A DNA stretch of 64,000 bases from NCBI GenBank assembly GCA_900316965.1, contig ONEY01000013.1, positions 1-64,000 of the forward strand, read 5' to 3'. The notes under the pieces are model-generated. The model was not told the DNA's origin, made no database searches, and worked only from the letters and a program-made list of their open reading frames with translations. This DNA is from an uncultured Bacteroidales bacterium (GTDB taxonomy: Bacteria > Bacteroidota > Bacteroidia > Bacteroidales > P3). Positions 1 through 64,000 of this stretch are shown here, in pieces (the stretch's first letter is position 1; the number at the start of each line of letters is the position of its first letter). Made by a program: the position numbers and the translations under genes.

Positions 1-285
1 GTTGAGCGAGCCGGTGACGGCCTCGTCGAGGTTGGTGGCGATGAGCTCCTGCCAGTAGTTGCGGCCGTTTTGGCACACCATGTTGTCCTTGGCGATGGCT
101 ACGAACTTGTTCACGGTGCTCGACACCAGTTTCAGCTTAGCTTTCAGAGCCTGCTGAGCCTCGGTGTTAGGCTGGTTGACAGTAGGTTGGTGCATAGAAG
201 TGATGAACTCACCGTTGGGGCCTTTGCGGCCGACTACGTTACCGGTGCGACCGGTAAAGTAGATAAGAGAACGAAATTTTCCCAT
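1..285 (-). CDS. DUF6266-like protein, N-terminal part (runs off window)
   Basis: Reading leftward from an ATG at 283-285 an open frame of 95 codons continues past the window edge. The protein begins MGKFRSLIYFTGRTGNVVGR and then carries a Gly/Lys-rich stretch and a region on transferred-in Asn/Gln codons (VNQPNTEAQQALKAKLKLVSS). The early G-x-x-G-N-V-V-G pattern is what I associate with the Bacteroidetes family DUF6266, whose function is unknown. A -7 promoter box lies upstream at 486-493. The family call rests on memory of a short motif, so it is tentative; that the frame is coding is much safer. Confidence 0.55.
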   Translation of the reverse strand, partial: MGKFRSLIYFTGRTGNVVGRKGPNGEFITSMHQPTVNQPNTEAQQALKAKLKLVSSTVNKFVAIAKDNMVCQNGRNYWQELIATNLDEAVTGSLN

Positions 286-430
286 AGTACAATTTTTTTT
301 AAAGGATTAATAAATAGGTTAATAGGTTATTAGCTTAATAGGATAATAGATTCAAGGAGGGTTAAGGTTGAATTTGGTTAATAGATTCATGAAGAGTTAA
401 AGTTAACGTTAGGGTTAAGGTTTGTGTGGG

Positions 431-564
431 ATGAGTCCGCTATGAGTCCGCTATGAGGAGGGTGGAGGGGTGGCTTTTCTGAATGCAAAGATACAACCAT
501 TTTTCTTGGGGTGGTGACGATAGCGGCGGATAGCTGCCGATAAGTGCCGATAGCTGCCGATAAG
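431..564. repeat. Short tandem repeats in the DUF6266/DUF4248 gap
   Basis: The 284-base gap between the first two genes holds two direct repeats: ATGAGTCCGCT twice back to back (431-452), and GATAGCTGCCGATAAG at 529-544 and 549-564, a 20-base period. The 301-420 part is rich in TTAATAG/GGTTAA words and contains one short GTTAACGTTAGGGTTAAGG run of the same type as the arrays near 27-29 kb. No gene is evident here. Confidence 0.6.
486..493 (-). promoter_or_regulatory. Bacteroidetes -7 promoter box
   Basis: On the minus strand these bases read TATCTTTG followed by CA, an exact TAnnTTTG box. It would start a transcript about 190 bases ahead of the DUF6266-like gene. No clear TTTG -33 element is seen at the usual spacing. 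Confidence 0.5.
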
Positions 565-569
565 GGAGC

Positions 570-788
570 CTACGGAGCCCCCAGCCAGTCGACAATGGCC
601 TGCACTTGGCGCGGTGAGAAGGTCCTGCTCAGGGAATAATAGCCCATTTTTTGCAGCTCGTCCCACAGCATGTCGTTGCGGCGAATGAGAGCCATGAGGT
701 GCTTGACAGCCGTCTCCGGCACGCTGTCGGGAAAGTACATCAGCGCCAGCTCTTTCTTGGAGTACGCCCTAATTTTGAAGTCATCCAT
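570..788 (-). CDS. DUF4248 family protein
   Basis: 72 residues. The start FKIRAYSKKELALMYFPD, the central NDMLWDEL and the end RTFSPRQVQAIVDWLG match my recollection of the DUF4248 pattern: an IRxYxKxELAxxYFP opening and a FTPxQVxxIxxxLG close. The function is not known. In Bacteroidetes these genes sit beside CHC2 primases and DUF3987/VirE-like genes in phage-like or capsule-linked modules, and the same arrangement is seen here: it overlaps the primase gene by 8 bases, so the two are co-transcribed and probably translationally coupled. Confidence 0.85.
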   Translation of the reverse strand: MDDFKIRAYSKKELALMYFPDSVPETAVKHLMALIRRNDMLWDELQKMGYYSLSRTFSPRQVQAIVDWLGAP

Positions 789-1698
789 TCGCTACCCCCT
801 TTCCCTTCAAGCGCATGTAGTAATCCCCATAGTCCTTGCAACCCTCCGGCAGCTCGTGGTGCACCAGCGACGGCAGCACCTTGTACAGCTCCAGGAAGAG
901 CCTCTCGCCCGGCACGTCGCGGTCGGGAAACATGTGCAACTCCGTGCCCATCTCGCCGCACAACGCCTGCAGCATCTCCGCGTCGCGCCTCTTCAGCAGT
1001 GTCGCCGACGGAATGGCTATCGCCTTGTTGCCCGCCGACAGCATCGCCCAGCAGTCGGAGCAGCCCTCGGTGATCCACAGCCTTTCGCCACGCCCAAGCC
1101 TGTTGAGCACCGGCAGGTTGTACACGCCGCATTGCGACCCCATGGGGAAGCGGAAGCGAGGCTCGGCGCCCCTCGTCAGATTGCGGTTCTGCACGCCCAC
1201 CAGCTTGCCCTGGCGGTCATAGTAGGGCGTCTGCAGCCACTCCGTCCCCTCGCGGTCGTGCCACGACGTCAGGCGGCACCATCGCACCACCCTGGCGTCG
1301 AGCCGTCGCTCGTCGAAGAGGAACCCCCGTGCCGCCGCCGACAGCCACGGCCTCTCGAAGTACCGCTCGTAGCGGCTGGCGTCGAACGGCGGCGGCGTGC
1401 GGGGCGTCGATGGGCGAGGGGAGTGATGGTCGAGCTCCGCCAAGCTGTTGCCCCCCAGCCATCGGCACGCCTCGCCAAAGTCCATGTGCATGGTACGCAT
1501 CACCAGGTCGATGGTGCCCCCGTTGGCGTCGCACACAAAGCAGCGGAACCTGTTCTTCCTCACGTTGAACGAGAGGCTGGCGTGGTGGTCGTCGTGGAAG
1601 GGGCACAGCGCCTTGTGTCGCGCCACCTCCATGCCCAGCCGCGCGGCGACCTCCTCGATGGGGAGGTCGCGCAGCTGTTGTAGTTGAAAAGTGTCCAT
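781..1698 (-). CDS. CHC2 zinc-finger / Toprim DNA primase-like protein
   Basis: 305 residues from the ATG at 1696-1698; a longer frame to 1803 would overlap the upstream gene, so the shorter start is chosen. The CHC2 zinc finger is complete: Cys32-x2-His35 (CPFH) and Cys53-x2-Cys56 (CFVC). A Toprim-like half follows with TEGCSDCWAML and FPDRDVPGERLF, supplying the acidic residues expected for metal binding. At about half the length of chromosomal DnaG and without a DnaB-binding tail, it fits the primases of Bacteroidetes mobile elements. It sits between DUF4248 (overlapping 8 bases) and the DUF3987-like gene (6 bases away), an operon that suggests replication of an element rather than the host chromosome. 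Confidence 0.88.
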   Translation of the reverse strand: MDTFQLQQLRDLPIEEVAARLGMEVARHKALCPFHDDHHASLSFNVRKNRFRCFVCDANGGTIDLVMRTMHMDFGEACRWLGGNSLAELDHHSPRPSTPRTPPPFDASRYERYFERPWLSAAARGFLFDERRLDARVVRWCRLTSWHDREGTEWLQTPYYDRQGKLVGVQNRNLTRGAEPRFRFPMGSQCGVYNLPVLNRLGRGERLWITEGCSDCWAMLSAGNKAIAIPSATLLKRRDAEMLQALCGEMGTELHMFPDRDVPGERLFLELYKVLPSLVHHELPEGCKDYGDYYMRLKGKGVANG

Positions 1699-1703
1699 AG
1701 CGA

Positions 1704-3026
1704 TTAATTGTTTGTTACGGTTGATGTGCCGGTTAGGTATTCGTTGGTCTTGGTGTAAAGCCCCGTTTCCACCGAGCGAGTGATGAACCTGCGATTTATC
1801 CATTGACGCAATTGTGCATTAGCGCCCTCCTTGCTCTTGCCCATTTGGGTGCGAAGAGCCTCCAATTGAGCCTCGTTGAAGGTGTTGGGCAGGTCGTCGA
1901 GCATGTTTTTGGGGCCACGGCGTTGCGCTGTGTTTAATGCGTCGGCATCAAGAGTCAGCATGTCGGCAAAAATCTGCATCTTGCTCCAAAGGTCGTGATA
2001 AACAAGCCATTCCACAACGTCGCTCATAGCACGTGTCCATGTCTGGTTGTTGAGAATCCACATCACACACCCTGCCTTCCAAGCCGACACCAAAGCTCGC
2101 TTCGAGGCGTCCCAAAGCACATCGTCATCGGTCAAGTCGGCCAGCGAGGCCATATCCCCAGCCAGTTTGTCGACCAGCTTGTTGAGTGGGTTGACTATGA
2201 ATTGTCCCTTGCAGATATCAAGTCGCACCAGGAATCCGTTCAACTTCTGATAAAACTCTTCGTTGTATCTGCCCTGTCGAGGTATGCGGCCGTCGCGACT
2301 GGTTCGTGCCTTGTAGGAGAACACCATGCGGCCGAAGGTGCCGTTGAAGAGGTCGTTCTTGTAGAACTTGCGCGTGGCAAAGGGAGTACTCGAGATGGTG
2401 AGGTTGGCTCTCAACGTGGGGTTGCCCGTCACGCCGTCGGCCGTGGCACGCAGTGCACCGGCACGTTGCCGGTCGTAGATGTTGCGCATCATCTGGCTTA
2501 TCTGCTTGTGTCCGCCGCACATACGGTCGGCCATCTCCACCTCGGGCATGTTCAGGAACTGTGTGCGTTCGCCGAGGGCCTCACACGCCATGGCGTTCTG
2601 AAGGAATGCCGCCGAGGTCACGTCCGAGGGTGGAAACCAGAAAGCTACGTCGGGACGCACAGGCTTCTCCTTGTTGGCGCTCTTGGTCTTAATCTGCTTC
2701 TGCCACTCGACCAGCTTCTTCAGCTCCTCCACGTCGTGCATGCGGAAGTCGTGACAAATGGCCTCCACAAGATTCGAAAATTGGCCCTTGTTACCCCCAC
2801 TTTCGGCCACCAAGTTGGCCATTTGGCCACAAAGTTCCTTCCAACTGAGGTCGGGATACTGAAATTCCGCGCCGCTCACATGAGCTCCAAGTACAGGAAA
2901 AAGCATCGGAACTATGGGTTCGCGCATGTCTTTCGACACCTGTGAGAGCAAAATTTGGATACATTCTGTCCCTTTTCCGAGGTTCGGCATCTTGGGTGCC
3001 GACTGTTTACTAATGTCGTATTTCAT
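1704..3026 (-). CDS. DUF3987-like primase-partner protein
   Basis: 440 residues. The N-terminal third (ILLSQVSKDMREPIVPMLFPVLGAHV ... YPDLSWKELCGQMANLVAESGGNKG) resembles the opening of DUF3987 proteins, which look like degraded helicase/ATPase domains, although no intact Walker A is visible (the ESGGNKGQ stretch occupies that place). It is followed by a FNMPEVEMADRMCG region and a C-terminal helical part. In Bacteroidetes, DUF3987 genes typically accompany CHC2 primases and DUF4248, as here. The upstream gap (3027-3256) contains the inverted-repeat region described separately. The family call is from context and general pattern; enzymatic activity is not established. Confidence 0.5.
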   Translation of the reverse strand: MKYDISKQSAPKMPNLGKGTECIQILLSQVSKDMREPIVPMLFPVLGAHVSGAEFQYPDLSWKELCGQMANLVAESGGNKGQFSNLVEAICHDFRMHDVEELKKLVEWQKQIKTKSANKEKPVRPDVAFWFPPSDVTSAAFLQNAMACEALGERTQFLNMPEVEMADRMCGGHKQISQMMRNIYDRQRAGALRATADGVTGNPTLRANLTISSTPFATRKFYKNDLFNGTFGRMVFSYKARTSRDGRIPRQGRYNEEFYQKLNGFLVRLDICKGQFIVNPLNKLVDKLAGDMASLADLTDDDVLWDASKRALVSAWKAGCVMWILNNQTWTRAMSDVVEWLVYHDLWSKMQIFADMLTLDADALNTAQRRGPKNMLDDLPNTFNEAQLEALRTQMGKSKEGANAQLRQWINRRFITRSVETGLYTKTNEYLTGTSTVTNN

Positions 3027-3074
3027 TGAATGTTTGCTTTTTAGAGAAATAAAATGTTCGTTTTTTATGACTTT

Positions 3075-3224
3075 TGTGACAGAAAACAGTTGTGACAGTT
3101 TTTTTTTTGAGGTGTTACATTTCCTTATTTTTATATATAATATATTATATATTAATTAGTTATATAGTATATATAGGGGTATTTGTATCACATTTTTTAA
3201 TTGTCACAACTGTAACTGTCACAC
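3075..3224. repeat. Inverted TGTGACAG repeats around an AT-rich core (possible origin or operator)
   Basis: TGTGACAG occurs at 3075-3082 and 3091-3098. Its reverse complement CTGTCACA is at 3217-3224, with a near copy TTGTCACA at 3201-3208. The outer arms share a perfect 10-base inverted match (CAGTTGTGAC at 3087-3096, GTCACAACTG at 3203-3212). Between them lies about 100 bases that are almost pure A/T with TATATAATATATTATATA-type runs. The region lies directly upstream of the primase operon. Iteron-like repeats beside an AT-rich unwinding zone suggest a replication origin of the element; a divergent operator is the alternative. Confidence 0.5.
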
Positions 3225-3256
3225 ACAAGGCTCTTATTGACTGTCCAATTTCTTCC

Positions 3257-3658
3257 CTACAAGGCCCAGAAAGTCTTGGTGCGACGTGTTTTGATAAAGG
3301 CGCACATCTCCTCGACCTCCTCCATCAGCAGCGCCTTAATCATCGCCTTGCCCAGGCGTTTGGGCAGATGCAGCTGCACAATGATGTCGTTCTTCGTCTC
3401 CTTCATCATGCCGTGGCCGGTGCAGAAGATGTTTTTGTAGCGGCTGCCGCTTCCCACGGCGTAAGGCCTGAACACCGACGTCCCGTCGTCCTCGGTCACC
3501 ATGCGACCCTTCTGGCTCACAAAGTTCCCGTCGGCCACAATGTGGTGGTTCTCCTCAAGTTTCCACGGCGAAACCTTTATCTTGCCGTTTTCAAAATACA
3601 CCGTCTGCGTTTCGATACTTGTGTTGTCGATAAAGACAATTCTTGATTTTCTGATCAT
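3257..3658 (-). CDS. Hypothetical protein
   Basis: 133 residues from the ATG at 3656-3658 (MIRKSRIVFIDNTSIETQTV). I do not recognise the family. It is basic, has no signal peptide or membrane segment, contains a repeated Gly/Ser/Arg turn (YAVGSGSRYKN) and a C-terminal helix with alternating Lys/Glu, and ends KTRRTKTFWAL. It lies on the same strand as the primase operon and the two genes upstream, so it is likely another cargo or replication-linked gene of the same element. Confidence 0.55.
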   Translation of the reverse strand: MIRKSRIVFIDNTSIETQTVYFENGKIKVSPWKLEENHHIVADGNFVSQKGRMVTEDDGTSVFRPYAVGSGSRYKNIFCTGHGMMKETKNDIIVQLHLPKRLGKAMIKALLMEEVEEMCAFIKTRRTKTFWAL

Positions 3659-3782
3659 ACTATTTTTGAGTTTTGGAGAGAAGAAGGTCGGATTCCTTGG
3701 CCATTTACTCGAGAACATCCTCCTCGCCTCCGCTCAGGGTTAATAACAACGATTCCGTTCGAAATCGCCGACAAAAATAGGG

Positions 3783-3812
3783 CAAAAAAAAACACCGGAG
3801 AGCCCTCCGGTG
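3783..3812 (-). terminator. Intrinsic terminator of the 3886-4416 gene
   Basis: CACCGGAG (3793-3800) and CTCCGGTG (3805-3812) form a perfect 8-bp stem with a 4-base loop. On the minus strand it is followed by nine T residues (A run 3784-3792), a canonical Rho-independent terminator 74 bases past the stop of the upstream gene. Confidence 0.85.
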
Positions 3813-3885
3813 CTTTGTTATTCCTTTTATTCCTTGTTTTATTCACAGGGTCCCCGTCTCGTTATTCCCTGCCTTATTCCTTTTA

Positions 3886-4416
3886 TTACCTTGCTAGGAA
3901 AATGCTGTCCATCTTTTGCGCTGAATTGCCGCTCGGCGCGCTCGTGCTTTTCAGGTTTTTGGGCAACGCGCTGCCTTTCTTGTCCTTAAAGCATCGCGAC
4001 GCCACTTCCCATCTCGAATTCAGATACCTGCGAATGATGTATGCTAACTCGCGCGTCGTGCCATGCCACCTTATCGGCTCGCGCGGCGCCGTCCCCTCGC
4101 CACACATAATCCAGGTGAAGTTGGCCTTCGATGTCTCGCCGGCCCTGATCATTCCCGCCGACGTCAGGCGGCTGTACACATCAACCCAATGCGCCAGCCG
4201 ACCCTTCTCAAGGCCAAAATGCGCCATGGCTTCGCGCCCCTCGGCCACCTTGCACACCACCGCCTCGGTGCCCTCGCTCTCCACCGCCTCGGCGTTCACC
4301 TCGTTGCATTCCACCACATTGACCATGCTCTTGCCAACATTGATGCTCACCACATCATTGTCGTGCACATCCACATACGACACACTTCCGTACATATGAA
4401 TAATGTTTTTCGACAT
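3886..4416 (-). CDS. Hypothetical protein of the mobile element
   Basis: 176 residues, start MSKNIIHMYG. I do not recognise it with certainty. The C-terminal half contains IRWHGTTRELAYIIRRYL and a CFKDKKGSALPKNLKS segment, which weakly recalls the xIxWTGxxxEL pattern in RteC-like and other Bacteroidetes element proteins. There is no signal peptide or obvious catalytic motif. It is followed by a strong terminator (3783-3812), so with the coiled-coil gene upstream it may form its own transcription unit. Confidence 0.55.
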   Translation of the reverse strand: MSKNIIHMYGSVSYVDVHDNDVVSINVGKSMVNVVECNEVNAEAVESEGTEAVVCKVAEGREAMAHFGLEKGRLAHWVDVYSRLTSAGMIRAGETSKANFTWIMCGEGTAPREPIRWHGTTRELAYIIRRYLNSRWEVASRCFKDKKGSALPKNLKSTSAPSGNSAQKMDSIFLAR

Positions 4417-4489
4417 AACTATAAGATTTTTAAAAAATTAAACAACATATATTGACGCTCGCCCGTCTTGTCTCCACCCCAAGCGACGG

Positions 4490-5017
4490 TCAACCCATAA
4501 GCCTCACCTCCCTGTTGTCGTGGCAGTCGTTGATCTGGCCGCAATTATTGATGTTGAACACCTTCGGTTCCGAAATCTCATCGTCAAGATGCTCTATCGC
4601 CTCCGCCAGATCCTCCGGCACATTCAGCTTTTTGGCCATAATCATCTCCAAGGCCCACTCCTTGATAGCCGCGCGCTTCTCGGCACGCTTCCTTTTCGAA
4701 CCGACGACGCACGACCGGATGGTTTTCAACAAAACCTCGTCCGAAGCCTTTTTGCCCAACTCGGCCGTCAGCTTGTTCATCTCGTTCAGCTTCATCTCGA
4801 GCTCAACCCTCCGCTGACGCTCCTCGGCCAGCTGACGTTGCAGCGAGGCGTTCTCCTCGCTCATCTTCTCGTTGTCGTCCATCAGCTGCGTCGCCACATC
4901 AACCAGCTGCATACGTTCATTAAGTTCTTTCGCCCTGTCTTCCAGGCGTTCCTGCTCCTTACTGAGCTCATGTTGCAAGTTCCGTGCCATTTCACGGTAC
5001 AATTCAGTGTCTTTCAT
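4490..5017 (-). CDS. Coiled-coil protein
   Basis: 175 residues from the ATG (a GTG one codon earlier is also possible). Residues about 5-85 are a long Glu/Lys/Leu heptad stretch (HELSKEQERLEDRAKELNERM; ENASLQRQLAEERQRR) predicting a coiled coil. A Lys/Arg-rich linker (VVGSKRKRAEKRA) follows, then a short C-terminal domain ending INNCGQINDCHDN. Short Bacteroidetes element proteins with a coiled coil and an Asn/Cys/His-rich tail are common but uncharacterised. A well-spaced promoter lies upstream (5107-5137). Confidence 0.6.
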   Translation of the reverse strand: MKDTELYREMARNLQHELSKEQERLEDRAKELNERMQLVDVATQLMDDNEKMSEENASLQRQLAEERQRRVELEMKLNEMNKLTAELGKKASDEVLLKTIRSCVVGSKRKRAEKRAAIKEWALEMIMAKKLNVPEDLAEAIEHLDDEISEPKVFNINNCGQINDCHDNREVRLMG

Positions 5018-5106
5018 CACTTGTCAGTTTTTAGATAGTAAAAAATCACACAAGGAGCTGAAACTCCTTGCGTATGCAATATATTTAATTGAGGAAATTC
5101 TGGCCA

Positions 5107-5137
5107 CAAAGTTACGCAATTCCCCCGCTATCCCAAA
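5107..5137 (-). promoter_or_regulatory. Promoter of the coiled-coil gene
   Basis: On the minus strand TTTG (5134-5137) is separated by 19 bases from TAACTTTG (5107-5114), which matches the Bacteroidetes -33/-7 consensus in both sequence and spacing. It lies about 90 bases ahead of the coiled-coil gene. The remaining gap to 5288 shows no gene. Confidence 0.7.
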
Positions 5138-5288
5138 ATAAAGATACTAACAAACCCCTGTTGGAAAAAAAATTATCAATTAGTTACGTATTGCCGCCTG
5201 CCTCTACAATCTTGTCAAACCGATAATTAAAAAAAAGTCGCCGTTTTTTTTTACTTCTTTCGATGTCGCATTCCTGATTTCGTTTGTC

Positions 5289-5573
5289 TTTTCGAGGGCG
5301 CTGACGGCCGAGTTTGGCGATGGATTCACGTGTGACAACCTGAAGAATATGCGCCAGTGCTACTTGACCTACCCAGACAAGGAAATCTGCTACACACTGT
5401 GTAGCAGATTAAGCTGGAGCCACAACAGGTTGATAATGCGTGTGCAAGATAGCGATGCACGAAATTATTATCTGCAAGAGGCAGCACAGGAAGGGTGGTC
5501 GGTGCGACAGTTGGAGCGCAACATAGAGTCGCACAACTACCAACGGCTGCTTGCGGCGCCGAACGTAGATAAG
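5289..5573 (+). pseudogene. YhcG (DUF1016) nuclease N-terminal remnant
   Basis: An open frame without its own start reads SRALTAEFGDGFTCDNLKNM, then MRQCYLTYPDKEICYTL, LSWSHNRLIMRV, ARNYYLQEAAQEGWSVRQLE and NIESHNYQRLLA. This is the conserved DUF1016_N order (FYLxFP, LSWTHYRLLLRV, R-x-Y-x-x-E, W-S-x-R-x-L-E-R-x-I, YxRLL) of YhcG-type proteins, but both the true N-terminus and the whole C-terminal PD-(D/E)xK nuclease domain are missing. After about residue 75 from the internal ATG at 5349 the homology stops. It is a dead fragment at the left edge of the defence island. Confidence 0.8.
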
Positions 5574-5646
5574 CCGCAAACGGCTGTCAATGCACAATTC
5601 CCCGTGTCAGAAAAAAAACATCTTTTTGCGGTTTTATTTCAATAAA

Positions 5647-5664
5647 AATGCGTATCTTTGCACC
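5647..5664 (+). repeat. 18-bp direct repeat, left copy (contains a -7 promoter box)
   Basis: AATGCGTATCTTTGCACC. The identical 18 bases occur at 16159-16176, and a copy lacking one T at 17638-17654. The TATCTTTG inside it (5653-5660) is a Bacteroidetes -7 box and could transcribe the small acidic gene at 5774. The two perfect copies bracket the GHKL/methyltransferase/McrBC operon. Confidence 0.75.
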
Positions 5665-5773
5665 TTAATATTAATAATAAGATACAACATAAAAAACACA
5701 AACATAAACAAAGAAACACAAATAGTTCACGGTGCCGTGCACCATTTTATCAATCCATAAAAGACCAAACATT

Positions 5774-6052
5774 ATGGCTAGAATTCAAGACATTCACAAT
5801 TTAGAGGAAAGCATTTGCGATGCAGTCGAGAAATATCTCGACAACACCGACGGCTACCGCCACCCAGTGCTGCGTGTCTATTACGACAAAGACCTCATGC
5901 TCTATTGCGCCGAGATGGACGACAACCTGGAAGGCAGCGAAGACGACGGCATTTACGCCATCGACACCGTTGTCCGCGACGGAGACGACGGCTTTGAGCC
6001 CGACAACGACGCAATAAGCGACATCGCCAACAGCTGGCTTTTCCTCGGTTGA
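5774..6052 (+). CDS. Small acidic hypothetical protein
   Basis: 92 residues from the ATG at 5774 (MARIQDIHNLEESICDAVEKYL); the longer frame from 5732 only adds leader sequence. The protein is very acidic (DDNLEGSEDDGIYAIDTVVRDGDDGFEPDNDAISDIA). I do not recognise a named family, and no motif suggests enzymatic activity. Such acidic proteins can be DNA mimics or antirestriction factors, but that is only a thought from composition and position beside restriction genes. It has its own -7 box (5653-5660) and a short terminator (6165-6180), so it is probably transcribed alone. Confidence 0.6.
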   Translation: MARIQDIHNLEESICDAVEKYLDNTDGYRHPVLRVYYDKDLMLYCAEMDDNLEGSEDDGIYAIDTVVRDGDDGFEPDNDAISDIANSWLFLG

Positions 6053-6164
6053 GCCAACCACCGCAAATCCATAAAAAGACCACAAACAAAAAATGCGGAA
6101 CAAACAAACCTACAGGCAACACAACCTCTGCGGCGATAGGAATTGGTCTTCCTTTGGACGCTGC

Positions 6165-6180
6165 AAGGCGTTGCCTTTTT
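6165..6180 (+). terminator. Short intrinsic terminator after the acidic gene
   Basis: AAGGC (6165-6169), a three-base loop, GCCTT (6173-6177), then a T run to 6180. The stem is short, so it may be leaky into the operon that starts at 6255. Confidence 0.55.
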
Positions 6181-6254
6181 ATGAAGAAAAAAGAAGAGAC
6201 AAACATTATCCTTACGATGTCTCCATCTTTTGACTATAAAGATTAGAGTATTCT

Positions 6255-8234
6255 ATGTCTGAAAAAGAAAAAAAATGCAAATGGTATTTTGCGGATCAGC
6301 CGAACGGACAGGAGGTTGGCCCCAATAATGCGATGGAACAAAGTTTCAAAAACCACCCTTACGCCTCGCTCGTAAGGGAGAGCATTCAAAATTCCTTGGA
6401 TGCTATTCTCGACAAGTCGGAACCTGTGGTTGTGAAGTTCTCTTTTATGGAGATGCAGGGTGCTGACTATCCTGAATTTTTTGAACTGCAGCATCACATA
6501 CAAGGTTGCTTGGATTATTTCCCCAATAATCACAACGCCAAGGTTACATACGAACCGATGCTTGAATTGTTTGGAAGTGATGGATACCAGGATCATCTTG
6601 GTTTTATCCGAGTGAGCGACTACAACACCAAAGGCATGAAATACGAGGAAGGCAACACCGATTCGCCATTCTATGCATTTGTCCGTTCCGCCGGTGTGAC
6701 GGTCAAGGACAACTCGTCTGCCGGAGGCTCCTTCGGATTCGGCAAAGCCGCCTACTATCTTCTATCGCCCATCAATGCCATTATTGTCAGCACCTGTACT
6801 GATGACTACCAGAAATGCTTCGAGGGAGCTGCTTCCCTCTGCACCCACACATACAAAGGAGCAAAGAAGATGGGCTTCGGTTTTTATGACGACCATAACG
6901 GAAAACCCATCACCGATGAAAGCGATATTCCCATTAAATTCCGGCGTGCAGAGCCGGGAACCGATATCAACATACTCGGTTTCGACTTGAACGATACAGA
7001 AGAAGCCGTCAGGGAAATGGTCGAAGCTGTGTTACGCAACTTTTGGATGGCTATTTATAATGGACGGTTGGTCGTTAAAATCAACGACGATATTGAGATA
7101 CGGAAGGACAACATCAGCGAATTGATGGAACAGTACTTCGAAGATGACGACGATTCCAGCCGCAAAGCCGGCTACTATAACCCGCGTCCCTATTTCGATG
7201 CCGTGCGCCTGGCCGGAACGTCAGGCAAATATCTGTTTTTTGAGGACAACCTGTCTCTTCTCGGTCACGTGTGCCTATATGTGTTTAAGAAAAAGGGCGC
7301 AATCGACAAGATAGCGTACATGCGATCCTTGCAAATGATTGTTTATAGTAAGCGGCACAAGACCAATCATGGAATGTATGGGGTGTTCTATTGTGATAGC
7401 GAGAAGGGTAACGAACTGTTGCGCAATATGGAAAATCCCGCCCATGACGAATGGAAGTCTAACAACTGGCGTGTTAACGGCAAAATATTTGGTACTGGTA
7501 GGATAGCATTACAGGAGATGGACACATTTATCACCGAGTGCTTGTCGAACGCTTTTGCCCTGAAGGACAAGCAAGCCATCAACATCAAAGGTTTGGAGGA
7601 GTTCCTCTATATCCCCACATCATATGAAGATGATGACGATTTTGAAACAGAATCGCAAACAGGAGATACCACAGGCGACTATAGCGATGACGGGACATCG
7701 ATGACGACGGACATTGCCGATGGTGACGATAATCCGACCATAACCAACTCACCCGCACCGCCGTCCACAGGTCACGTAATGGTGAACAAAACCACTACGG
7801 CGACCAATACAACCGGCGGAAATCTGCGATCCGGTCATGGAGACACTGTGCGCAAGACGAAGACAAAAGGAGTTCAGAAACCTGGCAATGCCAGCGACGA
7901 CCGTACTGAAGACGATTCTGGAGAGAAGGGATTGTTTGCATCACCCGTCAGCATCCCCTACCGTACATTCTCACAACATGAGGATGGAGGCATCTACCAC
8001 TATGTAGTGCTTCATCCTGAGGAAGAAATAGAAAATGTCCGCTTACACTTCTTTGCCGTGGGCGAAGAGAACGACGAAGAACTGCAAATAGCAGAATCCA
8101 ACATAGGAAACATTAGCGGTAATATCATCCGCGACGTTCATCTTACCGAAGGACGCCTGCGTCTACGTGTTCGCTTTACGGACAATATGAAACATTCTAT
8201 TAAACTATCAGCGGAGGAATTATATGAAATATAA
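6255..8234 (+). CDS. GHKL (Hsp90/MutL/MORC-like) ATPase of a restriction-type operon
   Basis: 659 residues. The Bergerat ATP-binding fold is visible: N box RESIQNSLDA (41-50, with the Glu/Asn pair), SDYNTKGM (121-128) in place of the DxGxG box, and GGSFGFGKAAYY (157-168) as the G2/lid glycine loop. The middle carries a second domain (about 230-470), then a low-complexity acidic Thr/Ser/Asp linker (about 475-560) and a C-terminal beta-rich domain (about 575-659). ATPases of this type accompany methyltransferases and nucleases in defence operons (MORC/MutL group). It is the first gene of the operon and overlaps the next by 11 bases. A truncated paralogue lies at 15840. Its role as a DNA clamp or sensor is inferred. 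Confidence 0.85.
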   Translation: MSEKEKKCKWYFADQPNGQEVGPNNAMEQSFKNHPYASLVRESIQNSLDAILDKSEPVVVKFSFMEMQGADYPEFFELQHHIQGCLDYFPNNHNAKVTYEPMLELFGSDGYQDHLGFIRVSDYNTKGMKYEEGNTDSPFYAFVRSAGVTVKDNSSAGGSFGFGKAAYYLLSPINAIIVSTCTDDYQKCFEGAASLCTHTYKGAKKMGFGFYDDHNGKPITDESDIPIKFRRAEPGTDINILGFDLNDTEEAVREMVEAVLRNFWMAIYNGRLVVKINDDIEIRKDNISELMEQYFEDDDDSSRKAGYYNPRPYFDAVRLAGTSGKYLFFEDNLSLLGHVCLYVFKKKGAIDKIAYMRSLQMIVYSKRHKTNHGMYGVFYCDSEKGNELLRNMENPAHDEWKSNNWRVNGKIFGTGRIALQEMDTFITECLSNAFALKDKQAINIKGLEEFLYIPTSYEDDDDFETESQTGDTTGDYSDDGTSMTTDIADGDDNPTITNSPAPPSTGHVMVNKTTTATNTTGGNLRSGHGDTVRKTKTKGVQKPGNASDDRTEDDSGEKGLFASPVSIPYRTFSQHEDGGIYHYVVLHPEEEIENVRLHFFAVGEENDEELQIAESNIGNISGNIIRDVHLTEGRLRLRVRFTDNMKHSIKLSAEELYEI

Positions 8235-9084
8235 GAATGTATCATTGCCATATCCCGTGCTCGGCATCCATGATGATGTATATCCTATGCTCGAGGACGG
8301 ATGCGTACAAATGGAAACACCTGTGAAAACCGCATTGGAGTATCATTTTGGCATCACGCTGACACAAAGGAACAAAGACATCACTACCCTTGTGGCGCAA
8401 GGAAAGGCCGAATATGCCTGTGAGGTCACCTGTAAGGACACCTTCCTGCGTCGTTGCTGGCATTCGTCTATTCCCAAATTCGACATCAGTATAGGCCGAA
8501 AGGAAGTCTCCGGGCACATTGATTTCCAATGTTTCATTGCGGCAAAAGAACCTATACCCGGCTACACCAACAGCGACTTCAACGAAGACTATTATGGATT
8601 CTCGTTTGACCTCGAAATGGGTGATTTGTTGGCCGTGTTCCCGTTGGCTTGGTGGAATACAGAAATCAAGTTTGACAAACTCTATGCGGCAGGTTCATTC
8701 ATGCAGATAGTAGAAGCAGCCGATGGGATTGACAAGACGTGGTTCAACCTCGATGACAATCGAATTCTGATTGAGATGCCGCATGACCTGTTTGTGCAGT
8801 ATCAGCGGATAGGCAATAGTTTTCCGGAGGTTATTCATTCCTCGCTGGTACACAACGCCTTGGTCTATGCGCTGAGTAATCTTGGCGAATATCAAGACAA
8901 AGGCAAGCTATGGGCAGATAGCCTTATGACACGCATTAACGACGACCCACAGCTACAGCAGTATGACCTGAGTGATATGACGCAGGTATATCAAGTTGCA
9001 GACATCCTGCTTCAAGACCCATATAAACGCCTGCTTGACAGTCTTGAGAAGATTGCCGACAGTCAAAACGAAGAGGAGGAATGA
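8224..9084 (+). CDS. Operon protein of unknown function (follows GHKL ATPase)
   Basis: 286 residues; start overlaps the GHKL gene by 11 bases and its stop overlaps the next start as ATGA, so translation is coupled on both sides. No motif that I can name: a beta-rich N-terminal half (CEVTCKDTFLRRCWHSSIPKFDISIGRKEVSGHIDFQ), a FPLAWWNTEI segment, and a helical C-terminus (LVHNALVYALSNLGEYQDKGKLW). The acidic tail NEEEE is exposed. No signal peptide or membrane segment. Because it is locked between the ATPase and the next gene it is most likely an obligate partner of the ATPase. Confidence 0.75.
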   Translation: MKYKNVSLPYPVLGIHDDVYPMLEDGCVQMETPVKTALEYHFGITLTQRNKDITTLVAQGKAEYACEVTCKDTFLRRCWHSSIPKFDISIGRKEVSGHIDFQCFIAAKEPIPGYTNSDFNEDYYGFSFDLEMGDLLAVFPLAWWNTEIKFDKLYAAGSFMQIVEAADGIDKTWFNLDDNRILIEMPHDLFVQYQRIGNSFPEVIHSSLVHNALVYALSNLGEYQDKGKLWADSLMTRINDDPQLQQYDLSDMTQVYQVADILLQDPYKRLLDSLEKIADSQNEEEE

Positions 9085-9839
9085 CAATGGAGTTACAGAA
9101 GGTATTCAAACGATCCTATATGGAGGAACTCCGAAGGAACATCCATATAGACGATTATCAAGGAGATGTTTTCCCCTATGAACCATCCAAGGTGAGACCT
9201 TTGGCTAATGTGTATAAGCCGGAAGGCTTGCTCGACAGGCTCGACCCTGATGACGACTTCTCCTCTGCCAAAGAAATTTATCAAGCATACGAGTCGGTCA
9301 CACCTCTGCTTGCCTCCATGCCTGACTTGTGGGTTTATCTGGCACATGTGGATTTGTTCCCATATGTACAGAAGAGACACTCGGATATTTTTAACGATGA
9401 TGTTACAGAGGAATATATAGTGGACCATTGGTTTAAAAACAAAGTAAGTGTGTTCCGTATGGCATTGCCAAGTGCTTGGTGGAGTGTTTATCTGTCGATA
9501 GATAAATCGCGTGAAAACCCGTACGAACTAACAGAAATCCTTTTTAGGAATCAGGAGCTGCGAACCAATAGCTTTGGGCCTCTAACACTAATCCGTCATA
9601 GAGAAGCAATGATAGGGATTCTTGAGTTCCTAAAAGAACATCAAGAACTACTTGTTGATGGAATGAATATGAGAGCTCAGTACATAAGAAAACTATTCAA
9701 TTTTATTGGGGGAACAAAGAGACTTGAATTTTTAGGAAGGGATTTCTTCAAAGCAGAGCTTGAAAAGAGATATGACATTATTTCAAGGAAATTTTCACGT
9801 GAAGAAATTCAAAACAACAATGAATTGTTTAACGATTAA
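9081..9839 (+). CDS. DUF6339-like protein
   Basis: 252 residues, start in an ATGA overlap with the upstream gene. The stretch LLASMPDLWVYLAHVDLFPYVQKRH, the later ALPSAWWSVYLSID and PYELTEILFRNQELRT recall DUF6339, a family of unknown function that I associate with defence loci, but this is from memory. No catalytic motif is seen. Its base composition changes inside the gene: the first part is around 45-50 % G+C while the last third falls to about 25-37 %, matching the methyltransferase that follows 20 bases later. Confidence 0.6.
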   Translation: MTMELQKVFKRSYMEELRRNIHIDDYQGDVFPYEPSKVRPLANVYKPEGLLDRLDPDDDFSSAKEIYQAYESVTPLLASMPDLWVYLAHVDLFPYVQKRHSDIFNDDVTEEYIVDHWFKNKVSVFRMALPSAWWSVYLSIDKSRENPYELTEILFRNQELRTNSFGPLTLIRHREAMIGILEFLKEHQELLVDGMNMRAQYIRKLFNFIGGTKRLEFLGRDFFKAELEKRYDIISRKFSREEIQNNNELFND

Positions 9840-9859
9840 ATGAATGTGGCGATATATAC

Positions 9860-10876
9860 ATGAAGAAAATCAGAATATTTGAGGGATTTGCAGGTTATGG
9901 CGGTGGTTCTTTTGGACTTAAAAGACTGAAAAAGAATTTGCCGAATATCAACTATGAGGTTATTGGCTACTCTGAATTTGACAAATATGCATCTGAGCTG
10001 TTCGATGCAAACCACAAAAATAAGAATGGAAACCCTCTTAAAAATTGGGGTGATATTACAAAGATTGACCCAAATGAATTGCCCGATTTTGATATGTTTA
10101 TGGGAGGCTTCCCTTGTCAACCATTCTCATCTGCAGGAATGCAGATGGGTACGGAAGACCCTTATGGAAGAGGACAGATGCTTTGGCACATAGTTCGTAT
10201 TTGCAAGGTCAAGAAGCCTAAATATATTTTTTTAGAGAACGTTAAGGGGTTTACTCATGGGAAGTTTCAGCCTATTCATGACCAATTGGTTAAGGATTTG
10301 AGGGATATGGGATACGGGGAGAATCCTTTGGCGAAAGCCGTTCTTAATTCAAAAGACTATGGGATTCCTCAAAATCGTGAACGCCTTTGGATGTTTGCAC
10401 GGTTAGGAGGTTTGCCCGAGAATTTTAACATTATTCCTCCGAGAATAGAATCAGATTTGAAACTTGCCGACTTTCTTGATTATGAGCCTTCAAAATCTCT
10501 TTATCTGTCAGATGCGCAGATCGAACATCTCAAAGAGAAACACCATATCGAATCATTCGTGGTAGACACACCTCTTTGTTTTGATGTCTATAACAAGAAG
10601 ATAAAACGAGATGGATTTAGCATAACAATTACACAACCAGAACACAATAGCCTTCGTATTATTGAGGTCCCAAAAGAAGATGGTAAGGAGATTGTCCGGA
10701 AGATGTCTGTCCACGAGCAGTTTCGTCTAATGGGATTCCGTATTTCGAGAGATTTGAAAGATTGCGAAATTGATTTTAATGGACAATCATATTCGCAGCT
10801 CTCAAAACGAGCAGGAAATGGATGGGATGTAAATTTGGTGGGCATTTTATTAACTCATATATTTAAGCAATTATGA
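9860..10876 (+). CDS. C5-cytosine DNA methyltransferase
   Basis: 338 residues with the classic motif order: I (FEGFAGYGGGSFGL, SAM binding), IV (GGFPCQPFS, catalytic Cys), VI (LENVKGF), VIII (QNRERLW) and X (KRAGNGWDVN). Between VIII and X lies the variable target-recognition region (about 190-280). It methylates cytosine C5 in an unknown sequence and would protect the host from, or mark DNA for, the McrB/McrC-like nuclease encoded downstream. Its stop overlaps the next start (ATGA at 10873). Gene is AT-rich (roughly 30-45 %) relative to the ATPase gene at the operon start. Confidence 0.95.
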   Translation: MKKIRIFEGFAGYGGGSFGLKRLKKNLPNINYEVIGYSEFDKYASELFDANHKNKNGNPLKNWGDITKIDPNELPDFDMFMGGFPCQPFSSAGMQMGTEDPYGRGQMLWHIVRICKVKKPKYIFLENVKGFTHGKFQPIHDQLVKDLRDMGYGENPLAKAVLNSKDYGIPQNRERLWMFARLGGLPENFNIIPPRIESDLKLADFLDYEPSKSLYLSDAQIEHLKEKHHIESFVVDTPLCFDVYNKKIKRDGFSITITQPEHNSLRIIEVPKEDGKEIVRKMSVHEQFRLMGFRISRDLKDCEIDFNGQSYSQLSKRAGNGWDVNLVGILLTHIFKQL

Positions 10877-11457
10877 AATTGAATCTTAGTACATTGGCCT
10901 TTGGATCAATAATAGAGAAAGGTGGAGGAACACCATCATGGGGAACTGAATTGGGTCAATCAAAGCCGGATTACAAGTTTACCATGGAAGGATGCGAAGA
11001 AATACTCATCGGTATGTTGTACAATTCCGTTAATCTGCATCATGTCAGTTTGCCCTTAGGAAAAGGTGGGCATATGGACATTGCATCTAATTTTGAAGAA
11101 TGTCATTTAGCATCTGTGTTCAGAAAAGTTTATATTAATGATATATTGATAGGCTATCCCTTTATGATGGTTTTGATAAAGGAGTTAAGCGCAAGCCATA
11201 CCGGGCGACATTCTATCAAGTATTCAGATAAGATTTCTTATTCTTTTTCAGGAGAGCGTCTTTCAAACCAAGAGTTTTTCCGAGTTGCAAGAAAGAAGTT
11301 GGGGCTTAATTGGGAATCTTGTTGGTTTATCTATGAAATGAACGTACTTAATCAAGATGAACTCCATTTCAAAGCAGTTATAGTAAATAAAGAATATAGT
11401 GAATCATATCGCGATTCTACTGAGAGAAAAGAACATTGGTCGTCATTAATTGATTAA
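10873..11457 (+). CDS. Stand-alone paralogue of the McrB-like N-terminal domain
   Basis: 194 residues, start overlapping the methyltransferase stop. No catalytic motif. It aligns over its whole length with residues 1 to about 180 of the next protein: TPSWGT/CPSWGT, LIGML/VIGMM, LPLGKG/LPIGKG, SVFRKVYIND/SVFDKVFINK, PFMMVLI/PFVMAIV, HTGRHSIKY/HKGRLQLKY, LSNQEFFRVA/VSNQTFFEKA and ELHFKAVI/VLHFKALI. In McrB proteins the N-terminal domain reads the DNA target, so this protein is a candidate free recognition or regulatory subunit. Strongly AT-rich. Function is inferred from paralogy only. Confidence 0.8.
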   Translation: MKLNLSTLAFGSIIEKGGGTPSWGTELGQSKPDYKFTMEGCEEILIGMLYNSVNLHHVSLPLGKGGHMDIASNFEECHLASVFRKVYINDILIGYPFMMVLIKELSASHTGRHSIKYSDKISYSFSGERLSNQEFFRVARKKLGLNWESCWFIYEMNVLNQDELHFKAVIVNKEYSESYRDSTERKEHWSSLID

Positions 11458-11470
11458 AAACTATTAGATT

Positions 11471-13339
11471 ATGAGAATTGATAATTATTCATTATCTTTT
11501 AATTGTCCAGGTTGTCCTTCTTGGGGAACAGCAATTGTAAATCAAGATACACAAAATGTTCATCTTATAAAAGAAGACGTTGCTTCGAATATTGTAATAG
11601 GCATGATGCATAAGTGTGTTACTATTAACACTAATGATTTGTCATTACCTATAGGAAAAGGTTCCAAAATCTATTATGGCAATAAAGGATTTGAAGGTGC
11701 AACTTCTGAACCAATGATGGTTTCAGTGTTTGACAAAGTATTTATAAATAAGATTAGAGTTGATGCACCATTTGTTATGGCAATTGTTCGAGATAAAGCA
11801 AATGACCACAAAGGCAGATTACAACTAAAATATACGCCAAAACTTCAATACGGCCAGGTGTCAAATCAAACTTTCTTTGAAAAAGCCGTCCAAGCTCTAG
11901 ACATTACACCAGATACCCCATGGGTGGTTTATGATATCGATATTGAAGGGCAAGAAGTGTTACATTTTAAGGCTCTCATAGGAGAAGACGTTAAGGACTT
12001 GGATGCACAATTGCGCAATTTGCCACAAATCAAATACACTCCTACTTCATCTGGAATTGAGCATTCCCTGATAAAACCGGCAGAAGAACAAACATTTTTT
12101 GTATCCGAAGAGTATTCATACATTTCCGCAATTAAAACCAAGCCATTTTTGATTCTTGGTGGTTTCTCGGGAACGGGCAAGAGTCAGAAAGTGAAGGAAC
12201 TGGCCTTTGCCACCTGTCCATGCGATGGAGTTTTGAATGTGTCTGAAACATCTCCCGGCAACTACCTACTTGTCAGCGTGAAACCCAACTGGCATGATGC
12301 AACGGATATTACAGGATTCCGTTCGTCGGTGAACAGAAACTATTATGTGACGGATTTCATGCGATTCCTGGTTAAGGCCAAACAGTATGAAGAACAGCAT
12401 GTGCCTTTCTTCGTCTGTCTCGACGAGATGAACCTAGCTCCTGTGGAAGAATACTTCGCCGACTTCCTGAGTGTGATAGAGTCGCGCAAAAGATGTGCCG
12501 ACGGCAGGATAGTGACAGACGCCATAGTACCGGCAAGTGTCTTCAACGACACCGATTATGCCGATGACTTTAACATCTTCTTGAAACTAGGATTGGAACC
12601 TGCCAATCCGGATTGGAAAGCTGACGAGATAAGTGCTCTTTCTGCCGAAGAACAGGCACAGGCCTTTGTCCGTCAGGATATTGTAGATGAGCTAAAACGT
12701 GATGGTTTGACCATTCCGAGTAATGTGGTTATCATTGGCACCGTCAATATGGACGACACAACCAACTCGTTCTCCCGGAAGGTGATTGACCGAGCTATGA
12801 CTTTTGAAACCATTGTGGGCAAGTTCGGTAAAGACTATTTCAGCGGAGATGTGTCCTTGAATTATTTCAAGAATCCCCGCAAGGGAGACCTGTTTTTGAG
12901 CGACGAGGTGCGTGCCAGTCAAATGATAGAAGAGGGCCGTTTTATACTCACCGACGAAGAGCAAACCAAAATTGTTGACTTCATAAACAACATCAACGAA
13001 GACCTGGAGGGAAGCCCGTTCAAAATCAGCTATCGAATTCTGAACGAAACCATACTGCTGTACCGCTCGAAGAAGAAAATAGAGGAAATCATGAAAGCAG
13101 ATGATGGCTTTGAGGACGGCGTCGTATTCAATACCGACCTGAACACAATCTTCGACGATATCCTGATGCAGAAAATATTGCCGCGTATAGAAGGTGATTA
13201 CGAAAAGTGCAGCAGGTGCTTGACAAAACTCTCCCAACGTGCCGAAGACAATTGTTGGAAAAAGAGTTTGGGTAAAATAGAGTTCATGATCAAACGATTT
13301 GGCAACGACAAGAGCGGATTTACCACTTTCTGGAACTAA
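11471..13339 (+). CDS. McrB-like AAA+ NTPase with N-terminal recognition domain
   Basis: 622 residues. Residues 1-185 are the domain shared with the preceding protein; 225-600 are an AAA+ domain of the McrB/dynein-midasin type with Walker A GGFSGTGKS (230-238), Walker B FFVCLDEMN (313-321) followed by LAPVEEYFADFLSVIE, and a sensor region IIGTVNMDDTTNSF. McrB motors translocate DNA and activate a McrC nuclease, here the next gene, 15 bases downstream. The codon/base composition switches sharply near 12150, from about 30 % G+C in the recognition domain to about 50 % in the motor, at the domain border. This looks like a domain swap. Confidence 0.9.
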   Translation: MRIDNYSLSFNCPGCPSWGTAIVNQDTQNVHLIKEDVASNIVIGMMHKCVTINTNDLSLPIGKGSKIYYGNKGFEGATSEPMMVSVFDKVFINKIRVDAPFVMAIVRDKANDHKGRLQLKYTPKLQYGQVSNQTFFEKAVQALDITPDTPWVVYDIDIEGQEVLHFKALIGEDVKDLDAQLRNLPQIKYTPTSSGIEHSLIKPAEEQTFFVSEEYSYISAIKTKPFLILGGFSGTGKSQKVKELAFATCPCDGVLNVSETSPGNYLLVSVKPNWHDATDITGFRSSVNRNYYVTDFMRFLVKAKQYEEQHVPFFVCLDEMNLAPVEEYFADFLSVIESRKRCADGRIVTDAIVPASVFNDTDYADDFNIFLKLGLEPANPDWKADEISALSAEEQAQAFVRQDIVDELKRDGLTIPSNVVIIGTVNMDDTTNSFSRKVIDRAMTFETIVGKFGKDYFSGDVSLNYFKNPRKGDLFLSDEVRASQMIEEGRFILTDEEQTKIVDFINNINEDLEGSPFKISYRILNETILLYRSKKKIEEIMKADDGFEDGVVFNTDLNTIFDDILMQKILPRIEGDYEKCSRCLTKLSQRAEDNCWKKSLGKIEFMIKRFGNDKSGFTTFWN

Positions 13340-13354
13340 AAAAGAGCTATATAC

Positions 13355-15700
13355 ATGGATGTGCTGAGATTTGAATGCCCTCATGAGTCGGGTGACTGCG
13401 ATTTCAGGATCACGATAAGTACTGCCACCATAGAATATGCGTGGGAGCGCTTTAATCGCCGTGTTAAAGAGAGGTCATTGAGTTATTGCGATTACCGCTC
13501 GTTGCGCGAGGGTAAGTTGTCTTTGCTGAACCCATGGGAAGTGAGCTATGAGCTTCGGGATCTGAATCCGGAGGTGCCTCAAACCGAATGGCGCGAGAAA
13601 CATCCTGTGCTGTTCGAAACGTGCGAATACCTATTTGCAGTTGAGTTCAACCACCTCTACGACACTACTGATGTGCGACGACTGCCAAGAGTGAGGCATC
13701 AGATGAAATCTGTAGACGAAGGCTTCCAATTCTACCCCAATGGCAGTCATTCCGGTATTCTGGTAGGGGCTATAGATTTTCTCAACTCTCCCGGGAAATT
13801 CAGCTTCGCGTTTGAATACAGGAATGAGGACAACCAAATTGAGACAGAACAGCTGGAGTTATACGTAGCTTCGCCTAAGTTGGACACAAAAAATGACCTT
13901 CAGCAGATAACAGCTCTAATCAATCAAGAGTACGAGAACTACGTGTTCGACTATTTGACGCTGACATTCAGTAGCTTCTCCCTCGTCAGGACGGAGCGCA
14001 ACAACAGCATAATCTGGCTAAGTATTTTCAAGAATGTCGTTGACGAATACTTCCGAAGCGTCAAATTCATCATGTCTCGTCCAAACAACAAGCCGGTACG
14101 CAAGATCTACTATGCCCGTCCGGAGCGAATACGCCGTTGGGCGCCGCAACAGGAGGAACGATACAGAGATCTTGGTAAGGATGCCGAGATGCATTACTTC
14201 AGGTACGAACAAACGGAGAATACCGTCAACACCAGAGAGAACCGCTTTGTGAAATATTCCCTGCACGTATTGGGGAAAAAGTTCCGCGAGGTGTTTGCAG
14301 AAGTGAGCTCCCTCTACAAAGATATGGCAAAGGAGGAACGGGAAGCGCTGTCGAACTACAATAAAATGTTCAAGCGGCTTGAAACATCGTCGTTCTTCAG
14401 CAAAGTGGGCGAATTCGAGGGGTTCCGTCAGGAGAGTGCCATTCTGCAGCAACGAAGCGGTTACAGCCAAATATATAAAACATGGCTGATGCTGAAAAGT
14501 TCGCTAGAACTGGTTGACGGGAAGACGGATATAGGCTTGAAGAAGATATGGGAACTATATGAGATATGGTGTTTTCTCGTAATGAAACGTCTTATTGCCA
14601 AAGTATTAGGAATTGGTTTGGATGATACCGAACATATACACGAGAATAAATCGGATATGCTGAATACGATGCTGAAAAGTGAAATGTCCCATATGGTAGA
14701 ATTCATAAACCCTGAGAACGGCGATATTGTTCATTTGGAATATCAGCATACATATAGCCGAAATTCGAAAGAGTTTAAAACCACCACTACAGAACAACGT
14801 CCAGATATAGTGGTCACCATTACAAAACCTGACAGATTTGTTCTTACGTATCTCTATGATGCCAAATACCGGGTTCAGGACGACAAGAATGATGGAGAGA
14901 TAGACGAAGGAGCAGACATTGACTTGGCCGATTATCCTCTTCCCGACGCCATCAATCAAATGCACCGCTACCGTGATGCTATCTATTATGCAATGAAAGA
15001 TGATGAGCGACCGAGAGGCAAGGAGGTTATTGGAGGCTATATACTGTTTCCCGGCAGGACAGAAGGTGATGTAGTGGAGAACAGATACTTTTACAAGAGC
15101 ATTAAACAGGTAAACATTGGTGCATTTCCGCTGCTTCCTGCCCAAGAGGATCATAAAGAAAATGTGGTGCTATGCAATTTGCTTGAACGACACCTGAGGG
15201 AGATATTGTTGGATAATACAACATATGAGCAAATCAAGGACAGCATTCCACAGAAGGGTTTACGATATCAGGAGAATGGGGACGGAAACGGAGTTGCAAT
15301 GGTTATGATGGAGAAATATGAAGACAAAGTTAAGTTTTTCGCTGACGGAAAAATAGCTGTTCCTATTAAACTTACAGAAAGCGGAATGTCTCTGCTTGAA
15401 AATCAAGCTAATCTTGCATTTGTCCTATTCCATACCAGGAAGAAAGATGAAAACAAACATTTATTCAGAATTCATAGCATTGTTCGCATACTTTCAAAGA
15501 ACGATGCCGAATATAATGGATATTATCTTATTCAATCAACCTCGAAAAGATATATATGCGTAGAAATTGATATAGAGCAAGAACTAGACAGCTCTGATAT
15601 GAATCCATCGGCTGATAACATTCCTTATGAGACAAAAGAAGAACGCTACGATGCTCAATTTTCAACGTTAGATATATTAAAAAGTAAATCTATTAGATGA
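13355..15700 (+). CDS. McrC-like DUF2357 PD-(D/E)xK nuclease (ends early at an in-frame TGA)
   Basis: 781 residues to the TGA at 15698-15700. N-terminal DUF2357 region includes NTRENRFVKY (292-301). The nuclease core is QRPDIVV (Asp484) then LYDAKYRV (Asp502, Lys504), and QMHRYRDAIYY (535-545), the PD-(D/E)xK plus Q-x6-Y pattern. A further C-terminal domain starts near residue 650 in AT-rich DNA. Past the TGA the same frame stays open for 45 more codons and stops at 15836-15838, one base before the next ATG; so the gene appears to carry a nonsense mutation that removes the end of the last domain. The nuclease core itself is intact. In LlaJI-type systems a McrB/McrC pair plus C5 methylase forms a restriction-modification system. 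Confidence 0.88.
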   Translation: MDVLRFECPHESGDCDFRITISTATIEYAWERFNRRVKERSLSYCDYRSLREGKLSLLNPWEVSYELRDLNPEVPQTEWREKHPVLFETCEYLFAVEFNHLYDTTDVRRLPRVRHQMKSVDEGFQFYPNGSHSGILVGAIDFLNSPGKFSFAFEYRNEDNQIETEQLELYVASPKLDTKNDLQQITALINQEYENYVFDYLTLTFSSFSLVRTERNNSIIWLSIFKNVVDEYFRSVKFIMSRPNNKPVRKIYYARPERIRRWAPQQEERYRDLGKDAEMHYFRYEQTENTVNTRENRFVKYSLHVLGKKFREVFAEVSSLYKDMAKEEREALSNYNKMFKRLETSSFFSKVGEFEGFRQESAILQQRSGYSQIYKTWLMLKSSLELVDGKTDIGLKKIWELYEIWCFLVMKRLIAKVLGIGLDDTEHIHENKSDMLNTMLKSEMSHMVEFINPENGDIVHLEYQHTYSRNSKEFKTTTTEQRPDIVVTITKPDRFVLTYLYDAKYRVQDDKNDGEIDEGADIDLADYPLPDAINQMHRYRDAIYYAMKDDERPRGKEVIGGYILFPGRTEGDVVENRYFYKSIKQVNIGAFPLLPAQEDHKENVVLCNLLERHLREILLDNTTYEQIKDSIPQKGLRYQENGDGNGVAMVMMEKYEDKVKFFADGKIAVPIKLTESGMSLLENQANLAFVLFHTRKKDENKHLFRIHSIVRILSKNDAEYNGYYLIQSTSKRYICVEIDIEQELDSSDMNPSADNIPYETKEERYDAQFSTLDILKSKSIR

Positions 15701-15838
15701 ATTTTAGATCCTATAACATTTGGTGAGATTGATATTGTCTCGTTACTAAATGATTATAAAACTGAAAATAGCAATTATGTGGAGGGTGAACCTATTTATA
15801 TGCTAGGTAAAGACTTGATAAAATTTAGAAAGGCATAA
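15701..15838 (+). other. Detached in-frame tail of the McrC-like gene
   Basis: Directly after the TGA the same frame reads ILDPITFGEIDIVSLLNDYK, continues through VEGEPIYMLGKDLIKFRKA and ends TAA (15836-15838). One base separates this stop from the next ATG (15840), the close spacing seen throughout the operon. The composition matches the upstream C-terminal domain. It is best read as the original C-terminus of the nuclease. Confidence 0.8.
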
Positions 15839-15839
15839 T

Positions 15840-16160
15840 ATGAACCTATTAGAATGTGGCTGTTCATGGCACTTTGCCAAACAACAGGATGCCAGTCAAG
15901 ATGTCGGCCCTAACAATGCAGCTGATGAACACTTTAAAACAACCCCTTATCCTTCTTTGATACGTGAGTCGATTCAAAACTCGCTCGATGTTGTGTTGGA
16001 CAAATCACAACCTTTGAGAATGAAGTTTGAGTTTGGCAAGTTGCGATCTAGAACATTTGAATCTTTCTATGAATTGCGGTCGCATATAGAAGGGGTTATA
16101 TCATTGTACAAAGACAAAGCAAAGCCTCAGTATGAAAACATGCTAAAATGCTTTGATTAA
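15840..16160 (+). pseudogene. Truncated second GHKL ATPase
   Basis: 106 residues that match only the first about 105 residues of the GHKL protein at 6255: DVGPNNAADEHFKTTPYPSL against EVGPNNAMEQSFKNHPYASL, then RESIQNSLDVVLDKS against RESIQNSLDAILDKS, and YENMLKCFD against YEPMLELFG. The N box is present but the ATP-lid glycines and everything after them are missing, so it cannot bind ATP as a whole GHKL domain. Its stop lies inside the 18-bp repeat at 16159-16176, which marks the breakpoint. It is diverged enough from the first copy to be an old paralogue, perhaps the head of a second cassette. Confidence 0.85.
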
Positions 16161-16176
16161 TGCGTATCTTTGCACC
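16159..16176 (+). repeat. 18-bp direct repeat, right copy
   Basis: AATGCGTATCTTTGCACC, identical to 5647-5664. It begins exactly where homology of the truncated GHKL gene ends. The 230 bases up to the next gene hold no recognisable coding sequence. Confidence 0.75.
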
Positions 16177-16378
16177 GCTAAAAGAGATGTTACTTTGGAT
16201 TGTCCCCAGTAATGAGATTCAGTTTTGCCGTGGCGTCAGCTCGACTGACAACCATCCCAATTCTGTCTGCTGAGGCCCGCGACCAACGAGGAGCGACCTT
16301 ATTTCAGGGAAAGTCAGAATACAATCATAAAAATTACAAAGAAATACAAAATTTTCCGATTATATCCGCAAATATTTG

Positions 16379-16386
16379 TATCTTTG
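16379..16386 (+). promoter_or_regulatory. -7 promoter box of the AAA/DUF4143 gene
   Basis: TATCTTTG followed by CA, 24 bases ahead of the ATG at 16410, within an AT-rich stretch. The -33 element is weak (TTTC at 16353-16356). Confidence 0.6.
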
Positions 16387-16409
16387 CAAAAATTTTAATA
16401 GTATAATCC

Positions 16410-17636
16410 ATGAAAAACAGGCCTATTTACACAGCAAAGATTGAACCCTTTATCGACAAACCAATTGTGAAGGTGATTACGGGTATACGACGTAGTGGCA
16501 AGTCTGGATTATTGCAGTTGTTGCAGCAGCACCTGAAAGATCGCGGAGTGATGGAGAACCAAATAGTGTACCTAAACTACGAGAGTTTGCGTTGGTCATC
16601 CTACCGCACCTACGACACGCTGTATGCTTACGTGGATGGGATAAGGCCGAAAGACGCGCGATGTTACCTTTTTATCGATGAGATACAAGAGGTTGCAGAA
16701 TGGGAACGGGCAGTGAACTCAATGATGGTGGATTGGGATGTGGATATCTACATCACTGGGTCCAATTCGAGGCTGCTTTCATCGGAGTTGGCCACCTATC
16801 TTGCTGGGCGATATGTGGAATTTTTGGTTCACCCACTGTCCTACAAAGAATTCCTCTATTTCCACGGCTATAAAAATCTGGAAGGGGGAGATCGTATAGA
16901 CCGTTTCGACCAATACATGCGCCAAGGGGGATTTCCGATGTTCCATCTCTACGACTATAACGATGAAGAGATATATCGTGCCGTACGCGACATTTACGCT
17001 TCTGTTCTGTTGCGCGATACGGTGCAACGTTATTCCATCCGCAATATCGAAATGTTGGAGCGATTGGTGCATTTTCTTTTTGACAACATAGGCAACACGT
17101 TCAGTGCCAGCAGTATAATCCGATATTTGAAGAGTCAGGGCCGTTCGCTTGACAGCGAAACGCTTTATAACTATCTTCAAGCGCTCGAGTCGTCGTTCGT
17201 CATCAACAAAGTGAAAAGATATGACATCAAAGGGAAAGAGTTGCTGAAGACAAACGAGAAATACTATGTCTCCGACCTATCGCTCATTTATAGTGTGAGA
17301 GGTTATACTCCAGAATTGATAGCAGGCATGCTAGAGAATCTTGTATATCTTGAACTTCGTCGCAACGGATACGAGGTGTATACGGGTTGGATGGGTTCGG
17401 CCGAAGTTGACTTTGTGGCTCGCAAAGGCGACGAGGTCGTATACCTGCAAGTAACCAACAACATGGAATCGGATGGAACACGGGAACGAGAATTGCGTCC
17501 GCTGATGACCATCAAGGACAACCATCCAAAATATATCGTCGTGGGCAATCCAATGGTGGCGGGCAACATCGATGGTGTGCGATGTGTGTACATTGGCGAC
17601 TTCCTGCTCGAAATGGAGAACAATACATTGAATTAA
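16410..17636 (+). CDS. AAA_14 / DUF4143 ATP-binding protein
   Basis: 408 residues. Walker A GIRRSGKSGL (25-34), Walker B CYLFIDEIQ (85-93), ITGSNSRLLSSELATYLAGRY as sensor-1 region, then a winged-helix-like middle and a DUF4143 C-terminal domain with YTGWMGSAEVDFVARKGDEV and VYLQVTNN, which resembles a degenerate PD-(D/E)xK core. These proteins are very common in Bacteroidetes genomes, often as several copies in mobile regions; their cellular role is not settled. It has its own promoter and stands alone between the McrBC-type operon and the GmrSD-like gene. Confidence 0.92.
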   Translation: MKNRPIYTAKIEPFIDKPIVKVITGIRRSGKSGLLQLLQQHLKDRGVMENQIVYLNYESLRWSSYRTYDTLYAYVDGIRPKDARCYLFIDEIQEVAEWERAVNSMMVDWDVDIYITGSNSRLLSSELATYLAGRYVEFLVHPLSYKEFLYFHGYKNLEGGDRIDRFDQYMRQGGFPMFHLYDYNDEEIYRAVRDIYASVLLRDTVQRYSIRNIEMLERLVHFLFDNIGNTFSASSIIRYLKSQGRSLDSETLYNYLQALESSFVINKVKRYDIKGKELLKTNEKYYVSDLSLIYSVRGYTPELIAGMLENLVYLELRRNGYEVYTGWMGSAEVDFVARKGDEVVYLQVTNNMESDGTRERELRPLMTIKDNHPKYIVVGNPMVAGNIDGVRCVYIGDFLLEMENNTLN

Positions 17637-17637
17637 A

Positions 17638-17654
17638 ATGCGTATCTTGCACCC
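17638..17654 (+). repeat. Imperfect third copy of the 18-bp promoter-like repeat
   Basis: AATGCGTATCTTGCACC: identical to the copies at 5647 and 16159 except that one T is missing. It follows the stop of the DUF4143 gene directly and precedes the GmrSD-like gene by 40 bases, so here it probably serves as that gene's promoter. Confidence 0.6.
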
Positions 17655-17693
17655 TAAAAACAAATCCAAATAATAACAAAAACTAATTACACA

Positions 17694-19439
17694 ATGTCAA
17701 AACTTAGTATTGACCAAAAAACCATTGAGGAATTATTCTCAGATAAGAAAACAGATTTCTTGATTCCTGACTATCAACGCCCTTATGCATGGGAGGACAA
17801 AGAATGTCAGCAGTTGTGGGAGGATATTTTTGCTTTTGCTTTCCCGGATGATAATTATGATAACTTCAACAGTGAAGAGGAATACTATCTGGGTACGATA
17901 GTAACTTACAAAAATGACTCAATTAAGAAGCTTGAAGTCATTGACGGACAACAGCGTTTGACGACTTTGATGTTGCTTTTAAGAGCTTTCTATTCAAAGT
18001 TTGGCAATATGAAAGATGGGAACTCTATCAAAACTAGAGATACTATCGGCAAGTGCCTATGGAAGGGCGACGAATTCGGTAACCTGAACACTAATATTCT
18101 TAAAATTGACTCGCAGGTGGCGACGGATAATGACAAAGACCAGTTTTTGTCAATTCTTCGTGATGGAGTTGCTCCTAAGAACATGAAGAGCCGGTATGCT
18201 GACAACTATCGTTTCTTCGAAGAAAAGATCGCTGATTTCCTCAACAGCTATCCCAGTTTCTTCCCTTATCTACCAAACCGTATCTTGAAAAACTGCATCT
18301 TGCTCCCCATCGAGGCGGAGTCGCAGGATACTGCTTTGAGGATTTTCTCAACGCTCAACAACAGAGGTCTCCCTCTATCGGACGCCGACATCTTCAAATC
18401 TGAATTATATAAGAAATTCTCGAAACTCAATCGTAAAAACGAGTTCATCGATAGATGGAGAGTCTTGGAAGAAAAATGCAACAAGTGTTTCCATCCATTA
18501 ACAGGTACTCCGGTGGATGAATTGTTTACTCGCTATATGTACTATGAACGTGCAAAAATGGACATTACCAAATCAACGACAGAAGCTTTGCGGACGTTCT
18601 ATGGTAAAGATAGTTACAAGCTGTTGAATGAAAAGACAATGGACAACCTGGAATTGTTGATGGATTTTTGGAAGGATGTCCAGGAACAGTCGGAAGAACG
18701 TTTTTCTCCGGAAGTTATCAGACAGCTTTTCATATTGGAATATGCTCCTAATGGTATGTGGACATATTTCCTGAGTGTTTATTTTATGAACAACAAGGAC
18801 AATGATAACATGCTGGATAATGACAAGCTGTATCTTTTCTTGAGAAAAATTACCGCTTTCATTTGGACGTATGCTATTACAAATCCAGGTGTTAACGCCC
18901 TTCGTACCCCGGTATACAAAGAGATGAACAACATCATTCATGGTAAAGAGGTCGATTTCAACGAATACAGGTTTGACGAGGAAAAAACAAAGAATGCTTT
19001 AATGAGCTTCAATTACCTGAATGGACGTCCAATTACCAAATCTATGCTGGTTTGGTGGGCAATGATGTCACAAGGCCAAAGGGTTCCTGATCTGACAACG
19101 GTTTTTGAAATAGAGCATATCTATGCCCGTAACCGAAACGACAAAGAGGGAACTCTGAAAAAGGCTTCCGATGTTGAATTGCTCGGCAATAAGGCTATTC
19201 TTGAAAAACGCATCAATATCAGGGCATCCGATTATAGATTTGAGGATAAAAAGAAATACTATCTGGGGTATACCAATAAACGAAATGAGAAGAAGGATGG
19301 TACAATTGTAAAGGAACTGGAAGACTTTGCCAATGATGCCTCACGTAAAGATTTTGGAGAGCTGGATATCCAGAACCGTACTTCGGACATATTCAAGAAG
19401 TTTTTTGATTATCTGAAGAGTGAGAACCTTTTCGCATAA
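17694..19439 (+). CDS. GmrSD-like DUF262 / DUF1524 protein
   Basis: 581 residues. DUF262 (GmrS-type NTPase) signatures: IPDYQRPYAW (24-33), LGTIV (66-70) and VIDGQQRLTTL (82-92). The middle is helical. The C-terminal DUF1524 (GmrD-type HNH-like nuclease) motif is FEIEHIYARNR (about 470-480), with the expected His; the usual Pro after HI is replaced by Tyr-Ala. Fused GmrSD proteins are type IV enzymes that cut glucosylated hydroxymethylcytosine DNA, typical of T-even-like phages; related single-chain DUF262/DUF1524 proteins occur in BREX and other islands. It stands alone, with the repeat block at 19.5 kb downstream. Confidence 0.9.
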   Translation: MSKLSIDQKTIEELFSDKKTDFLIPDYQRPYAWEDKECQQLWEDIFAFAFPDDNYDNFNSEEEYYLGTIVTYKNDSIKKLEVIDGQQRLTTLMLLLRAFYSKFGNMKDGNSIKTRDTIGKCLWKGDEFGNLNTNILKIDSQVATDNDKDQFLSILRDGVAPKNMKSRYADNYRFFEEKIADFLNSYPSFFPYLPNRILKNCILLPIEAESQDTALRIFSTLNNRGLPLSDADIFKSELYKKFSKLNRKNEFIDRWRVLEEKCNKCFHPLTGTPVDELFTRYMYYERAKMDITKSTTEALRTFYGKDSYKLLNEKTMDNLELLMDFWKDVQEQSEERFSPEVIRQLFILEYAPNGMWTYFLSVYFMNNKDNDNMLDNDKLYLFLRKITAFIWTYAITNPGVNALRTPVYKEMNNIIHGKEVDFNEYRFDEEKTKNALMSFNYLNGRPITKSMLVWWAMMSQGQRVPDLTTVFEIEHIYARNRNDKEGTLKKASDVELLGNKAILEKRINIRASDYRFEDKKKYYLGYTNKRNEKKDGTIVKELEDFANDASRKDFGELDIQNRTSDIFKKFFDYLKSENLFA

Positions 19440-19496
19440 TCAATAATCGATAAGACTTATTGCTTGTTAGTTTCTCGTCAACTACAGCATATCTTA

Positions 19497-19712
19497 ATAG
19501 ATTATTACAGAAAAGAACAGAAAAAACAGAAAAAAACGGAAATCGCTTGCCTGCGGCAAGAGCCTTCGGCAACGCTAACGATAACCTTAACGATAACTTG
19601 CTCGCGGACGCTCGCTATTATTCTTCATTACAGAAAAAAACAGAAATAACAGAAATTGCTTGCCTGCGGCAATACGCCTGCGGCGACCTTAACCTTAACG
19701 TTAACTATTTTT
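19497..19712 (+). repeat. Composite intergenic repeat, copies A1/A2
   Basis: Two successive units of a composite repeat: ACAGAAAAAACAGAAA tract, then GCTTGCCTGCGGCAAG hairpin, then GCCTTCGGC hairpin, then TTAACG-type runs. Between the two units is TTGCTCGCGGACGCTCGC. The reading frames open through it encode only LTLT-type repeats and are not genes. Confidence 0.8.
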
Positions 19713-19876
19713 GACTCTAATCTTTTTCTCTCTAACCGCTAAATTATATGTGAATTTGGCGGTTTGAGTAAAATTGTGAAAGGACTTTGTGTTGCTAATC
19801 AATACGATACTTCAAGCAATAAAGTCATGGTCATGAAAAAATGCTCCTTTTGTCTCTTCTTTTGGCAAAAAACAAG

Positions 19877-19884
19877 TACTTTTG
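19877..19884 (+). promoter_or_regulatory. -7 promoter box of the 19948 lipoprotein gene
   Basis: TACTTTTG fits TAnnTTTG and is followed by CAATCTC; the ATG is 64 bases downstream. A possible TTTG -33 box is at 19849-19852 with a long 24-base spacer. Confidence 0.45.
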
Positions 19885-19947
19885 CAATCTCAAATCTCTT
19901 TGTTAAACGCAACTTTTTTATCACAAAAACTAACAAAACTTATTGAA

Positions 19948-21141
19948 ATGAAGAAATTTAGAAACTTATTTAAGGTTTTGGCTTTGTTCGCCGGTTGTTT
20001 CCTCCTTTTCTCTTGCGAGAAGGATAAACCAATTCCTCTTCACACAGAATACAATCAATCGACATCTTTTTACGACTTGGACGTGCAAATAGCGTACAAG
20101 CTGGATTATTACCAACTGGGGTCGGAAATCACCGATGAAAACGACTTGGAGCTAAACATCAATTTTGAGGGTAACGTTAATGGCGCCGATACCATGAGAA
20201 TCTATTTTGATGACGAGGTCCTCGCTACTTACATAAATGTCATCCCTTATAAAAACGTTTTCAAATTAAGTAATATCCGCCTCGGCAATGGTGTGATGCA
20301 TACCATCATGATTTCCCACAAGAAAAACGGCGTCGAAAGGGTGGGGGCCTTGAAATTGGATTTCTTCGGATACATCAGCTGGAATAATAACGTCGTCATG
20401 AACTATTCTAAGTCGCCTGTGTTGACAAGCACGGCTCTGGGCGACACCATCAATGTTTTCTTCGAATACCGCAATAATCCCAACGGCTCGGGATATGTGG
20501 GTCACCCCTGCGTGGAGGTGCTGAAAAAGAGCGGCTCGAGACGTATCGATAGCGTCTTGGTGGTCGTCGACGGAAGACCTGTCTCTATAATCAGCCCAAA
20601 TGGTTTTTCGGGTTTGCACCGACTAAGCCAGGATGTGGAAATTGAATCGGGAGCTCACTATATCACTTTCGAGGCTTACCTGAAACCTGTGTCGGGCGCC
20701 AGGGATACCTCCGAGAAGGTTGTTATGCCTTTGGAATGGTTCGACATCGACCAACATAGCGATCCTTGCTGGGAGAAGAATATCGAAAAGGGCATCGTCT
20801 TATCCGAGTCGTCGGCGGATGAACACGTTAATGTTAACCTGCTTTTCAACTTGACGGGCAGAACTTGCGAGGGCTTGCTGGCTACTTCATCGCCTCAGAT
20901 TGACGTTGAGTTGAATGATAATCACACTGTGGAGATGGTGCTGAGCGTCGACATCGACAACCAAACCGTGGCTTTTTGGAACGATTTGGGCGAGGACTCT
21001 AACCCTCAGGAAATGGCTCTCCAAAACTTGGCTTACGGTAGGCATTATGTTAATGTCATCTTTCTGTCTGCTATGCATGACAGCTGGGGCAATGTTATAT
21101 CTCAGGATGTCCAAGAAAGACAGTTTGTGATTTATATTTAA
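19948..21141 (+). CDS. Secreted lipoprotein of unknown function
   Basis: 397 residues from the ATG at 19948. The signal peptide MKKFRNLFKVLALFAGCFLL ends in a lipobox LLFSC with a lipidated Cys followed by EKDKP, the charged residues that favour surface export in Bacteroidetes. The mature protein is beta-rich with repeated domain-like stretches (DTMRIYFDDEVLATYINV; DTINVFFEYRNNPNGSG; HYVNVIFLSAMHD), perhaps Ig-like sandwiches. No enzymatic motif seen. Located between two composite repeats, it begins a small region of cell-surface genes. Confidence 0.75.
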   Translation: MKKFRNLFKVLALFAGCFLLFSCEKDKPIPLHTEYNQSTSFYDLDVQIAYKLDYYQLGSEITDENDLELNINFEGNVNGADTMRIYFDDEVLATYINVIPYKNVFKLSNIRLGNGVMHTIMISHKKNGVERVGALKLDFFGYISWNNNVVMNYSKSPVLTSTALGDTINVFFEYRNNPNGSGYVGHPCVEVLKKSGSRRIDSVLVVVDGRPVSIISPNGFSGLHRLSQDVEIESGAHYITFEAYLKPVSGARDTSEKVVMPLEWFDIDQHSDPCWEKNIEKGIVLSESSADEHVNVNLLFNLTGRTCEGLLATSSPQIDVELNDNHTVEMVLSVDIDNQTVAFWNDLGEDSNPQEMALQNLAYGRHYVNVIFLSAMHDSWGNVISQDVQERQFVIYI

Positions 21142-21360
21142 TTACGGCAAGGTTAACAAGCCGAAGGCAACGTTAACGTTAACCTTAACTGGCCTGACGG
21201 CACAACCTTGTCGCTAACTTTGACGTTAACTGATTTCCTAGCGCTTTACTTTACATTGCTTTTCTGTTGCTCGCGGACGCTCGCACTTTTTTCATTACAG
21301 AAAAATTACAGAAAAAACAGAAAATAACAGAAATTGCTCGCCTTCGGCGACCTTGAATCC
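21142..21360 (+). repeat. Composite intergenic repeat, copy B
   Basis: Starts with GCCGAAGGCAACGTTAACG runs, then a block that includes TGGCCTGACGGCACAACC, CTGATTTCCTAGCGCTTTAC and TTACATTGCTTTTCTG, then TTGCTCGCGGACGCTCGC, the CAGAAA tract and CTCGCCTTCGGCGACC. The block from TGGCCTGACGG onward is repeated almost base for base at 24750-24920. Confidence 0.85.
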
Positions 21361-21396
21361 TGAATCTTGTTCCCAAAGGCTGCGACACTTCCTTAT

Positions 21397-21427
21397 TAAA
21401 AACAAACGCCCTCCATCTCGGGGGGCG
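21397..21427 (-). terminator. Intrinsic terminator serving the 21586 gene
   Basis: CGCCC (21407-21411) pairs with GGGCG (21423-21427). On the minus strand the stem is followed by GTTTGTTTTTAAT, a T-rich tail. It lies about 160 bases past the stop of the minus-strand outer-membrane gene. Confidence 0.5.
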
Positions 21428-21585
21428 AATGTCGTCGCTGACTTGCGGTCAGCCTCTTAATCACAATCTTATATTAACTTAAATTCTACAGCTTTTCTTA
21501 ATCACTTTTTTATTATTAACTTAAATTCTTTTGGTTTTATATGTTGTAGGTTTATGGTTTTGTATGTTGTAGGTATATGGTTTTG

Positions 21586-22185
21586 TTATTTGTATCGAAA
21601 GGAGACGCCGACAAAGTTGGGTGACATTTTGGGTAACATACTGGCGTTGTTGCGGGGCTTGCCCTTCGAGATACAAGGCTCGTAAAACAGGGATACGCCC
21701 ATGCGGTTCAGCCAGAAGGTGACGGTGATTGGAATATAGTAGTTGCTGTATAGCGCTGTATGGCTGTCGTTGAAGTATCCGAAAAGCTCGTTGCCTATTC
21801 CTGATCCAAGGCTCAGCTTGTTTTTGCCGCTAAGGCTTATGTAGTATTCCAATCCTAGTATGCTGTTTAATCCAATTGTCGAATTGTCTTTGTTCCTCAG
21901 CTCTGTCAGCTGCGTTCCTAGGTAGGGCGACAACTGGATGTGGTAGGCCAGGTTGTCGATAATGAAGCAATCTCCCTCGAAACTGAATCCTAGCGCTCCT
22001 AACGTTAAGTTCTTGTGTGTCTCGGCTCTGCCATCAAGATACTTGTCGATGGATGTCATCGTTGTGGATACTTTGGCAAAGAACGAGCTGGAGACGATCA
22101 AGTGGTCTTTCTTGGTGTTGACTTGCGCAAAGGCGACGGCGCCAAGACTTAACACTAGACAGGTTAGGGAAAGGATTCGTTTCAT
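21586..22185 (-). CDS. Outer-membrane beta-barrel-like protein
   Basis: 199 residues. A cleavable signal peptide (MKRILSLTCLVLSLGAVAFAQ) is followed by alternating beta strands (LTLGALGFSFEGDCF; YHIQLSPYLGTQL; NSILGLEYYISLSG; YYIPITVTFWLNRMGVSLFYEP) and ends FVGVSFRYK, the terminal aromatic strand of outer-membrane barrels. Size suits an 8-stranded barrel. Family not identified. It follows the Gly/Asn-rich lipoprotein gene by 22 bases and is probably co-transcribed with it. Confidence 0.7.
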   Translation of the reverse strand: MKRILSLTCLVLSLGAVAFAQVNTKKDHLIVSSSFFAKVSTTMTSIDKYLDGRAETHKNLTLGALGFSFEGDCFIIDNLAYHIQLSPYLGTQLTELRNKDNSTIGLNSILGLEYYISLSGKNKLSLGSGIGNELFGYFNDSHTALYSNYYIPITVTFWLNRMGVSLFYEPCISKGKPRNNASMLPKMSPNFVGVSFRYK

Positions 22186-22207
22186 CGTATTATTGTTTTA
22201 GGATTTT

Positions 22208-23152
22208 TTATTTGCCACCGTTGCCGTTGCCACCGTTGCCGTTGCCGCCACCTTCGCCACCTTCGCCACCGGTGCCATTACCGTTGCCGTTGCCATTGCC
22301 ATTGCCATTGCCGGAGTTGGGATTGTCTTCGATATGGGTGTTGCCATTCGCATCCTTATAAATAACGACGTCGTCATTCGCCCAAGCTCCAAATAGGGCA
22401 AGGCCACTGGCTAATGAAGTAACAAAAGGATTCCATCCTGAAACAAGACCAAAAGCGACATCTACACCAACAACTCCCCAAAGTCCGGGACCTCTGCCGT
22501 TGTCGCCATCTTCTTTCTTGACAAGGGGGTTGTCATGGAAGTATACCTGGCTCCAGTAATAGAGCGAATAGCGCATAGTGGATGTGAACGACAACATCAG
22601 CTGTCTCTCATATGGATTGTTGGCATAGAACGGCGATTGCAGGATCTCATTCTCTTCTTTACAGACAAATTTATAGTATTGGTCGTAGTTCCACGATTTG
22701 GTGTTAATATAAATTTCAAGAACTCCATCGATGATTTTTTTCGCTGTAATTTTGCTGACACCCGATATGTTTTGCTTATTGATGAAAGGTATAAAGCAAT
22801 CTTTCTTAGTGCCGAACAATTCCAAAAAGTTATTTCTGAATGAAGGAATGTTAACCTCGTGTTGGTTCAGTAATGATGTATGTGTGTTAATCCATTCGTT
22901 TAACTCTTTTTCTGTAACAGGCTCATTTGAGTGGTTGACAAAGACGCTGTCGGCTATCATTTGGTTTAAATAGAAATTATGATAGTAGCCGAAATCGTCA
23001 TAAGGGTTCACGGGATTGGCGCATTGGGCATATTCGTGCTTGGGCGTGGGTGGTAGGTTGTTGTCTTGAATAGTGCTGTCTTTCTTGCAGGAAACAAAAG
23101 AGATGACTCCTGCCAATATTACGGCGGCGATAACCAAAAAGTTTTGTTTCAT
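22208..23152 (-). CDS. Lipoprotein with Gly/Asn-repeat tail
   Basis: 314 residues. Signal peptide MKQNFLVIAAVILAGVISF with lipobox FVSC and KKD after the Cys. The body (about 40-230) is helical and charged with no motif I recognise. From about residue 275 the sequence is a run of GN dipeptides and GGEGG/NGGNG units, encoded by 6-base and 9-base DNA repeats (around 22210-22312) that could change length by slippage. Located 22 bases upstream of a beta-barrel gene. The tail looks like a flexible surface spacer. Function unknown. Confidence 0.7.
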   Translation of the reverse strand: MKQNFLVIAAVILAGVISFVSCKKDSTIQDNNLPPTPKHEYAQCANPVNPYDDFGYYHNFYLNQMIADSVFVNHSNEPVTEKELNEWINTHTSLLNQHEVNIPSFRNNFLELFGTKKDCFIPFINKQNISGVSKITAKKIIDGVLEIYINTKSWNYDQYYKFVCKEENEILQSPFYANNPYERQLMLSFTSTMRYSLYYWSQVYFHDNPLVKKEDGDNGRGPGLWGVVGVDVAFGLVSGWNPFVTSLASGLALFGAWANDDVVIYKDANGNTHIEDNPNSGNGNGNGNGNGNGTGGEGGEGGGNGNGGNGNGGK

Positions 23153-23775
23153 TGTTGTATGGTGTTTTGTTTTTGTTGAAGATTGTTTTTTCTGCTTGTA
23201 TGGTGTTGCAGGTGGTCGAGCGACAGAGGTGTGGTGTTGTTTTTATGCCTGGGAGCCGCATGGCAGGAGTGGTGATTGTATATGAACGAGATTATCTTTT
23301 TATTGTCTGTCGCTCTCTGCCATGCTCGGCACCCTCTTTTTATCGCCCCGTCACAACGGCACATCTATTTTGTGCGGGGCATGGTATAATGAGTTTCATC
23401 TGTTTTTTGGGTTTTGTGTTTGTGGTTTTGTGTTAGGATGTTTTGTTTTGTTGAATGCTTAGTTTGTTTTGTCGGTTTTGTGTTAGGATGTTTTGTTGGT
23501 TTGTTTTGTTGATTTATGTTTTGTTGAAATGTCTCTTTGTTGTTGTCGCTTTTCTCTCTTCTAGCGTGGCATTGGTGGCTTGGGCGTTGCGTCCTTCTTG
23601 CCTGGTGTTGCCTTTGCCGCGCAAAAAATAGAAAGTGTTTTTGCCTTTATTAGTCGCAAAAAATTGAAAAAACTACCATCGCAATAAAAAAAAATTTTCA
23701 TCTTTTTTTTACGTCGCTGTCTTTCAAGCTTTTCAATGGCAAATTTTTTTTTCAGGAAAATGGTTTTATTTTCGG
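23153..23775. other. Gene-free stretch with a 24-bp direct repeat
   Basis: No open frame here resembles a protein. The right part contains a direct repeat: GTTTTGTGTTAGGATGTTTT within 23424-23447 and again within 23474-23497, 50 bases apart, in a very GT-rich stretch. The left part is the leader of the minus-strand lipoprotein gene. Confidence 0.6.
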
Positions 23776-24000
23776 CGCTTTACTTTACATTGCTTTTCTG
23801 TTGCTCGCTGACGCTCGCACTTTTTTCATTACAGAAAAGAACAGAAAAAACAGAAAAAAACAGAAATTGCTCGCCTGCGGCAAGCGCCGAAGGCAACGGG
23901 CCGAAGGCAACCTTAACGTTAACGATAACCTTAACGATAACGATAACCTTGACCTTAACCTTGACCTTAACCTTGAATCTTGAAACCTTAATCTTGTGCC
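23776..24000 (+). repeat. Composite intergenic repeat, copy C
   Basis: Contains GGCGCTTTACTTTACATTGC, GTTGCTCGCTGACGCTCGCA, the CATTACAGAAAAGAACAG tract, CTCGCCTGCGGCAAGCGCC, and then 80 bases of AACCTTAACG / ACGATAACC / TTGACC hexamers ending GAATCTTGAAACCTTAATC. Confidence 0.85.
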
Positions 24001-24012
24001 GCAGGCGGGTAT

Positions 24013-24045
24013 TTTGTGATCTTCCATTTTTTGTTAGTATCTTTG
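24013..24045 (+). promoter_or_regulatory. Promoter of the GNAT gene
   Basis: TTTG (24013-24016), 21-base spacer, TATCTTTG (24038-24045), ATG 20 bases further on. This is a good match to the Bacteroidetes promoter consensus and lies just outside repeat copy C, so the repeat is upstream of, not within, the promoter. Confidence 0.75.
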
Positions 24046-24064
24046 CATTTTTATTTTTTGCTTT

Positions 24065-24700
24065 ATGTCTGCTAAAAAACTTGATATCGCCGCCATGGGA
24101 CGCAAGGATGTTGTCGCCTGCGCGGAACTCTCGGTTAGGGATTTCGCCGAATACGAGTATTTCACTAACTTCTTCCCCCTCAGGGAGGAAAGGCTCTCTT
24201 TTATGCGTGCCTTGATAGCAAGCGAGTACCGCACCACTCGCCGCCGCGCTCACTTCCTGATGGGGCGCCTCGACAACTCGCCCGCAGCTGTGGCCGACTT
24301 GTTTCCTCCTCATTGGCGTAAGCCTTCGGATTTGCAATACCTGACGCATGGTTGGTTGAAGGTGTTGCGTCTGCCTAACCAGGATGTCGTAAAGGAATGG
24401 CTGGCTATGGACACTAAGGCGGGCCTCTTCTGCCACAATATGCTCGGCGGCTCTACGTGGTACCTCAGCTCGCTGACCGTCGACCCCTCTTGTCAGGGCT
24501 TGGGATTGGGCAAGGAGATGCTTTTGGATGTGGTTGTCCCTTACGTTGGCAGCCATGGTGGCACCAGGCTTTGCTTTTTCACCAACAGCGAAAGCAATGT
24601 GGCTTTCTACCAACATCTGGGCTTCGAGGTGGCTAACTACCAGGAGCTGATGTGCCGCGGCAAGCGTATGGGCAGCTGGGATTTTGTGCTCGACATTTAG
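24065..24700 (+). CDS. GNAT-family N-acetyltransferase
   Basis: 211 residues. The acetyl-CoA-binding core is YLSSLTVDPSCQGLGLGKEM (about 134-153, with the Q-x-x-G-x-G/A loop) and the C-terminal NVAFYQHLGFEVANY. The N-terminal part (SVRDFAEYEYFTNFFPLREE) is the substrate-side region seen in many uncharacterised bacterial GNAT proteins. The acceptor is unknown; a sugar amine or small amine is plausible given the surface-polysaccharide genes downstream, but that is inference. It has its own promoter and repeat copies on both sides, so it looks like an independent unit. Confidence 0.85.
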   Translation: MSAKKLDIAAMGRKDVVACAELSVRDFAEYEYFTNFFPLREERLSFMRALIASEYRTTRRRAHFLMGRLDNSPAAVADLFPPHWRKPSDLQYLTHGWLKVLRLPNQDVVKEWLAMDTKAGLFCHNMLGGSTWYLSSLTVDPSCQGLGLGKEMLLDVVVPYVGSHGGTRLCFFTNSESNVAFYQHLGFEVANYQELMCRGKRMGSWDFVLDI

Positions 24701-24705
24701 GTGGT

Positions 24706-24965
24706 GACGGCTAGCGCCTTCGGCGACGTTAACGCTAACGATAACCTTAACTGGCCTGACGGCACAACCTTGTCGCTAACTTTGACGTTAACTGATTTCC
24801 TGGCGCTTTACTTTACATTGCTTTTCTGTTGCTCGCGGACGCTCGCACTTCTTTCATTACAGAAAAATTACAGAAAAAACAGAAAAAAACAGAAATTGCT
24901 TGCCTGCGGCAAGCGCCTTCGGCGACGTTAACGTTAACCTTAACCTTAACTTTGAATCTTGAAAC
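24706..24965 (+). repeat. Composite intergenic repeat, copy D
   Basis: GCGACGTTAACGCTAACG, then the same TGGCCTGACGGCACAACC to TTACATTGCTTTTCTG block as copy B, TTGCTCGCGGACGCTCGC, the ACAGAAAAA tract, CTTGCCTGCGGCAAGCGCC, GTTAAC-type runs and TTGAAACTTGAAACTTGAA. It begins six bases after the GNAT stop. Confidence 0.85.
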
Positions 24966-25006
24966 TTGAAACTTGAATTCTCAATCTTAATTCTTGCGCC
25001 GCAGGC

Positions 25007-25038
25007 TTTCCCCATTTCCATATTTTTCTGTAAATTTG
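25007..25038 (+). promoter_or_regulatory. Probable promoter of the LicC-like/aminotransferase gene
   Basis: TTTC (25007-25010), 20-base spacer, TAAATTTG (25031-25038) followed by CA. The leader to the ATG at 25283 is about 240 bases and shows no gene. Confidence 0.5.
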
Positions 25039-25282
25039 CATCTTGTTTTTATCGCTGTCGCATGGAGCGTGGATGTTGTGGGCGCGGGTGCGGCTATAGA
25101 CACATTTTCAGTGGGTTGGAGATGATGAGGGGTTGGATTGTGTTTGCTAGGGGCGGCTTGTGGGTTGTGCTAAATTGGGGTGTCGGTTGTCGAAAATGTG
25201 TTTTTTGCCACGCAATTTTGGCTTTTGCTGCCTGGCGACGGCGACGGGAATTGATTTTTTTTTTGATAAAATTGATATAAAA

Positions 25283-25396
25283 ATGCAAGCTATAATTCTG
25301 GCCGCTGGTATGGGCCGTCGTCTTGGTGAATTGACTAAGGATAACACTAAATGTATGCTGAAAGTCAACGGCATGCGTCTCATTGACCGGTCGTAG
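25283..25396 (+). pseudogene. 5-prime fragment of LicC-like nucleotidyltransferase (broken by a small deletion)
   Basis: The frame starts MQAIILAAGMGRRLGELTKD and continues to KCMLKVNGMRLIDRS before a stop at 25396. This is the NTP-transferase start (GxGxRL signature, then the conserved K-x-x-x-x-V-N-G). The next conserved block, VVGYNGDKVVEYV, follows immediately at 25390 in another frame. In relatives about 14-16 residues lie between LIDR and VVGY; here they are missing, so roughly 45 bases were lost out of frame. Either the gene is inactivated or this is a sequence error. Confidence 0.8.
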
Positions 25397-25413
25397 GTTA
25401 CAATGGCGACAAG

Positions 25414-27054
25414 GTGGTGGAGTATGTTGGCAACAACTACAAGGGCACCGATATCGTCTATGTCAACAACCCTATCTATGACAAAACCAACAACATTTAC
25501 TCGCTTTTCTTGGCTCGCGACTTTATGGTTGAGGACGACACGCTGCTGCTGGAGTCGGACCTTATCTATGAGCGTAGCGTGGTGGAAAAGCTGCTTGCCG
25601 ACCCTCGCCCTGACTTGGCTCTGGTGGACAAGTATGAGAGCTGGATGGACGGCACGGTGGTGACCCTCGACGAGGATCAGAATATCGTCAACTTCCTCAA
25701 CAAGGAGAAGTTTAGATACAGCGACATCGCCGACTACTACAAGACGGTGAATATCTACAAGTTTAGCCGCGAGTTCTCGACCTCGCAGTATGTGCCTTTC
25801 CTCAACGCCTACTGCACCGCCTTGGGGCGCAACGAGTACTACGAGCAGGTGCTCAGGGTTATCACTCTGCTGGGCAACACTACCCTCAAGGCGCTCCCTC
25901 TCTCTGGCGAGAAATGGTATGAGATCGACGACATTCAGGACCTCGACATCGCCGAGGGTATGTTTGCCGAAAGCTCGGAGGCTCAATGGCGCGCGGTGTC
26001 GGGTCGCTACGGCGGCTACTGGCGTTATCCTCACATGAAGGATTTCTGCTACCTGGTGAATCCTTATTTCCCGCCTCAGCGTCTGCTCGACGAGATCAAG
26101 GCTTCGTTCGACACCATCATCCGCGAGTACCCCTCGGGTATGTCGGTCAACTGCTTGCTGGCGGCTAAGAACTTCAACGTCCATCAGGACAACATCGTCG
26201 TGGGCAACGGCGCCGCCGAACTTATCAAGGACTTGATGGAGAACATTGTGGGCAACGTAGGCGTGGCTCGCCCCACCTTTGAGGAGTACCCCAACCGCCG
26301 CGACGCGGAGAAGGTGGTGTGGTTTACGCCCGGCAACGACGACTTCCACTATTCGGCGGCCGACTTGATGGATTTCTATGCCGACAAGGAGATCTCGGCG
26401 CTTCTGCTTATCAACCCCGACAATCCTTCGGGCAACTATATCGCTCAGGATGAGGTGATGCGGCTGGTGGAGTGGACAAAGCAAAGGGGCATAATGCTGG
26501 TTTACGACGAGTCGTTTATGGATTTCGCCGACGACAACTATACTTTGATGCGTCAGGACTTTATGGTGCAGTATCCTCATGTCGTCGTCATCAAGAGCAT
26601 AAGCAAAAGCTATGGTGTGCCTGGTTTGCGCCTAGGGGTGCTGGCGTCGGGCAACGTGGAGCTTGTGCGTGGCGTCAAGAAAGGGGTGGCGATATGGAAC
26701 ATCAACTCGTTTGCCGAGTTCTACATGCAGATCTACGAGAAATATGCCAACGACTATGCTGTGGCTTGCCGCCTCTTCAAGGAGGAACGCGAGCTTTTCA
26801 GGCAGGGCTTGAGCCGCATATCGTACCTCAGGGTTGTCCCCTCGGAGGCCAACTACTTCTTGTGTGAGGTGACGTCGCAATATTCGTCGCGCGAGCTCGC
26901 CATACGCCTAATGAAGGATTACAACATCCTCATCAAGGATTGCAGCTCGAAGAAGGCTTTCGACGGCCGCAACTACATACGTCTGGCCATAAGAGACAGG
27001 GCCGACGACCAAATGTTGGTCGACGCCCTCGCCTCGTACGATAAAAGAGTTTGA
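25414..27054 (+). CDS. LicC-like nucleotidyltransferase remainder fused to class I/II aminotransferase
   Basis: 546 residues read from a GTG at 25414; the true start is the ATG at 25283 before a frameshifting deletion. Residues 1 to about 190 finish the nucleotidyltransferase (NPIYDKTNNIYSLFLARDFM, LLLESDLIYE). Residues about 200-546 are a fold-type-I PLP aminotransferase resembling HisC/CobD: NGAAELIKDL, LINPDNPSGNY, VYDESFMDFAD, ISKSYGVPGLRLGVLAS (PLP Lys about 398), IRLAIRD near the end. Cytidylyltransferases of phosphocholine or aminoethylphosphonate fused to aminotransferases occur in surface-polymer clusters. The neighbours (opine-dehydrogenase-like, LicD) agree with making and transferring a phosphorylated amine. 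Confidence 0.85.
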   Translation: MVEYVGNNYKGTDIVYVNNPIYDKTNNIYSLFLARDFMVEDDTLLLESDLIYERSVVEKLLADPRPDLALVDKYESWMDGTVVTLDEDQNIVNFLNKEKFRYSDIADYYKTVNIYKFSREFSTSQYVPFLNAYCTALGRNEYYEQVLRVITLLGNTTLKALPLSGEKWYEIDDIQDLDIAEGMFAESSEAQWRAVSGRYGGYWRYPHMKDFCYLVNPYFPPQRLLDEIKASFDTIIREYPSGMSVNCLLAAKNFNVHQDNIVVGNGAAELIKDLMENIVGNVGVARPTFEEYPNRRDAEKVVWFTPGNDDFHYSAADLMDFYADKEISALLLINPDNPSGNYIAQDEVMRLVEWTKQRGIMLVYDESFMDFADDNYTLMRQDFMVQYPHVVVIKSISKSYGVPGLRLGVLASGNVELVRGVKKGVAIWNINSFAEFYMQIYEKYANDYAVACRLFKEERELFRQGLSRISYLRVVPSEANYFLCEVTSQYSSRELAIRLMKDYNILIKDCSSKKAFDGRNYIRLAIRDRADDQMLVDALASYDKRV

Positions 27055-27059
27055 GAGTT

Positions 27060-27183
27060 TAATAGTTTAAAAAGTATAAGAGTTTAATAGTTTAAAATAG
27101 TTAAGGTTAACGTTAGCGTTAAGGTTAATTTCAACGTTAAGGTTAATTTCAACGTTAAGGTTAACGTTAACGTTAAGGTTTAA
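27060..27183 (+). repeat. GTTAAC-type hexamer array upstream of the opine-dehydrogenase-like gene
   Basis: First AGTTTAATAGTTTAAAA twice, then GTTAAGGTTAACGTTAGCG and TTAAGGTTAATTTCAACG units repeated, ending five bases before the ATG of the next gene. The 6-base period is TTAACG / TTAAGG. Confidence 0.8.
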
Positions 27184-27187
27184 AAGA

Positions 27188-28198
27188 ATGATTCTTACAA
27201 TTGTTGGTGGTGGTGGTTTGGGTCACGTCTGTGCGGCTGTGGCTTCGTCGCAGGGCGACTGTGAGGTGCGCCTCCTTTCGGGGCACCCTCAACGTTGGTG
27301 TGACCACATCTCTGCCGTCGACCCCGACGGAAAAATATACAATGGCGCCATTGCCAAAATATCGTCCGACGCCGCCGAGGTTATCCCCGGCGCCGACATC
27401 GTGCTGCTTTGCCTGCCTGGTTACCTCATAGAGCAAAACATACAAAAGATTGCTCCTTTCCTCGACAAGGGCGCCGCCCTCGGCACCATTGTCAGCAGCA
27501 CGGGCTTCTTCCTCTTCGCACATCGCAACCTCTCCTCCGACGTGCCTCTCTTTGGCTTCCAAAGGGTGCCTTTCATCTCGAGGGTGAAGGAGTACGGACA
27601 TTCGGCTCTGCTGCTGGGGTACAAGAAGGAGGTGGCTTTGGCTGTGGAAAACCACCCCGACGCCGAGTGGCTGAGGGCTCAGATGGAAAGGCTCTTTGTC
27701 ACTCCCGCCAAGCTCTTGGCTAGCTTCTACGAGGCGGCGCTGACCAACTCGAACCCTATCCTGCACACGGGACGCCTGTTCACCATGTGGCACAACTGGG
27801 ACGGCAAACCTTACGACCATCAGATTCTTTTCTACCGCGAATGGGATGTGCCTTCGGCTCAGAAACTTATCGACATGGACGAGGAGTTTATGGCTCTCCT
27901 CGACAAGCTGCCGGTGAGGAAGGGGGTGGTGCCTTCGTTGTTGGAATACTATGAGTCGCACGACGCGCAAAGTCTTACTGACAAGATTAGAAGTATTGTG
28001 CCTTTCCAAACCATCACGGCGCCCATGAAGGTGTCGGGTGGGGGATGGGTGCCCGATTTCGGCAGCCGCTACTTTACCGAGGATTTCCCCTTCGGTTTGA
28101 AGCTGATAAAGGACCTGGCGCTGGAGAACGGCGTGGCGTCTCCCAACATCGACGAGGTGCTGGCTTGGGGCTTGAGTGTGTGTGATGCGAATGTTTGA
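27188..28198 (+). CDS. Opine (octopine/nopaline)-dehydrogenase-like oxidoreductase
   Basis: 336 residues. An N-terminal Rossmann domain (ILTIVGGGGLGHVCAAVASS, NAD(P)-binding Gly loop about 6-12; DIVLLCLPGY) is followed by the all-helical NAD/NADP octopine/nopaline dehydrogenase domain (about 180-320: SNPILHTGRLFTM with the conserved N-P-x-x-H). These enzymes reductively condense an amino acid with a keto acid. Position between the nucleotidyltransferase/aminotransferase gene and a LicD gene suggests it makes an unusual amino-acid or amine group for a surface glycan; substrate unknown. Its start is only five bases after a hexamer repeat array. Confidence 0.85.
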   Translation: MILTIVGGGGLGHVCAAVASSQGDCEVRLLSGHPQRWCDHISAVDPDGKIYNGAIAKISSDAAEVIPGADIVLLCLPGYLIEQNIQKIAPFLDKGAALGTIVSSTGFFLFAHRNLSSDVPLFGFQRVPFISRVKEYGHSALLLGYKKEVALAVENHPDAEWLRAQMERLFVTPAKLLASFYEAALTNSNPILHTGRLFTMWHNWDGKPYDHQILFYREWDVPSAQKLIDMDEEFMALLDKLPVRKGVVPSLLEYYESHDAQSLTDKIRSIVPFQTITAPMKVSGGGWVPDFGSRYFTEDFPFGLKLIKDLALENGVASPNIDEVLAWGLSVCDANV

Positions 28199-28299
28199 TT
28201 TAATGAATATAATAATGTAATAATATAATCCGTTAACGTATCTGTTGGAAATGCCGTCGGGCATTGGACAAAGCCGGGCAACAGCATAAACGGCTCTGT

Positions 28300-28330
28300 C
28301 GGTTAAAGTTAACGTTAACGTTAAGGTTGA
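28300..28330 (+). repeat. Short GTTAAC-type array before LicD gene
   Basis: GGTTAAAGTTAACGTTAACG followed by TTAAGGTTGAA ends five bases before the ATG at 28336, the same placement as the array at 27060-27183. Confidence 0.7.
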
Positions 28331-28335
28331 AAGAT

Positions 28336-29031
28336 ATGAGAGATTTAATTGTTAAGATAGCTCAGAAACTTGGCGTCTACAAGATGCTTGTCGATGTGGA
28401 CACTTATTTCATCGACCGCAAGAAGTTTAAACAGTTCCACAAGTATGGCGTGGAGACTTTCATCAAGATGGACGAGGTGTGCCGCAAGGTCGGCGCTCAA
28501 CTGCTGCCTATCTTCGGCACGGAGTTGGGCCTTTACCGCGACAACGGTTTCATACCCCACGACAACGACATCGACACGGCTATGCTCTTCAGTCAGCGTC
28601 CCGACAACTTGGTGGAGATCATGGCTGAGAATGGCTTCAAGATCGAGACGTCGTACTACATCAAGGGCGACGACAAGCCGCTCATTGAGCAGTACTCGCA
28701 CAATGGGGTGCATGTGGACATCTTCTACCTCTTCGACTACAACGACGACGAATTTTTCTGCTATGTCGTTGAGCGTCACGAGTCGTTGGATTGGAAGTCG
28801 GCCAATCGCACCAATGGCTTCCCTTGCCATATTTGGCCGCTGCCTAAATGCAACTTCGTTGAGCAAGAGTATTTTGGCCACAAATTCTTTATCCCCGAAA
28901 AAACCGAGGATTGGCTGAAGAATGTCTTCGGCGCCAGCTTTATGACTCCCATCAAGGGTTGGAAGATCGGCAGCGAGGAAACCAAGGTGGTGTACCCCAA
29001 CGTCCGTTTGTATAGAAAACAGTATAAATAA
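28336..29031 (+). CDS. LicD/fukutin-like phosphotransferase
   Basis: 231 residues from the ATG at 28336; the longer frame runs through repeat DNA. The LicD core is FGTELGLYRDNGF then PHDNDIDTAM (about 61-84), supplying the catalytic Asp residues, and VHVDIFYLF (about 137-145). LicD proteins move phosphocholine, or related phospho-alcohols, from a CDP carrier to a sugar. This fits the LicC-like gene upstream. The C-terminal region includes EYFGHKFFIPEKTEDWLKNVF, typical for the family. Flanked by repeat arrays on both sides. Confidence 0.88.
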   Translation: MRDLIVKIAQKLGVYKMLVDVDTYFIDRKKFKQFHKYGVETFIKMDEVCRKVGAQLLPIFGTELGLYRDNGFIPHDNDIDTAMLFSQRPDNLVEIMAENGFKIETSYYIKGDDKPLIEQYSHNGVHVDIFYLFDYNDDEFFCYVVERHESLDWKSANRTNGFPCHIWPLPKCNFVEQEYFGHKFFIPEKTEDWLKNVFGASFMTPIKGWKIGSEETKVVYPNVRLYRKQYK

Positions 29032-29412
29032 CCTTAACGTTAACGCTAACGATAACGCTAACGATAACCTTAACGATAACGATAACTTGCTCGCGGACGC
29101 TCGCACTTCTTTTCATTACAGAAAAATTACAGAAAAAACAGAAAAAAACAGAAATTGCTCGCCTGCGGCAAGCGCCTGCGGCAACGCTAACGATAACGCT
29201 AACCTTAACGATAACGCTAACGCTAACGCTAACCTTAACGATAACTTGCTCGCTGACGCTCGCTGCTCTTTTCATTACAGAAAAAAACAGAAAAAAACAG
29301 AAATTGCTCGCCTGCGGCAAGCGCCTTCGGCAACGTTAACGATAACGCTAACCTTAACGCTAACGATAACCTTAACCTTAACGCTAACGTTAACCTTAAC
29401 CTTAACTGTTCT
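29032..29412 (+). repeat. Composite intergenic repeat, two units (copies E/F), with long hexamer arrays
   Basis: Two units in tandem, each with TTGCTCGC(G/T)GACGCTCGC, a TTCATTACAGAAAA tract, CTCGCCTGCGGCAAGCGCC and AACGATAACG / AACCTTAACG hexamers. The arrays at 29032-29085, 29183-29248 and 29333-29410 are the longest in the window. They fill the LicD-glf gap; the frames open across them (LTLTLT, NANLND) are not genes. Confidence 0.85.
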
Positions 29413-29445
29413 TGACGTTAATACTTGAATCTTGAAACTTTAATC

Positions 29446-30561
29446 ATGAAACAATACGATTATATCATTGTCGGAGCTGGTCTTTTTGGCGCTGTCTTCG
29501 CTCATGAGGCCAACGCTCATGGCAAACGCTGCCTCGTCATCGAACGCCGCGGCCACGTCGCCGGCAACTGCTACTCTAAGCGTATCAACGACATCGAGGT
29601 GCATTGGTATGGCGCTCACATCTTCCATACCTCTAACGATAGGGTGTGGAACTTTATGTCGCGTTTCTGCCACTTCAACAACTACGTTAACAGTCCTATC
29701 GCTAACTTCCATGACGAGTTGTACAACTTGCCGTTTAATATGAACACTTTCTGCAAACTTTGGCCGGACGTGATTACTCCTGATCAAGCTAAACGTCGCA
29801 TCGAGGAACAACGCGGCGCCTATGCCCATATCGAGGATCCTGCCAACCTCTACGAGCAGGGCATGAAGCTGGTGGGCGACGACATCTTCCTCAAGCTGGT
29901 GAAGGGCTACTCGGAAAAGCAATGGGGGCGCAAGGCTGAGGATATCCCCGCCTTCGTGCTTCGCCGTCTGCCTCTGCGTTTTACCTTCAACAACAACTAC
30001 TTCAACGACCCTTACCAGGGCATTCCTGTTGAGGGTTATACCGCCCTGGTGGAAAAACTCCTTGATGGGGTGGAGGTGAGGCTCAACACGGATTTCCTTG
30101 CCGACAAGGAGGCGTGGTTGGATATGGCCGACAGGGTCGTATATACGGGCCCTATCGACGCCTATTTCGATTTCTGCCTCGGTAGGCTTGAATACCGCTC
30201 GCTGCGTTTCGACCACAAGCTCTTGGTGGGCGTAGACAACATGCAGGGCAACGCCGTGGTCAACTATACCGACGCTGAAACTCCTTACACTAGGGTTATC
30301 GAACACAAGCATTTTGTGTATGGGTCGCAACCCGATACTGTTGTGTCGTACGAGTACCCCGAGGAGTGGAATCCTTCGTCGGAACCTTACTATCCCATCA
30401 ACAACGAGCGTAACGACAGCCTTTGCCAGCAGTATCGCGACTTGGCCGCGCGGCAGGAGAAGGTGTCTTTCTGCGGTCGCCTGGGCGAGTATAAGTATTA
30501 CGATATGGACAAGGTGGTCGCCTCGGCTTTGAATCACCCTTGGCTGAAGGAATTGGCTTAA
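29446..30561 (+). CDS. glf: UDP-galactopyranose mutase
   Basis: 371 residues from the ATG at 29446. FAD-binding VGAGLFGAVFAHEA (9-22), then VIERRGHVAGNCY, HWYGAHIFHT with the conserved His/Tyr, and LVKGYSEKQWG plus IPVEGYTALVEKLL. The Arg residue of the active site falls in the conserved region TRVIEHKHF. It interconverts UDP-galactopyranose and UDP-galactofuranose, the donor for galactofuranose in LPS or capsule. It closes the accessory surface region; its stop overlaps the converging HAD gene by three bases. Confidence 0.96.
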   Translation: MKQYDYIIVGAGLFGAVFAHEANAHGKRCLVIERRGHVAGNCYSKRINDIEVHWYGAHIFHTSNDRVWNFMSRFCHFNNYVNSPIANFHDELYNLPFNMNTFCKLWPDVITPDQAKRRIEEQRGAYAHIEDPANLYEQGMKLVGDDIFLKLVKGYSEKQWGRKAEDIPAFVLRRLPLRFTFNNNYFNDPYQGIPVEGYTALVEKLLDGVEVRLNTDFLADKEAWLDMADRVVYTGPIDAYFDFCLGRLEYRSLRFDHKLLVGVDNMQGNAVVNYTDAETPYTRVIEHKHFVYGSQPDTVVSYEYPEEWNPSSEPYYPINNERNDSLCQQYRDLAARQEKVSFCGRLGEYKYYDMDKVVASALNHPWLKELA

Positions 30562-31328
30562 TCTATTATGCCGAAATGCTTGAGGGCGTTGTAGATGCCT
30601 TCGCTCTCGGCGTCGTCGGTAACGTAGTCGGCATGGGCTTTCACTATGTCGCTGGCGTTGCCCATGGCTATGCCTGTCTTGGCTAGCTGCAACATCTCTA
30701 TGTCGTTGGCGCCGTCGCCAAAGGCCATGGTGTCGTCGACGGAGATGCCAAAGTGGTCGAGCATGGATTTTATTCCCACGGCTTTGCTTATGTTGCTGGG
30801 TATGATGTCGCTGAAGAGGGGATGCCATCGTGGCATGCGGCAGCCGGGTATCTGTTTCAACGTCTCGGCGTCTTGATGGGCGGGTTGTATGGCTATGAAT
30901 TGGTACACCTCTTTGCCAACAAACTCTTGGATGGGCTTGACGGGGGGCATCTCGAAACCTAGCTGTGCCTGCAAGCTGCGGGCGACGTCGTCGATACGGT
31001 TGATAAACATCTCTTTCTCGGTAAAGCACATCGTCGTTATGCCTTTGGCTGTGGCGTAGTCGAGCCATCGGCGGCTGTCGTCATGGTTGATGGGGCAGCT
31101 TACTATGATGTCGTCGCCGGCAAAGCAGTAGCCGCCGTTGACGGTAATGTATCCGTCGAAGGGTATCGGCATGGGGGGTATGAGCACCATGGGGCGCCCT
31201 GAGGATATGAAGATGCGAACTCCTTTTTGCCGCAGCTGGGCAAGGGCTTGCTGGGTGCCGGGCAGTACTTTGTGGGTCTTGTAGCTTAGCAGGGTGCCGT
31301 CGATGTCGAAGAATATGGCTTTTGTCAT
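30558..31328 (-). CDS. HAD-superfamily (Cof-type) phosphatase
   Basis: 256 residues. HAD motif I FFDIDGTLLS (6-15), motif II ISSGRP (41-46), Lys in motif III (SNISKAVGIKSM), and motif IV AFGDGANDIEML. A Cof-type C2 cap is inserted between motifs II and III. These enzymes dephosphorylate sugar phosphates, FMN or PLP; the substrate cannot be read from the sequence. It converges with glf and is followed upstream by a MATE gene on the same strand (21-base gap), so the pair may share a transcript. Confidence 0.93.
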   Translation of the reverse strand: MTKAIFFDIDGTLLSYKTHKVLPGTQQALAQLRQKGVRIFISSGRPMVLIPPMPIPFDGYITVNGGYCFAGDDIIVSCPINHDDSRRWLDYATAKGITTMCFTEKEMFINRIDDVARSLQAQLGFEMPPVKPIQEFVGKEVYQFIAIQPAHQDAETLKQIPGCRMPRWHPLFSDIIPSNISKAVGIKSMLDHFGISVDDTMAFGDGANDIEMLQLAKTGIAMGNASDIVKAHADYVTDDAESEGIYNALKHFGIID

Positions 31329-31349
31329 TAGTAATTGAGTTTTGGTGAG

Positions 31350-32681
31350 TTAGGATTGCGCTTTGGAGTATACGGCTTTGCGCAGCATTATGCCTTGTCC
31401 TATGCCGCGCGCCGACAGATATACCATGAAGGCGAGCCATAGCATGTTGTTGGTTTGCTCTTGGCTTGTGGTGTCGATCATTTGGCGACCTAGGTAGTAG
31501 ATGGCGAAGAAGAGTGCCGTGGCTACGAACATGCTGTCGCGCATGGTCTTCGACGCCGTGGCGCCGACAAAGATGCCGTCGAAAAGGAAGGCGGCAAAGC
31601 CACACACGGGTACTATGAGTACCCAGAAGAGGTAGGGGTGGGCGGCGTCGATGACGCTTTGCTTGTCGCTGAAGAGGCGCAGAAAGTCTTCGCCGCCAAA
31701 AAAGTAGATGACGGTGAAGAGCAGCGTCAACGTCATCCCCCAGCCTAGGATGTGGCGTACGGCCGACACCAGCGAGCGGCGGTCGCGGGCTCCTATGTAG
31801 CGCCCTACGAGCGATTCGCCGGCATAGGCAAAGCCGTCCATGATGTAGCTGAAGAGGGTGAAGAACTGCAGCAGGAGGGCATCGACGGCGAGTATCTGGT
31901 CGCTGATACGTCCCGACTCGGAGGTGATGAAGGTGAACACGGCGGCGAGGCAGATGGTGCGCAGGAAGATGTCGCCGTTGACGCGGAAGAAGCGTCGCAT
32001 GGAGCTCCATTGCAGGGTGTCGGCAAGAAAGGCTCGGCTCAGGCGTCCTCGGAAGAGTTTGCCGTAGCGGAACACGACGAAGTAGAGCCCTACCGTCAAT
32101 CCGCTGTATTGTGCTATGACGGTGCCTAGCGCCACTCCTCGTATGTCCCAATGGAAGACGATGACAAAGAGGAGGCTGCAGATGATGTTGACGACGTTGA
32201 TGAAGATGGCTATCCACATGGGTAGCTTGGAATTCTGCATTCCTATAAACCACCCTTTTATGGCGTAGAGCCCTAATGTCGCCGGCGCCGCCCAGATACG
32301 CACAAAGAAGTAGCTGAGGGCTAGGGCGATGACGTTGTGGCTGCCGTTGAAGATGGCTTCCGACAATAGGGCTATGGGGTATTGCAAGGCTATGAGGGTG
32401 AGGGCGATGGCGATGGCTATGGCGAAGGCTCGCAAAAAGACGCGCACCGCCTCGTCGAGGCGGCGCGAGCCATAGGCTTGGGCGGTAAAGCCGCTGGTGC
32501 CCATGCGTAGAAAGCCAAAGTTCCAATAGATGAGATTGAAGATCTGTGTCCCTATGGCGATGGCACCTATATGGTTTTCGCTGAGATGTCCTACAATCGA
32601 TGTGTCTACCATGCCTAATAGGGGCACGGTGATGTTGGTGATGATGTTGGGTAGCGCTAGCTTTAGTATTTTGCGGTTCAC
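31350..32681 (-). CDS. MATE-family efflux transporter
   Basis: 443 residues, mostly hydrophobic, with about 12 membrane helices. The start ILKLALPNIITNITVPLLGMVDTSIVG and GTSGFTAQAYG are typical for DinF-type MATE proteins; the second half begins near SMRRFFRVNGDIFLRT. They export drugs or metabolites by Na+ or H+ antiport across the inner membrane. Followed at 32691 by the Omp28 gene end only 10 bases away. Confidence 0.94.
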   Translation of the reverse strand: MNRKILKLALPNIITNITVPLLGMVDTSIVGHLSENHIGAIAIGTQIFNLIYWNFGFLRMGTSGFTAQAYGSRRLDEAVRVFLRAFAIAIAIALTLIALQYPIALLSEAIFNGSHNVIALALSYFFVRIWAAPATLGLYAIKGWFIGMQNSKLPMWIAIFINVVNIICSLLFVIVFHWDIRGVALGTVIAQYSGLTVGLYFVVFRYGKLFRGRLSRAFLADTLQWSSMRRFFRVNGDIFLRTICLAAVFTFITSESGRISDQILAVDALLLQFFTLFSYIMDGFAYAGESLVGRYIGARDRRSLVSAVRHILGWGMTLTLLFTVIYFFGGEDFLRLFSDKQSVIDAAHPYLFWVLIVPVCGFAAFLFDGIFVGATASKTMRDSMFVATALFFAIYYLGRQMIDTTSQEQTNNMLWLAFMVYLSARGIGQGIMLRKAVYSKAQS

Positions 32682-32690
32682 TTGTCGTCG

Positions 32691-33467
32691 CTAATGCCGC
32701 ACGGGGTTGGCTTGGGTGTAGGTGAAGCGTGCCTTGCGGCAGGTGCCGGCTTGGCCGTTGGCGTCGATGTCGGCTCCCCACAGGTCGGTGATGACGTCGC
32801 GCAGGATGTGGTTGTGAACGTATCCGGCGCTGTCGCTGTGGTTGGGCATCTTTTGGGTGGCGATGATGCCGTCTTCGATAAGGACGAGGGTCAACGTCTG
32901 TTTGCCGTCGAGGGTGGCAAGGTACTCGAGGTTGACATCGATGTCGACTCCGGCGTCGCCGTGGTTGGCGCTAATGGCGAGGGCGACAGAGGGGGCGGCG
33001 GCAAGGGCTTCGTCGATTTGGGTGCTGACGCCTCCCACAGGATTGAAGCGCTCCCAGCCATTGCCCGAGGGCTTGCGGTTGACTAGGGCCATGGGATATT
33101 CGCCGGCTCCAAATACACCAAGGGCGTTGCTCCACGCGTTGCCGTCGTCACTACGCATGTCGGGGCTTTCGCCAATGGGTCTCTGCAACGTGTTGGAGTC
33201 GTGTATGGCGACGACAACGAGTTTGTCGCCATACTGCGAGCTGGCGGCGGCTATGACTTGGTCGGCGGTGGGACAGTTGTTGCATCGCACTCCGGTATAC
33301 TTCTCGAGGAAGGCTCGCTGGCTGTGGTCGGCAACGGCGTCGCCGTCAAACCACTCTCCCGAGGCCCCGGAGTAGACAATATAGTTGTTCTCGTCGATTT
33401 TGTCGCAGCTGATGGCCGCTGCCGACACGATGGCGAGCATTAATATGTTTCGGATTATTTTTTTCAT
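32691..33467 (-). CDS. Omp28-related outer-membrane lipoprotein
   Basis: 258 residues from the ATG at 33465-33467; the longer frame is a shadow. Lipoprotein signal MKKIIRNILMLAIVSAAAISC. The Omp28 signature is seen as FLEKYTGVRCNNCPTADQVI, a thioredoxin-like CxxC (CNNC), with VVVAIHD after it and VEDGIIATQK-like sequence late. In Bacteroidales it is encoded with a TlpA-type thioredoxin and a DUF6029 barrel, as in the two genes upstream here. It may work in folding or redox at the outer membrane. Confidence 0.88.
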   Translation of the reverse strand: MKKIIRNILMLAIVSAAAISCDKIDENNYIVYSGASGEWFDGDAVADHSQRAFLEKYTGVRCNNCPTADQVIAAASSQYGDKLVVVAIHDSNTLQRPIGESPDMRSDDGNAWSNALGVFGAGEYPMALVNRKPSGNGWERFNPVGGVSTQIDEALAAAPSVALAISANHGDAGVDIDVNLEYLATLDGKQTLTLVLIEDGIIATQKMPNHSDSAGYVHNHILRDVITDLWGADIDANGQAGTCRKARFTYTQANPVRH

Positions 33468-33505
33468 GGTTTGTGTTGTTTTTGGTGTCGTGTGGCTGCG
33501 ACATG

Positions 33506-35182
33506 CTAGAATGATGTGGTGAGGCTGAAGGTGAGGCCGTTGCTGGCGGGTACGTTGCGGCAGACGCCTCCTATGCAGATGATGCCTTCGCGTTGTTTGC
33601 CGTAACCTACCTGCAGACGTGTGGCGCCCTTGGTGTAGCCAACGGAAAGGTTGTAGTAGTTGCCAACGCCGTCTTTGTAGGCATATTGGTCGCTGACGGA
33701 GACAAACCATGCGCTGGTGAAGTTGTACTCGACCAATCCCATGATCCAGTCGCCACAGCGCTTGTCGTCGACGATGGGGTCGTAGTGGCTGTCGCTACCC
33801 ATCCACTCGGCTTCGAAACGCAGCACGTTTTTGCGGTTGATCTTCCAGGTTAGGTCGGCGATGGCGACATGGTTGTGGTGTATGTCGCCGGCATGGCCCT
33901 CGACGACGGGGTTGAAGACGACATAGCCGTAGGTGGCTGTGAGTTTGACTTTGGAGCTGAATTTCTTGGCTACTTCGAGCGAAAGGTCGCCGTAGTAGGT
34001 CTCGCCGGTGCCGAAGAAGGTCGAGGTGTAGCCTTCGGTGCCTTTGCCTCCCACAATGGTGGTGTCAAGGCCTTTGATGAGCGACGCGTTGAGGTGGATG
34101 TCGGTACCGTATTTGCCGCCAAGCAAACTCTCTTTCTTGAATTTGTACATGAAATCGGCTTGAAGTCCCATCTCGCCTGTGCTTTGGGTGGCGTAGGGAT
34201 ACATGCTCAGGAAGGCGTAGGTGTGCTGCTTGGTGATGGAAGGGGTGTAGTTGATGTACAGCATCTCGCCGCTGATGGAACGTACGGATTTGAATCCCAT
34301 ATTGTCAACACGCTTGGCTTGGATGTTGGCGCTGAGACCTTTCTGCGAATAGCTGGCGCTGAGCCACAGGGCGTCGCCGTTCTTGTAGATGTAGTTGTTT
34401 ACTATGCTGGGGTCTTGGCTCTTGAAGGCATATTCTGCCTGAAGACCAAAGCCGCCGCGGTTCAAATCCATGCGTACCGACGAGGCGGCGACATTCTTGG
34501 GCAGGTTGAGTTTGAAACCGCTGACGTCGGCGAGGATGGTTTCGTCTTCTTCATATTTGCTCACGAAGGATCCTCCCAGCGAGAAGCGTGTCTTGCTCTC
34601 ACTCCATGCCGATATGATGTCGTTGAAGGAGACTTCGGCGTCCATGCCGCGAACCAATCCTTTGGTGTCCCAAAAATAGCGTTGCTGACCTACCAATCCT
34701 TTGAGGGTCACGCCTTTCCATGGACGGTAGGTGACGTTGACGCCGCGCAGGGCGTTGTCGAGACCTAGATAGCGGTCTTCGTAGGCGCGTAGTGTCATGC
34801 CGCTGCCAAACTGCTCGTAGAAATGACCTGCCGTGACGGCAAATGTCTGTGTCTTGTAGCTGACAAAATAGTTGGCAATACCTTGTCCTGTATATTGGCT
34901 GTTGAAACCCAGCATGGGGCCGAGGTAAGCCTCGTAGCGAAGTCCGGCGCTGAAATTGCCGTTGGTGTAGAGTATGTCGGCTCGGGCGTTGGTGAGTAGT
35001 TTCTCGGGCACGTCGCTGGAGCCAATGATGGTGTCGCGTTTCGACAGCTGTCCGTCAAATTGGACGTTGCCGGTAACATGACCTCCGAGTATGCCCTGTG
35101 CTTTGGCTGTCGCGGGGGCGACGCATTTGAGGACGACGCCAACGGCGGCGAAAGCCAGTATCTTGGCTGTGATTGATTTCAT
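33506..35182 (-). CDS. DUF6029 outer-membrane protein
   Basis: 558 residues. Signal peptide MKSITAKILAFAAVGVVL...AKAQ, then about 520 residues of regular beta strands (YFVSYKTQTFAVTAGHFYEQFG; LRAYEDRYLGLDNALRGV; TYGYVVFNPVVEG) ending LTFSLTTSF with an aromatic last residue. The FYEQFGSGMTLRAYEDR block is characteristic for DUF6029. Probably a large barrel of unknown cargo. Conserved neighbours (TlpA-like upstream, Omp28 downstream with a 38-base gap) suggest a joint envelope role. Confidence 0.85.
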   Translation of the reverse strand: MKSITAKILAFAAVGVVLKCVAPATAKAQGILGGHVTGNVQFDGQLSKRDTIIGSSDVPEKLLTNARADILYTNGNFSAGLRYEAYLGPMLGFNSQYTGQGIANYFVSYKTQTFAVTAGHFYEQFGSGMTLRAYEDRYLGLDNALRGVNVTYRPWKGVTLKGLVGQQRYFWDTKGLVRGMDAEVSFNDIISAWSESKTRFSLGGSFVSKYEEDETILADVSGFKLNLPKNVAASSVRMDLNRGGFGLQAEYAFKSQDPSIVNNYIYKNGDALWLSASYSQKGLSANIQAKRVDNMGFKSVRSISGEMLYINYTPSITKQHTYAFLSMYPYATQSTGEMGLQADFMYKFKKESLLGGKYGTDIHLNASLIKGLDTTIVGGKGTEGYTSTFFGTGETYYGDLSLEVAKKFSSKVKLTATYGYVVFNPVVEGHAGDIHHNHVAIADLTWKINRKNVLRFEAEWMGSDSHYDPIVDDKRCGDWIMGLVEYNFTSAWFVSVSDQYAYKDGVGNYYNLSVGYTKGATRLQVGYGKQREGIICIGGVCRNVPASNGLTFSLTTSF

Positions 35183-35307
35183 GTATCTTGTTGTTATATT
35201 ATGTATTAAATAATATGTCGTAACGACCTGCTGGATTATTGTGTTGTCTGTGGACAGGAAATAATCTTTGGTCGTTCGCTTGCTATCTTATAGTGTGCTG
35301 GTTTGCT

Positions 35308-35817
35308 TTAATCTATCTTTTCTCCTTTGGCGACTTTCTTGACCAATTCGAAGAGCTCTTCCTCGCTGCCGTCGACATAGGATGTGTGCTGCCAAACGAT
35401 TTCGCCTTCACCGTTGATGAGGAATGTGTGGGGCACATTGACGACATTCATGGCGCGCTTAAAGTCTTGGTTTTGGTCGAGATAGACTTCATACTCCCAA
35501 CCATTGCCGTCGACATGGGGTTTCACTTTCGATGCCGAGCGTGAGTCGTCGATGGAGATGGCTACCAGTTTGACGCCTGTCTCTTCTTGCCAATCCTCGT
35601 AAACTTCCTTGATGGCGTTGAGCTCGCGGTTGCAAGGCTTGCACCATGTTGCCCAGAAGCTGATAATCATGGGACGACCGTCGTTTTTGATTATCGAGGT
35701 CTCCACGGTTTTGCCGTCGAGGGTTTTGATGGAGATGTTTTCAGGCACTTTTGCGTTTTGTGACATTGCAAATCCGAAAACAAGCATAGCAGCTAAAAAT
35801 AAGATCGATTTTTTCAT
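35308..35817 (-). CDS. TlpA-type thioredoxin-like disulfide reductase
   Basis: 169 residues. N-terminal signal or anchor (MKKSILFLAAMLVFGFAMSQ), then a thioredoxin fold with active site FWATWCKPCNRE (54-65, CxxC at 59-62), VAISIDDSR and the cis-Pro motif VNVPHTFLING. It reduces disulfides in the periplasm. First gene of the TlpA / DUF6029 / Omp28 set, all on the minus strand. Confidence 0.94.
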   Translation of the reverse strand: MKKSILFLAAMLVFGFAMSQNAKVPENISIKTLDGKTVETSIIKNDGRPMIISFWATWCKPCNRELNAIKEVYEDWQEETGVKLVAISIDDSRSASKVKPHVDGNGWEYEVYLDQNQDFKRAMNVVNVPHTFLINGEGEIVWQHTSYVDGSEEELFELVKKVAKGEKID

Positions 35818-35868
35818 ATCAAATACTGTGTTTTTTTATTGTTCGTTTATTATTTTTTTCTAAAAATG

Positions 35869-35950
35869 TTTTCGTTAAGGTTATCGTTAACGTTAAGGTT
35901 GCCGAAGGCTCGTTTTCGTTAAGGTTAAGGTTAGCGTTAACGTTAATTTT
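35869..35950 (-). repeat. GTTAAC-type hexamer array on the minus side
   Basis: CGTTAAGGTTATCG, GTTAACGTTAAGGTTGCCG, AAGGCTCG and GTTAAGGTTAGCGTTAACG fill the gap between the polyprenyl synthase and the TlpA gene. Read on the minus strand it carries AGCCTTCGGCAACC, the same hairpin word as the 19-29 kb repeats. Confidence 0.75.
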
Positions 35951-35964
35951 TAGTACTTATTATT

Positions 35965-36948
35965 TTATATTTCTTTCAATGATATAGCTAGTTCTTGCAG
36001 CATTTGGCGGTATTTGTTGTCGGGGAAGACTTCGAGCGATGTCAAAGCGCTGTCTATGTATTTGGATAGTACGCGCGACGCCAGCAGAAGTCCGTTGTTT
36101 TCGATGACAAATGCCAATGCCTTGCCCATATTCGTTGGGTCGATTGTCTCGTTGTTGAGTATTTGCAATATGTCGTTGCGATCGTTGGCGCCGCTGTTGC
36201 GTAGTGCCAATATTAGCGGCAGGGTGCAGCGTTTCTCTACTAGGTCGTTGCCTTGGGTTTTGCCCGAGCGCGACGAAGGCATATAGTCGAGGATGTCGTC
36301 GCGTATTTGGAAGGCCATGCCCAGGGCTTCGCCAAATTCCTTGGCGGCAGCGATCCTTCGGTCGTCATCGGTGGAGAATATGGCACCTGCTTGACAACTT
36401 AAAGCGATGAAAACGGCTGTCTTTTTGCGTATTATGTCGAAATATACGCTCTCGTCGATGTCAAATTGTGAGTTGTATTGTTGTTGCAACAACTCGCCTT
36501 CGCTCATCTCGATGACGGTGTTGTTGATGATTTCTGTCACTTTTTTGTTGTCGACTTCGTTGACGGCCATCATCACTTTGGCTAGGAAGTAGTCGCCGGC
36601 AAGTACGGCTACCTTGTTGTTGTAGAGCTTGTTGATGGTGGCTGAGCCGCGTCGCATTTCGGAGCGGTCGACAACATCGTCGTGAAGGAGTGTGCTGTTG
36701 TGTAGCGCCTCGATGGCGGCGGCTATTTTGAAGATGGGGTTGTCTTTTTTGGCCGTGAGGGGAAATCCGCAGCAGCAGGCGCTGAGGAGCATTAGTGTGG
36801 GACGTAGGTGCTTGCCCTGGCGTGCCAGCAAATGGTGCGCAATCTCCTCTAGTATTGTTACTTCCGAACTGTCGGTGAGCTCTTTGTAAGCTGACTGAAA
36901 GTGGGAGAGGATGGGGGTCAATGTTTTTTCTATTTCGGATAGTTGCAT
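35965..36948 (-). CDS. Polyprenyl diphosphate synthase (all-trans)
   Basis: 327 residues. First Asp-rich motif LLHDDVVDRSEMRRG (88-102) and second IRDDILDY (215-222), with GKHLRP (45-50) and GDYFLAKVM. These are the metal- and diphosphate-binding motifs of long-chain trans-isoprenyl synthases that make the side chain of menaquinone. The product length cannot be set from the sequence. Its start is 14 bases from the PaaI gene end, so they are likely co-transcribed. Confidence 0.94.
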   Translation of the reverse strand: MQLSEIEKTLTPILSHFQSAYKELTDSSEVTILEEIAHHLLARQGKHLRPTLMLLSACCCGFPLTAKKDNPIFKIAAAIEALHNSTLLHDDVVDRSEMRRGSATINKLYNNKVAVLAGDYFLAKVMMAVNEVDNKKVTEIINNTVIEMSEGELLQQQYNSQFDIDESVYFDIIRKKTAVFIALSCQAGAIFSTDDDRRIAAAKEFGEALGMAFQIRDDILDYMPSSRSGKTQGNDLVEKRCTLPLILALRNSGANDRNDILQILNNETIDPTNMGKALAFVIENNGLLLASRVLSKYIDSALTSLEVFPDNKYRQMLQELAISLKEI

Positions 36949-36962
36949 GGGTAGTTGGTTTG

Positions 36963-37403
36963 TCAGAAGTTGGAGGTTGGTATTCGCGCCCCTGTCGTGG
37001 TTATCAGGGCGATGTGGCGTTGGCTCTCATCGATGATGTCTATCTCGAAGACGGCTTGTGTGCGACCTTGTTTGATGCATTTTGACGTGGCTGTAAGCTT
37101 GTCGCCTTTCGTGGCGTTGAGGAAGTGTATTGTCGATGTTGATGACACCCACTCTAATGTCGGCTCTTCGCTGCTGGTGGTGGCGAGGAGGCCGCTGTTG
37201 GCGGCAATGGCAAAGGTGAAGTCGGCCAGGGTGAAGATTACGCCTCCCATCACGGCTCCTCGCGCGTTGCGATGACATTGTGCCAATTGCAGCGTACAGA
37301 TGGTGCTGTCGCGCCTTACCGTCTCTATTGTTATGCCGGTAAGTTCGGTGGCATATTTGTCGTCGGCAAAGACTTTGCGCGCTCTTTGGGTTAGTTCGTC
37401 CAT
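36963..37403 (-). CDS. PaaI-type hotdog thioesterase
   Basis: 146 residues from the ATG at 37401-37403 (a TTG two codons before is the only earlier start). The hotdog signature is CHRNARGAVMGGVIFTLADFTFAIAAN with the catalytic HNxxGxxHGG-like stretch changed to RNARGAVMGG and an Asp in LADFTFA. PaaI enzymes hydrolyse acyl-CoA thioesters; the substrate is unknown. Encoded between dapA and the polyprenyl synthase gene on the same strand. Confidence 0.88.
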   Translation of the reverse strand: MDELTQRARKVFADDKYATELTGITIETVRRDSTICTLQLAQCHRNARGAVMGGVIFTLADFTFAIAANSGLLATTSSEEPTLEWVSSTSTIHFLNATKGDKLTATSKCIKQGRTQAVFEIDIIDESQRHIALITTTGARIPTSNF

Positions 37404-37431
37404 CGACAATTGTTATGTTTGTTGTTGTCTT

Positions 37432-38313
37432 TTACTGTATTGAGAGTTCTTTGAGTTTGTTGTACAGCACCTTAGACACTTTGGTCAGGGGGAGTCGCAG
37501 CTGGTTCATAATGCGACCTTCGATTTCGAGAAGGGCTTTGATGCCGCCGGGATTGCCCTCTTCGAAGATGGCATGCATTAGTGGCAGCATGCTGTAGTGG
37601 ATGGGGAGTGCTTTCTTCATGTCGCCTTTGAGGGCATAATGCACCATGTCGGACATCTCTTTGGGTCGTGCGTTGGCAATAACGGATATCACTCCCGAGG
37701 CTCCCATGGCGATCATGGGAAGGGTGAGGGCGTCGTCGCCGGAGATGACTTTGAAACCTGCCGGTTTGCAACGCAGAATCTCCATGATTTGCTGCATGTT
37801 GCCCGAGGCCTCTTTGATGCCGATGATGTTGGAGTTCTCTTCGGCGAGCTGGAGGGTGGTTTCGGCGGCAAGGTTGCACGAGGTGCGACCGGGCACGTTG
37901 TAGAGTACTACTGGTACCGGCGACGCGTCGGCAATGCTTTTGAAATGCTCTACCAATCCTCGCTGCTGGGGCTTGTTGTAGTAGGGGGTTACGGATAGTA
38001 TGGCGCCGATGCCGTCAAAGTTGGTTTGGCTTATGACGTCGGTGACGGCGCGTGTGTTGTTGCCTCCCATGCCTAGCATGATGGGCACTCGGTTGTTGAC
38101 GCTTTCGACAATAAACTGCAGAAGTGCTGTGCGTTCGCTTTCTGTCATCGTGGCTGCCTCGCTGGTGGTGCCTAGCGCCACAATATAATCTACTCCTGAG
38201 TTGATGACATAGTCAATCAGCTGTTCCAGTTTACTGAAATCTATGGTTTCCTGTTTTCTGAAAGGCGTTATCAGAGCAACACCTGTTCCTACAAATGGAT
38301 CTTTCTTTGCCAT
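37432..38313 (-). CDS. dapA: 4-hydroxy-tetrahydrodipicolinate synthase
   Basis: 293 residues, normal length. GTTSE (48-52) binds pyruvate, YNVPGRT (138-144) gives the catalytic Tyr, and IIGIKEASG (163-171) the Schiff-base Lys167. It condenses pyruvate with aspartate semialdehyde in lysine/diaminopimelate biosynthesis. First gene of a dapA / PaaI / polyprenyl synthase group on the minus strand. Confidence 0.96.
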   Translation of the reverse strand: MAKKDPFVGTGVALITPFRKQETIDFSKLEQLIDYVINSGVDYIVALGTTSEAATMTESERTALLQFIVESVNNRVPIMLGMGGNNTRAVTDVISQTNFDGIGAILSVTPYYNKPQQRGLVEHFKSIADASPVPVVLYNVPGRTSCNLAAETTLQLAEENSNIIGIKEASGNMQQIMEILRCKPAGFKVISGDDALTLPMIAMGASGVISVIANARPKEMSDMVHYALKGDMKKALPIHYSMLPLMHAIFEEGNPGGIKALLEIEGRIMNQLRLPLTKVSKVLYNKLKELSIQ

Positions 38314-38454
38314 ATTGATGTTTTCGTTTTTAGGGTTTTTGCTATAATTTTATGGCTTTAGCTTTACTTTAACTTATAGCCATTAAAATGTAATTTCTCA
38401 GTTGATTATATTGTATTTTATAATTTGTTTCACTCTCTATTTGCTCTATTTGCG

Positions 38455-38697
38455 CGACAGATCTTGGTCGATCTTTTTTGCTGCTTGTCGTCCGGCGCCT
38501 TTTCAATTATTTATATTTTATATAAATATTTTTTATTCTTTATTTATTCGACAGATCTTGGTCGATCTTTTTTGCTGCTTGTCGTCCGGCGCCTTTTTAA
38601 TTATTTATATTTTATATAAATATATTTTATTCTTTATTTATGCGACAGATCTTGGTCGATCTTTTTTGCTGCCTGGCGTCCGGCACCCATTGCAAGA
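38455..38697 (-). repeat. Three 94-bp tandem copies of the 3-prime end of the NfnAB-like gene
   Basis: CGACAGATCTTGGTCGATCT starts at 38455, 38549 and 38643, exactly 94 bases apart. The third copy is the real end of the gene at 38634-40934 (codons for GRQAAKKIDQDLSHK). The other two reproduce about 48 bases of coding end plus an AT-rich spacer (TTATTTATATTTTATATAAA). Copies 1 and 2 share changes against the gene (CTTGTCGTCCGGCGCC in place of CCTGGCGTCCGGCACC), so they have drifted or duplicated again after the first event. Confidence 0.9.
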
Positions 38698-40934
38698 ATT
38701 ACTGTTGCGGCTCCGCTAACGGCGTCGCCACCGGCATAAACGTTGGGTCGCGAGGTGGCGCACTCGTCGTCGGCAATGATTCCGCCCCATTTCTCGGTGT
38801 CCAAACCTGGGGTGGTGTTTTTGATAAGTGGGTTGGGACTTGTGCCCAAAGCGACGATGAGGTTGTCGAAACTCATCTCTTTTTCGCTGCCTTCGATGAC
38901 TTGGAAGCTGCGACGTCCCGATGCGTCGACATCGCCCATGGCCATGCTAACGACTACAACACCAGCCATGTTGCCGTTGCCGTCGTCGACGACTTTGACG
39001 GGGTTGGTGAGGAAGCAGAACTCGATACCTTCCTCTTTGGCGTGGTGAACCTCTTCTTTGCGCGCGGGCATGTCTTCCTCGTCGCGGCGATAGATGACGG
39101 TGACTTCGCATCCTAGGCGTCGTGCTGTGCGTGCGGCGTCCATGGCTACGTTGCCGCCTCCCACTACGGCCACTCGCTTGCCAAGCACTATGGGGGTGTC
39201 GTACCCTTTGTCGTAGCCGTGCATGAGGTTGGTGCGTGTGAGCAGCTCGTTGGCTGAGGTTACTCCGACGAGGGTTTCGCCAGGTATGTTCAAAAACTTT
39301 GGCAATCCCGCTCCGCTGGCGATATAGATGGCTTCGTATCCATGTTTGGTCATGAGGTCGTCGATGGTGACTGTGCGTCCCACGATGACGTTGGTGATGA
39401 TTTCGACTCCGAGCTTTTTGAGGTTTTCTATCTCGGGTTCAACGATTTTCTGTTTGGGAAGACGAAACTCGGGTATGCCGTAGACGAGTACGCCACCGGC
39501 ATGTTGGAGGGCTTCGAAAATGGTCACTTTGTAACCTTTCCTGGCCAAATCGCCCGCACAGGTCAACCCTGAAGGACCGCTGCCGATGACGGCAACTTTC
39601 TTGCCGTTGGTTTTGCATGCCTCGTGGGCTTGCTTGACAACTTCTTCGTCGCTGCCGCCATGCGACCTCTTCCAGTCGGCGACAAAGCGCTCGAGGGCGC
39701 CTATGGCTATGGGTTGGCCTTTGACTCCAAGCAGGCAGGAGCCTTCGCATTGCATCTCCTGCGGACATACTCGTCCGCATACCGCCGGCAAGGCGGAGTC
39801 TTCGGCTATGATGTGGCTGGCTTTCTCAAAGTTACGCTCTTTGATGGCGGCGATGAATTCGGGTATTTTGATTCCAACGGGGCATTTGCCTACGCACATG
39901 GGCTTCTTGCAATGGAGGCAACGATGGGCTTCGGCTACGGCTTGCTCTTCGCTAAAGCCTAGCGACACTTCGTCGAAATTGTGTATTCTCTCTTTGGGAT
40001 CTTGCTCGAGGGGTTTTTGCCGCTCTTTGGCGGCTTCGGTTTCTAGCTGACTCTCAACGGCATGGGTGAGGTTGCAGCGGTGACCTTCCTCGCTGGTGGC
40101 TATACGGTATTTCTTGGCGTCGGGACGCGCAAGGCGTTTCATGGCGCCGTCGAAGTCGACAAGGTGACCGTCGAATTCGGGCCCGTCGACGCAGGTGAAT
40201 TTCACCTTGCCTCCTACTGTTGTGCGGCAGGCGCCACACATGCCTGTGCCGTCGACCATCATGGAGTTGAGCGACACAATGGTGGGTAGGTCGTAGTTTT
40301 TGGTGAGCAACGAGACAAACTTCATCATGGGCAGCGGACCTATGGCTACGCAGCAGGTGTAGCGGACGCCGCTTTCGACGAGTTCTTTGATCTTGTCGGT
40401 GACCAAACCGTGCTGGCCGTAGGAACCATCGTCGGTCATAATGTACAGGTTGTCGCACACTTTGGACATTTTGTCCTCAAAAAAGAGTAGGCCTCGGTTG
40501 CGTGCGCCTATTATCACGTCGCATGCGATACCATTCTCATGCGCCCATTTGGCTTGTGGATAGATGGGCGCCGTGCCTACACCGCCAGCAACAAAGAGTA
40601 TTCTTTTCTCCTCGCCCTTGCTCCATGCGTCGAGTTTGGCGCTGTCCATAATCTCGCCTTTGTTGCCCAGAGGTCCCACTATGGTGAAGATGCTGTCGCC
40701 TTCGTTGAGTGCGGCAAGTCTTTGTGTCGACTCGCCAACAATCTGGAAAACAATGGTGACGCTGTCTCTCTCCTTGTCGATGTCGCAGATGGTGAGGGGC
40801 ACGCGCTCGCCTTTGTCGTGTGGTATGACGATGACAAATTGTCCTGGTTTCCCCGATTGGGCAATCCAAGGTGTCTCGATGTCCATCAGGACAATGTTCT
40901 CGGTCAATTGTTCGCGGTGTAGTATCTTATACAT
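38634..40934 (-). CDS. NfnAB-type fusion: ferredoxin-NADP reductase domain plus glutamate-synthase-small-subunit-like domain
   Basis: 766 residues. Residues 1 to about 280 are a PyrK/NfnA-like FAD/NAD module (LFVAGGVGTAPIYPQ) with a 2Fe-2S Cys cluster (GMCGACRTTVGGKVKFTC). Residues about 310-766 resemble GltD/NfnB: Cys clusters RCLHCKKPMCVGKCP and CGRVCPQEMQCEGSC, FAD site VIGSGPSGLTCAGDLA, NADPH site VVGGGNVAMDAARTARRLG, and NVYAGGDAVSGAATVI. In one chain this matches the fused NADH-dependent ferredoxin:NADP+ oxidoreductase of Bacteroidetes, often named as a dihydroorotate-dehydrogenase/glutamate-synthase fusion. It would link ferredoxin, NADH and NADPH pools in an anaerobe. Its 3-prime end has been tandemly duplicated downstream. 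Confidence 0.92.
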   Translation of the reverse strand: MYKILHREQLTENIVLMDIETPWIAQSGKPGQFVIVIPHDKGERVPLTICDIDKERDSVTIVFQIVGESTQRLAALNEGDSIFTIVGPLGNKGEIMDSAKLDAWSKGEEKRILFVAGGVGTAPIYPQAKWAHENGIACDVIIGARNRGLLFFEDKMSKVCDNLYIMTDDGSYGQHGLVTDKIKELVESGVRYTCCVAIGPLPMMKFVSLLTKNYDLPTIVSLNSMMVDGTGMCGACRTTVGGKVKFTCVDGPEFDGHLVDFDGAMKRLARPDAKKYRIATSEEGHRCNLTHAVESQLETEAAKERQKPLEQDPKERIHNFDEVSLGFSEEQAVAEAHRCLHCKKPMCVGKCPVGIKIPEFIAAIKERNFEKASHIIAEDSALPAVCGRVCPQEMQCEGSCLLGVKGQPIAIGALERFVADWKRSHGGSDEEVVKQAHEACKTNGKKVAVIGSGPSGLTCAGDLARKGYKVTIFEALQHAGGVLVYGIPEFRLPKQKIVEPEIENLKKLGVEIITNVIVGRTVTIDDLMTKHGYEAIYIASGAGLPKFLNIPGETLVGVTSANELLTRTNLMHGYDKGYDTPIVLGKRVAVVGGGNVAMDAARTARRLGCEVTVIYRRDEEDMPARKEEVHHAKEEGIEFCFLTNPVKVVDDGNGNMAGVVVVSMAMGDVDASGRRSFQVIEGSEKEMSFDNLIVALGTSPNPLIKNTTPGLDTEKWGGIIADDECATSRPNVYAGGDAVSGAATVILAMGAGRQAAKKIDQDLSHK

Positions 40935-40994
40935 GATGATCTGGTTTTGGTCGTGTTAATGACTATGGAATAGTGGATAATGAATGGGGTGGGG

Positions 40995-41573
40995 TTATCT
41001 CCGCAACAGGCGGTCGATGTATGCTACTTGACGATGGCGGGGGTTGCCTTCGTAGTTGAGGATGACATAGTCGGCAAGGTCCATCTTCTCCTCGGCCGAC
41101 ATCTGGTTGCGCATTCTCGCTTCTAGGATGTCGCGACCTACGCCGTCTCTGATTTCCAATCTTTTGAGACGCTCTTCTTTTTCGAGATACACGGCGACGA
41201 CTTTGTCAAGGTGGCGCTGAAGCCCGTATTCGAAGATGATGGCCGACTCGAGTATCACATATTCAGCCTTCTGCTGACTTGCCCATGTTTGGAAGTCGTT
41301 CATGACTCGGGGATGTACCAATGCGTTGAGGGCTTGCAGCTTGGCTTTGTCGTTGAAAACGATGGAGGCTATTCTCTTTTTGTCGACATTGCCTTGTGGG
41401 TCGAAGACTTCGTCGCCAAGCAAGTTGGCTACCGATTTGAGAAACTCGGGCTCGTTGTAATAGCTTGCCGCATGGGTGTCGGCAATGAAGCAGGGTACGC
41501 CTATCTCCTCAAAGACATGCAACACTGTGGTTTTGCCACAGCCAATACCTCCTGTGAGTCCTACAAGTGTCAT
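40995..41573 (-). CDS. coaE: Dephospho-CoA kinase
   Basis: 192 residues. P-loop GLTGGIGCGKTT (5-16), the CoA-binding FIADTHAA region and VHPRV, and a lid RLKRLEIRDG. It phosphorylates dephospho-CoA in the last step of CoA biosynthesis. Start overlaps the YbbR-like gene end by four bases; part of the nusB / DUF1573 / yajC / ybbR / coaE set common in Bacteroidales. Confidence 0.96.
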   Translation of the reverse strand: MTLVGLTGGIGCGKTTVLHVFEEIGVPCFIADTHAASYYNEPEFLKSVANLLGDEVFDPQGNVDKKRIASIVFNDKAKLQALNALVHPRVMNDFQTWASQQKAEYVILESAIIFEYGLQRHLDKVVAVYLEKEERLKRLEIRDGVGRDILEARMRNQMSAEEKMDLADYVILNYEGNPRHRQVAYIDRLLRR

Positions 41574-42562
41574 TCTATTGCTATGAATTGTATTTTGTTA
41601 GGCTTGATGTCTTTGATTTTTACTTTAGATGGGAACGAGGTTACCACGGCTCGAAAACTCTGGTTTGAGTCGCTCTCTTTGACGGCGTTGACGACAAAGG
41701 CGTCGGTGTTGATGTTGCTGTATTCGTTCTCGGGCACGAGATAGGTTACCGTGACGTGTGTGGGGTAGAGGTTGAGCTTTATGGAGGATGTTATGCCTAT
41801 GGCTTTTCTGTCGACATTGACGGGCAGGGTGATGTCTTTCTCTATGAATCGCTCAACGGGAAGATAGACTTTGATGCTCTTGGTGGATATCCTGAGGTCG
41901 GAATAACGCTCCCACACGGGTTCGAGGGCGACAAGGTAGGTGCCACTTTCGCTTATGTTTCTAACCACTTGGCGGCGTGCTTTAAGGGCGTCTATCTTGT
42001 CGAGCGACGCTTTGCTGCCGTACAGCACTATGCTGTCGGGCGCTATGCGTGGCTCGCCGTTGAGGCCGGCCATACCGTCAAATTGAAACTCGACATTGGA
42101 TATGTCGGGACGGAAGGTACGGCTTTCGCGTTCGGCAAAGCGTATTTTGAGCTCCTTGGCAATGGGGACAATGTCGGTGACGCCTTTCAAATCTATCTGT
42201 TTGCGAATGCTGTCGAGATACTCTTCGGTGTTGAAAACCAACTTGTAGCCGTTGTTGACAACATGCTTGCTTAGCTGCTTGTCGGATTTTAGGATTTGGG
42301 AGGCGTCGAGATGGATGCTCTTTTTTTTGCGGTCGCGGTTGAAGGCGCGAAATCCGTTGCTGGTTATGTCTATCGCTATCTCGCTGTCTTGCTCGATGAT
42401 GGCGTATTTGGCTGTGTCGATGCCGTCGAAACATAATTCAAAGCTCTCTCTATATCTGTTTGGTTCAGACATAGAGGATACCACCCATATTATAAAGATG
42501 GCGAAAACGGAGAAGAGGAACCCTCTTGAACGTTTTAACAAGAGCTTTAAATTATGTCTCAT
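41570..42562 (-). CDS. YbbR-like (CdaR-type) domain protein
   Basis: 330 residues. One N-terminal membrane helix (GFLFSVFAIFIIWVVSSM) then extracytoplasmic beta domains with the YbbR pattern: VLYGSKASLDKIDALKAR (P-x-x-V-x-x-x-G-x-x-x-x-i) and VNVDRKAIGI. In Firmicutes the homologue CdaR controls the diadenylate cyclase; in Bacteroidetes the same family is linked to coaE and yajC and its role is not shown. Overlaps coaE by four bases. Confidence 0.88.
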   Translation of the reverse strand: MRHNLKLLLKRSRGFLFSVFAIFIIWVVSSMSEPNRYRESFELCFDGIDTAKYAIIEQDSEIAIDITSNGFRAFNRDRKKKSIHLDASQILKSDKQLSKHVVNNGYKLVFNTEEYLDSIRKQIDLKGVTDIVPIAKELKIRFAERESRTFRPDISNVEFQFDGMAGLNGEPRIAPDSIVLYGSKASLDKIDALKARRQVVRNISESGTYLVALEPVWERYSDLRISTKSIKVYLPVERFIEKDITLPVNVDRKAIGITSSIKLNLYPTHVTVTYLVPENEYSNINTDAFVVNAVKESDSNQSFRAVVTSFPSKVKIKDIKPNKIQFIAIE

Positions 42563-42583
42563 CGATGATTGTAAAACAGAGTG

Positions 42584-42919
42584 TTAATTCTTTTCTTCTA
42601 AAGCGTTGTTGTCGTTGGTAACGGCTTGGATGTAGCTCTTTTCGACGGTGATGATGACGCCGTTGGAGATTTCAACTTCGACGGTTGTGGCGTCGACGGA
42701 GTGTACTTTGCCGTAAATGCCGCCCGAGAAGGTTACGCGGTCGCCTTTCTTGAGTTGTTCGCGCATCTTGGCTTCTTCCTTGGCTTTCTTGTTTTGTGGA
42801 CGAATCATAAGCAGCCACATGACGACGAAGAGGAGGATGATCATCCATAAACCGCCACCACCCATGGGATTGCCGCCAGCTGCGGGAGCTGCGTCGAGAA
42901 GGATATACAAAATGTTCAT
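42584..42919 (-). CDS. yajC: Preprotein translocase subunit YajC
   Basis: 111 residues. One transmembrane helix (GLWMIILLFVVMWLLMIRPQNKK, about 24-45) followed by the conserved KMREQLKKGDRVTFSGGIYGKV and the IITVEKSYIQAV end. It belongs to the SecDF-YajC accessory part of the Sec translocon. Located between the YbbR-like and DUF1573 genes. Confidence 0.96.
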   Translation of the reverse strand: MNILYILLDAAPAAGGNPMGGGGLWMIILLFVVMWLLMIRPQNKKAKEEAKMREQLKKGDRVTFSGGIYGKVHSVDATTVEVEISNGVIITVEKSYIQAVTNDNNALEEKN

Positions 42920-42978
42920 TTTTCTAGTGTGTTTTTTGTTGTTATTTTATTATTTTTATTATTTCGTTTTTGATTGTA

Positions 42979-43010
42979 GGTACTATCTAAGTACTATTAA
43001 AGTACCATAA
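42979..43010. repeat. 11-bp AGTACT array between yajC and DUF1573
   Basis: GGTACTATCTAAGTACTATT and AAAGTACCATA: three units of (A)GTACTATnnA at 11-base steps, upstream of yajC. A longer version occurs at 53892-53935. Confidence 0.7.
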
Positions 43011-43031
43011 ATGTGCTGTCGCAAGGGTGGG

Positions 43032-43478
43032 TTACCTTACCGTTGCCGAGATGCGCAATTTGGTGCGCGCCGGTTGGGCGTTGGAGGCGACAATGACTTC
43101 TTTCATCTGCTGCCCCGACATGCCTTTCGACTTGAACGACACGGTGATATATCCCGTTTTGCCAGGAGCTATTCTCTCGTGTGGATATTCGGCTACTGTG
43201 CAGCCGCACGAGGCATCGCAGCCGCTGATGACGAGGTCGGCGTTGCCGGTGTTGGTGAACTTGAAGCTGTAGGAGATGTTCTCGCCGGCCATGAGCTGTC
43301 CGAAGTCGTGCATGTCGGTTTCGAAGGTTATGCGTGGCATCTTCTGGCTTTCGTCGTAGCCTTCGGCACTATTGGGATTTTGTATGATGTCGACTCCGGC
43401 AGGTTTGTCTTTGCCGTTGTTGCATGCGGCAAGGAGTAGGAGGGCCGAGGCGACAATGAGTATTCTTTTTTTTGTCAT
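43032..43478 (-). CDS. DUF1573 lipoprotein
   Basis: 148 residues from the ATG at 43476-43478 (an ATG three codons earlier is equally possible). Lipoprotein signal MTKKRILIVASALLLLAAC. The mature part is one DUF1573 (Ig-like) domain: FETDMHDFGQLMAGENISYSF, FTNTGNADLVISGCDASCGC and APGKTGYITVSF. The DASCGCT motif is typical. Function unknown; almost always found between nusB and yajC in Bacteroidales, as here. Confidence 0.92.
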   Translation of the reverse strand: MTKKRILIVASALLLLAACNNGKDKPAGVDIIQNPNSAEGYDESQKMPRITFETDMHDFGQLMAGENISYSFKFTNTGNADLVISGCDASCGCTVAEYPHERIAPGKTGYITVSFKSKGMSGQQMKEVIVASNAQPARTKLRISATVR

Positions 43479-43512
43479 CTTATACATTATAATATATTTG
43501 TTCTCGTATTCT

Positions 43513-44508
43513 TTAGTTGTCCTCGGGAGGCACGTCGCCGTCGATGGCGGGGTCGTACATGCCGCGTTCGTTCTTGACAACTTTGCCGGCGACGCGAAGC
43601 TCTATCAACATTTTGTCGAGGATGCCGTTGATGAACAGCTTGCTCTTCTCGGTCGAGAACTCTTTCGACAGCTCGATGTATTCGTCTACTGTTACGCGCT
43701 CGGGAATTGAGGGACAGCAGGTGAATTCGGTGACGGCCATATTGATGAGCAGGACGTCCATGAGTGCCACGCGGTCGAAATCCCAGTTTTGCAGGTGTTT
43801 TTTGATCATGCTCTCCACATCGTCGATATGGTTGTAGGTGTCGATGGTGAGCTTGCGGGCGAACTTGAAGTCGTTGGCGTCTTTCTCGTTGCGGCTGTCG
43901 TAGATTTGTGGACAAGGCGAGGCTTCGTTGGTGTTCTCTTCGGTACATTCCTTGAGGAGCATGTAGACATATTGTGCCACTTGGTCGAAGTCGTCTTCCC
44001 ACAACAGGTCGCGTTCAAAGATGATTGAACGCAAAGCGTTGTCGTTCATCATTATTTTGAACACTTGTATGGCCAGATTGCGGTCGTCGTCGAATGTGGG
44101 ATCGCTTATTGCGGCGTAATCCTGATATTGCTGCGACGTCTTGAGCTGGGTGAGTATCTTGCGGAAGATGTCGAAATGGTTCGACCAGTCGATGCTGAGG
44201 CGGTTCATCTGCTGCTTGAATTCAAAGCCGCTCTCGAGTCGTGATATAAATTTGTTGTCGGCAATGCGTTTCAGATAGTCGAGCTCCTTCTGCTGGGGGT
44301 TGAATTTTTGCATCTCCACCTCCATGATGCGTTCGGCGGTGAAAGTGAACTGGCTGAGCGTTGATAGTTGGTAAAGTCCAAGGTCGTTGAGGCGCATAAC
44401 GTTGTGGTCGAAGGCTTTTACAAGCTCGTCGGCTGACGAAATTTGGTTGCACACACCTGCATAGATGGTTTGCAACGCTTTGGCGCGGAGGAAATGTCTG
44501 CTTAGCAT
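43513..44508 (-). CDS. nusB: Transcription antitermination factor NusB (long Bacteroidetes form)
   Basis: 331 residues, about twice E. coli NusB, as usual in Bacteroidetes. The start [15 protein letters not shown] and the C-terminal NusB fold ([22 protein letters not shown], then [27 protein letters not shown]) are clear; about 150 extra residues come before it. NusB binds boxA RNA with NusE in rRNA antitermination. It overlaps leuS by seven bases. Confidence 0.95.
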
Positions 44509-47357
44509 ACTATGTTGATAATACGTTTAGGTACAAAAATGATTTTCTTGGGTTCTTTGCCGCCTGTCCATTTCTTGAACTCGTCAAGGTCTTTGATGGC
44601 TTTGACGGCCTCGTCTTGGGTGCATCCGTTGGGGAGGTCGACGGTGAAGCGCATCTTGCCGTTGAAGGAGACGGGGTATTTGAAGCTGTCTTCAACCAGA
44701 TGGCTTTCGTCGTATTCGGGCCACTGGGCGTCGCATACCGAGCTTTCGTTGCCCATAAGGTGCCATAGCTCTTCGGCGATGTGGGGCGCAAAGGGCAATA
44801 CAAGTATGGCGAGGGGCTCGAGGATGGCGCGTTTGCGGCATTTGGCTTGGGCAAGGTCGTTGACGCATATCATGAAGGTGCTCACCGAGGTGTTGAACGA
44901 GAAGCGCTCTATGTCGTCGGTAACCTTCTTGATGGTTTGGTGGAGTATCTTGAGCTCGGCCTTGGTGGGCTCTTCGTCGACAACGGCATAGTTGTTCTGC
45001 TCGTCATGATAGAGTCGCCAGAATTTCTTGAAGAAGCGGAAAACGCCCTCAATGCCGTTGGTGTCCCAAGGTTTGGCTTGCTCGACGGGGCCTAGGAACA
45101 TCTCGTACATGCGGAGTGTGTCGGCACCGTAGCGCTCTACAAGATCGTCGGGATTTTGCACGTTGAACATCGACTTGGACATCTTCTCTATCTCCCAGCC
45201 GCAGATGTATTTGTCGTCCTCGAGCTCGAAGCGGGCGTTGGCGTATTCGGGACGCCAGGCGCGGAATTTGTCGATGTCGAGGATGTCGTTGTTGACAATG
45301 TTGATGTCGACATGAATTGGCGTCACGTCGTCCATATTCTTTATAAGGCCTTTGGATATGAAGAGGCCGTTGTCGGCTTTGCTGCGATAAACAAAGTTGG
45401 AGCGGCCTTGTATCATGCCTTGGTTGACAAGTTTTTGGAAGGGTTCGTCTTTGACCGACATTCCGATGTCGAAGAGGAATTTGTTCCAGAAACGGGCATA
45501 GATGAGGTGTCCTGTGCCGTGCTCGGCGCCGCCGACATAGAGGTCGACATTCTGCCAGTAGTTGACGGCGGAAGGGCTGAAGTAGGCGTCGTCGTTGTGG
45601 GGATCCATATAGCGCAGATAGTATCCGCTGCTGCCGGCAAAACCGGGCATGGTGCTGAGCTCGAGGGGGAAGACGTTGACGTTGTCGATGAGGCTCTTGC
45701 TCACTATCTGGCGCTTTTTCTCGTCCCATGCCCACATCTCGGCGTGTCCCAGAGGGGGCTCGCCTGTGGCGGTGGGCTTGTATTCGCTCACCTGTGGCAG
45801 CTCCAAGGGCAGGCATTCTTCGGGAATAGGATAGGGGATGCCGTCTTTGTAGTATATCGGGAAGGGTTCGCCCCAGTAGCGCTGACGGCTGAAGATGGCG
45901 TCGCGAAGGCGGTAGTTGACCGTGCGGTGTCCTATGCCCATCTCCTCAATCTTGTCGATGACGGCCTTCATGGCGTCCTTAACCTTCATGCCGGTGACGA
46001 AACCGCTGTTGACCGACCATCCTGTCTTGGCATCCATGCTCTCGCTCCATTTGGCGGGGTCGCTGGTGACATCTTTCTCCATCGACACCACCTGGCGTAT
46101 TGGCAGGTTGAAGTGGCGGGCAAAGGCAAAGTCGCGGCTGTCGTGGGCGGGCACGGCCATGATGGCTCCTGTGCCGTAGCCGGCTAGCACATATTCTGAT
46201 ACCCAGATGGGGATGCGCTCCTCGGTGAGGGGGTTGATGGCATAGGCGCCGGTGAATACGCCGCTCACCTTCTTCACCTCGGCTTGACGCTCACGCTCCG
46301 AGCGGTTCTTCGCCCAGGTGACATAGGCCTCAACCTCGGCTTTCTGCTCGGGGGTGGTAATCTCGTCGATTAGCTCGTGTTCGGGACAGAGCACCATGAA
46401 GGTGACTCCAAAAATGGTGTCGGGACGGGTGGTGAAAATCTCGAAACTCGGCACCGGTTGCGGATCAAACTGAGGCATATAGGCCTGAGCTCCGGGCAGC
46501 ACGTTGTCGTTGCTTTTCACATCCAGCGGAAACCATACTGCGGCACCCTCGCTGCGACCAATCCAGTTGCGCTGTATCTCTTTCAGCGAGTCGCTCCAGT
46601 CAACCTGCTCCAAGCCGTCGACAAGTCGTTGGGCGTAGGAGGTGATGCGAAGGCTCCATTGGCGCATAAGCTTGCGCTCGACGGGATAACCGCCACGAAC
46701 GCTAAGACCGTTGACCACTTCGTCGTTGGCAAGAACCGTGCCCAGCTCGGCGCACCAGTTGACGGGTATGTCGGCAAGGTAGGCGAGACGGTATTGCATC
46801 AGCAGCTCCTGACGCTGTCTCTCGTCCATGCTGTTCCATTCGGGAGCGCGCTCGTCGCCCTCCTCAAATTGTTTCACCAATTCCGATATGGGACGGGCTT
46901 TCTGCTGCGCTTCGTCATAGTAGTGGTTGAAAAGTTGCAGGAATGTCCATTGTGTCCATTTATAATATTTGGGGTCGCAGGTGCGCACCTCGCGATCCCA
47001 GTCAAAGCAAAAACCTATCTTGTCAAGCTGCTCACGATAGCGGGCAATATTGGCCTCGGTGGTTTTTGCCGGGTGTTGTCCTGTTTGTATGGCGTATTGC
47101 TCGGCAGGAAGGCCATAGGCGTCATATCCCATGGGGTGAAGCACATTGAAGCCGCGCAAACGTTTGTATCGCGCATATATGTCGCTGGCAATGTAGCCAA
47201 GAGGGTGTCCTACATGAAGTCCAGCACCCGAGGGGTAGGGGAACATATCAAGCACATAGTAATGAGGTTTCTTTGAGCTATTTTCTACATGATACACCTT
47301 GTTATCACGCCAGAAACGTTGCCATTTGGGTTCGATTTCGTTAAAATTATAGTCCAT
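44502..47357 (-). CDS. leuS: Leucyl-tRNA synthetase
   Basis: 951 residues. HIGH motif as HVGH (48-51, in [14 protein letters not shown]), the CP1 editing domain ([16 protein letters not shown]) and KMSKS (about 726-730, in [13 protein letters not shown]). It attaches leucine to tRNA-Leu. Essential housekeeping gene upstream of nusB. Confidence 0.98.
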
Positions 47358-47543
47358 CTTTAATTCTTTTCAAAGTGGTTTGTCATTATATGCCGAGTTG
47401 AAATAAAATGAAATACAATATTATAAGGGTTTTCAACACGAAAATACAAACTGCAAATATACTAAAAAATAGCAAAATGAATAAGTTTTTTTTCATTTCG
47501 ACTTTTTCACCAGGACTTTCTTTTAAAGTTGTATTTTTTTGAT

Positions 47544-47574
47544 TTTGCGGTTTAATTATTTTTATATAATTTTG
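47544..47574 (+). promoter_or_regulatory. Promoter of the FKBP gene
   Basis: TTTG (47544-47547), 19-base spacer, TAATTTTG (47567-47574). Good match to the Bacteroidetes consensus. The leader to the FKBP ATG is about 190 bases, without a clear gene. Confidence 0.65.
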
Positions 47575-47772
47575 CAAAATGTTTTTATAGAGGCCATTCT
47601 TTATAAGATGTGTCAGAATCGTCGGTATATCACATGGTTAGCAGCTCGGTATGGCTTGGTGTTGTTTATAAGTGAATGGTTCCCTACTTTAAACATGCCC
47701 CTCTATCGAGCGGTCTTTTCCATCTATCCGCCGCTCTTTGCAATGTAATGTTTTGAACAAAATTTTTTTTCA

Positions 47773-48381
47773 ATGGATAAATTAAGCTACGCTCTTGGCC
47801 ACAATATTGGCCACCAACTCATGGACATGGGTCTTGAAACTTCTCTCAACGTCGACGATTTCGCTCTGGCTATCCGCGACCTCATCTCTGGCGCCGAGCC
47901 TCGCTTGTCGCACGAAGAGTCGCACGCCGTCCTCGACAAGTTTTTCACCGAAATGGAAGCTCTCCAGCAGGCTCAGGCAGCCGAGAAAGGCAAGGCCGCC
48001 AAAGAGGAGGGCGAGAAGTTCCTCGCCGAAAACGCCAAACGCGAGGGCGTGTTCCGCACCCGCAGCGGCCTTCAGTATGAGGTTCTCGTCGAAGGCAATG
48101 GCGAGCATCCTGTAGCCAGCGACACCGTACGCTGCCACTATGAGGGCACTCTTATCGACGGCACCATCTTCGACTCGTCGTACAAACGCAACCAACCTGC
48201 CGAATTTGGCCTCCGCCAGGTCATCGCTGGGTGGACAGAAGGTGTTCAGCTCATGAAGGTTGGCTCCAAATACAAATTCTATATCCCTTATCAGCTGGGT
48301 TATGGCGAACATGGCGCGGGCAACTCCATACCTCCCTATGCAGCCCTCATTTTCACCGTCGAGCTGCTTGCCATCGTCTAA
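47773..48381 (+). CDS. FKBP-type peptidyl-prolyl isomerase
   Basis: 202 residues. No signal peptide, so probably cytoplasmic. N-terminal dimerisation helices (MDKLSYALGHNIGHQLMDMG) as in FkpA/Mip, then an FKBP domain about 95-202: VLVEGNGEHPVASDTVRCHY, GTLIDGTIFDSSYKR, VIAGWTEGVQLMKVGSKYKF and YIPYQLGYGEHGAGNSIPPY. These are the ligand-pocket residues (Tyr, Phe, Asp, Trp). It catalyses prolyl isomerisation in protein folding. Followed 50 bases later by the acyl-CoA synthetase gene. Confidence 0.95.
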   Translation: MDKLSYALGHNIGHQLMDMGLETSLNVDDFALAIRDLISGAEPRLSHEESHAVLDKFFTEMEALQQAQAAEKGKAAKEEGEKFLAENAKREGVFRTRSGLQYEVLVEGNGEHPVASDTVRCHYEGTLIDGTIFDSSYKRNQPAEFGLRQVIAGWTEGVQLMKVGSKYKFYIPYQLGYGEHGAGNSIPPYAALIFTVELLAIV

Positions 48382-48431
48382 CGCAGCTTTTCTGACTTTT
48401 CATCGAACAACAAATAAATCTCTATAATTAT

Positions 48432-50504
48432 ATGATAGCAAAAGAACTTTTGAATCCTCGCAGCATCGTCATCTGTGGTGCTTCGTCAGATATTCATAAA
48501 CCTGGCGGCAAATCGCTCAAAAACCTCCTTGAAAGCCCCTTCAAGGGCAACGTCTACGCCGTCAACCCCAAAGAGACCGAAGTTCAGGGCGTTAAGTGCT
48601 ACGCCAAGGTCGAGGACCTTCCGCAGGTCGACTGCGCCATCCTCTGCATCGCCGCCAAATTCTGCGCCCAGACAGTCGATGTCCTGGCCAAGGAAAAAGG
48701 CTGCAAAGGCTTCATCATCGTCAGCGCCGGCTTCTCGGAGGAAAACGCTGAAGGCGCCGCCATCGAGAAACACATTGTCGACACTATCAACAGCGTCGGC
48801 GGCTCTCTTATCGGCCCCAACTGCACCGGCTTCCTCAACGTCAACTACGCTGGCTGCTTCGATACTCCTATTCCTCCGCTCGACCCCAAGGGTGTCGACT
48901 TCATCACCGGCTCTGGCGCCACAGCTGTGTTCATCAAAGAGTACGGCATGAGCAACGGCCTTAAATTCAACAGCGTTTGGGCAGTTGGCAACAGCGCCCA
49001 GCTGGGTATCGAGGATGTCCTCGAACATCTCGACGAGACTTTCGACCCCGTTAAGTCAAGCCACGTCATCATGCTTTATATGGAAAAAATCGGCGATCCG
49101 CAGCGTCTCCTCAAACATAGCCGTAGCCTTATCAACAAGGGCTGCCACATCGCTGCCATCAAGAGCGGCGGCTCGGCAGCAGGTTCTCGCGCCGCATCAA
49201 GCCACACCGGTGCCTTGGCCACCAACGACGCCGCCGTCGACGCTCTCTTCCGCAAGGCTGGCATTGTCCGCTGCCAAAACCGTCAGGAGCTCACTACTGT
49301 TTGCGCCGTCTTCATGCACCCCGAATTGAAAGGCAAACGCTGCGCCGTCATCACCCACGCCGGCGGCCCCGCAGTTATGCTCACCGACGTGCTCTCCAAT
49401 GGTGGCATGGAGGTTCCTTCTCTCAAAGATCATCCCGCTAGCCCTGCTCTGCTCGAAAAGCTCTTTGGCGGCTCTTCCGTTGGCAACCCCATCGACTTTC
49501 TCGCCACAGGTACCGCCGAGCAACTTGGCTACATCATCGACACCGTCGAAAACGAATACGACGACATCGACTTCTCGGTCGTCATCTTCGGATCTCCCGG
49601 ATTGTTCAGCAACAAGGAGGTTTACGACCTGCTCGACGAGAAGATGAAAACCTGCAAGAAACCCATCTTCCCCGTGCTGCCTTCCATCATCAACGTCAAA
49701 GACGAAATCAACGATTTCATCGCCAAAGGCCGCATCAACTTCCCCGAAGAGTGTGTCCTCGGCAACGCCATCTGCAAGGTATACCACACTCCCAAACCTC
49801 AACCCGAGAACGTTGAGCAACCCAAGATCGACGTCGCCCGCATCCGCGCCACCGTCGACCGCTGCAAAGACGGCTACCTCGAAATCGCCGACTACAACGA
49901 GCTCCTCGACGCCGCTGGCATCAGCCGCAAGAAAAGCGTCGAAGTCTCCAAGAAGGAGGACGCTCTCGCCTTCGCCAAAGAGGTGGGATGCTCCAAGGAC
50001 GTTCCTCTCGTTATGAAGGTCGTCGGACCTCTCCACAAGAGCGATGTCGGCGGCGTCACCCTCGGCGTCAAAGACCTCGACACCGTTGCCAAAGAGTTCG
50101 ACCGCCTGATCGTCATCCCCGAAACCTACGCCGTCGAAATGTACCCCATGCTCGATGGTATCGACGTCTATATCGGCGCCATCCGCGACCCCAAGTTCGG
50201 CCATCAGATTTTCTTCGGCCTTGGCGGCATCTTCATCGAGGTGCTCAAGGACGTCCAAAGCGCTTTGGCTCCCATATCCGCCGCCGAAGCCAAGGAAATG
50301 CTTAAACAGCTCAAGGGATACAAGATCCTCGAAGGCGTCCGCGGTCAGGAAGGCGTCAACCTCGACCTCTATGCCGAGCAGGTGGCTCGCGTCAGCGCCC
50401 TCGTTCAGGCAGCACCCGAGATCGCCGAAATGGACCTCAATCCTCTTCTTGGCAACCCACGCTACGTCACCGCTGTCGACGCTCGTATCCGCCTCGAAAA
50501 GTAA
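48432..50504 (+). CDS. Acetyl/acyl-CoA synthetase, ADP-forming
   Basis: 690 residues. Domain order: CoA-binding (1-130, VICGASSDIHKPGGKSLKNLL), CoA-ligase domain with the phosphorylated His in SSHTGALATNDAAVDALF (about 256-273), then ATP-grasp (about 470-690: DVPLVMKVVGPLHKSDVGGV, EMDLNPLL). Alpha and beta subunits are fused in one chain. It makes acetate (or another acid), CoA and ATP from acyl-CoA, ADP and phosphate, an energy-saving step in fermenting bacteria and archaea. Ends with a strong terminator. Confidence 0.93.
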   Translation: MIAKELLNPRSIVICGASSDIHKPGGKSLKNLLESPFKGNVYAVNPKETEVQGVKCYAKVEDLPQVDCAILCIAAKFCAQTVDVLAKEKGCKGFIIVSAGFSEENAEGAAIEKHIVDTINSVGGSLIGPNCTGFLNVNYAGCFDTPIPPLDPKGVDFITGSGATAVFIKEYGMSNGLKFNSVWAVGNSAQLGIEDVLEHLDETFDPVKSSHVIMLYMEKIGDPQRLLKHSRSLINKGCHIAAIKSGGSAAGSRAASSHTGALATNDAAVDALFRKAGIVRCQNRQELTTVCAVFMHPELKGKRCAVITHAGGPAVMLTDVLSNGGMEVPSLKDHPASPALLEKLFGGSSVGNPIDFLATGTAEQLGYIIDTVENEYDDIDFSVVIFGSPGLFSNKEVYDLLDEKMKTCKKPIFPVLPSIINVKDEINDFIAKGRINFPEECVLGNAICKVYHTPKPQPENVEQPKIDVARIRATVDRCKDGYLEIADYNELLDAAGISRKKSVEVSKKEDALAFAKEVGCSKDVPLVMKVVGPLHKSDVGGVTLGVKDLDTVAKEFDRLIVIPETYAVEMYPMLDGIDVYIGAIRDPKFGHQIFFGLGGIFIEVLKDVQSALAPISAAEAKEMLKQLKGYKILEGVRGQEGVNLDLYAEQVARVSALVQAAPEIAEMDLNPLLGNPRYVTAVDARIRLEK

Positions 50505-50527
50505 TTTTCCTCTTATCTAATTATCGA

Positions 50528-50575
50528 AGTGTCTGGATGACGATGTCTTCATCGTCCCAGACACTTCTCCTTTTT
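50528..50575 (+). terminator. Intrinsic terminator of the acyl-CoA synthetase gene
   Basis: AGTGTCTGG (50528-50536) and CCAGACACT (50557-50565) form a nine-base stem, extended inside by GACGATG/CATCGTC, then TCTCC and T5 (50571-50575). Confidence 0.9.
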
Positions 50576-50702
50576 ATGAAATTCTCCCCTCCATGAGAGG
50601 GTATTTCCCAACGCGTCAACAGCCTCAAGCAATATTACGTCGACATGAACTTTTGTCGATAGCCTCGACCGTCGCGAACCCAATCACAAAACTCTCGACG
50701 AT

Positions 50703-50927
50703 ATGTCCAAGTCGGCAAAATATATCTTCAAGATCTACAAGGAGTACTACGCGTCGGTTCCCATTGGATGGGACACCAAGCAATTGGCTCTTCCCGAACT
50801 CCAAAAGTTGATCGATAGGCAGCAACGTCTTATCTCTATGTTCAATCGCGGCGACATCAAGGATTTGAGCAAAATCGCCCGTAAGAATGATCTTAATACC
50901 GTCGACGAGATACTGAAACTGCAATAA
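50703..50927 (+). CDS. Small hypothetical protein, possibly the end of a frameshifted gene
   Basis: 74 residues, MSKSAKYIFKIYKEYYASVP onward, mostly helical and basic. The reading frame extends upstream as VDSLDRREPNHKTLDD to a TGA, and further left, in another frame, as QRVNSLKQYYVDMNF, which has the same helical character. This looks like the tail of a longer protein with a frameshift near 50655, or a real small protein. Family not recognised. Confidence 0.35.
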   Translation: MSKSAKYIFKIYKEYYASVPIGWDTKQLALPELQKLIDRQQRLISMFNRGDIKDLSKIARKNDLNTVDEILKLQ

Positions 50928-51622
50928 TCGCCTCCTATATTATATTGTCTTGCGGTTACGTCTCTCTTACCGCACCAATAAAAACACAAACTGCCATCCC
51001 AAAGGGGAGGCAGTTCGCTTAATGGATTTAATAGTGTGTATATTGGATAGTGTTCGATGTAATCCTAAAACTAGGCAATCTCTTTCGACCTTTTCCGTTA
51101 GCACATTTCTCTGTCCATTATCCTTCTTCAGACTTTCCCTAACCTCATTTCGGTCGCCCTCATGAGGTGTCGGTAGCGTCTGAATGTTTATGTATAGCAA
51201 CTTTTTCAAAAACAAAGATGAGATTATTTTTCGAATTATGACTACCATTGTGCAAAAAAACGCACTTTCAATGGGTAAAAAGCCCAATGATAGTTTTTGA
51301 TATACTAAATCGTATTGTATATTAATACGTTATGTATCTTCTAATGTCTTTATAAAACCTTTGTTAATAGCCTAATTATTGGGCTGTTTTTTTTCAATTG
51401 AAATAAATTATCGTCACTTTTATTAAAATAATAGGGATGAAAAATATTATTTCTACCGCTTATAATTTCTTACCATTTGTCCTTTTTTCTCTCCATTATG
51501 CCGTTTTTATGATCAAAATATCGGCCAACTGAAAATGCTCGGATGTTGGCTCTATAAACAAGATGTTGACTTAATGACAGATTTGAATTCAATTGTCGAA
51601 ATGCTTCATGCCAAAACAAATA
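50928..51622. other. Gene-free AT-rich stretch
   Basis: About 700 bases without a convincing gene on either strand. It contains a hairpin AACTGCC ... GGCAGTT (near 50989-51016) and an AT-rich centre (51290-51500). Open frames here have biased, non-protein-like composition. Confidence 0.5.
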
Positions 51623-51647
51623 AAGCCCCAGGCGTCGCTTGGGGCTT
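51623..51647 (-). terminator. Intrinsic terminator of the TSCPD gene
   Basis: AAGCCCCA (51623-51630) and TGGGGCTT (51640-51647) form an eight-base stem with a nine-base loop. On the minus strand it is followed by TATTTGTTTTG. It lies 30 bases after the TSCPD stop. Confidence 0.8.
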
Positions 51648-51676
51648 ATACTCTTATGTGGGTTATATTCAGTTTA

Positions 51677-51943
51677 TTATTGCTCGTTGGGGGCTTGCTT
51701 CAGCATCTCCAAGGCTCGGCAAAGCTGATCGGGACATGAGGTTATCTTGTCGCCACATCTTATCCCGTTTAATCGAGATATGACGTCGTCAATCTTCTGT
51801 CCGCACACCAGTCGGCATATACCTTGTAGGTTGCCGTTGCATCCGCCGTAAAACGACACATCTTTTATTATGTCGTTCTCGTCGGCGGTGACATCAATAA
51901 GTTGTGAGCAGGTGCCTTGTGTGGGATATACAATATGTTTCAT
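51677..51943 (-). CDS. TIGR03905-type TSCPD domain protein
   Basis: 88 residues. The order PTQGTCSQLIDVTADENDII, VSFYGGCNGNLQGICRLVCG and ITSCPDQLCRALEM matches the TSCPD domain (named for the T-S-C-P-D motif, here TSCPD at about 69-73) also found at the end of vitamin-B12-dependent ribonucleotide reductases. The stand-alone form has no established function; conserved cysteines suggest metal or redox binding. It follows the DppB-like gene on the same strand by 68 bases of opposite order and has its own terminator. Confidence 0.9.
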   Translation of the reverse strand: MKHIVYPTQGTCSQLIDVTADENDIIKDVSFYGGCNGNLQGICRLVCGQKIDDVISRLNGIRCGDKITSCPDQLCRALEMLKQAPNEQ

Positions 51944-52011
51944 TTCTTGAGCGTCTTTTTGATTTTTAATTCTTTATGTCTTTATAATCAAATAATCTCC
52001 TTGCCGACACA

Positions 52012-53091
52012 TTATTTAAGTCGTATTCTCGGATCGAGAACACCATACAATATGTCGGTCAGTATGTTGATGATCACCAATAGTATGCATATAAAAAGTA
52101 TTGAACCCATGACCACCGGGAAATCGTATTTCTCTAGTGCGTCGACAATGACGGAACCCATTCCTTTCCAGTCGAACACATACTCGACAAAGACGGCTCC
52201 CGCCAACAATCCCGCCAGCCATCCCGACGCCGATGTTACTATGGGGTTCATGGCGTTGCGCAATGCGTGGTGCACTATAACACGACGGTTGGAAAGTCCT
52301 TTCGATCGCGCGGTACGAACATAGTCTTGCGAAAGTGCCTCGAGGAGTGAGCTCTTGGTCAGTTGCACCAATACCGACAAGGGACGTATGCCCAAGGTTA
52401 GGGCGGGAAGTATCAGGTTGCGCAGGTTTAGGTGCTCTCCGCAGCCGTAATCGTCTACAGTATAGAGGTTTCCTGTCATATTGAGGTGCGTCCAGTCGGA
52501 AAGCACATAGGCGAAAAACCATGCTATTATTATGGCCGCGAAGAATGATGGCAGCGCCATACCTGTTGTAGTAAGCAGCAGGGTTATGCGGTCAATCCAG
52601 GTGTCTTTGTGCAACGCCGAGAAGATGCCTAGTATAAGTCCTACCAGAAGGGCGAAAGTCATAGCTGTCACAGCCAATATGGCTGTCTGCGGAAACGCCG
52701 ACGATATTATTTCCGATACCTTGCGTTTGCTTTGGTATGAGCGACGCAGGTAGGGGGCTTTGACCACGACGCTGGTTGACCCAATCTTGAACAGGGTGCC
52801 GTAGGGTTCGTATTTGCCGGGATCGAGATACCAAAAACTTTCGTTGTCGTTGTTGTTGTGAAACGAAATGGGCGCCAAGTCGTTGAGGTATGCTATATAC
52901 TGAACGCCTATGGGTTTGTCGCGCCCCAGGTCGCGGTTGATAATCCTTATACTCTCTTCGTCGGCACGTTGTCCCAGCATCATGCGTGCGGGGTCGCCAG
53001 GCAATATGTTGAAAAGAAAGAAAACGAGCGTGACAACACCCAAAAGGACAAGGATGCCGTAAAATAATCGTTTCCAAATATAATTCAACAT
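52012..53091 (-). CDS. ABC transporter permease, DppB/OppB type
   Basis: 359 residues. N-terminal helix (RLFYGILVLLGVVTLVFFLFNIL) with PGDPARMMLG, a large extracytoplasmic loop (about 45-150, longer than in E. coli DppB), five further helices and the EAA loop EALSQDYVRTARSKGLSNRR. It would be one of two permease subunits of a peptide or nickel-type ABC importer. The other subunits (second permease, ATPases, binding protein) are not in this window. Confidence 0.92.
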   Translation of the reverse strand: MLNYIWKRLFYGILVLLGVVTLVFFLFNILPGDPARMMLGQRADEESIRIINRDLGRDKPIGVQYIAYLNDLAPISFHNNNDNESFWYLDPGKYEPYGTLFKIGSTSVVVKAPYLRRSYQSKRKVSEIISSAFPQTAILAVTAMTFALLVGLILGIFSALHKDTWIDRITLLLTTTGMALPSFFAAIIIAWFFAYVLSDWTHLNMTGNLYTVDDYGCGEHLNLRNLILPALTLGIRPLSVLVQLTKSSLLEALSQDYVRTARSKGLSNRRVIVHHALRNAMNPIVTSASGWLAGLLAGAVFVEYVFDWKGMGSVIVDALEKYDFPVVMGSILFICILLVIINILTDILYGVLDPRIRLK

Positions 53092-53159
53092 GATAGGAGA
53101 GGATGGGTGGGTTAAAGATTATGTGGTTGCGTCTTTGTGTGTTAATAGTTTTGTTTTGG

Positions 53160-53855
53160 TCAGTTTCTCCTCAATCCGTGCACTTCTGATTTTTTTGCCA
53201 CAAAATCTTTCAGATAGAAAGGCTCAAAATATGCAGTATCCTCAACCTCACCTTTGGCGAGTTTTTCTCTTGCCGTTTTAATCATGCCGGCTGCCGAGAT
53301 GCGGAACTCGCTGTCGTAAAGAGCGTTGGGGTGTACAGAGAGCAAGGGTTTGGTTTTGTCGGCTCCATCACCAACAAAGGTCACAATATTGGCGTTGAGC
53401 CATTTGTCGTATATGCCGCTTTCTATCACCTCGGCGGTGGTTTCCTTTACGCCCCCCTCACGGCTATAGATGGCTGTGTAGCATTCCATGCGACGGGCGT
53501 CGATCATGGGGCACACAAGACCTTGGTAATCTTTGTGTTCCTCAAAATATTGACTGGCCATGTTTTGCAAGGTGGGGACGGATATGAGGGGTATACCCAA
53601 AGCGTAGCAGAGGCCTTTGGCGCTGCTTACTCCTATGCGAAGCCCTGTGTAGGATCCAGGACCAGAGGAGACGCACACGGCTTCAAGCTCTTTGCGTACC
53701 GAATCGCTACTGTTCAGTATCTCGTCGATAAACACCGCCAGCTTTGAGGAATGGGCGTTGGGTTGGTCGCTGTGACGCTCTATGGCTATAGCTCCGTTGT
53801 TTTCCAATGCTATGGAGCATATTGGAGTGGCTGTTTCTATAAGTAGTATTGACAA
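53160..53855 (-). CDS. tsaB: tRNA threonylcarbamoyladenosine biosynthesis protein TsaB
   Basis: 231 residues. Start ILLIETATPICSIAL (2-16), then VSSGPGSYTGLRIGVSSAKGL (62-82) and CPMIDARRMECYTAIYS, all typical of the ASKHA fold of TsaB. It partners TsaD and TsaE in making t6A in tRNA. Upstream lies an 11-bp repeat array. Confidence 0.96.
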   Translation of the reverse strand: MSILLIETATPICSIALENNGAIAIERHSDQPNAHSSKLAVFIDEILNSSDSVRKELEAVCVSSGPGSYTGLRIGVSSAKGLCYALGIPLISVPTLQNMASQYFEEHKDYQGLVCPMIDARRMECYTAIYSREGGVKETTAEVIESGIYDKWLNANIVTFVGDGADKTKPLLSVHPNALYDSEFRISAAGMIKTAREKLAKGEVEDTAYFEPFYLKDFVAKKSEVHGLRRN

Positions 53856-53891
53856 TTGTTATTGTTTTTTTGAGGTTGTTTTTTGGGTGTG

Positions 53892-53935
53892 TAAGTACTA
53901 TCTAAGTACTATAAAAGTACTATCGGAGTACTGTA
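53892..53935. repeat. 11-bp AGTACT array between tsaB and the LolA-like gene
   Basis: Four units at 11-base steps: AGTACTATCTA, AGTACTATAAA, AGTACTATCGG, AGTACTGTAAG. Each centres on the palindrome AGTACT. The same motif occurs at 42979-43010 in the same type of position (just upstream of a minus-strand gene, before the end of the previous one). Confidence 0.8.
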
Positions 53936-53945
53936 AGATTTGTTT

Positions 53946-54599
53946 TTATCTCATGTCGATAATTTCAACTCCGTCGTTGGCGCTTTTGGTGAACTTGAAG
54001 TCTGTGTCGCTGGTTTTCACTCCGCTCTTGAACGAGCTGACGATGTAGTCGGCGCTGGAAGAGTCGTAGTTGTGCACCTCCATCTTGTTCATGATGCCCG
54101 ACTCGGCATTGACGATGAGGCGTATTTTGTAGTAGCTTTTGCTTTTCTTGGGGGTGAGGTCGATGACGGCATTGCCGTTTTGCTCTTTGCGTATAAACTT
54201 GGCGTTGAAGTTTTTCTTGTAGTTGGCGAGTATGGCGGCGGGATTCATGAGGTCGTCCTCGGCCGTGCTGGCTTTGTTGACCACCACTTCGTTGACCTCT
54301 TTGTCCCAATGCCATGTGGCTGCTCCGTCGCAATAAATGACGTTGGTTCCGAAGGTTACGCGATATTTGCCTTTGTTGAAGAGCACGTCGGCTTTATGGC
54401 GGGCGGTCTCTTTCTTGTTGCTGTCCTTGCTGACCATAGTTACCGAGAACGACACACCGCCGCCATTGATTTTGTCGTAGGCTTTTTTGAGATATTTCTC
54501 GGCGTTTTGGTCGACTTGCCCTTTTGAGGTGTGAGTTATTTGGGCATTTGCGAGGAATATGGTTGACAATGCAAGCAATAATAATGTCAGTCTTTTCAT
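53946..54599 (-). CDS. LolA-family outer-membrane lipoprotein carrier-like protein
   Basis: 217 residues with a cleavable signal peptide (MKRLTLLLLALSTIFLANAQ). Beta-rich LolA-like body: VSFSVTMVSKDSNKKETARHKAD, RVTFGTNVIYCDGAATWHWDKEVNEV with the conserved D-G-x-x-x-W, and LILTPKKS-like KIRLIVNAESGIMNKMEV. LolA shuttles lipoproteins across the periplasm, while in Bacteroidetes several LolA-like proteins exist, so the exact role is open. Encoded between tsaB and nfo. Confidence 0.88.
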   Translation of the reverse strand: MKRLTLLLLALSTIFLANAQITHTSKGQVDQNAEKYLKKAYDKINGGGVSFSVTMVSKDSNKKETARHKADVLFNKGKYRVTFGTNVIYCDGAATWHWDKEVNEVVVNKASTAEDDLMNPAAILANYKKNFNAKFIRKEQNGNAVIDLTPKKSKSYYKIRLIVNAESGIMNKMEVHNYDSSSADYIVSSFKSGVKTSDTDFKFTKSANDGVEIIDMR

Positions 54600-54620
54600 C
54601 TCTAGATTGTTAACTGTTTG

Positions 54621-55466
54621 TTATTTGACCAAGCTGTGGAGCCATTTGATCTCATCGCTCCACCTCATGGGGTCGGGAGTTTCAAGGATGATGGGTATGT
54701 TGTCGAAACGGCTGTCGTTCATAAAGCGGACGAAGAATTCTTTGCCGAGGGTTCCCTCGCCAAGCACCTCGTGACGGTCGACATGACTTCCGCAACCTTT
54801 CTTGCTATCGTTTAAATGGATGGCTCTAAGGTATTGTTTGCCAATCACTCTGTCGAACTCCTCGAAGCAGAATTGGTAGCCCATCTCTGTCGACAAGTCG
54901 TAACCCGCGGCAATAGTGTGGCAGGTGTCTATGCAAACACCCACACGGCTTTTGTCGTCGATGCCTTCTATTATGCGAGCTATGTGTTCGAAGCGCCAAC
55001 CCAGGTTGCTGCCTTGTCCCGCTGTGTTTTCGATGACGGCACACACGCCTTCGGTTTTCGACAAAGCAAGGTTCACCTCGCTTGCAATCTGGTCGAGGCA
55101 AGCCTCCTCGCTGATGCGGTTGAGATGGCTGCCGGGATGGAAGTTGAGCATTTGAAGGCCCAGCTGCTGAGCTCTGTGCATCTCGTCGAAGAAGGCAGCT
55201 CTGCTTTTTTGCAAGGTTTCCTCGTCGGGCGAGCCAAGATTGATGAGGTAGCTGTCGTGAGGCAGCACAAACTCTGGCTTGAAGCCACGCTCGAGGAGCA
55301 ATGCCTTGAAGCCGTCAATTTCAATCTGTTGCAGAGGCTTGCTTACCCAGCTGCGTTGGTTGCGAGTGAAGAGGGCGAAAGCTGTGGCACCTATGGCTTC
55401 GGCGTTGAGGATGGCGTTGCCCACGCCGCCAGAGGCACTAACATGAGCTCCTATATGTTTTGTCAT
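54621..55466 (-). CDS. nfo: Deoxyribonuclease IV (AP endonuclease)
   Basis: 281 residues. Starts [17 protein letters not shown], then [88 protein letters not shown] and PIILETPDP. The His, Glu and Asp ligands for three Zn ions are all present. It cuts DNA at abasic sites in base-excision repair. Length is normal. It lies three bases past a lipoprotein gene. Confidence 0.97.
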
Positions 55467-55469
55467 CGT

Positions 55470-55970
55470 TTAGAAAGTGTTGCGTGTTACAGTTACACGG
55501 ATGGTCATATTGTCAAGGTAGTCGAGAGGGTCGTAGCCATCAAGGTCTTGGATGATGAAAGTCACTTCGTTCTCGTTCCAATCGAAACGTATGGTTTCGG
55601 GTACGATAATGGTTTCGTTTTCGTTTTGGACTTCCAAGGGGAAGACGTATGGCAGTGGATTCCAGGAGCCTAGGTTTTGCTGCTGGTTGTAAATCATGTA
55701 TACGTCTGCGGTGACCGAACCATTGTTAACCACATTGGCGGTGATGTCGGAGTTCTCGAATGTGGCGTAGAGGTAGTTTTCTTGTCCAGGATTGAGTTGT
55801 CCTTCGTTTCTAACCCATTGAGATGGCGTAATGGTGTAAACATAGGTTGTAACCTGCGAGCCATAGTAGTTGTGTTGGTGCGTAACGTCTTCTGTGATAT
55901 ATTCTTTGGTACATCCAGATAAAGCAATACTTGCAACAGCCATCAGGGCGATTAGTTTGATTTTTTTCAT
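55470..55970 (-). CDS. Small lipoprotein, hypothetical
   Basis: 166 residues. Signal peptide MKKIKLIALMAVASIALSG with lipobox LSGC. Mature part is short, rich in Thr/Asn/Tyr and beta strands (YVYTITPSQWVRNEGQ; ENETIIVPETIRFDW; DNMTIRVTVTRNTF). Similar small lipoproteins are common in Bacteroidales and are not characterised. Stop lies three bases ahead of nfo, so likely co-transcribed. Confidence 0.75.
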   Translation of the reverse strand: MKKIKLIALMAVASIALSGCTKEYITEDVTHQHNYYGSQVTTYVYTITPSQWVRNEGQLNPGQENYLYATFENSDITANVVNNGSVTADVYMIYNQQQNLGSWNPLPYVFPLEVQNENETIIVPETIRFDWNENEVTFIIQDLDGYDPLDYLDNMTIRVTVTRNTF

Positions 55971-56057
55971 ATTGTTTTTCTGTTTTTAGTTTTCAATGTG
56001 TTATTAGTAATTTGTATTAATTGTCAAAGAATTATTGCATATTGTAAGTAGGGGACA

Positions 56058-57959
56058 CTAACGTTTCATGACATCCTGAACAATTTGCGTCACCATTTGT
56101 TTCAGCTCTTCGATAAATTGTTTAGCGTCGTAGCGGTGAGCCTCGATCTCGCGCAGTTTTTTCTCCCATTGCCCAGTGAGCTCGGCGCTTTTGAGCAGCT
56201 CCTCGTGGATGAGTCCTATGAGGGCAACACCTGTTTCGGTGGCAGATAGCGACTTGCGGTTTTTCTGTATATATCCGCGTTTGAAGAGAGTTTCGATTAT
56301 TGCGGCCCTTGTTGAGGGACGGCCAATGCCGTTCTCCTTCATGGCGTCGCGCAACTCGTCGTTGTCCACAAAGCGACCCGCCGTTTCCATAGCGCGCAGC
56401 AGAGTGGCTTCGGTGTAGGGCTTGGGAGGCGTTGTCCATTTCTCTGTCAACGTGGGAGAATGAGGGCCATGCTCGCCTTTGACGAAAGCCGGCATCATCT
56501 TGTCGTCGTCTTTTTTCTCCTCTTTTTCGTCGTCGTCGCGTAAGGCTTTCTTTTCCAAGTGCCAACCGTCGTTGTCTTCAACCCAGCGACCAAAACAAAC
56601 CTTCCAACCCGGGTCGGTGACCTGTTTGCCGGTGGCCTTGAAAGAGAGTTTCTCCTTTTTGTTGCCCTCAGAGGCTTGCGTCTCCACACGACCGCTGACG
56701 GTGGTTGTCGCTATCTTGCAGTCGGGATAGAACACAGCGATGAAATGTCGCGCCACAAGGTCGAAGACCCTTTTTTCGTTGAGGGTAAGGTCGCCATTTG
56801 AAGGGTTGACGCCGGTGGGTATAATGGCGTGGTGGTCAGTGACTTTGCTGTTGTCGAAAACCTTTTTGCTTTTGGGCAGTTTTTTGCTAAGCAAGGGGGT
56901 GGTCAAAGCCGAGTAGGGGAGCAATCCCTGCAGAATGGCGGGGCATTTGGGATAGATGTCTTCGCTCAGGAAAGTGGTGTCGACGCGGGGATAGGTGGTG
57001 AGTTTTTTCTCGTAGAGGCTTTGTATGTATTTCAATGTGTCGTCGGCCGAGAAGCTGAATTTTTTGTTGCATTCCACCTGAAGGCTGGTGAGGTCGAAGA
57101 GACGCGGTGCGGCCTCGCTGCCGTTTTTCTTGGCGACGGAGGTGACTTCAAAGTCGCGTCCTTTGATCGACTCCAAGGCTTTGCGACCCTCTTCCTCGTT
57201 GGTTATGCGTCCGCGCTGATTTTTAGCGCTTTTGCCCTCGTCGCCATCCTCTTCGCCGTCATTGCTTTGAAGAGAGAAAAGAGTGTCGCGGTAGATGGTC
57301 GACAGCACCCAGTATTGTTCGGGGACGAAGTTTTGAATCTCTTGCTGACGCTTGACTATCAATGCCAAAGTAGGGGTTTGTACGCGCCCGATGGAGAGCA
57401 CCTGACCTTGTTTGGTGCGATATTTGAGAGTGTACAAACGGGTGGCGTTCATGCCCAACAGCCAGTCGCCTATGGCACGGCAAAGACCCGCTTCGTAAAG
57501 CGACTGATAATCGCTTTGAGGCTTAAGGTTGCGGAAGCCCTCTTTTATGGCCTCCTCGGTGAGGGAGGAAACCCACAGACGCTGCACGGGACAGCGTGCC
57601 GAGGCTTTTTGCATGACCCATCGCTGGATGAGTTCGCCCTCTTGGCCGGCATCGCCGCAGTTGATAATCTCGTCGGCGTTTTGCATCAGTTTCTCAATGA
57701 TATGGAACTGTTTCTCATAACCATCGTTGGGGATGAGTTTGATGCCGAAACGCGGCGGTATCATGGGGAGCCTGCTTAATGCCCACGCCTTCCACATGTC
57801 GGTGTAGTCGTGAGGCTCTTTCAAAGTACACAAATGGCCGAATGTCCAAGTCACTTGATAGCCGTTTCCTTCCATATATCCATCATGGGAGGTGTTGGCT
57901 CCTAGTATCTTGGCTATTTCTCGTGCCACACTGGGCTTCTCGGCAATGCATACTTTCAT
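56058..57959 (-). CDS. topB: DNA topoisomerase III
   Basis: 633 residues. Toprim start KVCIAEKPSVAREIAKILGA, then INCGDAGQEGELIQRWV, IGRVQTPTLALIVKRQ, and the catalytic Tyr in KLTTYPRVDTTFL (about 318-330). The C-terminal zinc-free part ends EELKQMVTQIVQDVMKR. An acidic low-complexity insert (EEDGDEGKSAKN) sits in the middle. Type IA topoisomerases relax and decatenate DNA. In Bacteroidetes TopB copies also ride on conjugative elements, but no other such genes are near, so this looks chromosomal. Confidence 0.95.
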   Translation of the reverse strand: MKVCIAEKPSVAREIAKILGANTSHDGYMEGNGYQVTWTFGHLCTLKEPHDYTDMWKAWALSRLPMIPPRFGIKLIPNDGYEKQFHIIEKLMQNADEIINCGDAGQEGELIQRWVMQKASARCPVQRLWVSSLTEEAIKEGFRNLKPQSDYQSLYEAGLCRAIGDWLLGMNATRLYTLKYRTKQGQVLSIGRVQTPTLALIVKRQQEIQNFVPEQYWVLSTIYRDTLFSLQSNDGEEDGDEGKSAKNQRGRITNEEEGRKALESIKGRDFEVTSVAKKNGSEAAPRLFDLTSLQVECNKKFSFSADDTLKYIQSLYEKKLTTYPRVDTTFLSEDIYPKCPAILQGLLPYSALTTPLLSKKLPKSKKVFDNSKVTDHHAIIPTGVNPSNGDLTLNEKRVFDLVARHFIAVFYPDCKIATTTVSGRVETQASEGNKKEKLSFKATGKQVTDPGWKVCFGRWVEDNDGWHLEKKALRDDDEKEEKKDDDKMMPAFVKGEHGPHSPTLTEKWTTPPKPYTEATLLRAMETAGRFVDNDELRDAMKENGIGRPSTRAAIIETLFKRGYIQKNRKSLSATETGVALIGLIHEELLKSAELTGQWEKKLREIEAHRYDAKQFIEELKQMVTQIVQDVMKR

Positions 57960-58195
57960 GGTCGTGTTAGCTTGAAAATACCACAGGATAACGTTGAAGT
58001 GAAAAAAAATATTGTATCTAAAAAAATATTAGTTAAAATGTGTCGTTAATAAATATTAATTATAAAGAATAAAGCGAAGGACATTTCAATCTTGGAGTGA
58101 TGACGACGATTATGTTTTGGTGGTTAATTGATTGATAATAGCTGAATTTGATGTTCTTCAATAGCAATTGTTCGAATTATAATAATGTTGGTAAA

Positions 58196-58867
58196 ATGGT
58201 AAAAGAAAATCTTGTCAAAATAGCGTCAACGGTGCCCGAACCCACCCGTTTGATAGCTGTTTCCAAAACCAAGCCTGTTGAGATGTTGCAGGAGGCGTAC
58301 GATGCCGGACAGCGCCTTTTTGGCGAAAACAAAGCGCTGGAAATGCGCGACAAACATGCTGTTCTGCCAAAGGATATACAATGGCATTTCATAGGTCATC
58401 TGCAGACAAACAAGGTTAAATATATAGCACCCTTTGTGACATTGATTCATAGTATTGACTCTTTACAACTGCTTGAAGTCGTCAACAAAGAGGCGTTGAA
58501 AAACAACCGAGTAATCGACTGTCTGCTGCAGTTCCATATCGCTTCGGAGGAGACGAAATTCGGCCTCGATATGTCAGAAGCCGACGCTTTGCTCAGCTCG
58601 CCCGAATACAAGGCTATGACCAATGTGCGTCTGTGCGGAGTTATGGGTATGGCTACCAATACCGACGATATGGCGAAGGTTCGCTCTGAGTTCGCTAACC
58701 TTCGCAAGATTTTCGAGGATTTGAGGCAGCGTTATTTTGAGGGACAAGAGCATTTCAGCGAGATTTCTATGGGCATGAGCCACGACTACCAGATAGCCAT
58801 AGAGGAAGGGGCAACATTGGTGCGTGTGGGGTCATCTATCTTTGGCGCCCGCAACTATAACATTTAG
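58196..58867 (+). CDS. YggS-family pyridoxal-phosphate homeostasis protein
   Basis: 223 residues from the ATG at 58196 (MVKENLVKIASTVPEPTRLI), which gives the usual family length; an earlier in-frame start would add 15 unlike residues. PLP Lys in LIAVSKTKP (about 24), WHFIGHLQTNKVK, FGLDMSEADALL, GVMGMAT, and SMGMSHDYQIAIEEGATLVRV. YggS keeps PLP levels stable; it has no known enzyme activity. It is transcribed divergently from topB. Confidence 0.95.
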   Translation: MVKENLVKIASTVPEPTRLIAVSKTKPVEMLQEAYDAGQRLFGENKALEMRDKHAVLPKDIQWHFIGHLQTNKVKYIAPFVTLIHSIDSLQLLEVVNKEALKNNRVIDCLLQFHIASEETKFGLDMSEADALLSSPEYKAMTNVRLCGVMGMATNTDDMAKVRSEFANLRKIFEDLRQRYFEGQEHFSEISMGMSHDYQIAIEEGATLVRVGSSIFGARNYNI

Positions 58868-58950
58868 CGATTGTTAACGAGGTACATTTTTTTAGTATCC
58901 ATAGTCATATGACCTTTTTCACATTTGACGAAAACTCTAAAAAATATACA

Positions 58951-59838
58951 ATGCATATCTTTGAAAATAAATCAAAACTTATTCTTTCATACGTGATTAT
59001 CACGTTTGGAATAGCTGTGTACACTTTTGCTTGGGCGGCTTTTATGTTGCCCGCCGAAATAGTTGGTGGCGGCGTTAGCGGTATCTCGTCGGTGCTGCAC
59101 TATGCCGCAGGCCTCGACAAAATTCCTATTGGTGTTATCAATTTTATTATCAACACCATACTTGTGTTGATAGGATTCAAAGTTCTTGGCTCAAAATTTG
59201 GAGCCAACACTATATTCGGTATCATTCTGTCGTCGGCGTTCTTTATCCTATGGCAGGAGGTGCTGCATGTGGAGCGCCTTTTTGCTGTCGACGAGTTTGG
59301 CGGTTTCATGTGTGCCATCATTGGCGGCGCCTTGTGCGGCGGCGGCATAGGATTGGCTTTCTCGATGGGCGGCAACAGCGGCGGAACCGACATTATCGCT
59401 CTGATATTGTCAAAGTTCTACAACATCTCGCCGGGCAAGGTTATCATGTACCTCGACATTTTCATTATCGGCAGCTCCTTCTTTGTGTCGCACAAAATAG
59501 AGAATGTCATATTCGGCTATGTCGTGATGGTTACCATGACCTATGTCCTCGACCTTGTGCTCGACGGCAACAAGCAGTCGTACCAGATTATTGTCTTTTC
59601 GACCAAGAGCAAGGAGATTGGCGAGGCGATAACAACCGAGATTGGTCGCGGCGTTACTCTGCTTGACGGCGAGGGCGGCTACAGCCATCAACCCACCAAG
59701 GTGCTCATCGTTATGGCACACAAGACCGATAAGAGCAATGTTATGCATATTATCCATCGCATAGACGAGAACGCTTTTATCTCGGTGTCGAAGACACAGG
59801 GCGTCTATGGGCGCAATTTTGAAAAAATAAAAATGTAA
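58951..59838 (+). CDS. YitT-family membrane protein (DUF2179)
   Basis: 295 residues from the ATG at 58951; an upstream ATG at 58909 would add 14 residues. Five to six membrane helices (LSYVIITFGIAVYTFAWAAF; GVINFIINTILVLIG; TIFGIILSSAFFILWQEV; GYVVMVTMTYVLDLVL) with AEIVGGGVSGISSVLHY and GGNSGGTDIIALIL, both typical for YitT, then a cytoplasmic DUF2179 domain (QIIVFSTKSKEIGEAI ... VSKTQGVYGRNFEKI). Function not known; a transporter role has been suggested. Encoded 21 bases before rpe. Confidence 0.93.
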   Translation: MHIFENKSKLILSYVIITFGIAVYTFAWAAFMLPAEIVGGGVSGISSVLHYAAGLDKIPIGVINFIINTILVLIGFKVLGSKFGANTIFGIILSSAFFILWQEVLHVERLFAVDEFGGFMCAIIGGALCGGGIGLAFSMGGNSGGTDIIALILSKFYNISPGKVIMYLDIFIIGSSFFVSHKIENVIFGYVVMVTMTYVLDLVLDGNKQSYQIIVFSTKSKEIGEAITTEIGRGVTLLDGEGGYSHQPTKVLIVMAHKTDKSNVMHIIHRIDENAFISVSKTQGVYGRNFEKIKM

Positions 59839-59859
59839 ACTCTTTAAACTTCCCCTTAC

Positions 59860-60504
59860 ATGAAAATGATTTCCCCTTCGCTGCTTTCGGCCGACTTCGG
59901 CAACCTGCAGCGCGATATAGAGATGTTGAACCAGAGCCAGTGCGACTGGCTTCATGTCGACGTTATGGACGGCATCTTTGTCCCCAACATCTCATTTGGC
60001 CAACCTGTTGTGAAACACATCAAAAAGCATGCTTGCAAACCCCTCGACGTTCACCTCATGATTATGGATCCAGGTCGTTATGTTGCTGATTTCCGCGACG
60101 CTGGCGCCGATATTCTTACCGTCCACTATGAGGCATGCACTCACCTTGACCGCACACTTCATGCCATCAAAGATGCCGGCATGAAATGTGGCGTTGTCCT
60201 TAATCCCCACACTCCTGTCATGCTGCTTGAGGACAGCGTCCAAATATGCGACGTGGTGCTTCTGATGTCGGTCAATCCCGGCTTCGGAGGACAGAAGTTC
60301 ATAGAGAACACCTTCAACAAAGTGCGCCAGCTGCGAGAATTGTGCCAGCGCAAAAACCCCGATTGCCTTATCGAGGTTGACGGTGGCGTCAACACAACCA
60401 ACGCCCCCTTGCTGTTCGAGGCGGGAGCCGATGTGCTTGTCGCCGGCAACGCTGTCTTCAAGTCAGACAACCCCCTTCAAACCATAATGGACCTTAAACG
60501 ATGA
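59860..60504 (+). CDS. rpe: Ribulose-phosphate 3-epimerase
   Basis: 214 residues, TIM barrel. SPSLLSADFGNLQRDIEML, WLHVDVMDGIFVPNISFG, LDVHLMI, VHYEA, MSVNPGFGGQKFI and IEVDGGVNTTNAPLL give the metal and phosphate-binding residues. It interconverts ribulose-5- and xylulose-5-phosphate in the pentose phosphate pathway. Its stop overlaps the next start by four bases. Confidence 0.97.
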   Translation: MKMISPSLLSADFGNLQRDIEMLNQSQCDWLHVDVMDGIFVPNISFGQPVVKHIKKHACKPLDVHLMIMDPGRYVADFRDAGADILTVHYEACTHLDRTLHAIKDAGMKCGVVLNPHTPVMLLEDSVQICDVVLLMSVNPGFGGQKFIENTFNKVRQLRELCQRKNPDCLIEVDGGVNTTNAPLLFEAGADVLVAGNAVFKSDNPLQTIMDLKR

Positions 60505-61691
60505 TCCGACCCCAACTGATATTGGCTCCAGGAAAGGAGAAATCGCTACTGCGCCGCCATCCATGGCTGTTTAGCGGCGCTGTGCGTCGCACGGTTGGCA
60601 ACCCGGCCAATGGCGACTTGGTGGATGTGATGGATGCCAGCGGCCGTTGGATGGCTGTGGGACACTACCAGAACGACTCAATCATCTGCAAGGTGCTCTC
60701 TTTTGAGACGCAGAATATTGACGACACCTTCTTCGAAAGAAGACTTACGTCGGCTATAGCATATAGGAAACGCCTCGGCTTCTTCAACGACAACGAAACC
60801 AATGTGTTTCGTTTGGTGAATGGCGAGGGCGACTTTATGCCGGGACTTATCTGCGACTGGTATGCCGGTACTCTCGTAATGCAAGCTCATAGCGAAGGCA
60901 TGCACCGGCTATTTCCTCTCTTTACCCGACTTTTTGTGCAACTACTGTCTGACTACGGACTTGCCTCGGTGTTTGACAAAAGCAGCGCTACGCTATCCAC
61001 ACCTTCCTCCGACGGATTCTTGTGGGGTAGGGAAGAGGCGGAAAGTATCATTAGCGAGCATGGCAATCGCATGTACATCAATTTCTTTGAGGGACAGAAG
61101 ACCGGTTTTTTTGTTGATCAGCGCGAAAACCGTCATCTCCTTTCCTCGCTTGCTCAAGGTCGCCGAGTACTCAATTGCTTCGGATATACAGGAGGATTCT
61201 CGTTGGCGGCATTGCATGGTGGCGCCGAATATGTTGAGACGGTGGATATCTCGCGGAAAGCTATCGACCTGTGCAACAGAAATGTGGAACTCAACTTTGG
61301 CGACTGTCAACGACACAAGGGCGTTGTCGCCGATGTGTTGCAATATATCCAAACACTAAAGAATACTGACGACAAGCGCTTTGACCTCATCGTCCTCGAC
61401 CCTCCGGCATTTGCCAAAAACCACCGCTCGCTGCAGCAGGGTTTGAAAGGCTACCGCGCCATCAACCAGCGCGCTCTTGAAAGTATTGCCGAAGGCGGCT
61501 TGCTGCTGACATTCAGCTGCTCGCAGGCGGTTTCAAAAGACGACTTCCAAACCATGCTTTTCACCGCTTCGGCCAACGCCGGTCGCAAGGTGCGTATCGT
61601 AAAACAGCTGCCGCATGCCATAGATCACCCCGTAAGCATTTATCACCCTGAGGGAGAGTATCTGAAAGGCTTGCTTGTCTATGTGGAATAA
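60501..61691 (+). CDS. RlmI-like 23S rRNA (cytosine-C5) methyltransferase
   Basis: 396 residues. N-terminal PUA-like domain (RRHPWLFSGAVRRTVGNPANGD), central EEHD-like domain ending GQKTGFFVDQRENR, and a Rossmann methyltransferase domain: NCFGYTGGFSLAALHGGA (SAM), VLDPPAFAKN (motif IV) and LTFSCSQAVS with the catalytic Cys. Similar to RlmI, which modifies C1962 of 23S rRNA. Target position here is inferred from similarity. Overlaps rpe by four bases. Confidence 0.9.
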   Translation: MIRPQLILAPGKEKSLLRRHPWLFSGAVRRTVGNPANGDLVDVMDASGRWMAVGHYQNDSIICKVLSFETQNIDDTFFERRLTSAIAYRKRLGFFNDNETNVFRLVNGEGDFMPGLICDWYAGTLVMQAHSEGMHRLFPLFTRLFVQLLSDYGLASVFDKSSATLSTPSSDGFLWGREEAESIISEHGNRMYINFFEGQKTGFFVDQRENRHLLSSLAQGRRVLNCFGYTGGFSLAALHGGAEYVETVDISRKAIDLCNRNVELNFGDCQRHKGVVADVLQYIQTLKNTDDKRFDLIVLDPPAFAKNHRSLQQGLKGYRAINQRALESIAEGGLLLTFSCSQAVSKDDFQTMLFTASANAGRKVRIVKQLPHAIDHPVSIYHPEGEYLKGLLVYVE

Positions 61692-61723
61692 TAATAATTA
61701 AGAAAATAATACAATAATATATA

Positions 61724-62329
61724 ATGGAAAAAGGCTACCTGAAAATAGACAAATACGACGAAGAGTGTGTCGCCCAACTCTCGGAACATTATAAAGAGAT
61801 TTTGCGTCTTCTTGGTGAGGATCCGTCGCGCGAGGGCCTTATCAAATCGCCAGAACGCATCGCGAAGGCAATGCTGTATTTCACCAATGGCTATGACCTT
61901 GAACCCAAAGATATCTTGCGCTCGGCAATGTTCCACGAAGATTACAAGCAGATGGTCGTGGTTAAAGACATTGAGCTTTATTCGCTTTGCGAGCATCACA
62001 TGGTGCCCTTCGTAGGCAAGGCTCATGTGGCATACATACCCAATGGCACCATAGTAGGTTTGTCGAAGATACCCCGCGTCGTCGACGCCTATGCACGTCG
62101 TTTGCAAGTACAGGAACGTCTCACCAAGCAAATCAAGGATTGCATTCAGGACACACTTCAACCCTTAGGCGTGGCTGTTGTCATCGAGGCTCAGCACATG
62201 TGCATGTCTATGCGTGGTGTTCAGAAACAGAATTCGGTAACCACGACATCCGATTTCACAGGCGCCTTCATGAAAGATCCCAAGACTCGCGAGGAGTTCA
62301 TGCACATCATCGGTGTCGACCTGCACTAA
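61724..62329 (+). CDS. folE: GTP cyclohydrolase I
   Basis: 201 residues. Zn ligands are Cys89 and His92 (SLCEHHM, 87-93) and Cys160 ([12 protein letters not shown]). Also [17 protein letters not shown] and [12 protein letters not shown]. It opens the imidazole ring of GTP for folate (and other pteridine) synthesis. A terminator follows ten bases after the stop. Confidence 0.97.
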
Positions 62330-62338
62330 TCGCGTCGT

Positions 62339-62368
62339 GCTCTCTTCGTAAGAGCGGCAATTTTTTTT
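62339..62368 (+). terminator. Intrinsic terminator after folE
   Basis: GCTCT (62339-62343) and AGAGC (62351-62355) form a short stem with a loop TCTTCGTA-like, then GGCAA and eight T (62361-62368). Confidence 0.65.
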
Positions 62369-62470
62369 CTGTCGTTTGTATCCTTTGCCACTACAAACGC
62401 CGAGGGGCTTTTCAACAATATCGGTTGAAAAATGTTGGAGCCCTTTTTAAGATATGTTCACCAAACTATG

Positions 62471-62478
62471 TATCTTTG
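62471..62478 (+). promoter_or_regulatory. -7 promoter box upstream of the riboswitch
   Basis: TATCTTTG followed by CA, about 67 bases before the riboswitch P1 stem. The -33 region (62440-62450) is T-rich. It is the likely start of the nrdD transcript. Confidence 0.6.
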
Positions 62479-62544
62479 CAGAGTATTTGTTCAACGCTAT
62501 AATTGAATAAATAGCCAACATTCAGTACATTGACAATTTAAACT

Positions 62545-62732
62545 ATCGTCACGGTCGGTCGGCATAGCGCCTGGCCGCCAAGAGGGAATCACGTGTGAAT
62601 CGTGAGCTGTCGCGCAACTGTAATTCACTGCCGACTGGCCAAGTGATTATGCCATTGAAAAGAGGCGTCCCACCAGCTTTTCGAGAAGGCGCTTGCCACG
62701 AGGTGCTAAGCCAGGAGACCTGCCATGACGAT
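62545..62732 (+). promoter_or_regulatory. Cobalamin (adenosylcobalamin) riboswitch
   Basis: Conserved cobalamin aptamer words appear in order: AAGAGGGAATC (near 62580), GCGCAACTGTAA (62612-62623), GCCACGAGGTGC and TAAGCCAGGAGACCTGCC (62707-62724, the B12 box). A P1 stem closes it: ATCGTCA (62545-62551) with TGACGAT (62726-62732). It lies 103 bases ahead of the nrdD start. B12 riboswitches normally switch the gene off when cobalamin is present, usually at the level of ribosome access; the expression platform here is not clear. Confidence 0.92.
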
Positions 62733-62834
62733 TTCGGCTATGCTTTCGCGTATCAAAGGCGCGGTCGATTACAACCTCTCCTTTTTGTCAACAAAGCATA
62801 TCCTCACTTTATTACGATTTGAAAAAAAGACAAT

Positions 62835-64000
62835 ATGGAGACTAATACACTGACAATCACCAAGCGTGACGGCAAAGCCGAACGCTTTTCCCTCGACAAG
62901 ATCATGAATGCCATCGTCAAGGCCTTCGACGCTGTCAACGCGCCTATAGACCTTGGCAACATTTCACGCATACTTTCCAACCTCGATATCCATAACGGTA
63001 TTACCGTCGAGGAGATCCAAAACCAGGTTGAGGTCTCTCTCATGAAGGAGGGCTTTTACGATGTCGCCAAATGCTTCATGCTCTATCGTCAGCAGCACAC
63101 AGAGGACCGCGAGACAATGGAAAAACTCAAATTCCTCGCCGACTATGTCGAAGCCGCCAACGCCGCGACGGGCAGCAAGTATGACGCCAACGCCAACGTG
63201 GAGCACAAAAACATTGCCACCCTTATCGGCGAGCTTCCCAAAAGCAATTTCATCCGTCTCAACCGCCGTCTCCTTACCGACCGCATTAAACTCCTCTATG
63301 GCAAAGAGACAGCCAACAGATATATTGACCTGCTGACACACCATTTTATTTATAAGAACGACGAGACTTCGCTCGCAAATTATTGCGCCAGCATAACGAT
63401 GTACCCCTGGCTGCTCTCCGGCACCGCCAGCATTGGTGGCAACTCGACGGCACCCACCAACCTCAAAAGTTTCTGCGGCGGCTTCATCAACATGGTGTTC
63501 ATGGTCAGCTCCATGCTTAGCGGCGCTTGTGCCACTCCTGAGTTCTTGATGTATCTCAACTATTTTATTGGCCTCGACTACGGCAAAGACTATTGGAAGG
63601 ATCCCGCCAAGGTGGTTGATTTGAGCTTGAAGAAACGCACTCTCGACAAGGTCGTTACCGACTGCTTCGAGCAGATTGTTTACTCCCTCAACCAACCTAC
63701 GGGAGCTCGCAACTATCAAGCCGTCTTCTGGAACATTGCCTACTACGACAAACCCTACTTCGACAGCCTTTTCGGCGAGTTCCGTTTCCCCGACGGCTCC
63801 GAACCCGACTGGGAAGGCCTCTGCTGGCTCCAAAAACGCTTCATGCGTTGGTTCAACAACGAGCGTACCAAGGCGGTGCTCACTTTCCCTGTCGAAACTA
63901 TGGCTCTGCTCTACAATCCCGACGGCACTTTCGCCGACCCCGATATGGCCAACTTCACAGCACAGATGTACTCCGAGGGCCACTCTTTCTTCACCTATAT
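62835..64000 (+). CDS. nrdD: Anaerobic (class III) ribonucleoside-triphosphate reductase, N-terminal part
   Basis: 388 codons from the ATG at 62835 to the window end. An N-terminal ATP-cone (LTITKRDGKAERFSLDKIMNAI, about 6-95) is followed by the NrdD catalytic barrel: LNRRLLTDRIKLLYGKETANR, TSLANYCASITMYPWLLSGT, SFCGGFINMVFMVSS, LSGACATPEFLMYLNYF and PVETMALLYNPDGTF. The glycyl radical site near the C-terminus lies beyond the window. It makes dNTPs without oxygen. A cobalamin riboswitch upstream suggests that a B12-dependent reductase is encoded elsewhere. Confidence 0.95.
   Translation, partial: METNTLTITKRDGKAERFSLDKIMNAIVKAFDAVNAPIDLGNISRILSNLDIHNGITVEEIQNQVEVSLMKEGFYDVAKCFMLYRQQHTEDRETMEKLKFLADYVEAANAATGSKYDANANVEHKNIATLIGELPKSNFIRLNRRLLTDRIKLLYGKETANRYIDLLTHHFIYKNDETSLANYCASITMYPWLLSGTASIGGNSTAPTNLKSFCGGFINMVFMVSSMLSGACATPEFLMYLNYFIGLDYGKDYWKDPAKVVDLSLKKRTLDKVVTDCFEQIVYSLNQPTGARNYQAVFWNIAYYDKPYFDSLFGEFRFPDGSEPDWEGLCWLQKRFMRWFNNERTKAVLTFPVETMALLYNPDGTFADPDMANFTAQMYSEGHSFFTY

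What the first reader, a model, noticed from the sequence alone, without database searches (positions are those of the whole stretch)
6255..15838. Seven-gene operon joining a GHKL ATPase, C5 methyltransferase and McrB/McrC-like nuclease
Seen: seven genes on one strand with overlaps or gaps of 0-20 bases; ATPase (Bergerat motifs), two unassigned proteins, complete C5 methyltransferase, stand-alone domain protein, McrB-like AAA+ and McrC-like PD-(D/E)xK protein. Known: LlaJI-type systems combine C5 methylases with McrB/McrC-like subunits, and MORC/MutL-like GHKL ATPases are known from other methylase operons with different effectors. Inferred: this is a hybrid in which a GHKL clamp module with its two partner proteins is joined to a McrBC effector. 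The two partner proteins (8224-9839) are candidates for new defence components.
Basis: partly seen in the sequence, partly recalled or inferred. Interest (0 to 1): 0.82.

Follow-up and report, generated by a model that had tools for sequence, protein, structure and literature searches.

The report
Restriction operon with swappable ATPase cassette
A gut-type Bacteroidales bacterium carries a seven-gene anti-phage operon in which a widespread but unstudied three-gene ATPase cassette, found beside many different restriction systems across bacteria, is joined to a DNA methylase and a McrBC-like DNA cutter; the combination is new in detail, but each half belongs to a kind already predicted.

Summary
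The seven genes are real, tightly packed, and move as one unit: nucleotide similarity to a roe-deer Bacteroidaceae locus begins at the first start codon (6255) and ends at 15679, near the last stop; flanks are unrelated. Genes 1-3 match PADLOC's candidate system PDC-M33A/B/C, so the two 'new' partners are already catalogued, though uncharacterised. Gene 1 carries the ExxxH hallmark of paraMORC2, a GHKL family predicted in 2008 to serve restriction-modification (R-M). Across about 90 loci from at least seven phyla the three genes keep the same order, but the neighbouring R-M system changes: C5/Vsr type II, LlaJI-like, McrBC without methylase, type I, type III. A C5 methylase lies within 6 kb in 29 of 50 full-flank loci, against 2 of 40 GmrSD control loci. 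So this is one instance of a portable R-M accessory cassette, not a one-off hybrid. Genes 4-7 are a LlaJI/BsuMI-like module whose McrB recognition domain was swapped between relatives while methylase and stand-alone domain stayed constant. Right after the operon lies the scar of an overwritten second system with opposite order. Best mechanism (inferred): an ATP-driven clamp that potentiates whichever nuclease it is paired with.

The parts
6255..8234 (+). A: paraMORC2-type GHKL ATPase, 659 aa (PADLOC PDC-M33A)
   Evidence: PDLC04582 E 1e-98; GHKL motifs and ExxxH (E393, H397) conserved in 92 relatives; MORC-specific motif absent in 98/98
8224..9084 (+). B: 286 aa (PADLOC PDC-M33B); Ig/FNIII-like beta-sandwich (about 12-147) plus helical C-terminal half
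   Evidence: PDLC04583 E 3e-43; AlphaFold2 mean pLDDT 90.6; VIA Z 8.2, rmsd 2.7 over 93 residues, perhaps only a common arrangement
9081..9839 (+). C: DUF6339 protein, 252 aa (PADLOC PDC-M33C); compact helical fold without a detected PDB match
   Evidence: PF19866 E 3e-40; PDLC04586 E 7e-23; pLDDT 92.5, pTM 0.89; best VIA Z 3.3
9860..10876 (+). M: DNA cytosine-C5 methyltransferase, 338 aa; the only C5 MTase detected in this genome
   Evidence: PF00145 E 8e-54; one match in G000; 94.7% identical to L018 copy
10873..11457 (+). S: stand-alone homologue of the McrB N-terminal domain, 194 aa; predicted specificity subunit
   Evidence: 32% identity to McrB residues 1-170, E 3e-29; 92.8% identical in L018; no Pfam or PADLOC hit
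11471..13339 (+). McrB-like AAA+ subunit, 622 aa: swapped N-terminal domain (1-200) + NxxD-class motor domain
   Evidence: PDC-M26A E 1e-39; motifs; N-domain about 25% vs motor 78-98% identical to L018
13355..15700 (+). McrC-like subunit: DUF2357 + PD-(D/E)xK nuclease, 781 aa
   Evidence: PF09823 E 4e-29, PF04411 E 2e-35; PD...DAK motif from residue 483
15706..15837 (+). Scar: last 44 codons of a different LlaJI-type McrC gene (no start)
   Evidence: 71% identical to the C-terminus of L047 McrC, E 5e-17
15840..16160 (+). Scar: first 106 codons of that system's own paraMORC2 gene, then truncated
   Evidence: 89.6% identical to L047 A, 47% to the window's own A

Best explanation
The block 6255-15700 is one horizontally moving R-M unit made of two modules. 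Module 1 (A-B-C) is the paraMORC2 / PDC-M33 cassette, an accessory that pairs with many unrelated restriction effectors. Module 2 (M-S-McrB-McrC) is a C5 R-M system of the McrBC-like (LlaJI/BsuMI-like) kind. Proposed working: M methylates a host motif. S, and the variable N-domain of the McrB ring, read DNA; the McrB motor loads McrC, whose PD-(D/E)xK domain cuts DNA lacking the host mark. A dimerises on ATP and closes as a clamp around DNA; B (Ig-like plus helical) and C (helical) are its loader or adaptor; the closed clamp bridges or holds target DNA so that whichever nuclease is present is activated or kept on invading DNA. Shown: gene content, motifs, unit mobility, invariant A-B-C order, partner swapping, McrB N-domain swap. 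Inferred: target polarity, S as specificity subunit, clamp closure and potentiation.
For: A-B-C in the same order and strand in nearly all loci (78 with the plain pattern) and with gaps of 30 bp or less in 80 of 81. C5 MTase within 6 kb in 29/50 full-flank loci versus 2/40 around GmrSD genes, Fisher p 8e-8; any MTase/McrBC/HsdR in 42/50. Partner class changes at least 17 times on the A tree (shuffled labels 21-27), so the cassette is swapped between effectors. In L071 A-B-C is followed by McrB-McrC, with metabolic genes upstream and no methylase seen, pointing to the effector rather than the methylase as the partner. Unit boundaries coincide with gene ends. GHKL catalytic residues intact. Iyer et al. 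2008 (PMC2292703) predicted DNA looping between recognition and cleavage sites for paraMORCs. R1.LlaJI is the DNA-binding subunit and both R subunits are required in vivo (PMC1459862).
Against: No wet-lab data on any A-B-C cassette was found. 8 of 50 full-flank loci show no recognised R-M gene, and in 17 of 54 loci the nearest C5 gene is on the other strand, so tight operon coupling is not universal. No nuclease or DNA-binding domain was found in B or C. Solved structures gave no sequence relatives of A, B or C. The 80 genome loci were picked by similarity to the window's A, so frequencies are not unbiased.
Confidence: 0.5

Rival explanations
1. A-B-C is an independent anti-phage system (PDC-M33) that merely sits next to R-M genes in defence islands; in this window the two were joined by chance and travel together.
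For: PADLOC lists PDC-M33 as a system of its own; 8/50 loci without recognised R-M genes; opposite-strand neighbours in 17/54; other defence genes (GmrSD, PDC-S01) adjoin here.
Against: C5 association is 29/50 versus 2/40 for another island gene, GmrSD; the same A-B-C + C5 + McrBC set recurs with sharp boundaries; the junction with the C5 gene is about 20 bp or less in window, L018 and L019.
Confidence: 0.25
2. A-B-C protects the host from its own R-M system: a MutL-like GHKL ATPase that works with Vsr to repair 5mC deamination, or that restrains self-cutting of transiently unmethylated DNA.
For: Vsr genes near 18 of 90 loci; MutL works with the Vsr endonuclease in very short patch repair and paraMORCs resemble MutL (PMC2292703).
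Against: Vsr is absent from most loci and from this operon; the cassette also pairs with type I and type III N6 systems (L011, L015, L022, L094) and with McrBC lacking a methylase (L071), where there is no 5mC of its own to repair.
Confidence: 0.15
3. The McrB/McrC pair is a type IV enzyme that cuts foreign methylated DNA, and the C5 methylase only marks or competes; the operon is modification-dependent rather than modification-sensitive.
For: McrBC of E. coli is methyl-dependent; L071 has the same McrB family and no methylase seen; the McrB N-domain differs between window and L018 although the methylase is 95% identical.
Against: A methyl-dependent nuclease encoded with its own C5 methylase would cut the host unless motifs differ; methylase-linked McrBC-like LlaJI restricts unmethylated DNA (PMC1459862).
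Confidence: 0.15

Closest known systems
PADLOC candidate system PDC-M33 (A, B, C)
   Same: All three proteins match its models in order A-B-C.
   Different: PADLOC models of that name cover only the trio; the joined C5-S-McrB-McrC module is not among them. No function published in the papers searched.
paraMORC2 GHKL family (Iyer, Abhiman, Aravind 2008, PMC2292703)
   Same: GHKL motifs plus invariant ExxxH; R-M neighbourhoods.
   Different: The text does not mention McrB/McrC partners; whether its figure shows the two partner genes could not be read (figures not held).
LlaJI (two C5 MTases + R1 McrB-like + R2 McrC-like, PMC1459862)
   Same: C5 methylase with McrB-like and PD-(D/E)xK McrC-like subunits in one operon.
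   Different: One methylase instead of two, an extra stand-alone S domain, an A-B-C cassette in front, and a McrB closer to PDC-M26A than to PADLOC's REase_II models.
BsuMI / LlaI three-ORF restriction cassettes (described in PMC1459862)
   Same: Three restriction ORFs (S, McrB-like, McrC-like) beside the methylase.
   Different: There the McrB-like subunit is short (337-343 aa); here it is 622 aa and keeps its own N-domain, a paralogue of S.
Methyltransferase-associated McrBC branches (CoCoNuT census, PMC11090510)
   Same: NxxD-class McrB with DNA methyltransferase association.
   Different: No GHKL or MORC in the text.

Membership tests
PDC-M33 (PADLOC) | Adjacent genes matching M33A, M33B and M33C | tested here: met
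   E 1e-98, 3e-43, 7e-23, adjacent and overlapping
paraMORC2 | N-terminal GHKL ATPase motifs | tested here: met
   R41 E42 Q45 N46 D49, D122, G158/161/163 conserved in 90-92 of 92
paraMORC2 | ExxxH motif C-terminal to the GHKL domain | tested here: met
   E393 and H397 in 92/92
paraMORC2 | S5-fold domain after the GHKL domain | not tested
MORC proper | GhXhhpXXRhl motif in the S5 domain | tested here: not met
   0 of 98 A proteins
LlaJI | Two C5 methyltransferases | tested here: not met
   One C5 gene in the operon and one in the genome
LlaJI | McrB-like subunit with N-terminal specificity domain and P-loop NTPase motifs | tested here: met
   GFSGTGKS, DEMN, GTVNMDD; separate N-domain
LlaJI | McrC-like subunit with PD...D/ExK | tested here: met
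   PF04411, PF09823, motif
LlaJI | Match to the PADLOC REase_II model of 585 positions (taken here as R1.LlaJI by its length, an assumption) | tested here: not met
   No REase_II hit for the window McrB at E up to 1, whereas L047 McrB hits it at 1.6e-31
BsuMI/LlaI three-ORF cassette | Short McrB-like subunit without N-domain, plus a separate third restriction ORF | tested here: not met
   Third ORF S present, but McrB is 622 aa with its own N-domain
Type IV McrBC (E. coli type) | Cleavage dependent on methylation, without a cognate methylase | not testable with these tools
   A methylase is in the operon; target polarity needs an experiment
Mza / Z1-type MORC systems | Z1-domain ATPase in the operon | tested here: not met
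   No Z1 hit in any of the seven proteins

The most novel reading that the evidence does not exclude
A-B-C is a universal add-on for restriction: one ATP-driven clamp cassette that plugs into type I, II, III and McrBC-like systems alike and raises or gates their cutting of invading DNA, so that effector and specificity are exchangeable while the gate is kept; C (DUF6339) would be a new fold and S a free-standing specificity subunit matched to the methylase.
Probability: 0.35. Interest if true: 0.78.

Novelty: new variant of a known kind. Interest (0 to 1): 0.56.

Why it matters
R-M types are usually treated as separate machines with their own motors. A single cassette that recurs beside all of them would be a shared component, as MutL is for different repair nucleases, and would give a testable role to paraMORC2 ATPases, relatives of the MORC silencers of animals and plants. 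The window, L018 and L019 are a natural experiment: same A-B-C and same McrBC motor, different recognition domains and methylases. The scar shows two such systems of opposite gene order competing for one locus.

Tried and rejected
Viral collections: B alone and the A1 profile gave no relatives in viral contigs; one 'phage' record (MT837792, an unverified 6-kb scaffold) holds A-B-C, an HNH gene, M and part of S, and no phage gene was seen in it. The first profile for the genome scan was too diverse. Solved-structure sequence searches for A, B, C, S, McrB and McrC found nothing usable. Foldseek/VIA for B gave only generic Ig/FNIII matches (Z about 8) and for C no match of note (best Z 3.3); this is not proof of a new fold. 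Considered and dropped: MORC proper (motif absent), Vsr-repair helper as the main role (cassette also pairs with N6 systems), assembly artefact (same order in an independent MAG, and in part in an isolate genome, Bacteroides An322). Literature searches for PDC-M33 and DUF6339 found no paper; paraMORC2 only the 2008 prediction.

Full report
Observation. The seven ORFs exist at the stated coordinates on one strand, with overlaps of 4-11 bp or gaps of 13-20 bp. Their product families are: GHKL ATPase (A), B, DUF6339 protein (C), C5 methyltransferase (M), stand-alone domain protein (S), McrB-like AAA+ protein, McrC-like DUF2357-PD-(D/E)xK protein. The operon ends at 15700, not 15838. The genome (2.39 Mb, 39 contigs) has no other C5 methylase detected, so M is the only candidate source of C5 marks there.

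Genes 1-3 are already catalogued. A, B and C match PADLOC PDC-M33A, B and C; C is also Pfam DUF6339. No paper in the library uses the names PDC-M33 or DUF6339. Iyer et al. 2008 (PMC2292703) defined five paraMORC families of GHKL ATPases in R-M operons and gave paraMORC2 a strongly conserved ExxxH motif. In 92 A proteins aligned here, E393 and H397 are invariant, and the MORC-specific motif is absent in all 98. A is therefore best named a paraMORC2 protein; its S5 domain was not tested.

The cassette. A scan of GTDB genomes found 388 relatives of A, of which the best 80 were fetched; with plasmid and other loci this gave about 90 usable loci, from Bacteroidota, Bacillota, Planctomycetota, Pseudomonadota, Chlorobiota, Balneolota, Thermotogota and Cyanobacteriota, plus archaeal plasmid hits. 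A-B-C in that order and strand is nearly invariant, with gaps of 30 bp or less in 80 of 81. A roughly 77-aa gene lies directly upstream in 33 of 92, not in the window. The neighbours differ: C5 MTase, often with Vsr and type II enzymes, on Arthrobacter, Planococcus, Priestia and other plasmids, N6 methylase + helicase + GIY-YIG in Ligilactobacillus, type I-like sets in L015, L022 and L094, LlaJI-like sets in L037, L047, L027 and L023, and McrB-McrC without a methylase in L071, where the upstream genes are metabolic. Among 50 loci with 6 kb on both sides, 29 hold a C5 MTase and 42 hold some MTase, McrBC or HsdR gene. Around 40 GmrSD genes, another common defence family, only 2 loci hold a C5 MTase (p 8e-8); chance from genome density (about 1.5 matches per genome) would be near 1%. 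The control regions are somewhat shorter (mean 10.5 kb), which is too small a difference to explain the gap. On the A tree the partner class changes at least 17 times; shuffled labels give 21-27, so partners are inherited over short spans and swapped often.

The seven-gene unit. L018 (roe-deer Bacteroidaceae MAG) has the same seven genes in the same order. Nucleotide similarity runs from 6255, the first base of A, to 15679, with one break at 11479-12106; flanks do not match. L008 has A-B-C, an extra HNH gene, M and S up to the contig end; L019 (Bacteroides An322) has A-B-C, a different C5 methylase, a second protein with a PPC motif, a 127-aa protein, McrB and McrC. The break is the McrB N-domain: residues 1-200 are about 25% identical between window and L018 while the motor domain is 78-98%, M 94.7%, S 92.8%. 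In L019 the N-domain is not recognisably related while the motor is 77% identical. S and the window's McrB N-domain are homologous (32%, E 3e-29). Inference: the McrB N-domain is a swappable reading head; because M stays constant when it is swapped, S is the better candidate for the part matched to the methylase. This is a prediction, not a result.

Relation to LlaJI. LlaJI has two C5 methylases, R1 (McrB-like, the DNA-binding subunit) and R2 (McrC-like); BsuMI and LlaI have three restriction ORFs with a short McrB (PMC1459862). The window has one methylase, a third restriction ORF (S) and a long McrB, so it resembles both and fits neither. Its McrB matches PADLOC PDC-M26A and not the REase_II models that L047 McrB matches. 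The CoCoNuT census notes that methylase-linked McrBC branches exist (PMC11090510).

The scar. Directly after the McrC stop, 15706-15837 encodes the last 44 residues of a different McrC (71% identical to L047) and 15840-16160 the first 106 residues of its own paraMORC2 protein (89.6% identical to L047 A; 47% to the window's A). L037 and L047 carry two C5 MTases, a 246-aa gene, McrB, McrC, then A-B-C. The window thus once held a system with the opposite module order, and the present operon lies in its place: evidence that such systems replace one another, and that A-B-C was joined to McrBC systems in both orders.

Structures. B: mean pLDDT 90.6; residues about 12-147 form an Ig/FNIII-like sandwich (VIA Z 8.2, rmsd 2.7, 93 aligned), which may only be a common arrangement; the C-terminal half is helical. 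C: pLDDT 92.5, pTM 0.89, compact and helical, best VIA Z 3.3. Neither shows a catalytic signature, so adaptor or loader roles are the simplest guess. Invariant residues in C (A78, W84, W133, W134, with Y67, R99, D141, N207 nearly so) mark a conserved core worth mutating.

Mechanism. Shown: intact ATPase motifs, co-mobility, co-occurrence, effector exchange. Inferred: an ATP-closed A dimer, helped by B and C, clamps or loops DNA and promotes cutting by the resident nuclease. This follows the looping idea of Iyer et al. and is favoured over a repair or host-protection role because the cassette also pairs with N6 systems and with McrBC lacking a methylase. An independent defence role with R-M as a frequent neighbour remains possible (about 25%).

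Limits. The 80 loci are the closest to the window, many are MAG contigs, gene calls are simple ORFs, and partner classes rest on clustering, motifs and a limited number of Pfam scans. No experiment has tested any A-B-C cassette in the sources read.

Noticed in passing
window 15706-16160: Scar of a second, opposite-order LlaJI-like + A-B-C system: tail of its McrC followed by the head of its paraMORC2 gene, both closest to Xylanibacter brevis L047.
   Followed up: yes
window 16410-17636 and 17694-19439: Two further defence-type genes downstream: AAA_14/DUF4143 protein (PADLOC PDC-S01, E 3e-151) and a GmrSD (DUF262) type IV-like protein; a Bacteroidales-type promoter-like sequence (TATCTTTGCA) precedes the first.
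   Followed up: partly
window 5349-5645: 98-aa ORF in the same cluster as 337-375 aa proteins in other loci (looks like a DUF1016/YhcG-type nuclease, from memory), so a likely gene remnant upstream of the operon.
   Followed up: no
L006:17344-17580 and 34 other loci: A conserved ~77-aa protein (KRxRFxxVAxxRVQKxLDxLxLLxNCSNRxNYxY) lies directly upstream of the cassette in a third of loci; no firm Pfam family.
   Followed up: partly
L074, L077, L079, L082, L091, L094, L095: In Bacillales the cassette often sits near a PLD-helicase-HNH protein (about 806 aa) preceded by a ~108-aa gene, a possible further partner system.
   Followed up: partly
L017:3525-5429 and 11896-13788: A Halobacterium plasmid carries two diverged A genes near a C5 methylase-like gene, showing the family in archaea.
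   Followed up: no
window 1-24000: The operon and the genes after it are AT-richer (GC 0.34-0.48) than much of the rest of the window (about 0.50-0.57), in line with recent acquisition.
   Followed up: no
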